Position numbers and translations under genes: made by a program. The notes below the pieces were generated by a model. That model worked only from the letters and a program-made list of their open reading frames with translations. It searched no databases and was not told the DNA's origin. Source: Bacteroidota bacterium (GTDB taxonomy: Bacteria; Bacteroidota; Bacteroidia; Bacteroidales; Prolixibacteraceae). Taken from it: a stretch of DNA of 64,000 nt. Position 1 is the stretch's first letter. The number at the start of each line of letters is the position of its first letter. The DNA lies in the NCBI GenBank assembly GCA_023251435.1, contig JAHEYU010000014.1:33525-97524 (forward strand), read 5' to 3'. This document shows positions 1-64,000 of this stretch, piece after piece.

Positions 1-106
1 AACAATTCAGGAATCGATCGCTTTTGCCAATAAGGCCGCAGCTATTTCAGTTACAAGGATTGGGGCTCAATCATCGGTGCCATTCCGTAAAGAAATATTA
101 ACCTAA
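1..106 (+). CDS. 3' end of a PfkB-family sugar kinase, ribokinase-like (truncated by window start)
   Basis: Frame 2 reads TIQESIAFANKAAAISVTRIGAQSSVPFRKEILT* (2..106), the typical C-terminus of ribokinases (ANKAAA-SVTR-GAQSS-P). Absent from the ORF track because it has no start in the window. Confidence 0.75.
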   Translation, partial: TIQESIAFANKAAAISVTRIGAQSSVPFRKEILT

Positions 107-125
107 ACCACTAAATGCTATTACA

Positions 126-1691
126 ATGAAAACTAACTTATTCCTGCTTCTAATACTCGCTGCTTTTGCGGTAACTACTTCGTGCAACAAAAAACAATCC
201 TCAACGCCTGTCAAAACTAAGCTCACCACTGAAATACTGAAGGATAAAATCAAAGGTGGCTGGGCAGGTCAGGTGATTGGTTGTACTTTTGGTGGCCCAA
301 CTGAATTTCAATACAAAGGAACTATGATTCAGGATTATCAGCCGATTCCGTGGGACAATGATCGTTGTAAATGGTACTATGAAAACTCTCCCGGTTTGTA
401 TGATGATGTTTATATGGACCTGACTTTTGTAGATGTTTTCGAAAAAGAGGGACTTGATGCTCCGGCAAGCTCACATGCAAATGCCTTTGCCAATGCCGGA
501 TATATGCTTTGGCATGCGAATCAGGCCGCCAGATACAATATTCTGAATGGAATAACACCGCCGCAATCAGGTCACTGGCTGAATAATCCACATGCCGATG
601 ACATTGATTTCCAGATTGAAGCTGATTTTGCCGGATTAATGTCGCCTGGAATGGTCAACACTTCAACTGATATTTGCGATAAAGTTGGCCACATTATGAA
701 TTACGGCGATGGCTGGTATGGTGGCGTTTATGTAGCCGCCATGTACTCGCTGGCATTCGTTTCCAACGATGTAAATTACATTGTAACCGAAGCATTAAAA
801 TCGATTCCGCAGGAATCTGAATTTTACAAATGTATGAGTGATGTGATCGGCTGGAAAAAAGAGTTTCCTGATGACTGGAAAAGAAACTGGTTCGAGTGTG
901 AAAGGAAATGGTCGTCGGATATTGGTTGCCCGGATGGCGTTTTTAACAGTTTTAATATTGATGCGAAAATCAATGCGGCCTACATTGTTATTGGCTTATT
1001 GTATGGCGAAGGTGATTTTGGCAAAACAATGGAAATCAGCACACGGTGCGGTCAGGATTCGGACTGCAACCCGGCAAGCGCTGGCGGCATTTTGGGTACA
1101 ATGTTAGGTTACAGCGCCATTCCTGAATATTGGAGAGCGCCTGTTTATCCGGTTGAAGAAATGGACTTTAAATATACCACTATGTCGCTGAATGATGTTT
1201 ATGAATTGGGTTATAAACATGCAATAGCGGTTTTGGAAAAGAATGGGGCAGTAATAAATGGCGATGCTATTGAAATTCCATTTCAGGAAATTGTACCTGC
1301 AAAACTGGAAGTTTGTTTTGAAGGTCATTTTCCGATTGCGCGTAATCATGTAGGTAAACAACTGAATATTAATAATCAGGAATTTGAACTCGGGTTCGAA
1401 GGAAATGGATTTATCTTGAATGGTCAGGCGCAGAAACAAAATGGTCAGGAATTGGTAGACGGTATCCTGGAATTTGAAATGTATATTGATGGACAAAAAG
1501 TGGAACAAATAAAAATGCCCACTTCTTTTACAACCCGTAGGCATGAAGTAGTCTGGAAATACGATCTGCCAGAAGGAAAGCATCAGGTAAGACTGAAGTT
1601 GCTGAACCCACAGGAAGGCTATCAGATACGTGTTGATAATTTGCTGGTTTACAGTTCGGTAAAGCCTGAAAATGCCTGGAAAACAAACTAA
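126..1691 (+). CDS. ADP-ribosylglycohydrolase family lipoprotein
   Basis: Lipobox-like N-terminus (AVTTSCNKK); GGWAGQVIGCTFGGPTEF, DDVYMDLTFVDVFE and GQDSDCNPASAGGILG motifs of the ADP-ribosyl-GH fold; extra C-terminal beta-rich region. Confidence 0.85.
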   Translation: MKTNLFLLLILAAFAVTTSCNKKQSSTPVKTKLTTEILKDKIKGGWAGQVIGCTFGGPTEFQYKGTMIQDYQPIPWDNDRCKWYYENSPGLYDDVYMDLTFVDVFEKEGLDAPASSHANAFANAGYMLWHANQAARYNILNGITPPQSGHWLNNPHADDIDFQIEADFAGLMSPGMVNTSTDICDKVGHIMNYGDGWYGGVYVAAMYSLAFVSNDVNYIVTEALKSIPQESEFYKCMSDVIGWKKEFPDDWKRNWFECERKWSSDIGCPDGVFNSFNIDAKINAAYIVIGLLYGEGDFGKTMEISTRCGQDSDCNPASAGGILGTMLGYSAIPEYWRAPVYPVEEMDFKYTTMSLNDVYELGYKHAIAVLEKNGAVINGDAIEIPFQEIVPAKLEVCFEGHFPIARNHVGKQLNINNQEFELGFEGNGFILNGQAQKQNGQELVDGILEFEMYIDGQKVEQIKMPTSFTTRRHEVVWKYDLPEGKHQVRLKLLNPQEGYQIRVDNLLVYSSVKPENAWKTN

Positions 1692-1709
1692 CCTAAACTA
1701 ATTGAACCA

Positions 1710-2690
1710 ATGAAACGATCATTATTTATATTTCTTAATCTGTTGCTGATTTCAAGCTTCGTCTGGTCAACCCAGCCAGTTAAAATTATTTTCGATACCG
1801 ACATGGGGCCCGATTATGACGATGTGGGAGCGATTACTATTCTTCATGCGTTGGCAGCCAAAGGCGAATGCGAAATACTTGCAACGATGGTTAGTGACGG
1901 GTATCCATATATTGCGCCAACCATCGAAGTTTTTAACCGTTATTTTCAGAAACCAACTATTCCGATTGGCGTTCCCGGGCCGGATGCACCAAAGTTTTCC
2001 TGTCCCAATCATTGGAACGATTCGCTGGTTGTAAAATATCTGCCAAAATTAAAGACCAATGCCGATTATCCTTCAGCCACAGAAGTTTACCGTAAGGTTT
2101 TGGCTGCACAGAAAGACCAAAGTGTGGTGATCGTTACTGTAGGATTTCTTTCGAATCTGGAAACACTCTTGAAATCAGAACCTGATCAATACAGCAAGCT
2201 TTCAGGAAAAGACCTGGTGGCCAAGAAGGTGAAAAAATGGGTAGCTATGGCTGGTGGATTTCCTGAAGGAAACGAATTTAATGTGAATCAACATCCGAAA
2301 GCTTCAGAATATGTATTCCAAAACTGGCCTACTCCGATTCTTTTCAGCGGATTCGAAATCGGATGGAAAATCATGACCGGAAACAAAGTCGCTACTCAAG
2401 GCACGAAAGGCAGTCCGGTTCAATGGGCTTACGAATATTGTTTGTCGAACTACGAAAACAAAAAATCGGAAAACCGCAATTCGTGGGATCATACGGCAGT
2501 TTTGTGCGCAGTCCGTAATCCTGAAAACTACTTTTATGTGATCGGAAACGGAACTTTTGTATGCAATGCCAATGGCTCAAACTCGTGGAATGCCGATAAA
2601 AACTCGAATCATTCCTTTCTTGTTCACAAATATCCGTATCAGAAAATCGCAGATATACTGGACGATTTGATGCTTTACGAACCAAAATGA
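1710..2690 (+). CDS. Nucleoside hydrolase (inosine-uridine preferring family)
   Basis: Signal peptide then VKIIFDTDMGPDYDDVGAI (DTDxGxDxDD motif). Confidence 0.88.
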   Translation: MKRSLFIFLNLLLISSFVWSTQPVKIIFDTDMGPDYDDVGAITILHALAAKGECEILATMVSDGYPYIAPTIEVFNRYFQKPTIPIGVPGPDAPKFSCPNHWNDSLVVKYLPKLKTNADYPSATEVYRKVLAAQKDQSVVIVTVGFLSNLETLLKSEPDQYSKLSGKDLVAKKVKKWVAMAGGFPEGNEFNVNQHPKASEYVFQNWPTPILFSGFEIGWKIMTGNKVATQGTKGSPVQWAYEYCLSNYENKKSENRNSWDHTAVLCAVRNPENYFYVIGNGTFVCNANGSNSWNADKNSNHSFLVHKYPYQKIADILDDLMLYEPK

Positions 2691-2756
2691 AAAAGCAAAT
2701 ATCCAATATTCAATAATGAATAACCAATATCCATTCAAAAATCAAAACCATCAACC

Positions 2757-3752
2757 ATGTATATCGTTAATTCCTATTTCCTCGCAGTTGTTCTTTGTTT
2801 TGTAACCATGTTGTGCTGGGGTTCGTGGGCCAATACCCAAAAATTGGCACAAAAATCATGGCGTTTTGAACTGTTTTATTGGGATTATGTGATCGGAATC
2901 CTGCTGATGTCGCTGCTTTTCTCGTTTACCTTGGGAAGCACAGGAGAACTTGGCCGTGGTTTTCTGGAAGATATTGGTCAGGCAGAAATGAGCAACATTG
3001 GCAATGCCTTGCTGGGTGGAATTATTTTTAACGCTGCCAATATTCTTATTGCAGCTGCCATTGCTATTGCAGGCATGTCGGTAGCTTTTCCGGTTGGAAT
3101 TGGCATCGCGCTGGTGTTGGGAGTTTTAGTTAATTATATGGCTAATCCGCAGGGAAATGCAATGTGGCTATTTGCCGGAGTAATTGTGATTACATTGGCA
3201 ATTTTGCTCGATGCCGTAGCTTATAAAAAGAAATCGGCACAATCGCAGAAAGTTCCGACTAAAGGAATTGTATTGTCGGTAGTTGGTGGTGTTATGATGG
3301 CTCTGTTCTATCGCTTTGTGGCCAGTTCGATGGTTACCAATTTCGAAACTCCCGAAGCAGGTTTATTGACTCCTTACACCGCAGTATTTATCTTTTCAGT
3401 CGGAATTTTGATCAGTAACTTCGTTTTCAATACCATCCTGATGAAAAAGCCTTTCGAAGGTACACCGGTAACCTATTCCCAATATTTTGCAGGAAGCCTG
3501 AAAGAACATTTTACCGGCATTCTTGGTGGAATGATCTGGTGTGTGGGTATGACCTTCAGTATAATTGCTGCCGGAAAAGCCGGGTTTGCCATTTCTTACG
3601 GATTGGGACAAGGCGCAACGCTGGTAGCAGCTTTGTGGGGAGTATTTATCTGGAAAGAATTTAAGGGGAGCAAAGGTACCACCGGATTGCTGGCAACCAT
3701 GTTTATTCTGTTTTTTGTAGGTATCGGAATGCTAATTTATGCGGGTTTGTAA
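2757..3752 (+). CDS. GRP/RhaT-like sugar transporter, multi-pass membrane protein
   Basis: About ten hydrophobic segments; CWGSWANTQKLAQKSWRFELFYWDYVIG N-terminus typical of GRP-type sugar permeases. Confidence 0.75.
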   Translation: MYIVNSYFLAVVLCFVTMLCWGSWANTQKLAQKSWRFELFYWDYVIGILLMSLLFSFTLGSTGELGRGFLEDIGQAEMSNIGNALLGGIIFNAANILIAAAIAIAGMSVAFPVGIGIALVLGVLVNYMANPQGNAMWLFAGVIVITLAILLDAVAYKKKSAQSQKVPTKGIVLSVVGGVMMALFYRFVASSMVTNFETPEAGLLTPYTAVFIFSVGILISNFVFNTILMKKPFEGTPVTYSQYFAGSLKEHFTGILGGMIWCVGMTFSIIAAGKAGFAISYGLGQGATLVAALWGVFIWKEFKGSKGTTGLLATMFILFFVGIGMLIYAGL

Positions 3753-3791
3753 TTTTTAAAATGCGATTATCAAATTTTTTGATTTTTGCTG

Positions 3792-3824
3792 AAAATCCAT
3801 GGTTTAAATGCTATGGATTTTTTT
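3792..3824 (+). terminator. Rho-independent terminator
   Basis: AAAATCCAT / ATGGATTTT stem followed by a T-run, just after the transporter stop. Confidence 0.7.
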
Positions 3825-3955
3825 GTTTTTTTCTGTTTCGATCATTCAGACGTATGGATTGATAGCTGAAACCCATTGTTCAGAAATCGGTGGTCTTTGC
3901 TTCTAGGTTTATTCTTTACATTGGTTTAAATTTGAATATTATAATCAATTTTATC

Positions 3956-4531
3956 ATGAATTCAGCCAAATCATTTAAGGAATACTACGAAACTTCATTT
4001 TTTGATGGAAGGGATAAGGAACAGGCCCAAAAACTGGCTGACGAGTTTTTTGAAAGCTTTATTCATGATACCACTCTTAAGATCGAATTGTTGGAAGGCT
4101 ATCTTTTAAAAGGAGATATTGATTTGTTTTACAGTACATTAACTGAATTGAAATTCCTCATTGAGTTTTCGGATAACCTAAATCGCTATTGGCATATAAT
4201 ACGAGGCTACTCTGGTGCATTGTCGAAACTGAAAGCAGAAATGACGGTTAAAGGAGCAAAAAAACTTCATGCTTATTACTTCAGTAAATATGGCGATCGC
4301 CGGTTTTTGCGTGATGAACATTGGTTCGAGAAGAAAAGATGGGAGTTTTTGGATGAAATGCAAAATATCTATTTTGAAGACGACCTACGTACTTTTTTTC
4401 AGAAATACGAACAAGTATTGTTGGAAAATATGAAAATCTATACCTCATTTATAATGATGTTCATTATAGATCTTGAAACATGGGAATTACCGCATATTTC
4501 AAGATCTCATGCCCTGAAATCCAATTGGTGA
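3956..4531 (+). CDS. Hypothetical protein, predicted helical
   Basis: ORF 3890..4531; the ATG at 3956 (MNSAKSFKEYYETS) is the more likely start. Confidence 0.55.
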   Translation: MNSAKSFKEYYETSFFDGRDKEQAQKLADEFFESFIHDTTLKIELLEGYLLKGDIDLFYSTLTELKFLIEFSDNLNRYWHIIRGYSGALSKLKAEMTVKGAKKLHAYYFSKYGDRRFLRDEHWFEKKRWEFLDEMQNIYFEDDLRTFFQKYEQVLLENMKIYTSFIMMFIIDLETWELPHISRSHALKSNW

Positions 4532-4690
4532 AACAGTTTTGGATTAACCCAAATTCATCTTTTTTTTCGCTATTTTCATAATTTTGAGAAACTGTATTCA
4601 TAATGTTTTGACATTATGCGTATATTTGCAGGCACTTCATTTCATCTTCAGATGACTGAAATCAATTATTATTGAACTAAACGAACAATA

Positions 4691-5080
4691 ATGCGCGATC
4701 TCAAAGAATTGAAAATACTTTTTGCTGAAGACAACCTGATCATTCAGCGGATTGCAGTTATTAACTTTGGTCAGTTGGGTATTCCTACTGATTTTGCTTC
4801 AAACGGAAAAGAGGCCGTTGAAATGTACCGGAATAAAAAGTATGATCTGATACTTATGGACATGCAGATGCCGGTAATGGATGGATTGGAAGCTACCCGC
4901 CAAATCAGGGCATTCGAGAAGGAAATAAATTCTGAAAATCGTGTTTACATTGTTGCTCTTACTGCCAATATTATTTCAGAAAAGAAGGACGAATGCCTGT
5001 TAGCCGGAATGGATGATTTTATGGAAAAACCATTTCAGGAACAGAAATTGCGTTCCTTGTTTTTAAAATCGTTTAGCTGA
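4691..5080 (+). CDS. Stand-alone response regulator receiver domain (CheY-like)
   Basis: ILFAEDN, LILMDMQMPVMDGLEATRQIR, ALTAN, GMDDFMEKPF; TATATTTG (-7-like) at 4621-4628. Confidence 0.85.
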   Translation: MRDLKELKILFAEDNLIIQRIAVINFGQLGIPTDFASNGKEAVEMYRNKKYDLILMDMQMPVMDGLEATRQIRAFEKEINSENRVYIVALTANIISEKKDECLLAGMDDFMEKPFQEQKLRSLFLKSFS

Positions 5081-5317
5081 TCTGGCAATACTTTTCGATC
5101 GACCAGATCTGGTTCCCTTCTTTTCTTTTAAATTGATTGATGCCCATTCAAAATAGGAATTGTTTATAACAGGTTGTTATCCAGCTTTGTGTGGTAATTT
5201 CTGGTCCAGACTATTTGTTAATGAATCTTATTATTTAGAACCTTATTAAATTTCGTATCGTGTTGTTTTACTGAACGATCGTTAATACTTTTACCCAAAA
5301 CAAAATATGTAGAACCT

Positions 5318-6532
5318 ATGAAACTATTATCTTTATCTGTAATTCTTTTTATATGCCTGTCGGTTGTGTCGAATGCACAGGAACCCACCTTATGGCGCGG
5401 AGCTAATTCTTCAGGTATTTATACAGTCGATAAACTTTTACCACAATGGCCGGCTGATGGGCCACAAATTATTTGGACGTTCGATAAGTTGGGACAGGGA
5501 TTTTCATCACCAGCATTTGCCAACAACAAAATCTACATCAATGGAATGATTGAAGGTCAGGCAGTATTGTTTGTTCTCGACATGAATGGCAAAGAACTTC
5601 AGCAATTTAAATACGGAAAAGAGTTCGATACAAGTTATCCCGGAACACGTTCCACGCCAACAATTGTGGGCGATTTGGCCTATTTGTTCACTGGTCACGG
5701 AAAAATTACTTGCCTGAATTTGGCTTCAGGCAAAGCAGTTTGGGAAAAAGATTGTTTGGTAAATTTTGATGGTACAAATATTACCTGGGGCTACACCGAA
5801 TCCTTACTTGTTGATGGCGATAAAGTTTTTGTTACTCCCGGAGGAAAGACCAACAACGTGATGGCATTGAACCGCATGACCGGCGAAACTATTTGGTCGT
5901 GTCCCGGCATGGGCGAATTGTCTGCATATTGTACTCCTCTTTTAATTAAACTTCCAAATCGTCAGTTGTTGGTTACTCACACATTTGGTAATGTTTTGGG
6001 CATCGATGCTACAACCGGAAAAATGCTTTGGAATTTTGGTCATCCCAATCAGTGGGCCGTTCATCCTAACACTCCGATTTATCATGATGGTGGATTGTTT
6101 GTTTTTAGCGGTTACGGACAGGGTGGCGAAAAACTTAAACTTAGCGCTGATGGAAGTTCAGTAACGAAGGAATGGGAAATTAAAAGTTTCGACAGTCGCC
6201 AGGGTGGGGCAGTTTTAATTGACGGTTTCATGTATGGATCGGGAGACAAAGATCGCAGCTGGCAATGTGTCGACTGGAAAACAGGTCAGCAAAAATATTC
6301 GTCAACAGAACTTGGAAAAGGGGTGACCATTGCCGCCAACAAAAAACTCATTGGTTATACCGAAAAAGGAGAGTTATTTATGGCTGATTCTACTCCCAAC
6401 GCATTTACTGTAATCAGCAAAACAAAAGTGGCAATTGGATCGGAGCAGCACTGGGCTCACCCGGTAATAAATAAGGGAATTCTGTATGTCCGTCATGGTA
6501 ATGTATTGATTGCCTATAAAATATCGGAATAG
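5318..6532 (+). CDS. PQQ-like beta-propeller protein (secreted)
   Basis: Signal peptide; repeated blade motifs (TGKMLWNFG, SGKAVWEKD); N-terminal LWRGANSSGIY. Confidence 0.8.
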   Translation: MKLLSLSVILFICLSVVSNAQEPTLWRGANSSGIYTVDKLLPQWPADGPQIIWTFDKLGQGFSSPAFANNKIYINGMIEGQAVLFVLDMNGKELQQFKYGKEFDTSYPGTRSTPTIVGDLAYLFTGHGKITCLNLASGKAVWEKDCLVNFDGTNITWGYTESLLVDGDKVFVTPGGKTNNVMALNRMTGETIWSCPGMGELSAYCTPLLIKLPNRQLLVTHTFGNVLGIDATTGKMLWNFGHPNQWAVHPNTPIYHDGGLFVFSGYGQGGEKLKLSADGSSVTKEWEIKSFDSRQGGAVLIDGFMYGSGDKDRSWQCVDWKTGQQKYSSTELGKGVTIAANKKLIGYTEKGELFMADSTPNAFTVISKTKVAIGSEQHWAHPVINKGILYVRHGNVLIAYKISE

Positions 6533-6538
6533 ATAAAT

Positions 6539-7126
6539 ATGATGATTTCAAAAGAAGATAATCCCGCGCTGATTCTAATTGATATCCAAAAGGGTTTCGA
6601 TGACATAAATTATTGGGGTGGTGAAAGGAATAATCCTGAAGCTGAACAGAATGCCGGCAAATTGCTGGCATTTTGGCGAAAAATGGGATTGCCGGTCTTT
6701 CACGCGAAACATTGCTCTTCAAATCCAAATTCGAGACTTGCAGAAGGTCAGCAGGGCAATGAATTTCAGGACGTTGTGGCGCCAATTGACGGGGAAGTCA
6801 TCATCAAAAAAAATGTAAACAGTGCTTTTATCGGAACCGATCTGAAACAACAACTTGATGCAGCTCGCATTACAAAACTGGTTTTTGCCGGTTTAACAAC
6901 CGATCAATGCGTTTCCACGTCAGTTCGAATGGCTGGTAACTTTGGCTACGATACTTATGTGGTTGATGATGCTACTGCTACTTTTTGCAAAACAGGTACA
7001 AATGGTCAGCTATTTTCATCCGAGATTATTCATGAAACTGCTCTGGCAAGCTTAAATAATGAATTTGCTACTGTTATTAAAACCGAAACTCTTTTAAAAG
7101 CATTAAATATTCAGGATTTGAATTAA
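6539..7126 (+). CDS. Isochorismatase-family cysteine hydrolase
   Basis: PALILIDIQKGF; KLVFAGLTTDQCVSTSVRMAGNFGYDTYVVDDATATF (catalytic Cys loop). Confidence 0.85.
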   Translation: MMISKEDNPALILIDIQKGFDDINYWGGERNNPEAEQNAGKLLAFWRKMGLPVFHAKHCSSNPNSRLAEGQQGNEFQDVVAPIDGEVIIKKNVNSAFIGTDLKQQLDAARITKLVFAGLTTDQCVSTSVRMAGNFGYDTYVVDDATATFCKTGTNGQLFSSEIIHETALASLNNEFATVIKTETLLKALNIQDLN

Positions 7127-7156
7127 AAAGGATTTTAAATAAACCAACTAAAATAT

Positions 7157-8395
7157 ATGAAACGAATACTCCTGTCGATTGCTTTCTTTTTGTTTGTTGT
7201 AATTGCTTTTGCTCAACCCATTCAGTGGAGAGGACTGCACCGCGACGGAAAATTTATGGATACTGGGTTATTGAAAAAATGGCCCGATGCCGGTCCCGAA
7301 TTACTGATGAAAGTGGAAGGAATTGGTAAAGGTTATTCGTCGGTTGTTGCTACCGATAAGTTTATTTTTGCCACCGGAATGATCGATACCCTCGATTATC
7401 TTTCGTGCATTACTCCTGATGGTCAGACCAAATGGAAAGTAGCTTATGGCCGTTCATGGGCAAAATCATTTCCGGATACCCGCAGCACTCCAACCATTGA
7501 AGATGACCGGGTTTACATTATCAGCGGAACCGGCGAGCTGGTTTGTTTAAATATAAATGACGGAGCAATCCGCTGGAAAGTGAATGTGGACAAAGATTAT
7601 AATTCTGAATGGCACATTTGGGGTGTTTCAGAATCGCCGCTGATTGTGGATGATAAAGTGATTTGTACTCCCGGCGGAGCCAAAACTTCGGTCGTCGCTT
7701 TCGATAAAATGACCGGAAAACCAGTCTGGCAAAGTGAAAGCGTGGGCGGGCCCCGTTCCTACGTTTCTCCAATAATTTATGAATACAAACAATTTAGATA
7801 TGTTCTGGCAGTAACCGGAACTCATTTGGTTGCTTTGGAACCCGCTTCAGGAAAAGTGGTATGGTCGTTCAAGTACTGGGATGGTGCCAAATGGGACCAG
7901 CCAGGTTTGATCTGGGCGAATACTCCAACATTTAAAGGACGTGATATCTTCCTTTCGATGGGTTACGATTACCGTAATGTTATGGTTGAAATGAGTGAAG
8001 ATGGAACTTCGGTAACCGAAAAATGGAGCAACATGACTTTGGATAACCACCATCATGGTTTGATTGAACTTGAAGGAAATATCTATGGCTCAAACTGGAT
8101 CAGCAATAGTAAAGGCAAATGGCTTTGTTTGGATTGGAATTCCGGAGAAACAAAATACGAAACAGAATGGCTGACCAAGGGAGCATTAATTTATGCCGAT
8201 GGACTTCTGTATATTCTGGAAGAAAAAGCAGGAACAGTGGCATTGGTGAAACCAAATACACAAAGTTTCGAGATAATAAGTTCATTTAAATTACAGGGTG
8301 GTTCCGGTCCATTCTGGGCACATCCTTTCATTGCCAATGGTAAATTGTATTTGCGTCACGGCGATGTTTTATTTGTTTACAACATTAAGGCATAA
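7157..8395 (+). CDS. PQQ-like beta-propeller protein (secreted)
   Basis: Signal peptide; QWRGLHRDG; SGKVVWSFKYWD; paralogous to 5318..6532 and 8411..9655. Confidence 0.8.
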   Translation: MKRILLSIAFFLFVVIAFAQPIQWRGLHRDGKFMDTGLLKKWPDAGPELLMKVEGIGKGYSSVVATDKFIFATGMIDTLDYLSCITPDGQTKWKVAYGRSWAKSFPDTRSTPTIEDDRVYIISGTGELVCLNINDGAIRWKVNVDKDYNSEWHIWGVSESPLIVDDKVICTPGGAKTSVVAFDKMTGKPVWQSESVGGPRSYVSPIIYEYKQFRYVLAVTGTHLVALEPASGKVVWSFKYWDGAKWDQPGLIWANTPTFKGRDIFLSMGYDYRNVMVEMSEDGTSVTEKWSNMTLDNHHHGLIELEGNIYGSNWISNSKGKWLCLDWNSGETKYETEWLTKGALIYADGLLYILEEKAGTVALVKPNTQSFEIISSFKLQGGSGPFWAHPFIANGKLYLRHGDVLFVYNIKA

Positions 8396-8410
8396 TTTAT
8401 TCCTGAAAAG

Positions 8411-9655
8411 ATGACGAAAATTCTCACCTTTATTTTATTCACCTTTATTTTTTCCGGGAACTTGTTTGCACAGGACTTGGTGGAATGGCGTGGCCCAAAC
8501 CGCACTGGAATTTATCCTGATCAGAATCTGCTGAAAAGCTGGCCTGAAATTGGGCCTTCGCTTTTATTAGAACTGAATGATATCGGGAATGGCTATTCGT
8601 CGCCCGTAGTTTATAAAAATTCGATATACGTAACCGGAAGAAAAGATACTCTGGATGTAATTTCGGCTTACACTATGGATGGGGCGAAAAAGTGGGAAAC
8701 ACCCTACGGACGTGCCTGGCCGCGTACTTATCCCGAAACACGCTGCACGCCAACCATCGAAAATAACCGCATTTATCTTATTAGCGGCATGGGCGAAGTG
8801 GTTTGTGTCGAAGCTGCTTCAGGAAAAATATTGTGGTCGGTTGATGCCAACAAAATCTACAATGGCGAACCTCACCGGTGGGGAGTTGCTGAATCGCCCG
8901 CAGTTTCAGATAAAGCTGTATTTTATGTTACCGGTGGTGAAGAAACCTCCGTGGTTGCGTTCGATAAAACCAATGGCAAACTACTTTGGAAATCGAAAAG
9001 CCTTGGCGGAGCCCGTGCTTATGCGTCTTCGTTACTTATTGAAAAAGCTGGCATGCAACTATTGCTTGCACAGACCGCCAACGATTTGATTGGAATAAAC
9101 ATCGAAAACGGTGAAATTCTTTGGACTTACAACCTCATCCAGTATCACATTAATCAACAGGGAAAAGGTGGAAATACCAATACTCCTCTATTCTATAACA
9201 ATGAAATTTTCGTAACAAGCGGATACGATCATGCTGCGGTTTTGTTAGCTCTGGCTGATGACGGACGATCGGTTTCGTTAAAGTGGATCAATCATGATTT
9301 TGATAGTCACATGGGTGGCGCGGTCAAAATTGGCAACTATTTGTTTGGGTCGAACTGGAAGAACAACAGCAACGGCAATTGGGTCAGTGTCGATTGGAAC
9401 ACCGGAAAAACGATGTACGAAACCCTTTGGTTCAACAAAGGACCAATTATTTCGGCTGACGGAATGCTGTATTGCTACGAAGAGAAATCCGGAAATCTGG
9501 CATTGGTTAAGCCCAATCCGGAGAAATTCGAAATTATCAGTTCATTCAAAATCGAAAAAGGAACAGGTCCGCATTGGGCACATCCAGCCATTTTTGATGG
9601 AAAACTGTTTGTCCGTCACGGTGAAGTGTTGATGGTTTATGATCTGAAAAAGTAG
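8411..9655 (+). CDS. PQQ-like beta-propeller protein (secreted)
   Basis: Signal peptide; EWRGPNRTGIY; ENGEILWTYN blades; tandem paralogue of 7157..8395. Confidence 0.8.
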   Translation: MTKILTFILFTFIFSGNLFAQDLVEWRGPNRTGIYPDQNLLKSWPEIGPSLLLELNDIGNGYSSPVVYKNSIYVTGRKDTLDVISAYTMDGAKKWETPYGRAWPRTYPETRCTPTIENNRIYLISGMGEVVCVEAASGKILWSVDANKIYNGEPHRWGVAESPAVSDKAVFYVTGGEETSVVAFDKTNGKLLWKSKSLGGARAYASSLLIEKAGMQLLLAQTANDLIGINIENGEILWTYNLIQYHINQQGKGGNTNTPLFYNNEIFVTSGYDHAAVLLALADDGRSVSLKWINHDFDSHMGGAVKIGNYLFGSNWKNNSNGNWVSVDWNTGKTMYETLWFNKGPIISADGMLYCYEEKSGNLALVKPNPEKFEIISSFKIEKGTGPHWAHPAIFDGKLFVRHGEVLMVYDLKK

Positions 9656-9675
9656 CAAATAAAATTGATCGAAGC

Positions 9676-9706
9676 GATATCCTTTGCCGTTCACTTCAGT
9701 GAACGG
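9676..9706 (+). repeat. Stem-loop repeat with core GCGATATCCTTTGCCGT
   Basis: CCGTTCAC-TTCA-GTGAACGG hairpin at 9687-9706; core recurs near 27.7 kb. Confidence 0.7.
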
Positions 9707-9711
9707 ATAGG

Positions 9712-11154
9712 ATGAAAAATAAAAAAAGAAAAATCTTGGAAAAGAATATTAAATACATCCTGTGGTCGGTTATTGGTGTAATGCTGATCCTTTTTTTGTG
9801 GTGGCTTCTGAAAGACCCAACCAACCAGTTTGTTGAAAGCACTCCCGGAGAAGATAACAAAGGCACTGATTCAACGGTTGTGGATGTGGTGAATATTGGA
9901 GAGAAATTCGAGTCGTTCGGAACATCGACTTCCGGCTTAAAAGGAACCTGGACCCGTTTTCGCGGTGCCGATTTCGATAACATTGTGAAAAACTCACAGC
10001 CACTTAAAAACTCATGGTCGGGCGATCAACCTGAAATTTTGTGGTCGGTTGAATTGGGCGAAGGCCATGCCGGACCAGCCATTTACGAAGGAAAAGTTTA
10101 CCTGATGGATTACGATGAGGTCAAACGCGAAGATGCCCTGCGGTGTTTTTCGCTCGAAGATGGCAAGGAGCTTTGGAGACGTTCCTATAAATTGAGTGTC
10201 AAACGAAATCATGGAATGTCGCGCACGGTGCCTGCCGTAACTCCTGAATATGTATTGACGATTGGACCACGTTGCCACGTGATGTGTGTCAAACGCGAAA
10301 CCGGCGATTTGGTTTGGGGACTTGACATGGTTCAGCAATACCAGACCGAAGTGCCGCTTTGGTTTACAGGCCAATGCCCGATGATCGACGGAAATAAAGC
10401 GATTCTGGCTCCGGGTGGAACCTCAGTAATGGTTGCAGTGGATATGGCTACCGGAAAAGTATTGTGGGAAACGCCCAATCCGGGTGGAATTAAAATGTCG
10501 CATTCCTCCATTATGCCATGGACATTTAAAGGCAAAAAAATGTACGTCTATAGCGCGGTTGGAGCCGTTTTGGCTGTTTCAGCCGAAGGTGCCGACGAGG
10601 GCAAAATCCTATGGAAGTCAACAGCCTGGAATCATGCGGTGGTGGCTCCGGCTCCGGTTTGTTTTCCTGATGGAAAGGTATTTTTAACTGCCGGTTATGG
10701 TGCCGGAAGTATGATGATTCAGGTAACTCCTTCAGGAACAGAATATAAAGTAGATGTTTTAAAAGAATTCAGCCCGAAGGATGGAATGGCATGCGAGCAG
10801 CAGACTCCTGTTCTGTGGGATGGGCACATGTTTGCTATTCAACCCAAAGATGCCGGGCCGTTGCGCAACCAACTGGTTTGTGTTTCTCCGGACGATGTTA
10901 CGAAAGTGATCTGGACTTCAGGAAAAGACGGGCGTTTTGGCCTGGGACCATACCTGATTGCTGATAATAAAATGTATGTGCTAAGCGATGATGGAACGCT
11001 GACGATGATTAAACCTGACAGTAAAAAGTACGTTCAAATGGCGCAGAAAAAACTGTTCGACGGGCACGATGCCTGGGGACCGATGGCCATTGCCGACGGG
11101 CGATTGCTGTTGCGTGATGCGAAAACAATGTATTGTGTAAACATTAGCCAATAA
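9712..11154 (+). CDS. Membrane-anchored PQQ-like beta-propeller protein
   Basis: N-terminal TM YILWSVIGVMLILFLWWLL; TRFRGADFDN; TGKVLWETPNPGG. Confidence 0.8.
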   Translation: MKNKKRKILEKNIKYILWSVIGVMLILFLWWLLKDPTNQFVESTPGEDNKGTDSTVVDVVNIGEKFESFGTSTSGLKGTWTRFRGADFDNIVKNSQPLKNSWSGDQPEILWSVELGEGHAGPAIYEGKVYLMDYDEVKREDALRCFSLEDGKELWRRSYKLSVKRNHGMSRTVPAVTPEYVLTIGPRCHVMCVKRETGDLVWGLDMVQQYQTEVPLWFTGQCPMIDGNKAILAPGGTSVMVAVDMATGKVLWETPNPGGIKMSHSSIMPWTFKGKKMYVYSAVGAVLAVSAEGADEGKILWKSTAWNHAVVAPAPVCFPDGKVFLTAGYGAGSMMIQVTPSGTEYKVDVLKEFSPKDGMACEQQTPVLWDGHMFAIQPKDAGPLRNQLVCVSPDDVTKVIWTSGKDGRFGLGPYLIADNKMYVLSDDGTLTMIKPDSKKYVQMAQKKLFDGHDAWGPMAIADGRLLLRDAKTMYCVNISQ

Positions 11155-11158
11155 AACT

Positions 11159-12124
11159 ATGAACCGGAAACTGGTAAATATCGTATTGATCGTTCTTGCT
11201 GTCGCAATTGTGGTTGTTATTGGGAAGGATTTTATCGGGAAGAAAGCTGGGAAAAATATTGAAAATCCCTACGAATACAATATTGATGAATTTCGACAGG
11301 TGGATTCGACCCAGATTTTATATACTGAAACGCTGAATTTTCCGGTGAAAGTTCACGATTGGGGCGGAATAACCGTGTCCGATTCAATGATTATTGTGGC
11401 TACGACCAATGAGTTAATCAAGTTTAATTATTCCGGAAAAGAGATTTTGCGCAAATCGTTGATTGACACCGCCACCTGCATTACCATTGACGATAACCGC
11501 CAGATTTGGATCGGGATGCGCCATTATGTGGTGATGTACGACCTGAACGGAACGCTGGTGAAACGCTGGAATTCGTTTGGCGACCGGTCTGTAATTACCT
11601 CGCTGGCCGTTTCCGGAGAAAACGTGTATGTGGCCGATGCCGGAAACCGCATCGTTCATCAGTGCAATACCAACGGACAAATTCTTCGGAAAATAGGAGA
11701 GAAGAATGAGCAAAAGGGGATTTCCGGATTTGCTATTCCAAGCCCATATTTTGACGTAGCGATTGACGATGGCGGGTTTTTATGGGCGGCAAATACCGGA
11801 AAGCATACATTCGAGAATTACAATCCTGACGGTTCGCTGCGCACATCGTGGGGAATAACCAGTTTTAAAGTTGAAGGTTTCAGCGGTTGCTGCAATCCGG
11901 CGCATATTTCGATTTTGGATGATAATTCATTTATCACCAGCGAAAAGGGCATGCCGCGAATCAAGATATACGATCAGCACGGACAATTCACCGGTGTGGT
12001 CGCACCACCGGCGGCATTCGATGGTTCATTGGCACCCGATATTGCAGTGGACAAACAGCACCGGGTAATTGCCCTCGACTTTGAACGCCAGCAGGTACGT
12101 ATTTTTGAAAAGAAGCAAGAATAG
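11159..12124 (+). CDS. Membrane-anchored NHL/6-bladed beta-propeller protein
   Basis: N-terminal TM (IVLIVLAVAIVVVIG); NHL-like repeats (ITSLAVSGENVYVADAGNRIVHQCNTNGQILRKIG). Confidence 0.75.
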   Translation: MNRKLVNIVLIVLAVAIVVVIGKDFIGKKAGKNIENPYEYNIDEFRQVDSTQILYTETLNFPVKVHDWGGITVSDSMIIVATTNELIKFNYSGKEILRKSLIDTATCITIDDNRQIWIGMRHYVVMYDLNGTLVKRWNSFGDRSVITSLAVSGENVYVADAGNRIVHQCNTNGQILRKIGEKNEQKGISGFAIPSPYFDVAIDDGGFLWAANTGKHTFENYNPDGSLRTSWGITSFKVEGFSGCCNPAHISILDDNSFITSEKGMPRIKIYDQHGQFTGVVAPPAAFDGSLAPDIAVDKQHRVIALDFERQQVRIFEKKQE

Positions 12125-12167
12125 AGGAAAAGGGAAATCGGAAACTTGTAACGTAATTGAATCTTAT

Positions 12168-12300
12168 AGCCCCATCGGGGCGAAATATTGGTAGCCCGAG
12201 GTGAAGCCCCCGGGAATTAAGAAGAAACGAAAACCCGTCCGCGTGACAATGTTGAAAATGGCGATTCCATATTTCGGACGCCTGCCTGCCGCAGGCAGGG
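12168..12300 (+). repeat. Intergenic stem-loop repeat, copy A (CGTCCG...CGGACG family)
   Basis: CCCC-AT-CGGGG hairpin, GGTGAAGC, CGTCCG (12236-12241) ... CGGACG (12275-12280); adjacent CCTGCCTGC-C-GCAGGCAGG palindrome 12281-12299. Confidence 0.6.
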
Positions 12301-12333
12301 AACAACGTAAAACCTTGAAAAGAAAGATGAAAA

Positions 12334-12546
12334 ATGGAAAATAATACAAACAACCGCCGTGAATTTTTTAGAAAAGCAGCACAGCTCACTTTTCTGTCGG
12401 CCATGATTGGCGGAACAGCATATCTGCTGGCCGAAAACCGGGTTCAGTTGGAAGGTTGCGGCGATAATCAGTTTTGCAAAAGCTGTCAGAAAATAACGAC
12501 TTGTTCGTTAGATCAGGCAAAAAACTACAAGAAAAATGAGCGATAA
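12334..12546 (+). CDS. Small Tat-signal, cysteine-rich protein
   Basis: NRREFFRKAAQLTFLSAMIGGTAYLLA (twin-Arg + hydrophobic) followed by C-x5-C-x2-C-x5-C; overlaps start of the next ferredoxin gene. Confidence 0.65.
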   Translation: MENNTNNRREFFRKAAQLTFLSAMIGGTAYLLAENRVQLEGCGDNQFCKSCQKITTCSLDQAKNYKKNER

Positions 12547-13129
12547 TAAAGAACCCAAAAGCATTGAGCGCCGTCGGTTTATCCGTAGCGGAATGCAAAT
12601 GGCACTGGCTGTTTCGCTTGGCGGGGTGGCTGGTATTTCGTTCCTGAAGGCGACTCCCAAAGATCTGGTTTGGCAGATCGATCCTTTCAAATGCGTGCAA
12701 TGCGGGCGCTGTGCCACCGAATGTGTCGTGACGCCTTCTGCGGTAAAATGTGTGCATGCCTATGCTTTATGTGGCTATTGTGATTTGTGTGGCGGATACC
12801 TGAAACCTGACGCGAATGCCCGTAGCACTGCTGCCGAGAACCAACTTTGCCCAACTGCCGCCATTAAACGTAAATTTATTGAAGAGCCCTATTACGAATA
12901 CGAAATCATTGAAGATCTGTGCATCGGTTGTGCCAAGTGTGTGGCCGGTTGTACTGCTTTCGGAAACGGATCGTTCCATTTGCAGATTCGACACAACCTG
13001 TGCAAAAACTGCAACGATTGCGCCATCGCACGTGTTTGTCCGGCAGAAGCTTTTGTGCGTGTTCCGGCTGATACGCCTTACCTAATTAAAGGTGATTTTA
13101 CGAAAGGCGGCAAAGGGAAAAAAGCATAG
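12536..13129 (+). CDS. Tat-signal 4Fe-4S ferredoxin, NapG-like
   Basis: ERRRFIRSGMQMALAVSLGGVAG; CVQCGRCATEC, CIGCAKCVAGC, CKNCNDCAIARVCP. Confidence 0.8.
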   Translation: MSDNKEPKSIERRRFIRSGMQMALAVSLGGVAGISFLKATPKDLVWQIDPFKCVQCGRCATECVVTPSAVKCVHAYALCGYCDLCGGYLKPDANARSTAAENQLCPTAAIKRKFIEEPYYEYEIIEDLCIGCAKCVAGCTAFGNGSFHLQIRHNLCKNCNDCAIARVCPAEAFVRVPADTPYLIKGDFTKGGKGKKA

Positions 13130-13261
13130 AATAGTGGGCAGTCGCGGTCACAGTTTTCAGAAAATATGAGATTGTAATTTGTGACCTAAATGGCAAAAAA
13201 GGGAAACTTCGAGGTTGCAAATTGAAGCCTCAAATAGTGGAGGATAGACAAGACATTTTGA

Positions 13262-13385
13262 GACACTGAAAGTGTCAAATATGAATAACCGCAGGTGAAG
13301 CGAAGCAGAACCCGAGGATAAGATGAAGAGAACATTACCGTCCGAGCAGGAATGATCAACAGAGAAATATTCTGATTTCGGACGG
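13262..13385 (+). repeat. Intergenic stem-loop repeat, copy B
   Basis: GACACT-GAA-AGTGTC hairpin, GGTGAAGC, CCGTCCG (13338-13344) ... CGGACGG (13379-13385). Confidence 0.6.
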
Positions 13386-13499
13386 AGTGTGAAAATCAAA
13401 TAGAAGAGATAGGTTATCACGATTTGTTATAAGCTTTAAGAAAAAAATATAGGAATTGAATTATTAGGGCGAATTTGTAAAATGCTAAGAACCGAATAA

Positions 13500-14018
13500 A
13501 TGCAACTCGAAAAAATTCAAACGAAGATCTATGAAATCCGTGGGCAAAAGGTCATGCTGGATTTTGATCTTTCCGAACTTTATGAGACTGAAACCAAATA
13601 TCTCAAAAGGGCGGTAAAAGCGAATATTAAAAGGTTTCCGCCTGATTTTATGTTTCAACTTAATAATCCTGAATGGGAAACTTTGAGGTGCAATTTTAGC
13701 ACCTCAAACAACAGAGGTGGAATTAGGTATATGCCTTATGCTTTTACAGAACAGGGAGTAGCTATGCTAAGTGGTGTCCTAAATTCAGAAAAAGCAATTG
13801 AAGTCAATATTTCAATTATGCGAGCCTTTGTTTTTATGCGGCAATTTGCCTTGACTCATAAAGACTTGACAGAAAAATTACAGGAGCTTGAAAATAAATA
13901 TGACCAACAATTTAAAGATGTGTACGATGCCATAAATTTCCTGCTCCATAAGGACAATCAGGAAAGCGAGCAAAAACAGCGCAAACGAATAGGTTATAAA
14001 AACGATGAGACTAATTAA
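13500..14018 (+). CDS. ORF6N domain-containing protein
   Basis: IYEIRGQKVMLDFDLSELYETETKYLKRAVKANIKRFPPDFMFQL ... YAFTEQGVAMLSGVLNS: canonical ORF6N signature. Confidence 0.88.
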   Translation: MQLEKIQTKIYEIRGQKVMLDFDLSELYETETKYLKRAVKANIKRFPPDFMFQLNNPEWETLRCNFSTSNNRGGIRYMPYAFTEQGVAMLSGVLNSEKAIEVNISIMRAFVFMRQFALTHKDLTEKLQELENKYDQQFKDVYDAINFLLHKDNQESEQKQRKRIGYKNDETN

Positions 14019-15273
14019 ACGATACTTTTTACTGATTTCGATACTGCTTTTTACCGCAGTTCAATCAATTGCAGCCGATCCGCAACAGCGATTCCCGAAA
14101 CCGGAATTTGATACGGGCTACGTTCAGCCTGATACCAAAGCGCCATCAGCCCGAATGATTTTTCTGGAATATTTCGATGTACTGGTATTGTTGGTGGTAC
14201 TTTCGCTGGTTACCTGGTTTGTGTTGAAAAAGCGCTCCCGAAAAGGCGTTTTCTGGACATCAGTATTTTCTTTGTTGTACTTTGGTTTTTACCGCGAAGG
14301 TTGCATTTGTTCCATTGGAGCTATTCAGAATGTGGTTTTGGGAATTGTTGATCCCATGTATGCAATACCGCTAACTGCTTTGCTTTTCTTCTTGTTGCCA
14401 TTAATTTTTGCACTTTTCTTTGGACGTGTTTTTTGTGGAGGAGCTTGCCCCTTGGGAGCAATTCAGGATATTGTGGTTTTAAGACCCATCGAATTACCCA
14501 AATGGATTCAGAAAGTGTTGGGTTTGATTCCGTATTTGTACCTCGGATTAGCTGTTTTATACGTGGCCACCAAATCCGAATTTATCATCTGCCGTTACGA
14601 TCCGTTTGTCGGGTTATTCCGGTTCGAAGCACCGTTTAATATGCTGATTCTAGGGATTTTATTTCTGGCGGTTGGTGTTTTTGTTGCCCGACCATATTGT
14701 CGTTTCTTTTGTCCCTACGGAGTTTTACTGGGCTGGATGTCGAAATTTTCATCCAAGCACATGACCATTACGCCTTCGGCATGTATTCAGTGTAAATTGT
14801 GTGCAAATTCGTGTCCTTTTGGTGCCATCGACGAGCCCGTAGTTGAAACCGGAAAACGCCGCAGCAACGTGAATCGCCTGATGACTTATTTTGTGCTTCT
14901 TCCATTATGGGTCGGAATTGGCGGTTTTGCCGGATCGATGATGCATGTGCCGTTGTCCAGATTTAATCAGACTGTTTATTTGGCAGAGCAAATTGTGGAG
15001 CATCCTGAAGTAAAGAATGACGCTAAAAATATTGATGTCCGTACCTTTTTGGGTTCCGGAAAATCGACCGAACAATTGGTAGTTGAAGCGGATGCAATTC
15101 GCAACCAATTCTATTGGGGCGGTTGGATGCTGGGCGGTTTCATGGGATTGGTCATTGGTACCAGCCTGATCGGTTTATCGAAATTCAGGAAACGTGAAGA
15201 CTGGGAACCCAACAAAACCAATTGCTTAAGCTGTGCACGCTGCATGGATTATTGCCCAGTGAAGAAAGAATAA
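14005..15273 (+). CDS. NapH-like membrane 4Fe-4S ferredoxin
   Basis: Multiple TMs; GRVFCGGACPLGAIQD, RPYCRFFCPYGVLLG, CIQCKLCANSCPFGAI, CLSCARCMDYCP. Confidence 0.82.
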   Translation: MRLIKRYFLLISILLFTAVQSIAADPQQRFPKPEFDTGYVQPDTKAPSARMIFLEYFDVLVLLVVLSLVTWFVLKKRSRKGVFWTSVFSLLYFGFYREGCICSIGAIQNVVLGIVDPMYAIPLTALLFFLLPLIFALFFGRVFCGGACPLGAIQDIVVLRPIELPKWIQKVLGLIPYLYLGLAVLYVATKSEFIICRYDPFVGLFRFEAPFNMLILGILFLAVGVFVARPYCRFFCPYGVLLGWMSKFSSKHMTITPSACIQCKLCANSCPFGAIDEPVVETGKRRSNVNRLMTYFVLLPLWVGIGGFAGSMMHVPLSRFNQTVYLAEQIVEHPEVKNDAKNIDVRTFLGSGKSTEQLVVEADAIRNQFYWGGWMLGGFMGLVIGTSLIGLSKFRKREDWEPNKTNCLSCARCMDYCPVKKE

Positions 15274-15275
15274 AA

Positions 15276-15310
15276 GAGTTTAAAGTTTCAGGTTTCAAGT
15301 TCCAAGTTGA
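15276..15310. repeat. Degenerate heptamer array
   Basis: GAGTTTA AAGTTTC AGGTTTC AAGTTCC AAGTTGA read as 7-mers. Confidence 0.6.
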
Positions 15311-15356
15311 CGTTTCTCGGAGATTTGAGAAATGTATGAAAGTTGAAATCAGGTAA

Positions 15357-15481
15357 ACCGCGTAGCGGTGAAAAGTATTGTAGCCCGGGATGGGGAGAAA
15401 CGGAATACCAGGGAATAAAGACAACCAGAAAGACCGTCCGCGGAAAAGCATTGATTCAAATAAATTTGATTTTCCGGACGG
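15357..15481 (+). repeat. Intergenic stem-loop repeat, copy C
   Basis: ACCG-CGTAG-CGGT hairpin, AGTATTGTAGCCCGG, GGGAATAAAG, CCGTCCG (15434-15440) ... CGGACGG (15475-15481). Confidence 0.65.
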
Positions 15482-15546
15482 AATTGCGTTAATGATGATT
15501 GAAAATGGCTTGAATATAAAATCTAATATCTGAATAATAAACTATA

Positions 15547-17391
15547 ATGAACATCTCAAAAAACGATAAAATTAAACTGGCACAACGCATTGCATGGATT
15601 GCTGCAGGCTTTGCCATAATTATGGCTGTGTTGCTGATTGCCAATTTTGTGCAGACCAGTCTGAACGACCCGATTGACAATAAAACAATTCCGGCGCTGG
15701 TCAAACGGCTAAGTCAAAGTCCTGGAGATGAGACCCTCAAAGCCGAAATTCGCGCCTTCGACCTGATGGCCCGGAAAGCCTATTTTACCAGCCAGTGGCA
15801 ACTGCGCACCGGAACTTACCTCATGTTTCTCGGGGTCATTATCTCCATACTGGCTATTCGCTTTGTATTGTCAGCCAAATCGAAACTGAACGAAATCGAC
15901 AGCGTTGAAAAAGTAAATGAATTGGACAAGGCGGTTGCTCAAAAATGGGTTATTTATGTTGGTTCGGGTTTGATTGTATTGGCGCTGGCCTCCGGATTTT
16001 TGTCTTCCAATTCGTTGAAAAAATACATGGTGGACGAAAATATAGTTGTTCAGGAAGAACAGCCTGCTGAAATAACTACTCCTGCCCAGGCTCAACAGGT
16101 TTCAGCTCCGGCCGATTCTGCCGCTTCTTCCGTAAATATTGCTGTTACAGAAAATCCGGTTGTTACTGATGTTCCTGCAGCCAATGCCGAAACTGCTACA
16201 GTTCCTGCAACTGCGCCAGCAGGTATCCCAACATTGACACAGTTAAAAGCCAATTACCCATTTTTCCGTGGCGCTGAAGGAATTGGAGTTGCATCACAAA
16301 AGAATACACCAACCGACTGGAACGGTGCTGGTGGAAAAAATGTAGTCTGGAAAGTAAAAGTGCCAAAGTCGGGTTACAGTTCGCCGATCATTTGGGGAAA
16401 TCAGTTGTTTGTTACTGGCGCCGATGCACAGGCCCGTATGGTTTATTGCTACGATAAAAACTCTGGAAAATTGATTTGGGAAGCGTCGGCTGACAATATT
16501 CAGGGCTCGCCGGCCAAAATGCCAAAAGTAACCGAAGATACCGGCTTGGCAGCTCCAACCATGGCAACTGATGGTCGCGCGGTGTTTGCCATTTTCGGAA
16601 CAGGAGATGTTATTGGTCTCGACATGAGCGGAAAACGTTTGTGGGCGCGCAACTTGGGCGTTCCCGATAATCACTACGGACATGGTTCGTCGCTGATCAT
16701 TTATAAAGACAAATTGCTGATTCAATACGATACCAACCGTTCAGGAAAATTAATGGCTTTGGATACACAAACCGGAACAACCGCCTGGGAAACCGCCCGC
16801 AGTTCAAAAATATCATGGTCTTCGCCTATTTTGGTCAATACAGGAAGTCGCACCGAAGTGATCCTGACCACCAACCCGAATGTGAATGGTTACGATCCTC
16901 AAACAGGGAAAGAACTTTGGAACATTGCCTGTCTTTCCGGAGAAGTTGGCCCATCAGCCGGATATGCCGACGGGATGGTGTTTGCTGCCAATGAATACGC
17001 GAAACTGGTCGGGATAAAAATAGGTGCAACTCCTGAAATTGTTTGGGAAGCCGATGAATATTTGCCTGAAGTTTCGAGCCCGCTGGCCGTAAACGGCTTG
17101 TTGTACATTGCCACCACTTACGGCGTTTTTGCCTGTCTGGATGCCAAAACCGGAGAGAAACACTGGGAACAGGAATATGGCGATGCTTTTTATTCGTCGC
17201 CAATTTATGCCGATGGGAAGGTTTACATCACCGATATGTCGGGCAAAACACACATTGTAAAAGCAACGAAAGAATACCAAAAGATAGGAACTCCTGAACT
17301 CGGAGAAAAATCGGTTTGTTCACCTGTATTTGCAGATGGAAAAGTGTATTTGAGAGGGATGAATAATTTGTATTGTTTGGGGGCGAAATAG
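15547..17391 (+). CDS. Membrane protein with C-terminal PQQ-like beta-propeller
   Basis: Three N-terminal TM segments, Ala/Pro/Thr-rich linker, then YPFFRGAEGIG and PQQ blades (SGKLIWEAS, TGTTAWETA, TGKELWNIA). Confidence 0.82.
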   Translation: MNISKNDKIKLAQRIAWIAAGFAIIMAVLLIANFVQTSLNDPIDNKTIPALVKRLSQSPGDETLKAEIRAFDLMARKAYFTSQWQLRTGTYLMFLGVIISILAIRFVLSAKSKLNEIDSVEKVNELDKAVAQKWVIYVGSGLIVLALASGFLSSNSLKKYMVDENIVVQEEQPAEITTPAQAQQVSAPADSAASSVNIAVTENPVVTDVPAANAETATVPATAPAGIPTLTQLKANYPFFRGAEGIGVASQKNTPTDWNGAGGKNVVWKVKVPKSGYSSPIIWGNQLFVTGADAQARMVYCYDKNSGKLIWEASADNIQGSPAKMPKVTEDTGLAAPTMATDGRAVFAIFGTGDVIGLDMSGKRLWARNLGVPDNHYGHGSSLIIYKDKLLIQYDTNRSGKLMALDTQTGTTAWETARSSKISWSSPILVNTGSRTEVILTTNPNVNGYDPQTGKELWNIACLSGEVGPSAGYADGMVFAANEYAKLVGIKIGATPEIVWEADEYLPEVSSPLAVNGLLYIATTYGVFACLDAKTGEKHWEQEYGDAFYSSPIYADGKVYITDMSGKTHIVKATKEYQKIGTPELGEKSVCSPVFADGKVYLRGMNNLYCLGAK

Positions 17392-17393
17392 AG

Positions 17394-17478
17394 AATTAAG
17401 ATTAACGATTACAGATTAACGATTTAGGAAGGAACATCGCAAATCCTTGATCGTTAATCGTTGATCGCAAATCAAAAT
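17394..17478. repeat. Inverted degenerate heptamer array
   Basis: AGATTAA CGATTAC AGATTAA CGATTTA ... ATCGTTA ATCGTTG ATCGCAA. Confidence 0.6.
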
Positions 17479-17514
17479 AAATTTGAAAATTATAACGTGA
17501 ACAACGAAACGAAC

Positions 17515-19854
17515 ATGCAACAAACGGTTGACGATATTATCGCTGAAAAAGGGGTGGAGGGAAAATCAGTCATTCCGATTTTGCAGGCGATTCAAAATAC
17601 CTACAATTACCTTCCGGAGGAAGCGCTGAAATACGTTTGCGAAAAAACGGAGATTACTCCCGAACAGATCGTCGGGGTGGCTTCATTTTATTCGCAGTTC
17701 AGGATGCAACCCGTTGGTGAGCACATTATTAAAGTGTGCGTCGGAACGGCTTGTCACGTCAAAGGTGCGGGTCAGGTTTATGATGCTTTCCGTCGTCATT
17801 TTAACCTTACCGGACACGAAGAAACCGATGCTTCACGAAAATATACCATCGAAAAAGTATCGTGCCTCGGGTGCTGTACCTTGGCGCCGGTGGTTCAGAT
17901 TGACGAAATAACTTATGGGCACGTTGCTTCCGATAAAGTTGGTAATGTGCTGGCTGATTTCGAGAAACATGCTGGAATTTCAGGAGCCAAAAAAGGCTTG
18001 TTCCGCAATGTGGACGGGCAGGAAATTCAGGGTGAAATCCGCATTGGACTGGGTTCGTGCTGTGTGGCTTCAGGAAGTGAAGATGTGAAAAAGGCGGTTG
18101 AAGAAACGATTGCCGATACAGGGATCAAAATCAGCCTGAAGAATGTGGGCTGTGTGGGAATGTGCCATCAGGTTCCGTTGGTTGAGGTGTTTCCGAAGAA
18201 TGAAAAATCAACGCTGTACGCCAAGGTGAAGCCCGAAGATATTGCCGGTATAATTGCCAATCATTTTAAACCTCAAAGCACGTTTGGAATGCTGAAAAGC
18301 AGCGTTTACAAGTTCTTCGAGAGTGTACAGACCGACACCGTTTGGGACGGCGTGAAACAATATTCGATAGATGCCCGCGAGAAGCAGGTAACCGATTTTC
18401 TGGATCGCCAGATTCCGATTGCGACGCAATACCGAGGAATTATCAATCCACTCGATATTGAGGAATACAAAGCGCACGAGGGTTTTGCCGCAATGAAAAC
18501 CTGTTTGTTTGATTTGAGTTCGAAGGAGATAATCGAAACCATCAGAGACAGCGGACTGCGGGGGCGGGGAGGGGCCGGTTTTCCAACAGGGACGAAATGG
18601 GATCTGGTTTCTCACAATCATTCGGATGTGAAATACCTGATTGTGAATGGCGACGAAGGCGATCCGGGCGCTTTTATGGACAGGATGCTGCTCGAATCGT
18701 ATCCATATCGCGTGATTGAAGGTGCTGTTATTGCGGCCAAAGCCGTTGGCGCCACACAGGGATTTCTCTACATTCGGGCCGAATATCCGCTGGCTGTGAA
18801 GCGCATCCGGCAGGCACTCATTTATTGCCGCGAAAAGAATTACCTCGGCGAAAACATCATGGGAAGTGGATTTTCATTCGACATGACTATTTATGAAGGA
18901 GCAGGCGCTTTTGTGTGCGGCGAAGAGTCGGCCATGATGGCTTCCATCGAAGGTGAACGCGGTTTTCCTCGTATCCGTCCACCATTTCCTGCGGTAAGCG
19001 GCTTGTGGAAACAACCCACGCTGATCAACAATACCGAGACTTTTGCACAGGTTTCGTACATCATTCGCGAAGGATCGGGCAAATTTGCCGGTATTGGTCG
19101 CGGAACCAGTAAAGGAACCAAGGTTTTTGCTTTGGCCGGGAAGGTCAACCGTGGCGGACTGATCGAAGTGCCGATGGGAATTACTGTTCGTCAGATCGTG
19201 GAAGAAATAGGCGGAGGCGTTCAGAATGGCAAAAAATTTAAAGCGGTACAGATTGGCGGCCCTTCCGGAGGTTGTGTTCCCGCTGAATTGTATGATACTC
19301 CGATTGATTACGAATCCTTGCTGCAAGTTGGGGCGATGATGGGTTCGGGCGGTTTGGTCGTTTTGGACGAAGACGATTGTATGGTGGACATTGCCCGCTA
19401 TTTTCTTTCATTTACCCAGAATGAATCCTGCGGAAAATGTACTTTCTGCCGTATAGGAACCAAACGAATGCTCGACATACTTACAAAAATTACCACCGGA
19501 AAAGGTACTTTGAAAGATCTGGACGAATTGGAATACCTGGCAAGCTGGACGAAAAAGGGAAGTTTGTGCGGGCTAGGAAAATCGGCTCCAAACCCAATTT
19601 TGTCAACTTTACGATATTTCAGGGAAGAATATATTGCACACATCAATGGCAAATGTCCGTCGGGTAAATGTCAAAGCCTGATTAAATACCAGATCAACGA
19701 TTTGTGCATCGGCTGTACCAAATGTGCGCAGAAATGCCCGACCGAAGCTATTCTGTTCAAGCCGCACGAAAAGCACGAAGTCATCACCGACCTCTGTATC
19801 AAATGCGATGCCTGCAAGCAGGTTTGCCCGGTTGATGCGGTGGAGATCGTGTAG
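17515..19854 (+). CDS. NuoE / 2Fe-2S thioredoxin-like / NuoF / 2x[4Fe-4S] fusion (NADH-dehydrogenase-type flavoprotein)
   Basis: NuoE part (VCVGTACHVKGAGQVYD, CLGCCTLAPVV); second CCVASGS...NVGCVGMCHQ domain; NuoF part (GLRGRGGAGFPTGTKW, ESCGKCTFCRIGTKRM); CIGCTKCAQKCP and CIKCDACKQVCP. ATG 17515 preferred over the TTG at 17461. Confidence 0.85.
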   Translation: MQQTVDDIIAEKGVEGKSVIPILQAIQNTYNYLPEEALKYVCEKTEITPEQIVGVASFYSQFRMQPVGEHIIKVCVGTACHVKGAGQVYDAFRRHFNLTGHEETDASRKYTIEKVSCLGCCTLAPVVQIDEITYGHVASDKVGNVLADFEKHAGISGAKKGLFRNVDGQEIQGEIRIGLGSCCVASGSEDVKKAVEETIADTGIKISLKNVGCVGMCHQVPLVEVFPKNEKSTLYAKVKPEDIAGIIANHFKPQSTFGMLKSSVYKFFESVQTDTVWDGVKQYSIDAREKQVTDFLDRQIPIATQYRGIINPLDIEEYKAHEGFAAMKTCLFDLSSKEIIETIRDSGLRGRGGAGFPTGTKWDLVSHNHSDVKYLIVNGDEGDPGAFMDRMLLESYPYRVIEGAVIAAKAVGATQGFLYIRAEYPLAVKRIRQALIYCREKNYLGENIMGSGFSFDMTIYEGAGAFVCGEESAMMASIEGERGFPRIRPPFPAVSGLWKQPTLINNTETFAQVSYIIREGSGKFAGIGRGTSKGTKVFALAGKVNRGGLIEVPMGITVRQIVEEIGGGVQNGKKFKAVQIGGPSGGCVPAELYDTPIDYESLLQVGAMMGSGGLVVLDEDDCMVDIARYFLSFTQNESCGKCTFCRIGTKRMLDILTKITTGKGTLKDLDELEYLASWTKKGSLCGLGKSAPNPILSTLRYFREEYIAHINGKCPSGKCQSLIKYQINDLCIGCTKCAQKCPTEAILFKPHEKHEVITDLCIKCDACKQVCPVDAVEIV

Positions 19855-19960
19855 AGTTGCGAGTTACGAGATGCGGGTTACGGGTTGCGGGTTGTCGGTC
19901 GCTGAAGTGAGTTACGGGATTCGAGTTGCGAGTTTCGGGTTGACGGTTGCGAAGATTGGA
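19855..19960. repeat. Degenerate heptamer array
   Basis: GAGTTGC GAGTTAC GAGATGC GGGTTAC GGGTTGC GGGTTGT then similar units. Confidence 0.65.
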
Positions 19961-20095
19961 GTTTAAATTTGCTAACAAATATGTAATGAGGAAATTGCTG
20001 AAGTTTTTGAGGAGAATTGAGAAAACTGATTTTTACTCGTAACTTGAAACTCACAACTCGTAACAAATAAAAATAACACGTAACAATTTTAAAAT

Positions 20096-20467
20096 ATGAA
20101 CAGCTACAAAGAACTTGACATCTACAAATTGGCATACAGATTGGCAATAGAAGTTCATAAAATGACAATGACATTGCCAAAATTTGAGCTCTATGAACAA
20201 GGAAGTCAGGTTCGAAGATCATCAAAAAGCATTAAAGATAATATAGCTGAAGGCTTTGGCAGAAGAAGGTATAAAGATGAATTTGTTCGGTTTCTGGTTT
20301 TTGCGCATTCTTCATGTGATGAAGCAATTTCACAATTGACGATGATCAATGAAATCTATTTTGAAAATAAAGAATTAAACAGTTTACTTGAGGATTATGA
20401 AGTTTTGGGTGCTAAAATCAATAAATTTATCCAATACGTTGAAGAAAATTGGAAATCAACTCGCTAA
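20096..20467 (+). CDS. Four-helix-bundle protein (S23/23S rRNA IVP; Avd-like superfamily)
   Basis: SYKELDIYKLAYRLAIEVHKMT ... QVRRSSKSIKDNIAEGFGRRRYKDEFVRFLVFAHSSCDEAISQL: canonical four-helix bundle signature. Confidence 0.9.
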   Translation: MNSYKELDIYKLAYRLAIEVHKMTMTLPKFELYEQGSQVRRSSKSIKDNIAEGFGRRRYKDEFVRFLVFAHSSCDEAISQLTMINEIYFENKELNSLLEDYEVLGAKINKFIQYVEENWKSTR

Positions 20468-20580
20468 TAAGCTGTAACCCGCAACCCGTAACAATTTTGA
20501 ATATAATATGATGGAAATAAATGAGATGCTTGTAGATAGCCTTAACCCGCAACTTGTAACCCGCAACTCGTAACAATTCA
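20468..20580. repeat. Degenerate heptamer array
   Basis: TGTAACC CGCAACC CGTAACA ... CTTAACC CGCAACT TGTAACC CGCAACT CGTAACA, complementary to the array upstream of the four-helix-bundle gene. Confidence 0.65.
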
Positions 20581-20583
20581 GGA

Positions 20584-22146
20584 ATGATAAAATTAACTAT
20601 AGATAATCACTCCGTTGAAGTTCCTGCCGGCACTTCAGTATGGCAGGCTGCCAAATCTGTTGGCATCGAAATTCCGACGATGTGCTATTTGGGAGGAACA
20701 GAGCATTTCACCTCGTGCATGATTTGCCTGGTGAAAGATGCTAAAAACGGACGATTTTTTGCTTCGTGTTCTACACCTGCTTTCGAAGGACAGCATATCA
20801 TCACCAACGATGAGGAAACCATCGAATCGCGGAAAGCTGCGCTCGAACTGTTGTTGAGCGAACATGTAGGCGACTGCGAAGCGCCTTGCCAGTTGGTTTG
20901 TCCGGCGCACATGAATATCCCACTGATGAACCGGCTGATTGCTAAAGGCGATTTTGCCAAAGCGTTGGAAGTGGTGAAACGCGACATTGCTTTGCCTTCC
21001 ATTCTGGGGCATATTTGTCCGGCTCCGTGTGAGGCGGGCTGTCGCCGCAAACAGGTGGACGAAGCGGTTTCAATTTGTTTACTGAAACGGTATGTGGGCG
21101 ACGAAGATTTAAAAACAGAAAAGCCATATCAGCCGCAATTGGCCGACCTTTCAGGCAAAAAGGTAGCCATTATTGGTGCTGGATCTGCGGGATTGGCCGC
21201 TGCTTATTATTTGCAGATTAAAGGTCATCAGGCGGTGATTTTTGAAATGAACAGCAAAGCTGGCGGCGAATTGCTTCAGATCGATCAGGAAATATTACCT
21301 TCGGAAGTTGTTGAACAGGAAGTGGCTCAAATTGTGGCAACCGGAGTTCAAATCCGATTGAATGAAACAATTAATGACAGCCGTTTTGCTGAATTACAAA
21401 GCGAGTTTGACGCTGTTGTTGTGGCTCACGGAACAATTCCTGAAGGAAGTTCTGCATACGGACTAAAAGCCACCAAGGCTGGAATTATTGCTGATAAATC
21501 CAGTTACCAGACTTCGATTCCAAAAGTTTTTGCTGTTGGGAATACACTTCGGGCTTCCAAACTGGCCGTGCGTTCGGTTGGACAAGGGAAGGAGGTAGCC
21601 ACTGTTATCGATAATTATTTCAAAACTGCTGAAGTTTCAGGATATTCGGAGCGGTTTAATTCCAAATTCGGACGATTGGCTGAGGCTGAGTTTATTCAGT
21701 ATAAAAAAGATTCTGAAACTGCACCGCGTCAAAAAGCTGATCAGACTGGTTTTACCCGCGAAGCTGCTATTCGCGAAGCCAAACGTTGTATGCACTGCGA
21801 TTGCCGCAACCCGGAGTCGTGTGTGTTGCGCGAATTGTCTGATCGGTACCAGGCTGTGCAGAAACGATTCCAGAGCGAGGAACGCTGGAATGTGGAGAAA
21901 TTCATTCACCGCGAAGGCATTGTTTACGAACCCAACAAGTGCATTAAATGTGGCATTTGTGTGCGCTTAACCCGCCAGCATCAGGAAGAATTTGGCTTTA
22001 CTTTTATTGGTCGCGGCTTCGATGTGAAAGTGGGCGTTCCGTTCAACGAAAGCGTTCAAAAAGGATTGGAGAAAACCGCTGTAATTGTTGCAAAAGCTTG
22101 TCCAACGGGAGCATTGGCGATGTTTAATATTGAAGAGCAAATCTAA
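20584..22146 (+). CDS. 2Fe-2S ferredoxin / GltD-like FAD-NAD(P) oxidoreductase
   Basis: N-terminal NuoG-like 2Fe-2S region (TMCYLGGTEHFTSCMICLV); GHICPAPCEAGCRR; dinucleotide motif KVAIIGAGSAGLAAAYYL; CMHCDCRNPESC; CIKCGICVR. Confidence 0.82.
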   Translation: MIKLTIDNHSVEVPAGTSVWQAAKSVGIEIPTMCYLGGTEHFTSCMICLVKDAKNGRFFASCSTPAFEGQHIITNDEETIESRKAALELLLSEHVGDCEAPCQLVCPAHMNIPLMNRLIAKGDFAKALEVVKRDIALPSILGHICPAPCEAGCRRKQVDEAVSICLLKRYVGDEDLKTEKPYQPQLADLSGKKVAIIGAGSAGLAAAYYLQIKGHQAVIFEMNSKAGGELLQIDQEILPSEVVEQEVAQIVATGVQIRLNETINDSRFAELQSEFDAVVVAHGTIPEGSSAYGLKATKAGIIADKSSYQTSIPKVFAVGNTLRASKLAVRSVGQGKEVATVIDNYFKTAEVSGYSERFNSKFGRLAEAEFIQYKKDSETAPRQKADQTGFTREAAIREAKRCMHCDCRNPESCVLRELSDRYQAVQKRFQSEERWNVEKFIHREGIVYEPNKCIKCGICVRLTRQHQEEFGFTFIGRGFDVKVGVPFNESVQKGLEKTAVIVAKACPTGALAMFNIEEQI

Positions 22147-22167
22147 AACAACTAAAAAAAACCTGCT

Positions 22168-23127
22168 ATGAAAATCTTTTTTTTAAGTATTATTTGTGTT
22201 TTGAGCATATCGTTTTCTGCTGAAGCGAAAATAAAAGTGCTTATTGTTGATGGTCAGAACAACCACGAAGTATGGCCAAAATCGACCATCATGATGAAAC
22301 AATATCTGGAAGAAACAGGTTTGTTTACAGTTGATATTAAACGAACTAAGTTTACATGGAAAGCTGAACGTGAAAAAGCCTATCTTCCGCTGGCTGGTGT
22401 GGGTGAAACACAGGATTTAAAGGAACCAAAAACTGATCCTGATTTTATTCTTTCGTTCAAAAAATATGATGTGGTAATTTCAAATTTTGGGTGGAGAGCT
22501 GCCGATTGGCCTGAAGCCACCCAAATGGCTCTGGAAAAATACATGAAAAAAGGCGGTGGTTTTGTATCGGTTCATGCGGCCGATAATTCATTTCCCAACT
22601 GGCTTGAATACAACAAAATGATTGGTCTTGGCGGATGGGGTGACCGAAACGAGAAAAATGGCCCTTATGTGTATTATACCAACGAAGGCGAATTGGTTCG
22701 CGATCCTTCACCGGGCAACGCGGGAGCACATGGCCCGCAACATTTGATCCCGATCACAGTTCGTGTAGCCGACCATCCAATTACGAAGGGCATGCCCAAA
22801 GTTTGGATGACCGCCAAGGACGAATGTTACGCCAAATTGCGGGGTCCGGGCGAGAACATGATCGTTTTGGCTACAGGTAAAGATATGTCGGGAAAGGCGC
22901 CAACTGACAGGCACGAACCCATCCTAATGGTTTTAACTTATGGAAAAGGACGAATTTTTCATACCACGCTCGGTCACGACGATTATTCCTGCGAAGGTGT
23001 AGGTTTTATCACCTCTTTTGTGCGCGGAGTACAATGGGCTGCATCTGGTAAGGTAACAATCCCAATTCCTGATGATTTTCCTACTGCAGAAGAATCACCA
23101 AGTCGGAAGTTTGAGTTGAAGAAATAA
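22168..23127 (+). CDS. ThuA-like domain protein (secreted)
   Basis: Signal peptide; IKVLIVDGQNNHEVWPKSTIMMKQYLEETGLF; GGGFVSVHAADNSFPNW; GKGRIFHTTLGHDDYS. Confidence 0.85.
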   Translation: MKIFFLSIICVLSISFSAEAKIKVLIVDGQNNHEVWPKSTIMMKQYLEETGLFTVDIKRTKFTWKAEREKAYLPLAGVGETQDLKEPKTDPDFILSFKKYDVVISNFGWRAADWPEATQMALEKYMKKGGGFVSVHAADNSFPNWLEYNKMIGLGGWGDRNEKNGPYVYYTNEGELVRDPSPGNAGAHGPQHLIPITVRVADHPITKGMPKVWMTAKDECYAKLRGPGENMIVLATGKDMSGKAPTDRHEPILMVLTYGKGRIFHTTLGHDDYSCEGVGFITSFVRGVQWAASGKVTIPIPDDFPTAEESPSRKFELKK

Positions 23128-23168
23128 ATGGAGTTGAACAGAGTTTTCCTGCAATTTGAATAATTGCA

Positions 23169-23206
23169 AAGATGCCCGACATCCAGAATAGGGAGTTGGG
23201 CATCTT
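23169..23206 (+). terminator. Putative Rho-independent terminator
   Basis: AAGATGCCCGAC / GTTGGGCATCTT stem with one G-T wobble, 3' of the ThuA gene. Confidence 0.5.
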
Positions 23207-23393
23207 GGTCTAAAAAAGAAAATAACAAACTTAATATATTGTAATATAAATAATTAGAGTTGAAAGATAGCACTATCTGGAATTGGAAATATTAAGAATG
23301 GTAGGGCAAATGTTGAAAAGCAATTTCTGAATAAATAGAATAATGTATTGTATGCCTTTTCAATTATTGTTAATTTAGGAGAAAATTTAAAAA

Positions 23394-24152
23394 ATGAAAA
23401 GAATTTTTACAGGTCTTGGTTTGATCTTAAGCATAATTTCGTTTGCTCAAATAAATACTTCAATTGAGCAAAAAATAGATAGCCTAAAAAAAGTTAATCT
23501 TGAATATACTTCCCTAATTGAATTAAATAATCAAATGATCTTTAAACTTAATGAAGACTTGTTTTTATTAAAAAATCCAATAGATACTGCTATAGTCAAA
23601 GTAATAAAGGCAGTTGAATCTGTATTTGTTAGAGACGAGCCTTGGCTACTAAGTAAAATTACTTCTACAATTCCAGTTGGAGATGAAATTATGATTGTTG
23701 GATTCAAATCAGAATTTTTTATTATAAAATATAAGGAAAGATTGGGATTTGTACATCCTTATAATATTCAAATGGATGATGAATTATCAAAAATAAAAGA
23801 ATACTATTCGATTAAAGAAAAGAGGGAAGATCAACTATTGCAAGCTAAAAGGATGGTTGAAGAAACGAAGGAGAGAGAAATTCATCTGGAAAATGAAAAG
23901 AAAAATCAAACTGAAAAATCAAAAAAATTAAAAGAAGAATTGACAAAAAAGTACGGTTCCATTGTAGCACAGAAAATTATGTCTGGAAAAATTTGGATTG
24001 GAATGACAAGTGAAATGGCTCTGGATAGCTGGGGAGAACCAAAGGATATTAATAGAACTGTGACGAATTATGGAACAAATGAGCAGTGGGTTTATTCAGA
24101 TAAGAATTTCTTGTATTTTGAAAATGGAAAATTAACTGCTTGGCAGGATTAG
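23394..24152 (+). CDS. Hypothetical secreted protein, coiled-coil region and SmpA/OmlA-like C-terminus
   Basis: Signal peptide; Lys/Glu-rich helix; IMSGKIWIGMTSEMALDSWGEPKDINRTV...WVYSDKNFLYFENGKL. Confidence 0.6.
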   Translation: MKRIFTGLGLILSIISFAQINTSIEQKIDSLKKVNLEYTSLIELNNQMIFKLNEDLFLLKNPIDTAIVKVIKAVESVFVRDEPWLLSKITSTIPVGDEIMIVGFKSEFFIIKYKERLGFVHPYNIQMDDELSKIKEYYSIKEKREDQLLQAKRMVEETKEREIHLENEKKNQTEKSKKLKEELTKKYGSIVAQKIMSGKIWIGMTSEMALDSWGEPKDINRTVTNYGTNEQWVYSDKNFLYFENGKLTAWQD

Positions 24153-24233
24153 TGGCATGATCCATGTTGAAAGTATAGTAATATCAAAAAGTCATTTAGA
24201 GTTGAATTATTTGTTTGAAGTAAAAAAAAGGAT

Positions 24234-25340
24234 ATGAAAACGACGATATCACTATTAATTATAAGCGCTATTCAGATAATTTCAGTTTCAGCCCAATCTT
24301 CCTGGCCCATCTTTCGCGGAAACCAGCAGCTTTCGGGTGCGATTTCTGCCAGTCTTCCGGAGAAACCTAAACTGTTGTCCTCGTTTCTAACGGGCGATGA
24401 CATTAAAGCTTCACCAGTTATTTCAGGGCAAACGATTTTCTGCGGATCGACCGACGGAACGATGTATGCTGTTGGGTTCGACGGAAAACTGAAATGGAAA
24501 TTCGACTCCGGAAATGCCATTGAAGCGCCGGCTTTACTGCTGGATGGTTCGGTTGTATTTGGTTCCCTCGATGGCCTGTTTTTCAGGCTAGACGAAAAGA
24601 CCGGAAAGCAAATCTGGAAATACAAGACAGATAACCAGATTATGGGCTCGGCCAACTGGCTGAAAATTGGTAGTCAATATCGGCTGGTGGTTGGCAGTTA
24701 CGATTATAACCTGCATGCGGTGGGTTTTGCAAAAGGCGACAGCATCTGGCAATACGAATCGGATAATTACATTAACGGAGCGCCTGGAATTTATGGTAAA
24801 AACGCGGTATTTGGCGGTTGCGACGGATTTGTGCATTTGGTGAACATCGAAACCGGAAAAGTGTTTAAAAAGATCAAGTTGGAAACCTACGTTGCTTCGT
24901 CGCCGGTTATTGACGGCAAGTTTGCTTACGTGGGCGATTACGAAGGCAAATTCTTTAGCATCGATTTGGAAGCTGGTAAAATCGCATGGATGTACGATGA
25001 TAAAGAGAAAAATCTGCCCTTCATCGCGTCTCCCGCTATAAGCGGTAATTTCATTGTTATCGGGAATCAGGATAAATTCATTTATTGTTTCGATAAAAGC
25101 ACAGGAAAAGTGGTTTGGAAAGTAAAAACCAGCAACCGCGTAGAATCGTCGTCAGTAATTGCCTCCGGAAAAGTAATTACAGGAACCATGGACGGAATGC
25201 TTTATATTCATGACCTGAAAACTGGCGCTGAAATGTGGAAATACGAATTGGGCAGTCCGATCATTGGAAATCCGGCAGTCGTTTCAGGAAAGATTGTGGT
25301 GGGTGCTGGCGACGGACGGATTTATATTTTTGGCAGCTAG
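24234..25340 (+). CDS. PQQ-like beta-propeller protein (secreted)
   Basis: Signal peptide; SWPIFRGNQQLSG; TGKQIWKYKTDN, TGKVVWKVKTSN, TGAEMWKYELGS. Confidence 0.82.
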   Translation: MKTTISLLIISAIQIISVSAQSSWPIFRGNQQLSGAISASLPEKPKLLSSFLTGDDIKASPVISGQTIFCGSTDGTMYAVGFDGKLKWKFDSGNAIEAPALLLDGSVVFGSLDGLFFRLDEKTGKQIWKYKTDNQIMGSANWLKIGSQYRLVVGSYDYNLHAVGFAKGDSIWQYESDNYINGAPGIYGKNAVFGGCDGFVHLVNIETGKVFKKIKLETYVASSPVIDGKFAYVGDYEGKFFSIDLEAGKIAWMYDDKEKNLPFIASPAISGNFIVIGNQDKFIYCFDKSTGKVVWKVKTSNRVESSSVIASGKVITGTMDGMLYIHDLKTGAEMWKYELGSPIIGNPAVVSGKIVVGAGDGRIYIFGS

Positions 25341-25400
25341 CAACTAGCCGCTAGCTCCTGGCTTTTTTGCCAGTTGCCAGTTGCCGGAAGCCAGCAGCTT
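25338..25400. repeat. Degenerate heptamer array
   Basis: GCTAGCA ACTAGCC GCTAGCT CCTGGCT ... GCCAGTT GCCAGTT GCCGGAA GCCAGCA. Confidence 0.6.
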
Positions 25401-25433
25401 TTTTTGCAGATGTAATTCAATCATTCTTACGAT

Positions 25434-26720
25434 ATGAAAATCGCACAAATTATTCCGGGTTCGGGCGGTAGTTTCTACTGTGGAAACTGCATGCGCGACA
25501 GCAAATTTGTAAGGGCTTTAAAGGATTTGGGGCACGATACCATCAAGGTTCCTTTGTATCTCCCTATTTTCGACGATGCCCACGATCTGGACGAAGTTCC
25601 GGTTTTTTATGGCGCAGTTAACCTTTATCTCAAGCAGCAATTCCCGATTTTCAGGCACATGCCTGCGTTTATTGAACACGCACTCGACTCAAAAAGTGTG
25701 CTGGAAATGGCTGCCCGAAAGGCCGGTTCAACCCGCGCGAAAGGTCTGGAAGGCATGACCATTTCGATGTTGCTTGGAGAAGACGGAAATCAAAAAGAGG
25801 AGCTTGAACGTTTGGTAGATTGGCTGGCTGATGAGGCCAAACCCGATGTGGTTCACCTCTCGAATGCACTGCTGCTGGGGTTGGCTCATCGGATTAAACA
25901 GCGGATGAACATCACGGTGATTTGCTCACTTCAGGATGAAGATGTGTGGGTGGACGCCATGGAAGATCACTTTCGCAAAGAAGTCTGGGATTTAATGAGC
26001 GAACGCGGAAAAGATGTGGATGTTTTTATTCCGGTCAGCAATTATTTTGCTTCGGAAATACATCAGCGCATGACAATTTCTGAAAGTAAAATGCAAACCG
26101 TTCATCTGGGTGTTGATACGGCAGATTATTCGCCAAAACCGATTGCAGAAAAGGGGCTAATGATTGGTTACCTTTCGCGGATGTGCGACGAAAACGGACT
26201 GGCAGTTTTGGTTGATGCTTTTATTTTACTTCGGAAAGATCCGAAGTATTCGGCAGTTCAGCTTAAAATTACCGGAGGAAAAACCGGTGACGACCTGCAA
26301 TTCATTAAAGAGCAAAAACGAAAACTGGCCAAAGCAAAACTTGAAGTCGATGTATTTTGGGTCGATGAATTTGAAGGTGAAGAACGCCAAAAATTCTTCG
26401 ATTCGGTTCGCCTGATCTCGGTTCCGGTGTTGAATGGCGAAGCTTTCGGCTTGTACATGCTCGAAGCTATGGCTTCCGGAATTCCAATGGTTCAACCCGC
26501 TTTGGGTGCTTTCCCCGAAGTGATTGAAACCAGCGGCGGCGGAGTTGTTTACGGCGAAAATAAACCGGAATTATTGGCGAAAGCCCTTGGTGAACTCATT
26601 TTCGATGATGCCCGACTTCAGGAATTAAGCGCTTCCGGAATTGCCGGTGTAAAAGCTCATTTCGATATTCATGCACAAGCCAAAAAGATGGTTGCGGTTT
26701 ATGAAAGTGTTCTGAGCTAG
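25434..26720 (+). CDS. Glycosyltransferase, GT-B (GT4-like)
   Basis: GSGGSFYCGNCMRD N-terminus; LGVDTADYSP; LNGEAFGLYMLEAMASGIPMVQPALGAFPEVI. Confidence 0.83.
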   Translation: MKIAQIIPGSGGSFYCGNCMRDSKFVRALKDLGHDTIKVPLYLPIFDDAHDLDEVPVFYGAVNLYLKQQFPIFRHMPAFIEHALDSKSVLEMAARKAGSTRAKGLEGMTISMLLGEDGNQKEELERLVDWLADEAKPDVVHLSNALLLGLAHRIKQRMNITVICSLQDEDVWVDAMEDHFRKEVWDLMSERGKDVDVFIPVSNYFASEIHQRMTISESKMQTVHLGVDTADYSPKPIAEKGLMIGYLSRMCDENGLAVLVDAFILLRKDPKYSAVQLKITGGKTGDDLQFIKEQKRKLAKAKLEVDVFWVDEFEGEERQKFFDSVRLISVPVLNGEAFGLYMLEAMASGIPMVQPALGAFPEVIETSGGGVVYGENKPELLAKALGELIFDDARLQELSASGIAGVKAHFDIHAQAKKMVAVYESVLS

Positions 26721-26809
26721 ACTTGGTGATTATTATTCGGTAGTTTATCCCCTTTCGGAAAAAAGTTTTATAGCTGGAATATTAATACCTTCATTTTACA
26801 CAACTCGCT

Positions 26810-27388
26810 ATGAATGAATTGAAATCCTTGTTCGATGGTGATGTATTTACCTACGTAATTCTTCCTTTACTTATTTTTCTTTCCCGTATAACCGATGTAA
26901 GTATCGGAACCATTCGCATTGTGATGGTTGCCAAAGGGCAAAAAATGATTGCTCCGATTCTCGGATTCTTTGAAGTACTCATCTGGCTGATTGCCATCAG
27001 CAAAATAATGCAGAACCTCGACAATTGGGTGTGTTATGTGGCTTACGGAGCAGGCTTTGCCACCGGAAATTACATCGGAATGATCATCGAGGAAAAACTT
27101 GCAATGGGCATCATTCAGCTTCAGATTATTACCCGTGTGGATGCGCATAAACTGATTGAAAAACTAAAAGCCGACGGTTACGGAATTACCCATCAGGAAG
27201 CCCACGGTGCCGTTGAAGATGTTTCGATTATCTATTCCATCGTAAAACGAAACGAGTTGCCTCACATTGTTGATATTATCCGTACCTACAATCCCAACGC
27301 GTTTTACTCCATTGCCGATGTCAAATTTGTAAACAAAGGCCTGTATTCGCAGGTAAATCCGATGCAGTACTGGCGAAAGGGGAAATAA
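26810..27388 (+). CDS. UPF0316/DUF2179-type membrane protein
   Basis: RITDVSIGTIRIVMVAKGQKMIAPILGFFEVLIWLIAISKIMQNLDNWVCYVAYGAGFATGNYIGMIIE. Confidence 0.82.
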   Translation: MNELKSLFDGDVFTYVILPLLIFLSRITDVSIGTIRIVMVAKGQKMIAPILGFFEVLIWLIAISKIMQNLDNWVCYVAYGAGFATGNYIGMIIEEKLAMGIIQLQIITRVDAHKLIEKLKADGYGITHQEAHGAVEDVSIIYSIVKRNELPHIVDIIRTYNPNAFYSIADVKFVNKGLYSQVNPMQYWRKGK

Positions 27389-27615
27389 GTCTCAGTGTTC
27401 GGTCTCAGTAGGCAAGTTTCGTAATTCAGTATTGAAGTCAACACTTTTTAAGCAGCAGAGTTGCGAAATATTTGTAGTCAGTCGCAATTTAGTAATGAAG
27501 GTATATTATTGATTGTCAATCTAATTTTCTATTTTAATACTTTCCATTCGTTCAAATTCCCTGACATTTACAATTCTTCTTTTATGTAACTACATTTTTG
27601 AAGACCAATTCTTCT

Positions 27616-27662
27616 CCGTCCGAAAAGAGGGTTTTCCTTGAAAAAAGATTTCGTGCGGACGG
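27616..27662 (-). repeat. Intergenic stem-loop repeat, copy D (CCGTCCG...CGGACGG)
   Basis: CCGTCCG 27616-27622 and CGGACGG 27656-27662; minus strand reads AAAACCGTCCGCACG...TTTTCGGACGG as in copies A-C. Confidence 0.6.
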
Positions 27663-27683
27663 TTTTCATTATCGCCTTTATGT

Positions 27684-27777
27684 CCGTTGCCTAAAGGCAA
27701 ACGGCAAAGGATATCGCTACAAATAATCAGTTTCGTTGATTAGAGCATTATCCTTTGCCGTCACATTCATGTGACGG
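27684..27777. repeat. Inverted pair of ATCCTTTGCCGT stem-loop repeats
   Basis: Minus-strand GCGATATCCTTTGCCGTTTGCC-TTTA-GGCAACGGA and plus-strand TTATCCTTTGCCGTCACA-TTCA-TGTGACGGA. Confidence 0.6.
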
Positions 27778-27892
27778 ACAGCAATCTCCACCAACATGTC
27801 AAGAGTGCCGTAGGTACGAAACATTCCGATTTCAATGTTCATCTTTTCCTTCAACTGTTTTAATTTGATTCATGTTGTATAATATACAAAGC

Positions 27893-27950
27893 GACTATAT
27901 TCTTAGTCAATAAAGACATCGAAATATTTGCGTGACTAATTTTATAGTCA
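27893..27950 (+). promoter_or_regulatory. Two BlaI/MecI-type palindromic operators upstream of blaI-like gene
   Basis: GACTA-N6-TAGTC at 27893-27908 and TGACTA-N6-TAGTCA at 27933-27950; TACATTTG (-7 type) at 27951-27958. Confidence 0.7.
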
Positions 27951-27982
27951 TACATTTGTCATGAAGGATTGACAAAAATAAA

Positions 27983-28357
27983 ATGACAATTATGCAACTT
28001 ACAAAAGCTGAAGAACAGGTAATGCAACATTTGTGGGAAATGGGCGAAGGACTGGTTAAAGACATCCGCGACCGCTTCGACGAGCCAAAGCCCGTACGCA
28101 ACACGGTTTCCACCGTACTGCGAATCCTCGAAAAAAAGGAAATTGTTGCGCACCGTACCTATGGAAACGTGCATGTTTATTATCCTTTGGTTACCAAAGA
28201 GGAATATTCGAAAACACAGCTTTTTGGCTTAATGAAAAGCTACTTCAATAACTCGTTTCCGGCATTGGCTTCGTTCTTTGTCCGCGAAAAAGACCTGACC
28301 ATTCAGGATTTGGAACAATTGATGGAAGAAACCCGGAAAGAACTGTCGAAAGACTAA
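27983..28357 (+). CDS. BlaI/MecI/CopY family transcriptional repressor
   Basis: LTKAEEQVMQHLWEMGEGLVKDIRDRFDEPKPVRNTVSTVLRILEKKEIVAHR. Confidence 0.9.
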   Translation: MTIMQLTKAEEQVMQHLWEMGEGLVKDIRDRFDEPKPVRNTVSTVLRILEKKEIVAHRTYGNVHVYYPLVTKEEYSKTQLFGLMKSYFNNSFPALASFFVREKDLTIQDLEQLMEETRKELSKD

Positions 28358-28367
28358 AACCAAAAAC

Positions 28368-31238
28368 ATGGAAGCATTGGCAACTTATTTGATTAAATCG
28401 TCAGTTTGGCTGACTGGTTTTGCTTTGGTTTACGCGCTGTTTCTCCGCAACGAGCGGTTCTTTGTTTTGAACCGCATCTACCTTGTTTCCGGGATTTTGA
28501 TCTCAATCATTTTTCCGTTTTTCACGTGGCATTACACGGTTTTATTGCCTGTTGTTCCTACTACTGAAGTTTTCGAACTACAGGTTCAGGGAATCGCGGA
28601 AGTGAGCGAACCGTTTCCATTTCAAAATGCGTTGCTATTGTCTTTTTATATTTCAGGAATTATTTACCTGACATTCAGAATTCTACGTCAAACACTTCCT
28701 GTTTTCCGGATTATCCGAAAATCAGAAACACAACACTTTAGCTCGGCAAAACTGATCCGTACTGCTGAATACCCCGCTTCGTTTTCATTTTTCTCGTTCG
28801 TATTTGTCAATCCTTCAATCGACGAAATCGAAACGAATGAAATTGTGAACCACGAACTGGAGCACATCAGGCAACAGCACTGGATTGATTTACTGCTATT
28901 TGAAGTCCTTCGCACGGTGCAATGGTTTAATCCTGCCATTTGGCTTTACGGCCATCTGATCAGGCAAAACCACGAATACCTGGCCGACGAGCGGGCGCTG
29001 CAGCGCAGTTCTAATCCAGCGATTTACCGTGCGGCTTTGCTGAACCAAATGTTCGGCGGACCGGTGATTTCACTGGCCAATTCGTTCAATTATTCACTCA
29101 ACAAAAAACGATTTAACATGATGAAACAAACCATAAGTTCACCAATCAGAAAACTAAAATTTTTATTGGTTTTGCCTCTCATAGCAGGTGTTTTCTATGC
29201 CTTTGCTGCTCCTGAATACAGGTTCGAAAATGCGACTGAAAATCAAGGCACTGAAAAGCCACTTTACTTTATTTCGAAGGAGAAAATTGATATTTCATTC
29301 ACCACACAGCTTCAAAAAAGCGATTTAGAAGCCATCAAGTCAGAATTAGCCAAAGTGGAATTACAGATTGATTATACCTCATTGGATTTTTCGGAAAATG
29401 GGAATTTAAAACAAATATCAGCTTCTGTAAAACGTTCAAGCGGAAGTGTCACTTTTACATCAGGAAACTTAACACCAACAAATTATCCAACATTTAAACT
29501 GGAGGCTGATGGAAGTTTCGGTATTTATTTTCAAAAAGCTGTAACGGGCAAAGTTATTGATGAAAACGGAAAACCACTGAAAGGTGCATCAGTTATTATT
29601 TCCGGCACAACCAGTGGAACTATAACCGATGCTAACGGTAATTTTAAATTAATATTCACCGACAACTTGCCAATTGTAATTTCGTATGTCGGCTTTGAAA
29701 GCCAAAAGGTACAACCCGATTTTGAAAAGGAGATGCTGATTACCATGAAGGGCGCAATCGTTTCGATTAAATTGGACGATCAGACTTCTGAAACCAGGAA
29801 AAAGGAACAAATTGATTTAAATAAATCGAATGTTCTGGTTATTATCGATGGAAAAGAATCGACAAAAGCAGAAATGGAGAAAATTAATCCGGACAAAATT
29901 GCGAGCATTGATGTTCTGAAAGACAAAGCTTCGGCTGAAAAATATGGAGAAAAAGGGAAAGATGGGGTGATTTTAATTAAGCTTAAAACAGATGATCAAT
30001 CTACTGCATCTCAAACCGTCAAAGTTCAGACAAATTCGCCATTGAAGTTTGGAAATACAGACGGCACAGGAAATCAGCCAATAATTGTAATTGATGGAAT
30101 AGTTTCTCCGGACACTAAAATGGAAGATATTAATCCGGAAACTATCCATTCGGTGAATGTATTAAAAGGTGAATCGACCGTTGCTAAATATGGAGAAAAA
30201 GGGAAAAATGGAGTTATTGAAATTACAACGAAAAAAGCAAGTGATGTCTTTTTCATTGTGGAAGAAATGCCGGAGTTTCCGGGAGGTCAGGAAGCCCTTC
30301 GTGCTTTTATAAAAGCTACAATGCAATATCCGGCAATTGCTAAAGTAAACGGGATTCAGGGAAAGGTATTCGTTAATTTCGTAGTTGCAAAAGATGGATG
30401 GGTGACCGATACAAAAATCATGAGAGGAGTTGATCCGTCGCTCGACAAAGAAGCATTGCGTATTGTGAATAATCTGCCTAAATGGAAACCCGGGAAGCAG
30501 CATGGTGAAGCTGTCAGAGTTTCTTATACAGTACCGGTCAATTTTCAACTTCAGGAGGGAAATACAAACAATGACAACCTTGCAGGCAGCGGCAACCCCG
30601 CCAAACCAACATTTACCATGGTGGAAGAAATGCCCCAATTCCCCGGCGGAGTCGAAGCTTTGAAAACCTACGTTGCGGCTTCAATGAAATATCCGGTCAT
30701 TGCCCTTGAGAATGGCATCCACGGACAAGTATTTGTGAAGTTTGTGGTCGATAAAACCGGGAATATCACCAATGCCAGGATATCTCGCGGTGTTGATCCA
30801 TCACTCGACAAGGAAGCTTTACGAATTGTAAATTCTTTGCCAAAATGGAAACCCGGCAAACAGAATGGCGAAGCAGTTGATGTGGCTTACGAAATGCCTG
30901 TAAATTTTATAATGCCTGCTGATTATCGTCCTATAAGTAGAGAAAAACTGAGAGCTACTGCCAATTCATACACAAAAAACAATAAAACATTAAAATTAAG
31001 TATTGTTCCAAATCCAACAAGTGACGATGCGAGAATTACATTAGATTGTTCAGTATCATCAAACAAGCTGGAAATAAGTGTTTATGACAGTTCTGGAAAA
31101 TTAATCAAGAATGCATCTAGAAATGGTTCGACTTTTTCACTATCGATTAACAAGCTTTCACCTGGAATCTATCTTGTGGTCGGCATAGACAGCGAAAATC
31201 AATTAAAGGTAACGAGTCAACTTGTAGTAAACCAATGA
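28368..31238 (+). CDS. M56 (BlaR1-like) metallopeptidase with CarboxypepD-reg-like, plug-like, two TonB C-terminal domains and a T9SS-like C-terminal domain
   Basis: NHELEHIRQQHWIDLL (HExxH); GKVIDENGKPLKGASVIISGTTSGTITDANGNFKL; paired YGEKGK(D/N)GVI units; two EEMPxFPGG...PKWKPGKQ modules; terminal LKLSIVPNPTSDDARI...SPGIYLVVG. Confidence 0.85.
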   Translation: MEALATYLIKSSVWLTGFALVYALFLRNERFFVLNRIYLVSGILISIIFPFFTWHYTVLLPVVPTTEVFELQVQGIAEVSEPFPFQNALLLSFYISGIIYLTFRILRQTLPVFRIIRKSETQHFSSAKLIRTAEYPASFSFFSFVFVNPSIDEIETNEIVNHELEHIRQQHWIDLLLFEVLRTVQWFNPAIWLYGHLIRQNHEYLADERALQRSSNPAIYRAALLNQMFGGPVISLANSFNYSLNKKRFNMMKQTISSPIRKLKFLLVLPLIAGVFYAFAAPEYRFENATENQGTEKPLYFISKEKIDISFTTQLQKSDLEAIKSELAKVELQIDYTSLDFSENGNLKQISASVKRSSGSVTFTSGNLTPTNYPTFKLEADGSFGIYFQKAVTGKVIDENGKPLKGASVIISGTTSGTITDANGNFKLIFTDNLPIVISYVGFESQKVQPDFEKEMLITMKGAIVSIKLDDQTSETRKKEQIDLNKSNVLVIIDGKESTKAEMEKINPDKIASIDVLKDKASAEKYGEKGKDGVILIKLKTDDQSTASQTVKVQTNSPLKFGNTDGTGNQPIIVIDGIVSPDTKMEDINPETIHSVNVLKGESTVAKYGEKGKNGVIEITTKKASDVFFIVEEMPEFPGGQEALRAFIKATMQYPAIAKVNGIQGKVFVNFVVAKDGWVTDTKIMRGVDPSLDKEALRIVNNLPKWKPGKQHGEAVRVSYTVPVNFQLQEGNTNNDNLAGSGNPAKPTFTMVEEMPQFPGGVEALKTYVAASMKYPVIALENGIHGQVFVKFVVDKTGNITNARISRGVDPSLDKEALRIVNSLPKWKPGKQNGEAVDVAYEMPVNFIMPADYRPISREKLRATANSYTKNNKTLKLSIVPNPTSDDARITLDCSVSSNKLEISVYDSSGKLIKNASRNGSTFSLSINKLSPGIYLVVGIDSENQLKVTSQLVVNQ

Positions 31239-31258
31239 TATAATGAATGAAAAACTTA

Positions 31259-31306
31259 TACAAGTAACAAGGCGATCATCTTTCAACGATCGCCTTGTTA
31301 CTTGTA
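31259..31306. terminator. rnpB-type terminator hairpin, copy T1
   Basis: 19-bp stem TACAAGTAACAAGGCGATC / GATCGCCTTGTTACTTGTA, loop ATCTTTCAAC identical to T2 and T3. Confidence 0.8.
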
Positions 31307-31313
31307 ATAAAAC

Positions 31314-31334
31314 GCAACCCTGTAAGCCGGGTTT
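31314..31334 (-). repeat. Remnant duplicate of the rnpB 3' tail
   Basis: GCAACCCTGTAAGCCGGGTTT vs GCAAACCTGTAAGCCGGGTTC at the rnpB 3' end (35840-35860). Confidence 0.7.
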
Positions 31335-31499
31335 GGTACCTGCTGATTGGCCGACCTCTCCTTTTTAGTTTTTCGTTGTATTTATTGGTTTTTGCTTATC
31401 CTGTGCAGTTTATCCTACCGAATATGCATCTTGTCAGTTTATTATTTTAAATTGGATGCCCAAAGGTTTACTTTGACGAAACCTTTAAACAACCCGATT

Positions 31500-33779
31500 A
31501 TGAAACGAATTATTATACTGCTGCTGGTGGTGTCTTGTTTCCGATTCTCTTATGGAGAAGAGTTGACCACCGAACAAAAACAATTGGCTCTGGATTTTAT
31601 CCATGAAAATATGCTGAATCATGAGAATATGCCAATTGTTTTTCATGATGATATCGTCATCAATCTATTAGGGAAAGTTGTCAGGGAAGATTCAATTGAC
31701 ATTCAAAACATTATACACAACATTCAAAAAGCGATTCCTAATCAGAAAATAGTATTGTCGAACAATTCCGGCAATTTGAAAATTTGGATTAACGATTCAA
31801 CTGGAGGTTTTATCTCCAAAGGGACAAATTCAGGTGGAATTAGTATTGCCAAGGTGCATATTCAAATACCTGACAGCTATTCCCGCGACGAACGCAAACG
31901 ATTGATTTATTACGATTTACTTAGGAGTGGATTAGTTTTTTACCCCAAGCCACTAAAGAAAGATTCTCAAATCCGCGGCTGTGTATTTGCTGAGAATGAT
32001 TTCAATTCCATCACATTCTCTCCATTTGATTTGTTTATTCTTGAAAAGATTTATTCTCCAGATTTTTATATTCAACTGGCTAGGAACTTATCGCCCGAAT
32101 TACAACTTACAGCATGGAATTCAATTCGGACTAAATTTATGCATGAAACGAAAAAGCCCATTATTTACAGAACAGACATTGCAATAAAATTGGATGGAGT
32201 TGTGAGTTCAGCAGATTCAGCCTGCATGAATAAACTAATTGATGAACTTGAGCTGATCATTCCAACCCGAAAGATATTTCTGACAAAGGAAAACGCAAAT
32301 GTTGTTTTTAAGCTTTTGCCATCAGTTTCAGGTAGAGTCTCAAATTCAACCAATTTTGGAACTTCAATTATATCAAAGGATTTCCAGTTCCATTTATCTC
32401 CGGATTTTACGGAAGAAGCAAGACGAAGAACATTGTATTTCTACCTGTATAAAGCGTTAGTCGATTTTCCTTCTGCGAAATTCGAGAGTACAGGTGTTCC
32501 TGGTTGTGTTTTTGATGAAGAGAATCCGGACTTAATAAAAATCCAGCCTCTGGATGCTTTTATTTTAGGAAAGCTATATTCTGATGATTTTCAGGACCAG
32601 TTTAAGAAGCAATACCTCCAGCAATTTTCGTATCGGGAATATCTGGTTTTCATGTATCACAATGAGTTAAACTTGTTTTTTCAATTCCTTGGATTACTTT
32701 TCTCAATAATCCTTTTTACTGCTTTGATACTCAAAGGTGTATTTAAAGATCATCAATGGAACTGGATCGCGTTTAATAAACAGGGTATGTTTTTGATTCT
32801 GTTAGCTATTTTATACCCTTTCTGTATCAGTTTGTCTGATTTGGAATTCGCTATAAATGATTATGCTCCAATCATAGATGAAGTTCTGAGCTTGTTTCTA
32901 GTCGTAAACCTGATCTATCTGGCTGAAAGAATGATTCTGAAAGATCGTAATTTGGGAGGATCAAAGATCATTGTTATTTTCCTTACAACATTAATATTAA
33001 TGGTGGTTGTATCAATAATGTTTGGTTTAAAAGCTAATCCTTTGGGATATTTTGGTTTTTTTCCAATATCTGATTCACTCTTCCCTCGTATACTTGTTGC
33101 TTCACTTGCCCGATTTCTCTATGTATTTTTAAACGACCGGTATAAAAGCATCATCAATCAAAAGGATGTGGAGTTGGCGCAAATGGGTGAATTTCAAAAG
33201 CAAGCCGAACTCCAATCCCTTCGGGCTAAAATCAACCCGCACTTTTTATACAATGCGCTGAATTCGATTGCAAGTTTGGCCACTACCGATGCCCGTAAAA
33301 CAGAACAAATGGCATTGGCGCTGTCCGATTTTTTCAAATACGCCATCAACCGCGAACAGAAGCAGTTAAACACGCTTTCCGAAGAACTGAACGCCACCCG
33401 CACCTACCTCGAAATCGAAAAAGTACGCTTTGGCGACCGACTGAGTTTTGAGATCGACTGCCCCGAGGAGTTGCTGAATATCCAGATTCCGCAATTGTTG
33501 ATTCAGCCTTTGGTAGAGAATGCCATCAAACACGGTTTGTCGCAAATCACCGAAAACGGGCTAATCGGTATCTTGGTTTGTAAAGAAGACAACCTGCTAA
33601 AAATCCGCGTGTACGACAATGGTCCGGCTTTTCCGGATGGACCGCTCACCGGCTTTGGCATTCAAAATACACAGGAAAGGATTGCCCTGCTTTACGGTAC
33701 AAAAGCGACCATAAACTGGCAGAACGGGGTGGAGAAGTTTGTGGAGTTGTGCCTGCCAATTGGGAATGAACCGGTTTAA
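31500..33779 (+). CDS. LytS-type sensor histidine kinase (His_kinase + HATPase) with duplicated N-terminal domain
   Basis: SLRAKINPHFLYNALNSIASLA; PQLLIQPLVENAIKHGL; GFGIQNTQERIALLYG; signal peptide MKRIIILLLVVSCF at 31500 (ORF track start is 31347). Confidence 0.88.
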   Translation: MKRIIILLLVVSCFRFSYGEELTTEQKQLALDFIHENMLNHENMPIVFHDDIVINLLGKVVREDSIDIQNIIHNIQKAIPNQKIVLSNNSGNLKIWINDSTGGFISKGTNSGGISIAKVHIQIPDSYSRDERKRLIYYDLLRSGLVFYPKPLKKDSQIRGCVFAENDFNSITFSPFDLFILEKIYSPDFYIQLARNLSPELQLTAWNSIRTKFMHETKKPIIYRTDIAIKLDGVVSSADSACMNKLIDELELIIPTRKIFLTKENANVVFKLLPSVSGRVSNSTNFGTSIISKDFQFHLSPDFTEEARRRTLYFYLYKALVDFPSAKFESTGVPGCVFDEENPDLIKIQPLDAFILGKLYSDDFQDQFKKQYLQQFSYREYLVFMYHNELNLFFQFLGLLFSIILFTALILKGVFKDHQWNWIAFNKQGMFLILLAILYPFCISLSDLEFAINDYAPIIDEVLSLFLVVNLIYLAERMILKDRNLGGSKIIVIFLTTLILMVVVSIMFGLKANPLGYFGFFPISDSLFPRILVASLARFLYVFLNDRYKSIINQKDVELAQMGEFQKQAELQSLRAKINPHFLYNALNSIASLATTDARKTEQMALALSDFFKYAINREQKQLNTLSEELNATRTYLEIEKVRFGDRLSFEIDCPEELLNIQIPQLLIQPLVENAIKHGLSQITENGLIGILVCKEDNLLKIRVYDNGPAFPDGPLTGFGIQNTQERIALLYGTKATINWQNGVEKFVELCLPIGNEPV

Positions 33780-33800
33780 AAAATGTGAATCAAATAACAA

Positions 33801-33920
33801 TTTCCCGTAGGGAAAACAGCTCGGTAGAAAGATTGAATTATATCTCGGGTATTGTCCCGGACGGGACAAAAGACTGGGTTAACGCATTTTTTCTACCGAC
33901 CTTAGGTTCCTAACGGAACC
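33801..33920. repeat. Multi-stem intergenic repeat element
   Basis: TTTCCC-GTA-GGGAAA; CGGTAGAAA paired with TTTCTACCG; GTCCCG-GA-CGGGAC; GGTTCC-TAAC-GGAACC. Confidence 0.7.
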
Positions 33921-34006
33921 AGTTTTCTATTGCTTGATGAATTGATTAATTTATGAAATTATTGTACTCAAATTGACTATTTTACACAACCGAAAAACAA
34001 AAACAA

Positions 34007-34780
34007 ATGACCTTTTCTCCCTCCAAATACCGCACCCTGATTGCCGATGACGAGCAACCCGCCCGCGACCGGCTGAAAAAACTACTGACCGAACATGCCG
34101 ACCAGATCGAACTGATTGGTGAAGCGCAAAACGGCTTGGAATGCCGCGAAATGATCGACCGGTTGAAACCCGATTTGGTCTTTCTCGACATTCAGATGCC
34201 CGGGCTCACTGGGTTTGAAGTGTTACAGCAAACCAGCCATTCGCCGGTGGTGATTTTCTGCACTGCTTACGACGAGTTTGCCTTGCAGGCTTTCGAAACC
34301 AACAGCATCGACTACATTGTAAAACCTGTAAAAGCCGAGCGAATCCAAAAGTCAATTGAAAAGCTTGATTCGCTGAAACGCCATTCGGACAAGCAGGAGT
34401 TGTTACGCATCATCGAAAGTTATATCAGTCAGACACCGAAGAAGGAAATCACCAGCATTCCGGTCAAACTGGGCGACCGGATGCTTTTTGTGAAAATTGA
34501 AGATGTCACGTATTTTTCGGCAGAAGAAAAGTACGTGACCATTCACACCCGAGACGGAAAAACCTACCTTAGCGATTTACCACTGAAAAGTCTGGAAGAA
34601 AAGCTGGGCGACGGATTTCTGCGCATTCACCGGTCGCTGCTGGTCAATGTCCGTCGCATCCGCGAGATCAACAAACATTTCAATGGCTGTTTCATCGTTA
34701 AAATCGACGACCTTGCCCAAACAAAACTGCAATCGGGTCGTGGTTATGGTGAGCAGGTAAAAAGGTTGATGGAGATTTAA
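34007..34780 (+). CDS. LytTR-family response regulator
   Basis: TLIADDEQPARDRLKKLL; LVFLDIQMPGLTGFEVL; LytTR domain YVTIHTRDGKTYLSDLPLKSLEEKL...FLRIHRSLLVN. Confidence 0.92.
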   Translation: MTFSPSKYRTLIADDEQPARDRLKKLLTEHADQIELIGEAQNGLECREMIDRLKPDLVFLDIQMPGLTGFEVLQQTSHSPVVIFCTAYDEFALQAFETNSIDYIVKPVKAERIQKSIEKLDSLKRHSDKQELLRIIESYISQTPKKEITSIPVKLGDRMLFVKIEDVTYFSAEEKYVTIHTRDGKTYLSDLPLKSLEEKLGDGFLRIHRSLLVNVRRIREINKHFNGCFIVKIDDLAQTKLQSGRGYGEQVKRLMEI

Positions 34781-34798
34781 TGCGGATTGCTGAAAAAT

Positions 34799-34836
34799 AA
34801 AACAAGGCGATCATCTTTCAACGATCGCCTTGTTTT
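34799..34836. terminator. rnpB-type terminator hairpin, copy T2
   Basis: AAAACAAGGCGATC-ATCTTTCAAC-GATCGCCTTGTTTT. Confidence 0.85.
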
Positions 34837-34890
34837 TTGTATAAAACGCAGAACTCACGTCGAAAGAAAATCGGATTTTTGAATTTTGAT

Positions 34891-34930
34891 AACGGAATTT
34901 ATTCGTACATTTGAGCGAACAAATTCCGTT
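34891..34930 (+). promoter_or_regulatory. Promoter inside an inverted repeat upstream of the Xre-RES operon
   Basis: AACGGAATTT (34891-34900) ... AAATTCCGTT (34921-34930) flanking TACATTTG (34906-34913). Confidence 0.65.
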
Positions 34931-34935
34931 TTATT

Positions 34936-35322
34936 ATGAGAGCACTTGAAATTTCAGATAAAGATTTTTTGACCGGAGCAAGAAATGGAATCCAAAAATC
35001 GATGCTTTTGACTATTGCAAAAGAATCTGGATTGACATTGAAGGAACTTAGCTCGTATCTAAGGATTTCGACACGATCTATTCAGGAAAAAGAATCTTCG
35101 CAATTAATAGCGCCAGGCCCTTCAGAACGTGCTTTGTATATAGCAAAGCTATTTCGATCGGGCATTGAAATTTTTGGTAGTCGCGATAAATTCCGCAACT
35201 GGTTAAATTCAGAAAATCAGGTCATGGGGGGTGAAAAGCCTTCTTCTTTCCTCGATACATTTTCAGGAATTCAGTTAGTCCTGGATGAATTGAACGCAAT
35301 TGAATACGGATTCTCTGCCTAA
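34936..35322 (+). CDS. Xre/MbcA/ParS-type antitoxin
   Basis: LSSYLRISTRSIQEKESSQLIAPGPSERALYIAKLFRSGIEIFGSRDKFRNWLNSEN...: typical RES-partner antitoxin. Confidence 0.85.
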   Translation: MRALEISDKDFLTGARNGIQKSMLLTIAKESGLTLKELSSYLRISTRSIQEKESSQLIAPGPSERALYIAKLFRSGIEIFGSRDKFRNWLNSENQVMGGEKPSSFLDTFSGIQLVLDELNAIEYGFSA

Positions 35323-35789
35323 TGTTTGTTTACCGAATCACTAAAAAAGAACATTCTGCCCTGGATGGGAGAGGTGGATTGTATGGCCCCGGAAGGTGGC
35401 ATGAAAAGGGAAATCTGGTTATTTACACCTCCGAACATGCCTCCCTCGCAGCGTGGGAAAAGATTGTACATGTGGCAAGCTTTGAGAATCTTCCAAGCGA
35501 TCTTTTGCTGGTAAAAATAGAAATACCCGACGGAATACAAATTCAAACGGTTCCACAAAAGATATTGACCAAAGGATGGGATGGTTACCCTTTTGCCAAT
35601 GAAACAGTTAATTATGGCACATCCTTTTTGCAAAAAAAAGAATACCTTGCCTTAAAAGTTCCATCAGTTATTATACCCGATGAGTTCAATGTCATTCTAA
35701 ATCCTCTTCACCAGGATATACATGTGTGTAAAGTCATCAATACAACGCAGTTTGTTTTTGACTCTCGGATTATTAAAGATCATTCGTAA
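35322..35789 (+). CDS. RES-domain toxin
   Basis: MFVYRITKKEHSALDGRGGLYGPGRWHEKGNLVIYTSEHASLAAWEKIVH (R, E and S residues of RES); TAATG overlap with antitoxin. Confidence 0.88.
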   Translation: MFVYRITKKEHSALDGRGGLYGPGRWHEKGNLVIYTSEHASLAAWEKIVHVASFENLPSDLLLVKIEIPDGIQIQTVPQKILTKGWDGYPFANETVNYGTSFLQKKEYLALKVPSVIIPDEFNVILNPLHQDIHVCKVINTTQFVFDSRIIKDHS

Positions 35790-35826
35790 AAACAAGGCGA
35801 TCATCTTTCAACGATCGCCTTGTTTT
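35789..35826 (-). terminator. rnpB terminator, copy T3 (native)
   Basis: AAAACAAGGCGATC-ATCTTTCAAC-GATCGCCTTGTTTT immediately 3' of rnpB on the minus strand. Confidence 0.85.
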
Positions 35827-35841
35827 TTGTATTAAAAAAGC

Positions 35842-36245
35842 AAACCTGTAAGCCGGGTTCTGTGTCCTCCCCAATTGCTCGGGAAAAATCTCTATCATTT
35901 ATCTACCCGGGTAATCACTTACCCGATCCAGCAGCCTACCCCTCACGACTTCCGAAGAATCAAAACGGGCCGTTCTGTATTCCGGCGTACCGGAAAATCG
36001 TGATATATTTGGCTTTGCAACCCATCAGAGGTACGGCTGGCGATGTTGCCACCGCCACCGGTGAGCTTTTACCTCGCCTTTTCACCCGTTCCCGGTCGTG
36101 ACACGTCAAAACCGGGTGGTCATTTTCTGTTACCAACCTGCAAGCTTTCGCCCGCCTTCCTGTTAAGAAGCATGGTGCCCTGTGTTGCCCGGACTTTCCT
36201 TCTCCCGATCACTCGGGAGGCGATAGAGCGGTCTGCGCGGCAAAG
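35842..36245 (-). ncRNA. rnpB: RNase P RNA (bacterial class A)
   Basis: Minus strand has GGAAAGTCCGGGCAACACAGGGCACCATGCTTCTTAACAGGAAGGCGGGCGAAAGC, and ends AGAACCCGGCTTACAGGTTTGC; boundaries approximate. Confidence 0.93.
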
Positions 36246-36251
36246 ATCACA

Positions 36252-36330
36252 AAAATGTTGCGAGTTGCAAGTTCCGGGTTGCGAGTTTTTCAAAACCCGT
36301 AACCTGCATCCTGTAACCCGCAACAATTTT
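36252..36330. repeat. Inverted degenerate heptamer array
   Basis: GTTGCGA GTTGCAA GTTCCGG GTTGCGA ... AAAACCC GTAACCT GCATCCT GTAACCC GCAACAA. Confidence 0.65.
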
Positions 36331-37372
36331 ACGCATTCCGCAGAATCACCATCGTAGCGCCGTAGCCATATTCCTTAAAACTGGCATCCTGAAAATAGTA
36401 TTTTTTGTATTTGGAGCTGAGTTCCTTGCGAAGTTCCTGCTTGAGGGTTCCGTTACCAATGCCGTGAATAAATACAATCCGACGGGTTCCGTTCGTGATG
36501 GCAGTTTCGAGTTCGTTGCGGAACCGTCCCATCTGAACTTCGAGCATCTCGTGATTCGACAATCCGCGGGTATCTTCCAGCAATTCGTGAATATGCAAAT
36601 CAACTTCTACTAAATCTGGTGAAGACGCTTTTTTTACAACCACTTTGGGCTCGTCTTTCTCAATTGCGATTTGCGAAAGGTCGGTTTCAGTAAGTTTTGC
36701 TACTTCGGCTTCCAAATCAGGACCCAGCAATGGGAACACAATGGCATTCTGCGTAAAAAACCGTGTCTTCTCATAACTGTTCTGGCGATAAAATTTCACC
36801 GGATTCAGGCGTAAACTCTTCATAACCGGAGCTTCCAGCTTCGAAGATTCTTCCATGAAAAACACCATCTGAAACTGAAATTCGGGTAACTCGTTCAGAT
36901 CGAAACGGCTGAAACTTTCCAGGTATCGTTTGCTGTTCGGATTCATTTTCCCCGATTCAACACTTTTGTACCGTTTATCTTTCAGGTGACTGTAATTATA
37001 AAGTACAAAATTGTTGCTGTCGTTCACCATGTAAACCTTCAGTTCGCCCTCCACCGGATTGTTCGAATCCTGCGGTACAAAAGCCATGTAGCAATTGGGG
37101 GTATCTTTTCCTGAAATATATTTAGGTTCCGCTTTTGGCAACTCTATTTTTAAGGGCGCTTCCTCCTTTTTTTCGTTGGCCCGTAATTTGGCATGACGTT
37201 TTTCCGAATTCATCGAATTAGCATCATCCAAAACAACCAGTTCGCTTATCAGCACCGGAACTTCAAATCCATCGTAATCTTCAACGCTAACCATTGTTTT
37301 GTTGATCACCGACTTAACAACTCCGCCGCCCACAGCGTTCAGAAATTTAACCTTGTCTCCAGCTTTTATCAT
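36329..37372 (-). CDS. DUF2027 / Smr-domain protein (MutS2-like C-terminus)
   Basis: VDLHIHELLEDTRGLSNHEMLEVQMGRFRNELETAITNGTRRIVFIHGIGNGTLKQELRKEL...GATMVIL. Confidence 0.85.
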   Translation of the reverse strand: MIKAGDKVKFLNAVGGGVVKSVINKTMVSVEDYDGFEVPVLISELVVLDDANSMNSEKRHAKLRANEKKEEAPLKIELPKAEPKYISGKDTPNCYMAFVPQDSNNPVEGELKVYMVNDSNNFVLYNYSHLKDKRYKSVESGKMNPNSKRYLESFSRFDLNELPEFQFQMVFFMEESSKLEAPVMKSLRLNPVKFYRQNSYEKTRFFTQNAIVFPLLGPDLEAEVAKLTETDLSQIAIEKDEPKVVVKKASSPDLVEVDLHIHELLEDTRGLSNHEMLEVQMGRFRNELETAITNGTRRIVFIHGIGNGTLKQELRKELSSKYKKYYFQDASFKEYGYGATMVILRNA

Positions 37373-37431
37373 TTTTCTAAATTTTGTACAAAATTACGAT
37401 AATTGATACAAGACACAAGATATTAGAGAAG

Positions 37432-37505
37432 TTCGACCCCAGCCGGGGTCGAAGAAGTTTGGTTATCTGTTCGTTTTCTATAAATATGTTATCCCTCTGG
37501 GATAA
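37432..37505. repeat. Two-hairpin intergenic repeat element
   Basis: TTCGACCCC-AGCC-GGGGTCGAA (37432-37453) and TTATCCC-TCT-GGGATAA (37489-37505) around GTTTGGTTATCTGTTCGTTTTCTATAAATATG. Confidence 0.6.
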
Positions 37506-37599
37506 TAACATTTTCTCTGTGAAACTCCATTTTTTTCTCCTTTTCCCTCTGTGGTAAAACTGTTTTCAAAATGATTCTGTATTTTTGGCGGCTCAATCT

Positions 37600-38844
37600 A
37601 TGGAAAACAAAAACAAACTACCGGAACAGGTAACAGGCATCTCCATCAGCGATTATGCCTACCATTTGCCTGATGATAAAATTGCCAGATATCCGCTGGC
37701 CGAACGCGACCTGTCGAAACTGCTGGTTTGGAAAAACGGGCACATTCAGGATGCGCAATTTCGCAATCTGCCGGATCACCTGCCTGCAAATAGTTTGCTG
37801 GTTTTCAACAATACCAAAGTCATTCGGGCAAGGCTTCATTTCCTGAAAGAAACCGGGGCCAAAATCGAAATATTCTGTTTGGATCCGCACGAACCTGCTG
37901 ATTACCAAATATCTTTTCAAACTACCCAATCGTGCGTTTGGAAATGTATGATTGGCAACCAGAAAAAGTGGAAAGGCGAAAAGCTCCGAAAAATTATCAG
38001 GATTGATAATACCGAAATTGAATTGTGCGCCGAACAAACTGATCCGGAGAAAAATAAAAGTCTGATCAGATTTAGCTGGAACAATTCAGGTTTCGAGTTT
38101 TCAAGAATTATAGAACATGCCGGATCGCTGCCCATTCCGCCCTACCTGAACCGCGAAACAGAACAAAGCGATCTGGAACGATATCAAACCGTGTATTCGA
38201 AAATTAAAGGTTCGGTAGCCGCACCCACAGCCGGATTGCATTTTACTGAAAAGGTTTTCATCCATTTGAAAAACGATGGGCACGAACTTGCCGAACTAAC
38301 ACTGCATGTTGGCGCAGGTACTTTTCAGCCGGTAAAAAGCGAAACGATTTCGGGCCACGAAATGCATTCAGAACATTTTTACATCCGGCGCGATTTTCTA
38401 AACCGGCTTATCCAGCACTCCGGAAAAACAATTGCAGTTGGAACAACTTCAGTACGAACACTTGAAAGCCTTTACTGGCTGGGAATTCAGGTATGTAAAG
38501 ATCCGGAAATCAGCATTGGAGATTTAAAAGTTTCGCAATGGGAAGCTTATCAGAACGAAGAAAATATACTTCAGGCTAAAGACGTATTAAAGGCGCTGAT
38601 TGGATTGCTCGACCGGGAACAAACCGATATTCTATCGGCTTCGACACAAATAATAATAGCTCCGGGATATTGTTTCAGGATTGCCGATGGACTGATTACC
38701 AATTTCCATCAGCCGCAAAGCACCCTTCTGCTGCTCATTTCGGCATATTTGGGTGATGATTGGCGAACCATTTACGAACATGCACTTGCAAACAATTACC
38801 GGTTCTTAAGTTATGGCGACAGTAATCTGTACCTAAAGTACTAA
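37600..38844 (+). CDS. queA: S-adenosylmethionine:tRNA ribosyltransferase-isomerase
   Basis: DYAYHLPDDKIARYPLAERDLSKLLV; NNTKVIRARL; SVAAPTAGLHFTEKV; LTLHVGAGTFQPV; ITNFHQPQSTLLLLISAYLG. Confidence 0.9.
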   Translation: MENKNKLPEQVTGISISDYAYHLPDDKIARYPLAERDLSKLLVWKNGHIQDAQFRNLPDHLPANSLLVFNNTKVIRARLHFLKETGAKIEIFCLDPHEPADYQISFQTTQSCVWKCMIGNQKKWKGEKLRKIIRIDNTEIELCAEQTDPEKNKSLIRFSWNNSGFEFSRIIEHAGSLPIPPYLNRETEQSDLERYQTVYSKIKGSVAAPTAGLHFTEKVFIHLKNDGHELAELTLHVGAGTFQPVKSETISGHEMHSEHFYIRRDFLNRLIQHSGKTIAVGTTSVRTLESLYWLGIQVCKDPEISIGDLKVSQWEAYQNEENILQAKDVLKALIGLLDREQTDILSASTQIIIAPGYCFRIADGLITNFHQPQSTLLLLISAYLGDDWRTIYEHALANNYRFLSYGDSNLYLKY

Positions 38845-38956
38845 TTGGCTATTGACAAAAATCAACCGGTTAAAGCCTCATTATTAATTTTGAAAAGCTA
38901 TTTTTGTTGCCTTACCAGAAAAAGTTGGTAAACGATTTTAACTAAACTGTCAGCCT

Positions 38957-39316
38957 GTGTTTCTATTTGGAATTTTATCGAGTCCGCTGCCTTATCTGCT
39001 GATTGCCGTATTTTATTTTTTCGGCTTCGCTACAGGTATGTTCTCTGGTAATGCCGATAGCGAAACAAGCGAACAGATTCAGGTTAAGAACATTCAGGTT
39101 GAACCACAGGAAAAAACTGTTGAAACCGCCGAATCTACTTTTATATACCACGATTACAACCATCAAAAAAAGATAACCGACAGCACAGTTCTTTCGATGT
39201 GGCCTTCGGCTTTTAGCCAAAAGGAAAAGCTAATCTACATGGTTCACAACATCAAAGTGCATCATTCACCTACTTCCGAAACCAATTTCAGCCGTCCTCC
39301 GCCTTCGTGTAGCTAA
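38957..39316 (+). CDS. Hypothetical small membrane-anchored protein
   Basis: Single ORF with N-terminal hydrophobic segment (GTG start); no recognised domain. Confidence 0.45.
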   Translation: MFLFGILSSPLPYLLIAVFYFFGFATGMFSGNADSETSEQIQVKNIQVEPQEKTVETAESTFIYHDYNHQKKITDSTVLSMWPSAFSQKEKLIYMVHNIKVHHSPTSETNFSRPPPSCS

Positions 39317-39437
39317 TACCCCATTCAAACACTTTCCTGTAAAAAGGAACAGACTTTTTATAAACTTAAAGCAATTAAGTCTGTTTAATGGTGTGCCTTA
39401 ATGAATTTAGATTAGCTATACTGATAAAGATTTTACT

Positions 39438-40691
39438 ATGATTGGCCTGATAGGAATTAGCTATAAAACGGCATTGGTTGAAGTCCGCGAGAAATTTTCA
39501 TTTACAAAAGAAGAAATTATCCCATTTTCGGAGATGCTGCAACAGCAGACAGAAATCTCTGACATGGTATTGATTTCGACCTGTAACCGGACAGAAATTT
39601 ACTTTTCGCAGGATATTCACGACCACCAGACTGCCTTCGAACTCGTTTATGAAGTGATTAAAAAATTCAAGCAGGTAAACGACCATTGCTGGCACTACTT
39701 TTACCACCGGTCGAATGCCGGGGCTGTAAGGCATTTATTTGAAGTTGTTTCGGGGCTCGACTCACTGATCATTGGCGAAGATCAGATTATCGGCCAGGTA
39801 AAAGAAGCTTACCTTAACTGTACCGAAGCTGCACTAACAGATGCAGTACTGATGCGCCTTTTCCAAAAATCTTTCGAGGCCGGCAAGCGTGTACGCAGCG
39901 AAACCGGAATAAAGTTGGGAATTACCTCCGTAAGCAGTGCTGCAGTCGAAATGTGCTCGTGTTTGCTTAATGGAGTTAAAGATAAAAGCGTTTTGCTGAT
40001 CGGGACCGGAGAAACCGGCAATCTGGCATTGCAAAACATTGTAAAAAAAGGCGTTGGCAAAGTAACAGTCACTAACCGTACTTACGAAAAAGCAGAAAAA
40101 ACAGCGGCCAAATACAAGGCAGAAGTTCTAGCCTTCGATCAGTATGAAAACTCCCTGGACCAATGCGATATTGTGATGGTTGCTACAGCATCGCCCAAAC
40201 CGCTGATAACAAAAGAAATGGTAATGCGATCGATGGAGGCAAGATCTAACAGGCAGCAAATTTATGTTGACTTATCAGTTCCCCGAAATATCGAAAAAGA
40301 GGTAGCAGAACTCGAAAATGTAAGCGTACTCGGAGTTGACGACCTTCAGGAAATCGTAAACCAAACTGCCGAAAAGAAAAAAGAAAGCGCTGCAAAAGCT
40401 GAAGTCATTATCGACGAGGTAGTGTCTGATTACACCGAATGGCTTGCAAGCCGGTCGTTGCGCCCTGCAATAAATACAATAACTACTAATCTTCAGGCTA
40501 TTAACGACGAAGAATTATCGACTTACCGAAAATTAAGTAATCCTGAAATGCAGGAAATTGTGGATGATTACGCCAAACACCTAACCCAGCGGTACACCCG
40601 ATTACTGATCAAAAACCTGAAAGATTTGACAGATAACGGAAAAAACATCGATTCGTTAAAAACCATCAATGATTTATTTAAATTCGTGTAA
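39438..40691 (+). CDS. hemA: Glutamyl-tRNA reductase
   Basis: LISTCNRTEIYF; VSGLDSLIIGEDQIIGQVKEAY; LLIGTGETGNLA; IYVDLSVPRNIE. Confidence 0.95.
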   Translation: MIGLIGISYKTALVEVREKFSFTKEEIIPFSEMLQQQTEISDMVLISTCNRTEIYFSQDIHDHQTAFELVYEVIKKFKQVNDHCWHYFYHRSNAGAVRHLFEVVSGLDSLIIGEDQIIGQVKEAYLNCTEAALTDAVLMRLFQKSFEAGKRVRSETGIKLGITSVSSAAVEMCSCLLNGVKDKSVLLIGTGETGNLALQNIVKKGVGKVTVTNRTYEKAEKTAAKYKAEVLAFDQYENSLDQCDIVMVATASPKPLITKEMVMRSMEARSNRQQIYVDLSVPRNIEKEVAELENVSVLGVDDLQEIVNQTAEKKKESAAKAEVIIDEVVSDYTEWLASRSLRPAINTITTNLQAINDEELSTYRKLSNPEMQEIVDDYAKHLTQRYTRLLIKNLKDLTDNGKNIDSLKTINDLFKFV

Positions 40692-40737
40692 TTTATTTTG
40701 CCAGCAAACCCGCTTGGTTTACTCTTGATTAATCTCA

Positions 40738-41676
40738 ATGAAAAATAACATAAGAATTGGAACACGTGGCAGTCAACTGGCACTCTATCAGGCAAAAAAG
40801 GTTAAAGCTACGCTCGAAAACCTATTCCCTGAACTTCAGGTTGAACTGAAAATAATAAAAACAAAAGGTGACAAAATTCTCGATGTTGCGCTCTCAAAAA
40901 TCGGCGACAAGGGATTATTCACCAAAGAAATCGAGAATGAACTGCTCGACGGATCGGTTGATCTGGCAGTTCACAGTCTGAAAGACCTTCCCACCACACT
41001 TCCCGAAGGACTAAAATTAGGAGCAGTACTCGAGCGTGGCGAATTTCGCGACGCATTGGTTAGTAAAAACGGAAAAAAATTATCGGAACTCTGTGCGGGC
41101 GATGTGATTGCAACTTCCAGTTTGCGGCGCCAGGCCGGACTGATGAAAATGAACAATCAGATCATCATCAAAGATATTCGCGGAAACGTTAATTCCCGGC
41201 TGCAAAAGATGGAAGATGGTTATTGCGATGCAATGATCATGGCCGCTGCAGGTCTGCAACGTCTCGAACTCGAACATTACATCACCGAAATAATTGATCC
41301 CGAAATAATTGTACCAGCCGTAAGTCAGGGCGCCATCGCCATCGAAATCCGGATGAACGATCCGGAGGTAGAACTTCTGATGCAAAAAATCAATCACACC
41401 GAAACATGGAATGCGGTCACTGCCGAACGGGCTTTTCTGGCTCATCTGCAGGGCGGATGCCAGGTTCCGCTTGGTTGTTTCTCGAAAGTTGAAAACAGCA
41501 CATTAACCCTGAAGGGATTTGTTGCATCGGTTGACGGAAGCCGGTTTATTAATGAAACCATTTCAGGAGAAATAAGTGAAGGAGCTGCATTGGGCGTGCA
41601 AATGGCCGAGATGATGCTCGAAAAAGGAGCACTCGAAATTCTGAGCCAGATTAAATCAACAAAACCAACAAATTAA
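40738..41676 (+). CDS. hemC: Hydroxymethylbilane synthase
   Basis: IRIGTRGSQLALYQAKKV; DLAVHSLKDLPTTLP; TSSLRRQA; LQGGCQVPLG. Confidence 0.96.
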   Translation: MKNNIRIGTRGSQLALYQAKKVKATLENLFPELQVELKIIKTKGDKILDVALSKIGDKGLFTKEIENELLDGSVDLAVHSLKDLPTTLPEGLKLGAVLERGEFRDALVSKNGKKLSELCAGDVIATSSLRRQAGLMKMNNQIIIKDIRGNVNSRLQKMEDGYCDAMIMAAAGLQRLELEHYITEIIDPEIIVPAVSQGAIAIEIRMNDPEVELLMQKINHTETWNAVTAERAFLAHLQGGCQVPLGCFSKVENSTLTLKGFVASVDGSRFINETISGEISEGAALGVQMAEMMLEKGALEILSQIKSTKPTN

Positions 41677-41681
41677 ATCAA

Positions 41682-42467
41682 ATGAGCAAATTACTTGAAA
41701 ATAAGGTGTTCATTTCGACCCGCCCGGCCGGACAATCAGCTGAACTTGAAAGTCTTTTATCAGACGAGTCAGCCAAACTGATTTCAATGCCTACCATTGA
41801 AATTCGGCCACTTCCGCTTGACGAATTCTCGTGGTTACAGCTTAAAAATCTCGAATCGTTTAACTGGATTGTATTTACCAGTCCGAATGGCCTCCGGTTT
41901 TTCTTCGACCGGCTGTTCGATCTTCAAAACCATTACGGCCTTCCGGAACAATTAAAAATTGGCGTGGTTGGTAAAAAAACTGCCGCTCATCTGGAATGTT
42001 ACGGTACTTCAGCCGAATTCATCAATTTGGGTAACACGGCCGAAGAATTTGCAGCCGACTTTATCAATCGTGTTGCCACTGGCGAGCGGGTTCTTTTTCC
42101 TATTGGCAATCTGGCGCGGTCGGTTATCGAAGACAGAATTTCGAAAAAAGCGGTTTGCACACGGGTGCTGTTTTACGAAACCGTGATGCCTTCAGAAATC
42201 AGTGACGAAGCGATTTCGCTCATTATTAGCAATCAATACGATATGATTATACTGACCAGTCCATCGGGTTGCAGCAACCTTCTTCATCTGGTTTCAGGAA
42301 AAATGGATACCGCCACCCTTCGGTTGGTTTGCATCGGGCAAACAACAGCTGCCGAAGTTATCAGGAGCGGACTCGAACCGCTTATTACTGCAGGCATGGC
42401 TAATTCGCAAGGGATTACGTCGGCCATTATCAATTATTTTCAAAAGAAACAACTTATAACCAACTAA
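41682..42467 (+). CDS. hemD: Uroporphyrinogen-III synthase
   Basis: [47 protein letters not shown]; position in hem operon. Confidence 0.88.
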
Positions 42468-42469
42468 CT

Positions 42470-43438
42470 ATGTCATTTCCAATAACAAGACTAAGACGGT
42501 TAAGGCACACCCCCGTTTTACGCAATCTCGTACGCGAAACAATGCTCACACGCGATGACCTGATCATGCCACTTTTTGTTTGCCCCGGAACCAATGTTCG
42601 GATTCCAATTTCATCCATGCCTGGTAATTTCAATCTTTCGGTTGATTTACTGGTTGAAGAATGCCGTCGTTTATACGGACTTGGGATTCAGGCGGTGCTG
42701 CTTTTTGGTATTCCTGAACACAAAGATGAACACGGACTGGTGGCCTGCGAACACAACGGAATTGTACAACAGGCTGTACGTGCAATAAAAACCGCTTTGC
42801 CTGATTTATATGTAATTGCCGATATCTGCAATTGCGAGTACACGGTACACGGACATTGCGGAACCATTGTTGATGGTGACGTTCACAACGACCTCACTTT
42901 GGTAACTCTTGCCAAACAATCAGTTTCGCTGGCACAGGAAGGTGTTGATATGGTTGCACCAAGCGACATGATGGACGGACGGGTCGGAGCTATTCGTCAG
43001 GCACTCGACGAAAATGGCTTTTATAATCTTCCGATCATGGCATATTCCGCCAAATATGCATCAGCCTTTTACGGGCCATTCCGCGAAGCTGCCAACAGCG
43101 CCCCGCAATTTGGCAACCGGGCAACTTACCAGATGGATCCGGCCAATTCGAACGAAGCTTTACGCGAAGTAGCGCTCGACATTGAAGAAGGTGCCGATAT
43201 TGTAATGGTGAAACCGGCTTTAAGTTATCTGGATATCATTCAGCGGGTTAAAACCAACTTTAATATCCCGATTGCTGCCTACAACGTAAGTGGCGAATAT
43301 GCGATGGTAAAAGCCGCTGCAGCCAACGGCTGGATTGACGAAAAACGAATGGTTCGCGAAATCCTGACTTCGATTAAACGTGCCGGATCGGATATCATTA
43401 TTACTTATCACGCACAGGAAATTATTAAAGAACTGTAA
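42470..43438 (+). CDS. hemB: Delta-aminolevulinic acid dehydratase
   Basis: [46 protein letters not shown]. Confidence 0.96.
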
Positions 43439-43495
43439 AGGCAGAGAGCAGGGAGCAAGGGGTAATGAAAAGTCGCAGTGGTCTGTCCCAGTTGG

Positions 43496-43545
43496 AAAAA
43501 TACTCGCAACCTAGAACTCGCATCCTGTAACTCGAAACAAAAAAA
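43496..43545. repeat. Degenerate heptamer array
   Basis: CTCGCAA CCTAGAA CTCGCAT CCTGTAA CTCGAAA. Confidence 0.55.
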
Positions 43546-43551
43546 TATATC

Positions 43552-44850
43552 ATGAAAAACTACACCCAAAGCATAGCTGCTTTTCAGGAAGCACAAAAAC
43601 ATATTCCCGGTGGAGTAAATTCACCGGTACGTTCATTTAAAAGCGTTGACGGAGATCCTCTTTTCATTGCCAGCGCCAAAGGTGCCAAAGTTTTCGACAT
43701 CGACGGTCACGAATACATCGACTATGTTGGTTCGTGGGGACCTATGATTTTGGGACATGCACATCCCGATGTAATCATGGCCATCCAGAAAACAGCGGCA
43801 AAGGGAACCAGTTTTGGTGCGCCTACCCTGCTCGAAACTGAAATGGCGCTTCAAATAAAAAAGATGGTTCCTTCCGTGGAAAGCATCCGAATGGTAAACT
43901 CCGGAACCGAGGCAACGATGAGTGCTTTGCGTTTGGCCCGTGGTTATACCGGCCGGGACCTGGTTATTAAATTCGAAGGCTGTTACCACGGACACAACGA
44001 CAGCTTTCTGATCAAAGCCGGATCGGGAGCATTAACATTGGGAACGCCTAATTCTCCCGGCGTAACTTCCGGAACAGCTAAGGATACGTTAACAGCAGGC
44101 TACAATGATCTGGAGTCAGTTAAAGAATTATTTATCCGTTATCCGGAACAAATTGCGGCTTTGATACTTGAACCAGTTACCGGAAACATGGGTGTGGTAA
44201 TTCCTGAACCTGAATTTATTCAGGGAATCCGTGACCTTTGTACCCAATACGGAACCGTACTGATTTTCGATGAAGTAATGACCGGGTTCCGTTTATCGAA
44301 AGGCGGGGTGCAACAAATACTGGGTATCACTCCTGATTTGACTTGCTTCGGAAAAATTATCGGTGGCGGTTTACCTGTTGGCGCTTATGGCGGCAGGCAG
44401 GAAATCATGGACAAACTAGCCCCCAAAGGTCCGGTTTACCAAGCCGGAACACTCTCTGGAAATCCGCTAGCTATGGCCGCTGGGTTAACAGCATTAAAAA
44501 TTCTGGACGAAACGGATGGTTTTTACGACATGCTCGAAGATAAATCGGCCCGCTTAGGCGATGGGATTAAAAAATGTCTGGCCGATCTGAATTTTCCGGG
44601 CGTGGTAAACCGTGTAGGTTCCATGTTTACGCTTTTTTTTACTGAAGAAGATCGTGTAAATTCGTTTGCCGATGCATGCCGATGCAACACCGCAACATAC
44701 GCCAAATTCTTCAAAATGGCTTTGGAAAGTGGTATTTACCTGGCACCATCGCAATTTGAGGCTGGATTTATGTCGGCTGCACACACTGCTAAAAAAATCG
44801 ACAAAACGATTGAAGCAACATACGAAGCATTGAAGGTGCTGAAAGCATAG
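43552..44850 (+). CDS. hemL: Glutamate-1-semialdehyde 2,1-aminomutase
   Basis: [76 protein letters not shown]. Confidence 0.96.
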
Positions 44851-44881
44851 TCAGTTGGCAATCGAAGCAATCAGTAAATGT

Positions 44882-44934
44882 AAGAGTTGCGGGATACGAG
44901 TTGCGGAAAACGCGCAACCCGTAACCCGAAACTA
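44882..44934. repeat. Inverted degenerate heptamer array
   Basis: GAGTTGC GGGATAC GAGTTGC GGAAAAC GCGCAAC CCGTAAC CCGAAAC. Confidence 0.65.
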
Positions 44935-45037
44935 TAATACTTTTCAATTCTGGCAGATTTTTTGAAGTAGCATTGGAGCTGATAAGAATTACACCATGTA
45001 ATTTCAGCAAAACAGGAAACAATTAATACTTACGATC

Positions 45038-46339
45038 ATGAAAACAAAAATTGTAATCTTAGTTTTGGCTTTAAGCACAAGCTTCTTCTCTGTACAGGCA
45101 CAAAGGCGGGTAGTTACTGCCCGTGCAACCAACTACGACATTAGCGACAATCTGGATTTGGATGCAGTGGCTTCTATTTTCGGTGATTCAGAAAATCTGG
45201 AAGACTTCGAACGCAGACTGAACGATCCTGAAAACCGGATTTCAAATCTCGACTTGAATCAGGATGGTTACATCGACTATTTAAGGGTTCTTGAAAATTC
45301 ATCCGACCGCAATTCCCTGGTGGTTGTTCAGGCAGTTTTAGATGAAGATATTTATCAGGACGTAGCTACCATCGAAATTGAAAGGCTCTCTAACAACAAT
45401 CACCGAATACAGATTGTAGGCGACTCCTACATTTATGGTTCAAATTACATTATAGAACCGGTATATGTTCGTACTCCATTGATTTTCTCTTTCTTTTGGG
45501 GACCACGTTACATCACCTACCATTCGCCATATTACTGGGGTTATTATCCTACCTATTTCCATTATTACAGACCATATTCTCCATTCAAATATCATAGGCA
45601 TATATATGGTCATATTAACAGTTATAATACCTATCACCGGTCAACTTCGCGAAATATCCATTTTTCAGGAGATAATTACAATCGCATCAGACGTAGCGAT
45701 TATGCATCGAGGTATCCAAACCGTACTTTTGAAAGCCGGAATCAAGGAGTAAAAAACAGGTACGAACTTGACCAGCGCAGACCAACCAATCAGGTGAGCC
45801 GTCAGCGAAACAATGATGTAAATCGTTCAAACGACCGCCAGAGCCAATACAGCAGGCAATCGAATACAGGTAGAACTGAACGCCAAAGAGATGTGAATGA
45901 AACCAGACGCCAGGTTAATGTGGAAAAATCCGGGCAAACACCGCAAAGAGAATATAACCGTAATTCTGACAGAAGAAAGTCTGAAAATAGCAACCAAATA
46001 CTGCAGCAGAACCAGAACAGGAATGATTCCTACGACAGTCGTCCTGCTCCTGCACCTCGTCAGGTAACGGCTCCTGAAAGATCAACAAAACGGGTTGAAG
46101 CACCCAGAAGTAATCCTGAATCGAGAGAGAAATCAGTATCAAGTCCAGCTTCTTCAAGGTCAGAGCAAAGGGTTGAATCTCCTCAAAGAAATACAGCACC
46201 GAGAGAAAAATCAGGTTCAATTGAGCAAAACAGGAGCAGATCGAATGTTGAGGTAAAACAGAGTTCACGCGGCGTTCAACAATCTGAACCACGAAAAAAT
46301 GATGAGAAAAAGGAAAGCGAAAACAACAGAAGAAGATAA
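45038..46339 (+). CDS. Secreted low-complexity protein (Tyr/His-rich core, Arg/Ser/Asn/Gln-rich tail) with an EF-hand/dockerin-like loop
   Basis: Signal peptide; LDLNQDGYIDYLRVLE; YYWGYYPTYFHYYRPYSPFKYHRHIYGHINSYNTYHR; long RSNQ-rich C-terminus. Confidence 0.7.
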   Translation: MKTKIVILVLALSTSFFSVQAQRRVVTARATNYDISDNLDLDAVASIFGDSENLEDFERRLNDPENRISNLDLNQDGYIDYLRVLENSSDRNSLVVVQAVLDEDIYQDVATIEIERLSNNNHRIQIVGDSYIYGSNYIIEPVYVRTPLIFSFFWGPRYITYHSPYYWGYYPTYFHYYRPYSPFKYHRHIYGHINSYNTYHRSTSRNIHFSGDNYNRIRRSDYASRYPNRTFESRNQGVKNRYELDQRRPTNQVSRQRNNDVNRSNDRQSQYSRQSNTGRTERQRDVNETRRQVNVEKSGQTPQREYNRNSDRRKSENSNQILQQNQNRNDSYDSRPAPAPRQVTAPERSTKRVEAPRSNPESREKSVSSPASSRSEQRVESPQRNTAPREKSGSIEQNRSRSNVEVKQSSRGVQQSEPRKNDEKKESENNRRR

Positions 46340-46367
46340 ATAATACTAAAATTTAAATCTATATATT

Positions 46368-47402
46368 TTGACTACAAATTCTATTCTACTTCAAACACTC
46401 CGTGGAGAACAAACCGAACGGCCACCTGTTTGGTTTATGCGTCAGGCGGGCAGAGTGTTGCCTTCGTACATGAAGATCAAAGAAAATTATACCTTCTGGC
46501 AAATGATGCAGAATCCGGAAGTAGCGGCCAAAGTGACGCTGCTTCCAATTGATGATCTGGGTGTGGATGCCGGAATCCTTTTCTCTGATATTTTGGTTAT
46601 TCCTCATGCGCTGGGCATGGGATTGGAATTTAACGACAGTGGCCCGGTTTTCGATCAACCACTGGCCTATCGCGAGAATCCGCTGGCCGGACTTCAAGCC
46701 GATCCAACTAAGTTGAATTATATTTATGAGGTAATCGACGAAATTATCCGGACAAAAAAAGAGGAAACACCGCTAATTGGATTTTGTGGTGCCCCGTTGA
46801 CTGTTTTACTTTTTATGCTTCAGGGTTTGGGCCGGAAGGGTGATTTTCCGGAAGCGATCAAATTTATATACCAGAACAAGGAAACAACCAAAAAGCTGAT
46901 CGAAGTTGTAACCGATCTTTCGATTGTTTATGCACAGGGTCAGATTAAACATGGAGTGGATGTTTTCCAACTGTTCGACACCCACGCCGGGCTTATTCCT
47001 ATAGATTTATATCAGGAATTGTTTATGCCATCGATCCGTAAAATAGGTGCTGCCGTGCGCGAAAAAGGCATTCCGTTTATCTTCTTCCCCAAAGGATTGG
47101 GTGTTGGAATTAAGGACATAACTCCGGAAGATTGCGATTACCTGAGCATCGACTGGCAGATTCCGATTGAGACTGCCCGAAAAATGGTCGATTCGAAAAT
47201 CGGATTACAGGGAAATATTGATCCCAGATTGTTATATGCCAGTCAGCCCGAAATTGAAAAAGCATTGCAGCCTTATATTGAATTTGGCAAGAATAACCAA
47301 AACTGGATATTCAACCTTGGACATGGATTTATGCCTGGAATTTCGTTCGAGAACGCTAGATACCTAGCCGATTGGGTGAAACGAACTGATTGGAAACGTT
47401 AG
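46368..47402 (+). CDS. hemE: Uroporphyrinogen decarboxylase (TTG start)
   Basis: PPVWFMRQAGRVLPSYMKI; GILFSDILVIPHALGM; GFCGAPLTVLLFMLQG; FNLGHGFMPGI. Confidence 0.96.
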   Translation: MTTNSILLQTLRGEQTERPPVWFMRQAGRVLPSYMKIKENYTFWQMMQNPEVAAKVTLLPIDDLGVDAGILFSDILVIPHALGMGLEFNDSGPVFDQPLAYRENPLAGLQADPTKLNYIYEVIDEIIRTKKEETPLIGFCGAPLTVLLFMLQGLGRKGDFPEAIKFIYQNKETTKKLIEVVTDLSIVYAQGQIKHGVDVFQLFDTHAGLIPIDLYQELFMPSIRKIGAAVREKGIPFIFFPKGLGVGIKDITPEDCDYLSIDWQIPIETARKMVDSKIGLQGNIDPRLLYASQPEIEKALQPYIEFGKNNQNWIFNLGHGFMPGISFENARYLADWVKRTDWKR

Positions 47403-47640
47403 GAAAGGTTCCAAGTTTCAGGTTCCAAGTTCCAAGTTATGCCGAACTCAAAGTTTATGACTTGGAATTTGGAACTTTTAAATTAAACACAGAATAAAAT
47501 GAACCCCGAAAGGTCAACCTGCCGAGCGAAACAGGGGTTCAACGTTAAAATAAAACAGATTATCGGACAAGTCTAAAGAATCAGGAAAATGCTGAAAAGA
47601 GCTCAACTTGGAACTTTGAACTTGAAACTTTAAACTCTAT
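47402..47640. repeat. Degenerate heptamer arrays flanking the hemE-hemN spacer
   Basis: AGGTTCC AAGTTTC AGGTTCC AAGTTCC AAGTTAT ... CAACTTG GAACTTT GAACTTG AAACTTT. Confidence 0.6.
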
Positions 47641-47644
47641 CGCT

Positions 47645-49021
47645 ATGATCAACCGCGAATTACTCGAAAAATACAATCATCCGGTTCCCCGGTACACCAG
47701 CTATCCTCCAGCCAATTTCTTTACTGAAGAGTTTGGCCCTGCCGATTATCTAAAAGCCATAGATGACTCGAATCAGTGGAACCCGCAAAACATCTCTATC
47801 TACATTCACATTCCGTTTTGCCTGAAAATGTGTTTTTTCTGCGGATGTAATTCGTACGCATTACGTCAGGCTGAAGTAGTTGAAGCATACCACAAAGCTT
47901 TGATTCAGGAAATTAAGATGATAACTGCGAGATTGGATAAAAACCGTAAGGTTTCGCAAATTCACTATGGAGGTGGAACTCCAAACGCCATTCCGGTTGA
48001 GTACCTTCAGGAAATTAATGAATTGTTGTTTTCAACATTCGAGTTTATTCCCGAACCTGAAATCGCCATTGAAGTCAATCCGGCTTACCTTACTTATGAG
48101 CAGATGACCGGACTAAAGAAAGCAGGATTCAACCGGTTTAGCCTCGGAATTCAGGATTTCAACAATGAAGTGTTGGATGCTGTAAACCGCGACAAATCAG
48201 CTCTTCCGGTAAAAGATATTATTGCTTTTCTGAAACAGGATTCGCCAGGCATGGCTGTAAATCTTGATTTTATATACGGCTTGCCAAAGCAAACAGCCGC
48301 CAACTTCTCGGAAACCATCCTGAAAGCCATCGAGTTGAGACCCGACCGGCTAGTAACTTTCTCGTACGCACACGTGCCTTGGGTGAGCAAAATCCAGAAA
48401 AAACTGGAGAAGGAAGGACTTCCGGCACCCGACGAAAAAATAAAAATGTACGAAGCTGCCTATTCGCTGATGACCAAAAACGGTTACGAAGCTATCGGGA
48501 TGGACCATTATGCCAATGCAGCTGACGAATTAACCGTGGCTCGCCAGAATAAACAATTGCACCGCAATTTTCAGGGCTATTGTACTCGACGCACTACCGG
48601 ACAAGTTTATGCTTTCGGAGTCACAGGTATCAGTCAGTTGGAAGGTGTTTACGCACAAAATACCAAGTCGATTGACGAATACATCGCCAAAATAAATCAG
48701 GGCGAACTAACTACCATCAAAGGTTATACACTATCCAAACAGCAGGTTGTTGTTCGTGAAGTGATTACAGAACTGATGTGTAATGAACAAATCGTTTGGA
48801 GCCATTTGGGCGAAATCCTTGGCATGACTTCCGAAGAAGTAAAAGCCCATACGGTTTACAATCCGGAGCTACTTCGGCAATTTGAAACAGATAGAATTAT
48901 CACTCTGTCCGATGAAAAAATACAAATTACGCCTGATGGTCAATTGTTTATCCGCAATGTAGCTGCTTCGTTCGATCCGCTCATTCAAGCCGGACAAACG
49001 AACTTTTCAAAACCAGTTTAA
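47645..49021 (+). CDS. hemN: Oxygen-independent coproporphyrinogen III oxidase
   Basis: RYTSYPPANFF; IYIHIPFCLKMCFFCGCNSY (CxxxCxxC-type radical SAM); GGGTPNAIP. Confidence 0.95.
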   Translation: MINRELLEKYNHPVPRYTSYPPANFFTEEFGPADYLKAIDDSNQWNPQNISIYIHIPFCLKMCFFCGCNSYALRQAEVVEAYHKALIQEIKMITARLDKNRKVSQIHYGGGTPNAIPVEYLQEINELLFSTFEFIPEPEIAIEVNPAYLTYEQMTGLKKAGFNRFSLGIQDFNNEVLDAVNRDKSALPVKDIIAFLKQDSPGMAVNLDFIYGLPKQTAANFSETILKAIELRPDRLVTFSYAHVPWVSKIQKKLEKEGLPAPDEKIKMYEAAYSLMTKNGYEAIGMDHYANAADELTVARQNKQLHRNFQGYCTRRTTGQVYAFGVTGISQLEGVYAQNTKSIDEYIAKINQGELTTIKGYTLSKQQVVVREVITELMCNEQIVWSHLGEILGMTSEEVKAHTVYNPELLRQFETDRIITLSDEKIQITPDGQLFIRNVAASFDPLIQAGQTNFSKPV

Positions 49022-49072
49022 TCATTTACGATTGACCCATTTACGATTTACAATTTTTCAAACTAAATAATC

Positions 49073-50458
49073 ATGGCCGAATCCCACAAACCCGAAATCG
49101 TAATTATTGGCGCTGGTCTTACTGGCCTCACGATGGGTTTTTACCTCAAAAAAGCAGGTGTAAACTTCAAGATCGTCGATAAATCGGCCAAAACTGGAGG
49201 CGTGATTCAAACAATCAGCGAAAAGGGGTTTGTATATGAAACCGGCCCAAATACAGGTGTTGTTTCAAGTCCTGAAATGGCTGAACTGTTTGAGGACCTG
49301 GCCGGAAAATGTGAACTCGAAATAGCCGATCCGAGCGCAAAACGGCGACTGATCTGGAAAGATAACCAGTGGCATGCACTTCCTTCCGGACTTTGGTCAG
49401 CCATTACGACCCCTCTTTTTACATGGGGCGATAAGTTCAGGATTTTGGGCGAACCCTGGCGCAAAAAAGGAACCGACCCTAACGAGAAATTGGCAGAACT
49501 GGTTAAACGCCGTCTGGGAAGAAGCTTCCTCGATTATGCCATCGATCCGTTTATTTCCGGAATTTACGCCGGAAACCCGAACGAGTTGGTTACCCGATAT
49601 GCACTACCCAAGCTTTGGAAACTGGAGCAAGATTATGGGAGCTTCATTAAAGGTGCCATCAAAAAAGCCAAACTTCCGAAGGACGAGCGCGATAAAAAAG
49701 CGACCAAAGAGGTATTTTCGGCCAAAGGCGGACTGGGCAGATTGATTGATGCGCTCACCGAATCCATTGGTTCTGAAAACATTCTGTTATCGGCTGAAAC
49801 CATGGTAAAACCTATTTCAGGCGGATTTCAACTTCAGATCACAACCCCGGAACAATTGATTTCGGTAGAAACACCGCATTTAATTACTACCTGTGGAGGA
49901 TACGCACTTCCTAAATTATTACCGTTTCTGGATGAGGAGGAAGTTGCACCATTCAATGAACTGAAATATGCTGCCGTCACCCAGGTCCTCCTGGGATTCG
50001 ATAAATGGAAAGGCATATCATTAAAGGCATTTGGCGGATTAGTTCCCGGAAAAGAAAACAAAAATATTCTTGGTGTGTTATTTACCTCGTCGTTCTTTGA
50101 AGGCCGCGCCCCAAAAGGAGGAGCACTACTTTCGGTTTTTATGGGAGGCACCAAACGCCCTGATATAGCCGAGATGGACAATTATGAGATTGAGTCGCTG
50201 ATAAACAAGGATCTTCCCCGAATGATGAGCAACCGGTCGTTAAATCCAGACATGCTCCGCATTCTGCGCTACCCGAAAGCGATTCCGCAATACACCGAAA
50301 GTAGTGGAAAACGCTTTGACATGATTGAACTGCTTCAGCAAAAATACCCCGGACTGATTTTGGCCGGAAATATTCGCGATGGCATTGGGATGTCCGACCG
50401 GGTGAAACAGGGGCGCACGATTGCCGAAGAGCTGATTGGGAAAATTCAGAGTCATTAA
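49073..50458 (+). CDS. hemG: Protoporphyrinogen oxidase (HemY-type, FAD)
   Basis: IVIIGAGLTGLTMGFYLKKAGVNFKIVDKSAKTGGVIQT; AKGGLGRLIDAL; C-terminal LILAGNIRDGIGMSDRVKQGRTIAEEL. Confidence 0.92.
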   Translation: MAESHKPEIVIIGAGLTGLTMGFYLKKAGVNFKIVDKSAKTGGVIQTISEKGFVYETGPNTGVVSSPEMAELFEDLAGKCELEIADPSAKRRLIWKDNQWHALPSGLWSAITTPLFTWGDKFRILGEPWRKKGTDPNEKLAELVKRRLGRSFLDYAIDPFISGIYAGNPNELVTRYALPKLWKLEQDYGSFIKGAIKKAKLPKDERDKKATKEVFSAKGGLGRLIDALTESIGSENILLSAETMVKPISGGFQLQITTPEQLISVETPHLITTCGGYALPKLLPFLDEEEVAPFNELKYAAVTQVLLGFDKWKGISLKAFGGLVPGKENKNILGVLFTSSFFEGRAPKGGALLSVFMGGTKRPDIAEMDNYEIESLINKDLPRMMSNRSLNPDMLRILRYPKAIPQYTESSGKRFDMIELLQQKYPGLILAGNIRDGIGMSDRVKQGRTIAEELIGKIQSH

Positions 50459-50461
50459 ATT

Positions 50462-50549
50462 GTCATTTGTGGTTATTAATTGACATTCAATTGTTACCTC
50501 GGGCTACTAATAACAATTGAATGACGCGCAGCTAATGACAACAAATGAC
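50462..50549. repeat. Long imperfect inverted repeat upstream of hemF
   Basis: GTCATTTGT/ACAAATGAC (50462-50470/50541-50549) outer arms and CATTCAATTGTTA/TAACAATTGAATG (50484-50496/50511-50523) inner arms. Confidence 0.7.
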
Positions 50550-50575
50550 CAGATAATAACCAAAACACCACAACT

Positions 50576-51463
50576 GTGAACGTATCGAAAACTGCCGCTA
50601 TTTACAAAAACATTCAAAAAACAATTTGCCGCACACTGGAAGAAGCCGATGGAACCGGCAAATTCACTGAAGACGCTTGGGAAAAAGAGATAGGCTCGGG
50701 CCTTACCTGTGTGATGCAAAACGGCTCAATCATCGAAAAAGCCGGTGTTAATTTTTCGCATGTCCGGGGCAGTTTTAACGAAAACATGGCCAAACTATTG
50801 GGAGAGAATGCAAGTTCATTTGCAGCAACAGGTATTTCGTCCATTCTTCACTCCGGAAATCCATTTGTACCAACCATTCACATGAACGTACGGCATTTCA
50901 GCCTCGACAACGGTTCTTCGTGGTTTGGTGGCGGAATCGACCTCACTCCAACTTACATTAATCTGGAAGAAGCACGCTGGTTTCATCAAATCCTGAAAGA
51001 CATTTGCGACAAATACGATACGTCATTTTATCCGGAATGGAAAACCTGGGCTGATGACTATTTCTACCTCGCCCACCGGCACGAAACCCGCGGTATTGGT
51101 GGAATTTTCTTCGACCGCATTCAAACTGCCAATGAAGCTGATTTGGAGAAAATGCTAAATCTGACCTGCGATTTGTTAAGAATTTACCCGGTTATTTACA
51201 GCCAATTGATGAAAAATAACGGACATCAGCCGTTTACTGAAGCTCAGAAAAGATGGCAGAAAATTCGTCGTGGTCGTTACGTGGAGTTCAACCTGATACA
51301 CGACCGCGGCACCAAATTTGGATTGGAATCCGACGGCAACATCGAATCCATTCTGGTTAGTTTACCTGCTGAAGTGGAATGGGTGTATCAATACCAACCA
51401 GAAACCGGAAGCCCCGAAGCACAAACTCAGGAGCTGCTAAAAAAGGGGATCGAGTGGGTGTAA
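50576..51463 (+). CDS. hemF: Oxygen-dependent coproporphyrinogen oxidase (GTG start)
   Basis: PTIHMNVRHFSLDNGSSWFGGGIDLTPTY; RGIGGIFFDRIQ; RGRYVEFNLIHDRGTKFGLES. Confidence 0.95.
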   Translation: MNVSKTAAIYKNIQKTICRTLEEADGTGKFTEDAWEKEIGSGLTCVMQNGSIIEKAGVNFSHVRGSFNENMAKLLGENASSFAATGISSILHSGNPFVPTIHMNVRHFSLDNGSSWFGGGIDLTPTYINLEEARWFHQILKDICDKYDTSFYPEWKTWADDYFYLAHRHETRGIGGIFFDRIQTANEADLEKMLNLTCDLLRIYPVIYSQLMKNNGHQPFTEAQKRWQKIRRGRYVEFNLIHDRGTKFGLESDGNIESILVSLPAEVEWVYQYQPETGSPEAQTQELLKKGIEWV

Positions 51464-51535
51464 AAAGGTTGATAAGCATAATTTCTATCAAATAAGTTGT
51501 ATCTTCGGAAATTCTAATTTTCGAAGAGCAACACC

Positions 51536-54247
51536 ATGAACCTAACCCAGATAGAAGCCAACCTTCAGCAAATCATCAGCAATTTCAATAAAGACACTTT
51601 CATTTACGATCTACTTTTAGCTTATGGTCAGCCCAAAGCATCGATTACCCGGTTACAACAGGGCGGATTAAATCTTTCGAAAGCAGAAGGTGAAATTGCA
51701 TGGAAAAAGAAACTGTTTTTCAAGGCCGTTGAAAATGAAGATTTGCACGCACTGATTGACACCGTTAAAACTGAAGGAAAATCTTTAAAACACGATCCCC
51801 GGTTTATTGTGGTTACCGATTTTGAAACGCTGTTGGCCATCGACTGCAAGACTTCTGATAGCTTAGATATTCCAATCCTTGAAATTGCCCGGCATTTCGA
51901 TTTCTTTTTGCCTTTGGCCGGAATGGAAAAAGCCCAACAGCAATTCGAGAATCCGGCAGATGTGAAAGCCGCCGAACGAATGGCTAAGTTGTACGATGAA
52001 ATAAAAAAAGACAACCCGACCGACACCCCCGAAAAAGTACACAACCTGAATGTATTCCTTTCACGCCTGTTGTTTTGCTTTTTTGCTGAAGATACCGGCA
52101 TCTTTGAAAAAAGCCAGTTTACCCACGCCATCAGTAGCCACACGCAGCAGGACGGCAGCGATTTACAGCAATATCTGGATAAATTGTTCGATGTGCTGAA
52201 TACGGATCGCCGTGGTGGTGGTGCGGAATTACCTGCCTATCTCGATGCCTTCCCCTATGTGAATGGTGGTTTGTTCAGAACCCAACATCAGGCGCCGGTT
52301 TTTACGCGCCGGAGCCGCCAAGTGGCGATTGAAAGCGGCGAATTGCAATGGAAAGATATTAATCCCGATATTTTCGGATCCATGATTCAGGCCGTTATTA
52401 CGCCCGAACATCGTGGAGGTTTGGGAATGCACTATACGAGTGTACCCAACATTATGAAAGTAATTGAACCACTTTTTCTGAACGATTTATACGAAGAATT
52501 TGAAGCAGCAAAAGGCAACATTAAAAAGCTGAATACTTTGTTGCAACGCATTTGGAAAATCAAGTTGTTCGACCCGGCTTGTGGAAGCGGAAACTTCCTG
52601 ATTATTGCCTACAAAGAATTGCGCCGTTTGGAAATGAAGATTTTTAAAGAAATCGACCTCGCCAATAAATTCCATTCCAACCAGTTTTCTGGCATTTCGC
52701 TGGCCAATTTCTACGGAATTGAGCTCGACGACTTTGCACACGAAGTGGCCACACTTTCGCTTTGGTTGGCCGAACACCAAATGAACCGCGAGTTCTTTGC
52801 CGCCTTTGGCCGCACCAAACCAGCTTTGCCATTGAAAGAAACCGGAAACATTGTACATGGTAACGCCTGCCGTGTTGATTGGGAACAGGTTTGCCCACAG
52901 AAAGAGGGTGATGAGATTTATATCATGGGGAATCCACCGTATTTAGGTGCACACTTACAAACAAAACAACAACGGGCAGAAATATCGAAAATTTTTAATG
53001 GAATTAGCGGATGTGGCAAGCTTGATTATATTACGGGTTGGTTTAAACTTTGTGCTAACTTTATTAGAAACTCAACTCATCAAGGAGCATTCGTTTCTAC
53101 TAACTCGATTGTGCAAGGTGAGCAAGTTGGGATTCTTTGGCCGCAAATTTTTGACTTGAATATCCAGTTTTCATTTGCACATACATCTTTCTTATGGTCC
53201 AATAGTGCAAAAGGCAAAGCAGCTGTATATTGTGTCATAATAGGGCTCAGAAGAACCAATAACTCAAAAGCTTTTTTGTTTTCAAATGACCGTAAAATTC
53301 AGGTAAACAATATTAGCCCTTATTTAACTGACAATAATAATTTAATCATTGATAGTAGGAGCAATTCAATATCCAATCTTCCCAAAATGGTTAGAGGTAA
53401 TAGTCCATTTGATGGAGGTAATCTTATTCTTTCTCATAAAGAAAAGGAGGAATTAATCATACAAGTAAATGAGTCAAAACCTTTAATTAAAAGACTTCTT
53501 GGAGCTGCTGAATTAATGCAAAGTGATTATAGGTGGTGTCTTTGGCTAAAAGATTCCGATCAGAACATAATGAATAATGCCATTATAAGTAAAAGAATCA
53601 CAAATACAAAAGAAATGAGATTAGCGAGCAGTGATAAAGGAACTAGAGATTTGGCAAAGCGATCACATCAATTTCGTGATTTGAATGAAACTAAAAATTG
53701 CTCTGTAATAATTCCTAGAGTTGGCTCCTCCAGAAGAGAGTATTTGCCTTGTGGATATGCAAATGAAGATTTCATAATTGTTGATTCTGCACAAGTATTA
53801 TATGACTCAAAACCCTTTATGTTTGGTATTTTATCATCAAAAATTCATTTAGTTTGGGTTAGATCAGTTTCTGGCTATTTAAAAATGGATTTTAGATATT
53901 CATCTCAACTTAGTTATAACACCTTTCCATTTCCACCCATTTCCGAATCTCAAAAGCAGGAACTTGAAAACCATGTTTACCGCATTTTGGAAGAACGCGA
54001 AAAGCACAGCGAAAAAACCTTAGCACAACTTTACGACCCAGATAAAATGCCTGCCGGTTTACGCGAAGCCCACCGCCAAAACGATTTGGCTGTAGAGCGT
54101 TGTTACCGCAGCCGCCCTTTCGAAAGCGACGAAGAACGCCTGGAATACCTGTTTAAACAGTATGAGCAAATGATTGAGGAAGAAAAAAACCGAGGAACAT
54201 TATTTGCCGGAGAACCCAAAACCAAAAAGAAAAGAAAAAAAGATTAG
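51536..54247 (+). CDS. MmeI-like class I SAM-dependent DNA (N6-adenine) methyltransferase
   Basis: LFDPACGSGNFLIIAYKELRRLE (motif I); IYIMGNPPYLGAHLQ (NPPY, motif IV); MmeI-type N-terminal and TRD regions; no clear D-ExK nuclease motif seen at the N-terminus. Confidence 0.85.
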   Translation: MNLTQIEANLQQIISNFNKDTFIYDLLLAYGQPKASITRLQQGGLNLSKAEGEIAWKKKLFFKAVENEDLHALIDTVKTEGKSLKHDPRFIVVTDFETLLAIDCKTSDSLDIPILEIARHFDFFLPLAGMEKAQQQFENPADVKAAERMAKLYDEIKKDNPTDTPEKVHNLNVFLSRLLFCFFAEDTGIFEKSQFTHAISSHTQQDGSDLQQYLDKLFDVLNTDRRGGGAELPAYLDAFPYVNGGLFRTQHQAPVFTRRSRQVAIESGELQWKDINPDIFGSMIQAVITPEHRGGLGMHYTSVPNIMKVIEPLFLNDLYEEFEAAKGNIKKLNTLLQRIWKIKLFDPACGSGNFLIIAYKELRRLEMKIFKEIDLANKFHSNQFSGISLANFYGIELDDFAHEVATLSLWLAEHQMNREFFAAFGRTKPALPLKETGNIVHGNACRVDWEQVCPQKEGDEIYIMGNPPYLGAHLQTKQQRAEISKIFNGISGCGKLDYITGWFKLCANFIRNSTHQGAFVSTNSIVQGEQVGILWPQIFDLNIQFSFAHTSFLWSNSAKGKAAVYCVIIGLRRTNNSKAFLFSNDRKIQVNNISPYLTDNNNLIIDSRSNSISNLPKMVRGNSPFDGGNLILSHKEKEELIIQVNESKPLIKRLLGAAELMQSDYRWCLWLKDSDQNIMNNAIISKRITNTKEMRLASSDKGTRDLAKRSHQFRDLNETKNCSVIIPRVGSSRREYLPCGYANEDFIIVDSAQVLYDSKPFMFGILSSKIHLVWVRSVSGYLKMDFRYSSQLSYNTFPFPPISESQKQELENHVYRILEEREKHSEKTLAQLYDPDKMPAGLREAHRQNDLAVERCYRSRPFESDEERLEYLFKQYEQMIEEEKNRGTLFAGEPKTKKKRKKD

Positions 54248-54251
54248 CATC

Positions 54252-55259
54252 ATGGAACAAGAAAACAACTCTCGTAACATCATTATTTACAATACTCCTG
54301 ATGGCAAAGCTTCAGTTTCACTTTTTGCCAAAGATGGTAGGATATGGATGAATCAAAACCAGATCGCCGAACTTTTTGACACCTCGGTTCCAAATATCAG
54401 TATGCACATCTCCAACATACTGAAAGAAGGAGAATTAGCGCAAGATTCAGTTATTAAGAATTACTTAACAACTGCCGCTGATGGGAAAGATTACAATGTA
54501 ACTTTTTATTCTCTCGACATGATTTTGGCTATTGGTTTTCGGGTAAGAAGCAACCGGGGTACTCAATTCAGGATATGGGCAAACCGAAACCTGAAAGAGT
54601 ACATGATCAAAGGTTTTGTGATGGACGATGAGCGGTTGAAAAATCCAGATGGCCGCCCCGATTATTTCGATGAGTTGTTGGAACGCATACGCGATATACG
54701 AGCCTCCGAAAAAAGATTCTACCAAAAAGTGCGCGACCTGTTTTCGCTTAGCAGCGACTACGACAGCTCCGATAAAGCCACACAAATGTTTTTTGCCGAA
54801 ACTCAAAATAAATTGCTTTATGCAGTTACTGGTAAAACTGCAGCCGAAATCATCGTTTCGCGAGCGAATGCAAATGAACAGAACATGGCGTTAACATCAT
54901 GGAAAGGCTCCATTGTTCGCAAGCAAGATATCTTTATTGCCAAAAACTACCTTTCAGCTGATGAAATTGACACACTAAATCGTCTGGTTGTAATCTTTTT
55001 GGAAAGTGCAGAATTACGGGCTAAAAACCGGATGGATATCCCTATGTCGTTCTGGAAAGCAAATGTGGACCGTATTCTTGAATCTAATGACCAAAAAATT
55101 CTTAATGGATTGGGAGCGATTAGCAATTCCCAAATGGAACAGAAGGTTACTGAGATTTATACCCTGTTCGAAGCCAAACGAAAGGAATTTGAATCCATCG
55201 AAGCCGATCGGCAGGATTTGGAAGATTTAGAAAAACAAGTGAAAAATAGAGAAAAATAG
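54252..55259 (+). CDS. RhuM-family protein
   Basis: IWMNQNQIAELFDTSVPNISMHISNILKEGEL...VIKNYLTTAADGKDYNVTFYSLDMILAIGFRVRSNRGTQFRIWANRNLKEYMIKGF; ATG 54252 follows the MTase stop. Confidence 0.88.
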   Translation: MEQENNSRNIIIYNTPDGKASVSLFAKDGRIWMNQNQIAELFDTSVPNISMHISNILKEGELAQDSVIKNYLTTAADGKDYNVTFYSLDMILAIGFRVRSNRGTQFRIWANRNLKEYMIKGFVMDDERLKNPDGRPDYFDELLERIRDIRASEKRFYQKVRDLFSLSSDYDSSDKATQMFFAETQNKLLYAVTGKTAAEIIVSRANANEQNMALTSWKGSIVRKQDIFIAKNYLSADEIDTLNRLVVIFLESAELRAKNRMDIPMSFWKANVDRILESNDQKILNGLGAISNSQMEQKVTEIYTLFEAKRKEFESIEADRQDLEDLEKQVKNREK

Positions 55260-55266
55260 AGAAAAA

Positions 55267-55291
55267 GCAATATGCAAAAAATGCATATTGC
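55267..55291. promoter_or_regulatory. Hairpin between RhuM and helicase genes
   Basis: GCAATATGCA-AAAAA-TGCATATTGC perfect 10-bp stem followed by an A-run on + strand. Confidence 0.6.
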
Positions 55292-55309
55292 AAAAAAAAT
55301 CAAATAACC

Positions 55310-57244
55310 ATGCCCGATTTAGTTCATGTAACCTACGCCCAAACCGGGCAAAGCTCAAAAATCAATCCGTTGGGAATGCGCGAAATGCAGGAAAAAGCTT
55401 ATCATGCCCGCGATGCTCAATACCTTCTGTTGAAAGCTCCGCCAGCTTCAGGAAAATCAAGAGCATTGATGTTTATTGCTTTAGACAAACTGGTGCATCA
55501 GGGTTTGAAAAAAGTAATTGTTGCCGTTCCTGAAAAATCAATTGGTGGTTCATTTGCTAAAACCAATTTAAAAGACTTCGGTTTTTTTGCCGATTGGGTG
55601 CCAAACGATCATTACAATCTTTGCACTCCGGGCATGGATGGAAGTAAAAGCAAAGTTCAGGCATTTAAAAATTTCCTTTCCAATGGCGAATCAATTTTGA
55701 TTTGTACCCATGCCACGCTTCGCTTTGCTTATGAAGAACTGGAGGATTCCAGTTTCAACAATATTCTTTTGGCAATAGACGAATTTCACCATGTTTCAGC
55801 CGATGGCGACAGTCGTTTGGGTGAGTTGTTGCGCTCAATCATGGCAAAGTCAAGCGCGCATATCGTTGCAATGACAGGTTCATACTTTCGTGGCGACAGC
55901 GTTCCCGTTCTTTTGCCCGATGACGAAGCCCGTTTCACCAAAGTAACATACAACTATTATGAGCAGCTAAACGGTTACACCTATTTAAAATCATTGGGTA
56001 TTGGCTATCATTTTTATCAGGGCAGATACACTTCGGCCATTCTCGAAATTTTAGACACCGATAAAAAAACAATACTTCATATACCCAACGTAAATTCTGG
56101 CGAATCAACAAAAGATAAATATCAGGAAGTTGACACCATTTTAGATTCAATTGGTGATGTCACCAGTGTTGATTCAGAAACCGGCGTTATTATTGTAAAA
56201 CGTCATTCGGATGGCAAATTATTGAAAGTTGCAGATTTAGTGAATGACACTCTGAAAGACCGGGATAAAATTCAAAGCTATCTGCGCGAAATTAAGTCTG
56301 TTGATGCTATAGACCTGATTATTGCATTAAATACGGCAAAAGAAGGTTTTGACTGGCCATTTTGCGAACACGCCTTAACGGTTGGTTATCGTGGCTCATT
56401 AACGGAAATCATTCAAATTATTGGTCGTTGTACCCGCGACAGCAATAACAAAACACATGCGCAATTTACCAATCTGATTGCCCAACCCGATGCTGCCGAC
56501 GATTTGGTAAAACTATCGGTAAATAACATGTTAAAAGCTATCACAGCCTCATTACTGATGGAACAGGTATTAGCGCCTAATTTCAAATTCAAAACCAAAC
56601 TATCAGACGATGATAAAGCAGAACCAGGCGAAATAAAAATAAGAGGTTTTAAAATGCCTTCATCCAAACGGGTAAAAGACATCATTGAATCTGACCTGAA
56701 CGATTTAAAAGCCACTATTCTTCAGGATGATACCATGCTGAAAGCAATGCCAGGGAATGTCGATCCTGAAGTAATAAACAAAATACTAATCCCAAAAATC
56801 ATCCAGATTAAATATCCTGATTTGTCGGATACCGAAGTGGAAGAAATCCGCCAGCATGTTGTTCTGGATTCAGTTGTAAAATACGGAGAAATCAAGGAGA
56901 TTGGCGATAAAAGGTTTATCCGTATGGCCGATCAGTTTATAAATATCGACGATCTGCACATTGATTTGATCGACCGTATAAATCCATTCCAGAAAGCATT
57001 CGAAATTTTATCGAAGTCGGTAACTACCAAAGTTTTAAAAGTGATTCAGGATGTTATTGAGGCGACCAGAATACAAATGACTTTGGAAGAAGCTTTGTTG
57101 CTTTGGCCGAAAATAAACGACTTTGTAAAAACATTCAGGAAAGAACCGAGCCTGCATTCAAACGACCCGTTGGAAAGACGAATGGCAGAAGGTATTATTT
57201 TTTTGAAGGAACAAAAACGGAAAGCACAAAATGGACAAGGATAA
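55310..57244 (+). CDS. DEAD/DEAH-type SF2 helicase
   Basis: LLLKAPPASGKSRALMFIAL (Walker A); ILLAIDEFHHV (DExH); IVAMTGSYFRGD; EIIQIIGRCTRDSNN (motif VI). Confidence 0.85.
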   Translation: MPDLVHVTYAQTGQSSKINPLGMREMQEKAYHARDAQYLLLKAPPASGKSRALMFIALDKLVHQGLKKVIVAVPEKSIGGSFAKTNLKDFGFFADWVPNDHYNLCTPGMDGSKSKVQAFKNFLSNGESILICTHATLRFAYEELEDSSFNNILLAIDEFHHVSADGDSRLGELLRSIMAKSSAHIVAMTGSYFRGDSVPVLLPDDEARFTKVTYNYYEQLNGYTYLKSLGIGYHFYQGRYTSAILEILDTDKKTILHIPNVNSGESTKDKYQEVDTILDSIGDVTSVDSETGVIIVKRHSDGKLLKVADLVNDTLKDRDKIQSYLREIKSVDAIDLIIALNTAKEGFDWPFCEHALTVGYRGSLTEIIQIIGRCTRDSNNKTHAQFTNLIAQPDAADDLVKLSVNNMLKAITASLLMEQVLAPNFKFKTKLSDDDKAEPGEIKIRGFKMPSSKRVKDIIESDLNDLKATILQDDTMLKAMPGNVDPEVINKILIPKIIQIKYPDLSDTEVEEIRQHVVLDSVVKYGEIKEIGDKRFIRMADQFINIDDLHIDLIDRINPFQKAFEILSKSVTTKVLKVIQDVIEATRIQMTLEEALLLWPKINDFVKTFRKEPSLHSNDPLERRMAEGIIFLKEQKRKAQNGQG

Positions 57245-58427
57245 AAAGCTTCAGGAAATATTCGGAAACGACCCGTTGGGTTTATTGAATATTAAACCCT
57301 CTCATTCTCCGGCACAGAATCAAGATGGAAGACTTGTTGCTTCATTTCTGGCAATTAACGATTTCTTTGAAAAAAACAACCGCGAACCCGAACAGGGTGG
57401 AGGCATACAGGAACATCAATTGTATTCAAGGCTAAAGTCAATTCGGGAGAATCCGGTTAAAATCGAGATGCTTTTGAAATACGATACTTATGGCTTATTA
57501 AACTATCAGCAAAAAGAAATCAATTCATTGGATGACATTCTGAATGATGATATTTTGGGCTTGTTAAGTGATGATTCGGAAGGACTTTTTGATCTGAAAC
57601 ACATCACAAAACAAGATGATAGAGCCAGTGCCGATTTTGTGGCCAGACGTAAACCATGCAAAGACTTCGACAAATACGAATCACTTTTCAAAGATGTTCA
57701 GAAAGACCTTTCAGCCGGAAAAAGAAAGCTGATCGAATTTAAATTGGGTAATTTAAGGGAAGGTGCATTTTATGTCCACAACGGTATTTTATTCTTAATT
57801 GAAAAGATAGAGCTTACTCAAAAAGAACATTACAAAGAAGATGGCACCCGGGTTAGAGAAGACGGACGGACACGTTGTATTTTTGAAAATGGCACCGAAT
57901 CAAACATGCTAAAACGTTCAGTTGAAAAAATTCTTTATGCAAACGGTCAGGTAGTTTCAGAAAATGCAGACAAGGTAAACGAAAGCTTCCTTGAAAAATT
58001 TGGCAACATTACCGACGAAGATCAGGAAGCCGGATTTATCTACATTTTAAAATCAAAAAGCGAGAAGAAGGAAATCAGGGAAATTCATCATCTTTATAAA
58101 ATCGGTTACTCCAAAACAACAGTAGAAGACCGGATTAAAAATGCCTTTCAGGAACCAACCTATTTAATGGCAGACGTTCGAATTGTGATGGCATACAAAT
58201 GTTACAACATGAATCCTCAGAAATTGGAACAATTGCTTCATAACTTTTTCGGAAACTCCTGTTTAAATATCGACATCTTTGATAAAAACGGAAACCGTCA
58301 CACTCCAAGAGAATGGTTTATTGCTCCGCTTGATATTATTGAACAAGTCATTCAGTTCATCATTTCCGGAGAAATTGTGAAATACAAATACGATTCGGTG
58401 AATGAAGAAATTGATGTAAGATTATAA
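57231..58427 (+). CDS. GIY-YIG family nuclease (T5orf172/MUG113-like C-terminus)
   Basis: EAGFIYILKSKSEKKEIREIHHLYKIGYSKTTVEDRIKNAF...PQKLEQLLHNFFGNSCLNIDIFDKNGNRHTPREWFIAPLDIIEQVI; overlaps helicase ORF by 14 nt. Confidence 0.82.
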   Translation: MDKDKKLQEIFGNDPLGLLNIKPSHSPAQNQDGRLVASFLAINDFFEKNNREPEQGGGIQEHQLYSRLKSIRENPVKIEMLLKYDTYGLLNYQQKEINSLDDILNDDILGLLSDDSEGLFDLKHITKQDDRASADFVARRKPCKDFDKYESLFKDVQKDLSAGKRKLIEFKLGNLREGAFYVHNGILFLIEKIELTQKEHYKEDGTRVREDGRTRCIFENGTESNMLKRSVEKILYANGQVVSENADKVNESFLEKFGNITDEDQEAGFIYILKSKSEKKEIREIHHLYKIGYSKTTVEDRIKNAFQEPTYLMADVRIVMAYKCYNMNPQKLEQLLHNFFGNSCLNIDIFDKNGNRHTPREWFIAPLDIIEQVIQFIISGEIVKYKYDSVNEEIDVRL

Positions 58428-58455
58428 TCCAAACAGATTTATATCCAGGCTATTC

Positions 58456-59778
58456 CTAGCCCAACCTTATTCTCAGAATCCTTTTTGTTTCTAAAGTGAT
58501 TTTAAACCTATCGTCCAACCGTTTTCCGAAAATCCACACCAACTGATTGCCACTGGCCAGAATCCATGCATTTTCTTTCTCCGGAATGGAGTATTTCTCA
58601 TCGATAAAGAAATCGCTTAGTTTTTTTAGTCCGGCCATGCCAAGAGGCTGAAAATACTCTCCTTCCTGCCAATGCCTGATAATCAGCGGAAAAATGAGTT
58701 TATCCAGATCAAGATCAACCAAATTCGGGTTTGTTGAAAACCTGAAATTAGTCGTCCGATCCAGTTTTTCAAGCGAAAAATGAAGCGGAGTAGTCATTTT
58801 GGTGCAATCTTCTTCAATGTAAAAAATGCGCTCCTGTTTTGTCCTGAAGGGAGAAATCAGCAGATATTCACGGTCTTTTACCAGGCGGTAATCTTCGGAA
58901 AAGAATTTACGGCCCGATTCCTTGTTTAGTGAATCAATAATGTCGTCAATCTGTTCAGCCTGAAATCCAAATTCTCGGATCAGCTCAAACAAAATAGTTC
59001 GCAACGGATTCAGGTTTTGTAGTTTCTCAATGTGAATCATTACACCCTGTTCGTCTTCAGAATAAACCATTGCTTTAATTTCGCTCATCCGCTGCTGAAA
59101 TAGCTGCCCCGTTTCGTGCAGGTTTCCAATGGTTTTCAATGCATTTCTCCTGAAGGCAGGATTCACCTGTTCGAGCAAGGGTAATATTTCCCGACGAATC
59201 AGGTTGCGTTTGTATATGGTTTCAAGATTTGTTGAATCGGTTCTGTAAGCGATTGACATTCGCTGGCAATATTCAAGAATTTCAGCCCTGTTGGTAAACA
59301 ACATCGGGCGTATAATTTTTCCTGATTTGGGCTGGATACCGCTCAATCCCTTAATTCCGCTGCCTCTGGAAAGATTGATCAGGAAAGTTTCGATTACATC
59401 GTCCTGATGATGCGCTGTGGCCAGAGAATCGTAACCATGCCTTTCGAGCAACTCATCGAACCATTCGTAACGCAAATCGCGGGCGGCCATTTCAATCGAA
59501 ATACCTTCGAGTTTAGAATATTCTTCGGTACTGAATTTTTTGGAATGAAAAGCCAGATTGTGCTGATCGCAATAATCTGAAACAAAGTGCTCGTCTCCAT
59601 CCGATTCATTTCCGCGCAACCCAAAATTGCAATGGGCAACCGCCACCGAAAAACCCGCATTGGCAAACAAATGCAACATCAGCATCGAATCGGCGCCGCC
59701 ACTAACCGCCAGCAGCACAACCTGCGACGAGTGAAACAGCTTTTCGCTGTGAATATATTTCAGAAATTGCTCGACCAT
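58456..59778 (-). CDS. tilS: tRNA(Ile)-lysidine synthase
   Basis: VVLLAVSGGADSMLMLHLF (PP-loop); NFGLRGNESDGDE; ATAHHQDDVIETFLINLSRGSGIKGLSGI. Confidence 0.93.
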   Translation of the reverse strand: MVEQFLKYIHSEKLFHSSQVVLLAVSGGADSMLMLHLFANAGFSVAVAHCNFGLRGNESDGDEHFVSDYCDQHNLAFHSKKFSTEEYSKLEGISIEMAARDLRYEWFDELLERHGYDSLATAHHQDDVIETFLINLSRGSGIKGLSGIQPKSGKIIRPMLFTNRAEILEYCQRMSIAYRTDSTNLETIYKRNLIRREILPLLEQVNPAFRRNALKTIGNLHETGQLFQQRMSEIKAMVYSEDEQGVMIHIEKLQNLNPLRTILFELIREFGFQAEQIDDIIDSLNKESGRKFFSEDYRLVKDREYLLISPFRTKQERIFYIEEDCTKMTTPLHFSLEKLDRTTNFRFSTNPNLVDLDLDKLIFPLIIRHWQEGEYFQPLGMAGLKKLSDFFIDEKYSIPEKENAWILASGNQLVWIFGKRLDDRFKITLETKRILRIRLG

Positions 59779-59779
59779 T

Positions 59780-59822
59780 TCACAAAGTTCCAGGTTTCAA
59801 GTTTAAAGTTCAAGGTTTATCT
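59780..59822. repeat. Degenerate heptamer array
   Basis: AGTTCCA GGTTTCA AGTTTAA AGTTCAA GGTTTA. Confidence 0.6.
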
Positions 59823-59957
59823 GCTGTATATCAATAGCATCCGTTTTGAAAAGCATTGCAAGTAACCAATAAATCAAAATTTAACAGACAAGATTATTTT
59901 TCAACCAGTAGGCCAAACTCCCTTCCCTCATTGGGGAAGGGTTGGGGATGGGGCTTT

Positions 59958-61184
59958 TCACGTTTTCGCTACCAATTCAGCAATCCGCACAATTACCTCA
60001 ACTGCTTTTTGCATCGACTGTACGGGTACAAATTCGAATGGGCCATGAAAATTGTGCCCTCCGGCAAAAATATTGGGGCAGGGCAAACCTTTCCACGAAA
60101 GCTGCGCACCGTCGGTTCCGCCGCGAATGGCTTTTATTTTTGGGGTAACGCCAACGTCTATCATTGCCTGTTCGGCCAGATCGACAATGTATTTCACCGG
60201 CTCAACCTTTTGTTTCATGTTGTAATACTGATCGGCCATTTCAAGCGAAACAGTTCCTTGTCCGTAACGAAGATTGACCAATCCGCAAACTTCCGTCATC
60301 AGTTTTTTCTTCGCTTCGAATTTAGCAAGATCGTGATCGCGGATAATAAATTCCAGTTTGGTAAGCGAAACATCACCTTCAAACGAAGTGAGGTGAAAAA
60401 AGCCCTCAAAACCTGTAGTGTATTCTGGTCGTTGTTCCGGCGGAAGCATTTGTATGATTTGCATGGCCACCAGTGCCGAATTGATCATGGTATTTTTAGC
60501 ATAACCGGGGTGTACACTCCGGCCTTTCACCGAAATTTTCGCACTGGCTGCATTGAAATTTTCGTATTCGAGTTCTCCTATTTCCCCACCATCAAGCGTA
60601 TAGGCAAAGTCGGCACCAAATTTCTCAACATCGAAGTATTGGGTTCCATGCCCCACTTCTTCATCAGGCGTAAAGCAAATACGGATTTTGCCGTGTTTAA
60701 TTTCAGGATGATTGACTAAAAAATCCATTGCCGTTACAATTTCTGCAATTCCTGCTTTATCGTCGGCACCCAACAATGTTTCACCATCGGTAGTAATCAA
60801 GTCCTGACCAACATATTTCATCAATTCAGGAAAATCGCGTGGACTTAAAACAATGTTGTCTTCAGTATTCAGGACCAAATCCTGACCCTGATAATTTCTG
60901 ACCAACTGCGGATTTACGTTTTCCCCCGAAAAATCGGGACTGGTATCAACGTGCGAAACAAAACCGATTACCGGAACCTGATGATCAACATTGGATGGCA
61001 GCGTGGCTGTAACATATCCAAACTCGTCGCGTGTAACTTCGGTTAAACCAATTTCACACAATTCCTTGGCCAGCAAATCAGCAAATGCCAGTTGGCGATC
61101 GGTACTCGGGAATGTTTCACTATCCGGATCGGAGGTGGTGTAAATCTTCGAATATCTTAAAAATCTTTCTAAAACCTGTTCCAT
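59958..61184 (-). CDS. pepT: Peptidase T (tripeptidase, M20B)
   Basis: [92 protein letters not shown] start preferred over 61199. Confidence 0.93.
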
Positions 61185-61227
61185 AATTTTTCCATTCATT
61201 CATTCAAAATTCATCATTCAAAATTTC

Positions 61228-61917
61228 TTAAACGTCGTCGGAATTAAATTTAAAGCCCAGTCGTTTGCCTGTCTGAATCCGGGAATGATTGATTTCCATC
61301 TGCATCTGTTCAACGGTTGCGATCTTTACCTGGTCGTAAGGTGGAACCAGCAAATCAAAATCAATGGCATATTTTATAGCAGTTTCAATAATATCTTTCA
61401 GGTATTCCTTGGTTAATTCATCAATTCCGAAATCCTTCACAACTTCACTCGTTTGCCTTTTACCTTCAACAAAAAAATGGTTCTCACGGTTTACAAAAAT
61501 GCGTGCAATCAGGTATCCCAAATCCTGGAATCGGTTGTATTTAAAGGAGTCGGCCAAAAAATTATAAATACTAAACACCCCGCAATAGGAATTCAGCGGA
61601 TTGGCTTTGATGTAATCCAGTTTCCAGATCGGATGTTCGCGGTTAAAAACAAACACGTTGGTGTGCATGCTAAAAATCAGCAAATCGCCCCCAATTCTGA
61701 ATTCGGCTTCAAAAGGCCCTTTTTCCTGAAATTGCGGCAAAATGCTATCAGCAACTTTATCCGCCAAAACCGCACGATATTCTGCTTCCAATTCCCGCAA
61801 TACATCCTTAAGTAATGCAAACATCCTGATGGAGTTCTTATAAACTTCCTGTTTGAGGTTTGTTTTTATGACCAGACCATCCAATTGGCTGGCGCTATTG
61901 TTTTCAGCAGTATCCAT
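61228..61917 (-). CDS. Conserved hypothetical protein
   Basis: Uninterrupted 229-aa ORF with normal codon usage between pepT and proS; no domain recognised. Confidence 0.7.
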   Translation of the reverse strand: MDTAENNSASQLDGLVIKTNLKQEVYKNSIRMFALLKDVLRELEAEYRAVLADKVADSILPQFQEKGPFEAEFRIGGDLLIFSMHTNVFVFNREHPIWKLDYIKANPLNSYCGVFSIYNFLADSFKYNRFQDLGYLIARIFVNRENHFFVEGKRQTSEVVKDFGIDELTKEYLKDIIETAIKYAIDFDLLVPPYDQVKIATVEQMQMEINHSRIQTGKRLGFKFNSDDV

Positions 61918-62025
61918 AGTCGAAGTGTTAAATTTTTCATCCGAATATAATGTTTTTATTAAGGCCGGATGGAATTCGCTTCTGAATTATTCATCCATTT
62001 TTGAGTTTATTGAATACGCTCATTT

Positions 62026-62071
62026 ATAAAACAATAAAAGCAGCCAAATTTGGCTGCTTTTATTGTTTTAT
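62026..62071. terminator. Perfect palindromic bidirectional terminator
   Basis: 23-bp arms with no spacer: ATAAAACAATAAAAGCAGCCAAA|TTTGGCTGCTTTTATTGTTTTAT. Confidence 0.75.
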
Positions 62072-62083
62072 GATTTCGCCAGT

Positions 62084-63559
62084 TTAATAAGCCAAGGCAA
62101 AAATAACCCGGCCTTTCGATGGTTTTCCTGAATAGATACAAGTTCCATCTTCAGGAACCTGATCAAACGGGATGCAACGAATGGTGGCTTTGGTTTCATC
62201 CTTTATGGCCTGTTCAGTTTCAGGAGTTCCGTCCCAATGAGCCATAATAAACCCGCCTTTATTTTGGAGTACATCTTTAAACTCTTCATAAGTTTCAACC
62301 GGAGTAGTCATTGCGGTGCGGTAATCACGCGCTTTGTTAAAAATATTTTCCTGAATATCATTCAGTAATTGCTGAATATACAACTCAATATTATCTATTG
62401 GAACAACTTGTTTCTCCAGGGTATCGCGGCGGGCAACTTCTACCGTGCCGTTTTCGAGGTCGCGCGGTCCCATAGCAATGCGAACCGGAACGCCTTTCAA
62501 CTCGTATTCAGCAAATTTCCAGCCTGGTTTTTTGTTGTCGTTGTTGTCGTATTTAACCGAAACTCCCAATGCCCTTAATTTTGAAACAATGATATCCACT
62601 TTTTCAGAAATAGCGGCAAGTTGTTCCATCTGTTTGTATATTGGAACTATAACCACCTGAAATGGTGCAAGTTTCGGAGGTAATACCAATCCGTTATCGT
62701 CAGAATGAGCCATGATCAAAGCGCCCATCAGTCGGGTCGAAACTCCCCATGAGGAACCCCATACAAATTCTTCGTGACCTTCTTTGGTTGCGAACCGAAC
62801 ATCAAAAGCTTTGGCAAAATTTTGCCCAAGATAATGCGAAGTTCCTGACTGCAGTGCTTTTCCGTCCTGCATTAAAGCTTCGATCGTGTAAGTTTCGAGT
62901 GCACCGGCAAAGCGTTCGTTGGCCGATTTTGCTCCTTTAATAACCGGAAGCGCCATGAATTTTTCGGCAAAAGTCGCGTACACATTTACCATTTGTTCGG
63001 TTTCGGCCATCGCTTCCTGACTGGTTGCATGCGCGGTGTGACCTTCCTGCCATAAAAATTCTGTTGTGCGTAAAAACAGTCGTGTCCGCATTTCCCAGCG
63101 AACCACATTGGCCCACTGATTGACAAGAATAGGCAAATCGCGGTATGATTGAATCCAGTTTTTATAGGTGCTCCAAATAATGGTTTCTGAAGTTGGCCTA
63201 ACGATTAATTCTTCTTCCAGTTTCGCATTCGGATCAACGATAATTCCTTTCCCATCCGGATCATTCATCAAACGATAGTGGGTAACTACTGCACATTCTT
63301 TGGCAAAACCTTCCACATGGCTGGCTTCTTTGCTGAAAAACGATTTCGGTATAAACAATGGGAAATATGCGTTCGAATGACCAGTCTCTTTAAACATGCG
63401 GTCTAACTCTGCCTGCATTTTTTCCCAGATTGCATAACCATAAGGTTTAATTACCATGCAGCCTCTAACAGCCGAATTCTCGGCAAGATCAGCCTTAACA
63501 ACCAGATCGTTGTACCATTGTGAATAATTTTCGCTTCGGGGAGTCAATTCTTTTGCCAT
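62084..63559 (-). CDS. proS: Prolyl-tRNA synthetase (short, archaeal/eukaryal-type)
   Basis: [85 protein letters not shown]; ends ALAY. Confidence 0.94.
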
Positions 63560-63654
63560 TTCTTTACTTTTGGTATGGTATTTGAGTTTTTCGTACTAGT
63601 TTTATAGGCTACAAAGAAAGTAAATTTATCAATCATTATAAAGGAGGGTGTGCT

Positions 63655-64000
63655 ATGAAAACCAAACTTCCATTCATCGCAGTTGTTGCAATATTAGTCA
63701 GTGCATGTACCACGGGAACATACATGGCTAAAACATACGATGATGATATCTATTTCTCTCCCGCAGATGTACCACCCGTTACATTAAATCAGGATAATTC
63801 ACAAACAGGTAAAAGGGTTGAAGGTAATGAAAGAATAGTGATGAGCCAGGCGGGAAAAAATACCGATGGTTCCTTGACCCAGAACAACTACATTTATCAG
63901 CCTGACGAACAGACGCAAAACTCAGACTATCAGGCTTATGACATGGATCAGCAAGAGCTGGTGGGTTCTGATACAACAGTTTATTACAATGACGACGATG
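63655..64000 (+). CDS. Lipoprotein, truncated by window end
   Basis: ATG at 63655 after AAGGAGGG; MKTKLPFIAVVAILVSACTTGTYMAKTYDDDIYFSPADVPP..., open to 64000; missing from ORF track because no stop in window. Confidence 0.75.
   Translation, partial: MKTKLPFIAVVAILVSACTTGTYMAKTYDDDIYFSPADVPPVTLNQDNSQTGKRVEGNERIVMSQAGKNTDGSLTQNNYIYQPDEQTQNSDYQAYDMDQQELVGSDTTVYYNDDD

Follow-up and report, generated by a model that had tools for sequence, protein, structure and literature searches.

The four genes lying between hemF and tilS in the window, the 64,000 nucleotide stretch of Prolixibacteraceae DNA (contig JAHEYU010000014.1) analysed here, probably form a methyltransferase-guided, ATP-dependent restriction-modification set: a horizontally acquired, intact locus of the DnmA–YeeB–YeeC type with a RhuM-family gene as passenger. 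We put the probability of this reading at roughly two in three. The core of the locus is three genes, encoding an MmeI-type methyltransferase that lacks a nuclease site, a helicase of superfamily SF2 and a nuclease of the T5orf172/GIY-YIG kind, and it is the known dnmA-yeeB-yeeC arrangement, not a new system. The gene set itself has already been described; the part for which we came across no earlier description is its two-cassette anatomy, made up of TRD and passenger.

The ORF positions (Table 1) bear out the original prediction of four tightly packed, same-strand genes in the hemF–tilS interval, with a 14 nt overlap (57231–57244) between the helicase and nuclease genes. All four ORFs lie where they had been placed, none contains a frameshift or stop, and no fifth gene is seen among the ORFs of the interval between the flanking housekeeping genes.

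Table 1 Features of the locus and its flanks, in window positions
Feature	Position	Strand	Details
Flanking gene, hemF	50576-51463	+	name as in the original prediction
DnmA/YeeA-type (MmeI-family) gamma adenine DNA methyltransferase	51536-54247	+	903 aa, nuclease motif lost
MmeI_N domain, residues 1-159	51536-52012	+	D/E/K positions replaced; Pfam and alignment column counts
Exchangeable specificity cassette, ~residues 472-764	52951-53827	+	just after NPPY, overlaps TRD; DNA match gap, identity, G+C
RhuM-family gene, passenger	54252-55259	+	335 aa from ATG; PF13310; PADLOC candidate PDC-S05
YeeB-type SF2 helicase/translocase	55310-57244	+	644 aa; DEAD/ResIII
YeeC-type nuclease	57231-58427	+	398 aa; ~260 aa N-terminal part and C-terminal T5orf172/GIY-YIG domain
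Flanking gene, tilS	58456-59778	-	name as in the original prediction

The methyltransferase is matched by all five MmeI domains of Pfam (MmeI_N 110 bits, hel 94, MTase 347, TRD 237 and C 81), and phmmer aligns the MmeI structure 5hr4 to its residues 83–880 (593 bits, E 7.7e-177). Its best PADLOC label, at 1020 bits, is type IIG restriction-methyltransferase. DPACGSGNF and NPPY are both present, and motifs I and IV are conserved. To compare nuclease sites we took strong MmeI_Mtase loci from 299 Bacteroidota genomes. These fall into two groups, helicase/nuclease-linked and stand-alone: three loci (L112, L113 and L115) encode methyltransferases 40–50% identical to that of the window and have helicase and nuclease homologues adjoining, whereas the remainder are at most 41% identical to the window gene and have neither neighbour. 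When the N-terminal regions were aligned, all 27 stand-alone Bacteroidota relatives proved to have D, E and K intact in the motif G-[FYS]-I-D-x(9)-E-x-K-S, against 0 of 61 proteins linked to a helicase; in the latter D is replaced by E in 55, E by K in 51 and K by various residues (V, E, A and others). The three columns were fixed on the stand-alone sequences and the alignment is therefore not biased towards a conclusion of loss. Judged from these alignments, the window protein has retained its MmeI_N domain and lost the nuclease active site within it. The D-ExK motif had already been noted as missing from the N-terminus, correctly so for the window protein and all of its helicase-linked relatives, but the MmeI_N domain itself is present in full, being matched over positions 1–181 of 181 with the catalytic residues alone missing. 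A hidden PD-(D/E)xK site elsewhere in the N-terminus was considered and rejected, the loose D...[DE]xK matches falling at inconsistent places in the homologues; others sit in a shared ‘VVTDFxTLLAIDxK’ past the catalytic region and were not accepted as a site.

The helicase is matched by the DEAD (31.7 bits) and ResIII (26.5 bits) families of Pfam, and its Walker A ASGKS, DEFHH, TGS and QIIGRxTR motifs are invariant across 83 homologues, the variable x excepted. The nuclease is matched by T5orf172 (48.9 bits) and MUG113 (52.9 bits), so that the MmeI, helicase and T5orf172 domains anticipated in the original prediction were all recovered by HMM search. In 75 nuclease homologues G268, Y271, K290, G292, R301, E333 and an EWF motif do not vary, but 15 have F or H in place of the second tyrosine, Y289. 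Each of the three enzymes has catalytic residues that are invariant, or nearly so, in the homologue alignments. Comparison with the related locus L002 gives dN/dS values of 0.048 for the N-terminal half of the methyltransferase, 0.054 for the helicase and 0.053 for the nuclease, and these conserved parts of the system are under purifying selection. A model of the nuclease (pLDDT 78.8, moderate confidence) gave no match at E <= 0.001 in a structure search; weak matches to EF-P/eIF5A, which point merely to an SH3-like barrel, were set aside. The helicase model (pLDDT 68.2, low confidence) retrieved generic SF2 helicases, and the type ISP enzyme LlaGI, one of many at similar structure scores, was not retained as specific kin.

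When species genomes were searched with the helicase, 161 contigs matched, and the best 80 of these 161 relatives are 69–95% identical to the query and come from Bacteroidota, Bacillota, Proteobacteria, Planctomycetes and one archaeal MAG. Wherever a locus in this helicase-drawn sample has 3 kb or more of sequence upstream, the methyltransferase is encoded on the same strand as the helicase, and loci without it are those truncated by a contig end; in L068 it lies downstream instead. The nuclease follows the helicase in nearly all of the helicase-drawn loci. Sampling in reverse, by the methyltransferase domain, had the same outcome. The expected co-occurrence of the methyltransferase with the helicase/GIY-YIG pair is therefore seen in many phyla and in both sampling directions: the linkage of the three genes is fixed, and helicase and nuclease are conserved. 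The helicase is also found on 233 plasmid records, among them a Bacillus plasmid that bears the same three genes (helicase 76.5% identical), and the B. subtilis genome is matched by both MmeI_Mtase and T5orf172 in profile searches. A search for phage carriage of the helicase returned two partial matches only.

The fourth gene behaves differently. RhuM is clearly identified (Virulence_RhuM PF13310, 362 bits; PADLOC PDC-S05, 483 bits) and occupies a gap between methyltransferase and helicase that is wider than 200 bp in 35 of the 65 loci and closed in the other 30. Between helicase and nuclease a gap this wide occurs in 2 of 80 loci (Fisher p = 2e-13 for the contrast, kinship among loci being ignored). 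The methyltransferase–helicase gaps hold 56 ORFs that are 80 aa or longer, nearly all co-directional. Schlafen AlbA_2 family genes are present in 10 loci, and L054 contains a complete Gabija pair (GajA and GajB, 640 and 677 bits); further passengers include RhuM, BRO (PDC-S13), SoFic, PDC-S06 (PrrC-like) and PDC-S73, together with Mrr_cat, HipA-like, PIN and IVP proteins. RhuM is missing from most loci, yet the same gap holds RhuM in several others. The closest relatives of the window locus, L001 and L002, have a Schlafen-type gene in its place. The genome from which the window derives has three further RhuM loci, none of them beside such a system, and the idea that RhuM is a regular resident of restriction loci was dropped on this account.

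RhuM is best regarded, from this comparison of loci, as one exchangeable passenger of many and not as part of the core. The original prediction had described a four-gene locus. A true four-gene system would have RhuM as an essential subunit, and the co-directional, tightly packed position of RhuM in the window and its recurrence in the same gap elsewhere speak for one. With the gap closed or filled by unrelated genes in most loci, by a Schlafen-type gene in the two closest relatives, and with RhuM found three times in the same genome away from any such system, a four-gene unit is highly improbable. That the methyltransferase is a complete type IIL (MmeI) restriction enzyme in one chain, the adjoining genes being unrelated to it, has in its favour the complete MmeI architecture and the type IIG label, but it is vanishingly improbable given the replacement of D, E and K in the window protein and its 61 helicase-linked relatives and the near-universal linkage to helicase and nuclease in this clade.

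The window was also compared with L001 and L002 at the DNA level. The match to both sets in at 51536, the start codon of the methyltransferase, and that to L002 runs to the nuclease stop (58429); the flanks beyond are unrelated. Within it are two breaks, the first from ~52950 to 53708 (L002) or 53828 (L001), over the TRD after NPPY, and the second, corresponding to the passenger, from ~54206–54238 to 55293. The sequence flanking the specificity cassette matches at 81–91%. At the protein level, methyltransferase identity to L002 falls after residue ~470 and is restored by ~811, with per-30-residue values of 27–67% in the cassette against 77–100% before it, and G+C content is 33% over 52951–53710 against 44.5% upstream. 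In 60 complete loci, TRD identity stays near 42% however similar the helicases are (below 70% to 96%), whereas the methyltransferase ends, the helicase and the nuclease diverge in step and no part of helicase or nuclease shows a TRD-like plateau. Recognition alleles have thus been swapped independently of helicase and nuclease. TRD and passenger gene are exchanged independently, like cassettes. That the plateau is confined to the TRD implies that the methyltransferase alone can carry specificity, and helicase and nuclease would take theirs from it. TRD exchange with helicase and nuclease conserved speaks for restriction-modification that works, with specificity coming from the methyltransferase.

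In nine relatives of the genus with the hemF–tilS interval on one contig, the interval never contains this system, holding instead sensor/response-regulator genes, a BRO-like gene, an IVP gene or little, so that acquisition in the lineage of the window must have been recent. The copy L001, whose genome belongs to the same genus, is decayed, its methyltransferase being broken early and its nuclease truncated; we counted this against a working restriction function.

The best-studied relative of the locus is the B. subtilis dnmA(yeeA)-yeeB-yeeC cluster (M.BsuPY79I). DnmA makes m6A at the non-palindromic sequence GACGAG (Nye et al. 2020; PMC7261158). As reported there, Morgan et al. (2009) had placed DnmA among MmeI homologues without an endonuclease motif, noted yeeB/yeeC-like flanking genes and suggested a type I-like system (PMC7261158). 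Synteny of dnmA-yeeB-yeeC is conserved across bacteria (Fernandez et al. 2023; PMC9973331). Deletions in the B. subtilis cluster changed neither the outcome with three phages (PMC9973331) nor plasmid uptake (PMC7261158, PMC9973331), results that we also counted against a working restriction function. Nor is GACGAG avoided in phage genomes, which we counted likewise; restriction by the cluster, the authors remark, would have to be unlike that of canonical type II enzymes (PMC9973331). In Vibrio crassostreae, according to work cited by Fernandez et al., deleting the dnmA or yeeB homologue raised sensitivity to some phages (PMC9973331).

By description, the B. subtilis cluster has the same three gene types, in the same order and on the same strand, as the window core, and the V. 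crassostreae homologues, as described in the citing paper, are the same three genes. The core is therefore not a new system; an existing named system with the same genes was one of the refutations that the prediction had itself listed, and for the core there is one. The window differs in having RhuM between the first two genes, in its chromosomal site and in the completeness of its helicase and nuclease, YeeB and YeeC of B. subtilis having been reported to lack stretches of C-terminal domain. In a limited search of an incomplete literature we found neither a description of the passenger slot and TRD plateau for this family nor a newer name for the system.

Other systems share parts of this design. 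MmeI and its type IIL relatives have all five domains of the window methyltransferase but carry the nuclease in the same chain, whereas in the window those residues are replaced and the separate helicase and nuclease would have to cut. Type ISP enzymes (LlaGI, LlaBIII) likewise combine a gamma-methyltransferase, one asymmetric TRD, an SF2 translocase and a nuclease, but do so in one polypeptide with an N-terminal Mrr-like nuclease rather than in three polypeptides with a GIY-YIG nuclease. Type I systems (HsdR/HsdM/HsdS) resemble the window family in having separate motor and modification subunits and independently shuffled recognition domains; they use HsdS and HsdR, however, whereas profile searches with the four proteins of the locus gave neither an HsdS- nor an HsdR-type match and recognition lies inside the methyltransferase. 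The assertion that the locus is neither BREX nor DISARM stands: the methyltransferase falls far below the BREX MTase cut-offs and PglZ/BrxC are absent between the flanking genes, while DrmA, DrmB and DrmC are absent from the listed matches of the four proteins, DISARM DrmMI matching the C-terminal half of the methyltransferase at 106 bits against 1020 for type IIG.

How might such a system work? Like DnmA at GACGAG, the methyltransferase would recognise a short asymmetric sequence and methylate one adenine in it. On meeting an unmodified site it would recruit or load the helicase–nuclease pair, and ATP-driven translocation would be followed by cutting by the GIY-YIG subunit. Enzymes of the MmeI family place their mark on one strand of an asymmetric site, leaving one daughter duplex unmodified after replication, and it has been argued in review that such enzymes should need head-to-head pairs of sites, a requirement shared by the translocating type ISP enzymes (PMC3874165). 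By analogy, a separate translocase would serve the same need in the window system. Least certain of these steps is that cutting may require a pair of sites placed head to head, or complexes that collide, as it does for type ISP and type III enzymes; with a two-site requirement, host DNA that is half-modified just after replication would be spared. RhuM would not be needed for restriction and may act as a second, independent defence. The split, helicase-dependent restriction of the original prediction accordingly survives, on sequence comparison, as the most likely reading, though not as a new system of four genes.

Two other accounts of the core have to be weighed against restriction guided by the methyltransferase. 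The enzyme could be a solitary epigenetic methyltransferase, with helicase and nuclease as relics of a dead restriction system, as proposed for B. subtilis on the genetics outlined above (PMC7261158, PMC9973331); the visibly decayed copy in L001 fits this too. In the window, however, the genes are full length with every examined catalytic residue intact, strong purifying selection acts alike on helicase, nuclease and methyltransferase (dN/dS 0.054, 0.053 and 0.048), and swapping of the TRD with both partners kept is unexpected of a regulator with a fixed target. We regard this account as unlikely. Methylation might, alternatively, serve only as a mark of self, phage being stopped in a BREX-like manner without cutting at or between sites. 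Such a mechanism does not require PglZ/BrxC-like genes, and it would accommodate the lack of avoidance of the B. subtilis motif in phage genomes and a restriction unlike canonical type II (PMC9973331). The invariance of the nuclease catalytic residues in 75 homologues argues against it. Translocating type I and III enzymes, moreover, need not leave simple site avoidance in any case, and a mark without cutting seems distinctly unlikely.

The dnmA-yeeB-yeeC genes are found in many phyla, yet the sole detailed study judged the B. subtilis copy to be a dead relic. TRD shuffling, the passenger slot and the preserved active sites speak for a restriction system that works in the family as a whole. 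The window supplies an intact copy in which the question of relic or working system can be tested. The type IIG label that PADLOC gives to a methyltransferase without a nuclease suggests that automatic annotation of such loci is likely to be misleading. More tentatively, DnmA–YeeB–YeeC could be a distinct, working ATP-dependent class of restriction-modification, with all of its specificity in the swappable TRD of the methyltransferase, motor and GIY-YIG cutter on separate subunits and, in the gap, a dedicated slot for back-up defence; if so, the genes found there (Schlafen-type, RhuM, BRO, Fic, PrrC-like, Gabija) may act when restriction is defeated. The recognition of MmeI-family enzymes is readable and can be engineered, and a motor-driven version of MmeI-type recognition would be of practical interest.

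The interval between hemF and tilS, in which the window's methyltransferase–helicase–nuclease system lies, is a variable insertion site in the genus: across nine relatives it is either almost empty or occupied by genes of the sensor/response-regulator, BRO-like or IVP kinds. At another site, a congener carries a copy of the system (L001) with a disrupted methyltransferase and a truncated nuclease, damage that could represent true decay or an error of MAG assembly. In the structure model of the window's nuclease, the middle part shows weak likeness to the EF-P/eIF5A SH3-like barrel and could be an interaction domain.

Coordinates of the features discussed
Feature	Locus	Position
hemF–tilS interval	window	51463-58456
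hemF–tilS interval, nine relatives	L172-L180	
Nuclease residues 180-245	window	57771-57970
Disrupted methyltransferase	L001	5817-8239
Truncated nuclease	L001	11922-12881
GajA+GajB	L054	4677-8370
RhuM	L191	7837-8853
RhuM	L192	7935-9062
RhuM, broken across two frames	L193	7489-8480
Two adjacent MmeI-type methyltransferase genes	L136 (Bacteroidota genome G276)	7431-12405
Methyltransferase ORF	L181 (Proteus plasmid pG32-177)	6737-8008

The methyltransferase–helicase gap, occupied by RhuM in the window, holds a complete Gabija pair in the locus of a helicase relative. Three more RhuM loci are found in the window's genome, none within any restriction locus seen.

Genome G276 has several MmeI-type matches beyond its adjacent pair. 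On pG32-177, IS26 directly abuts the start of an ORF annotated as type IIL MmeI and only about 1.3 kb in length, which has likely been cut short by this element.
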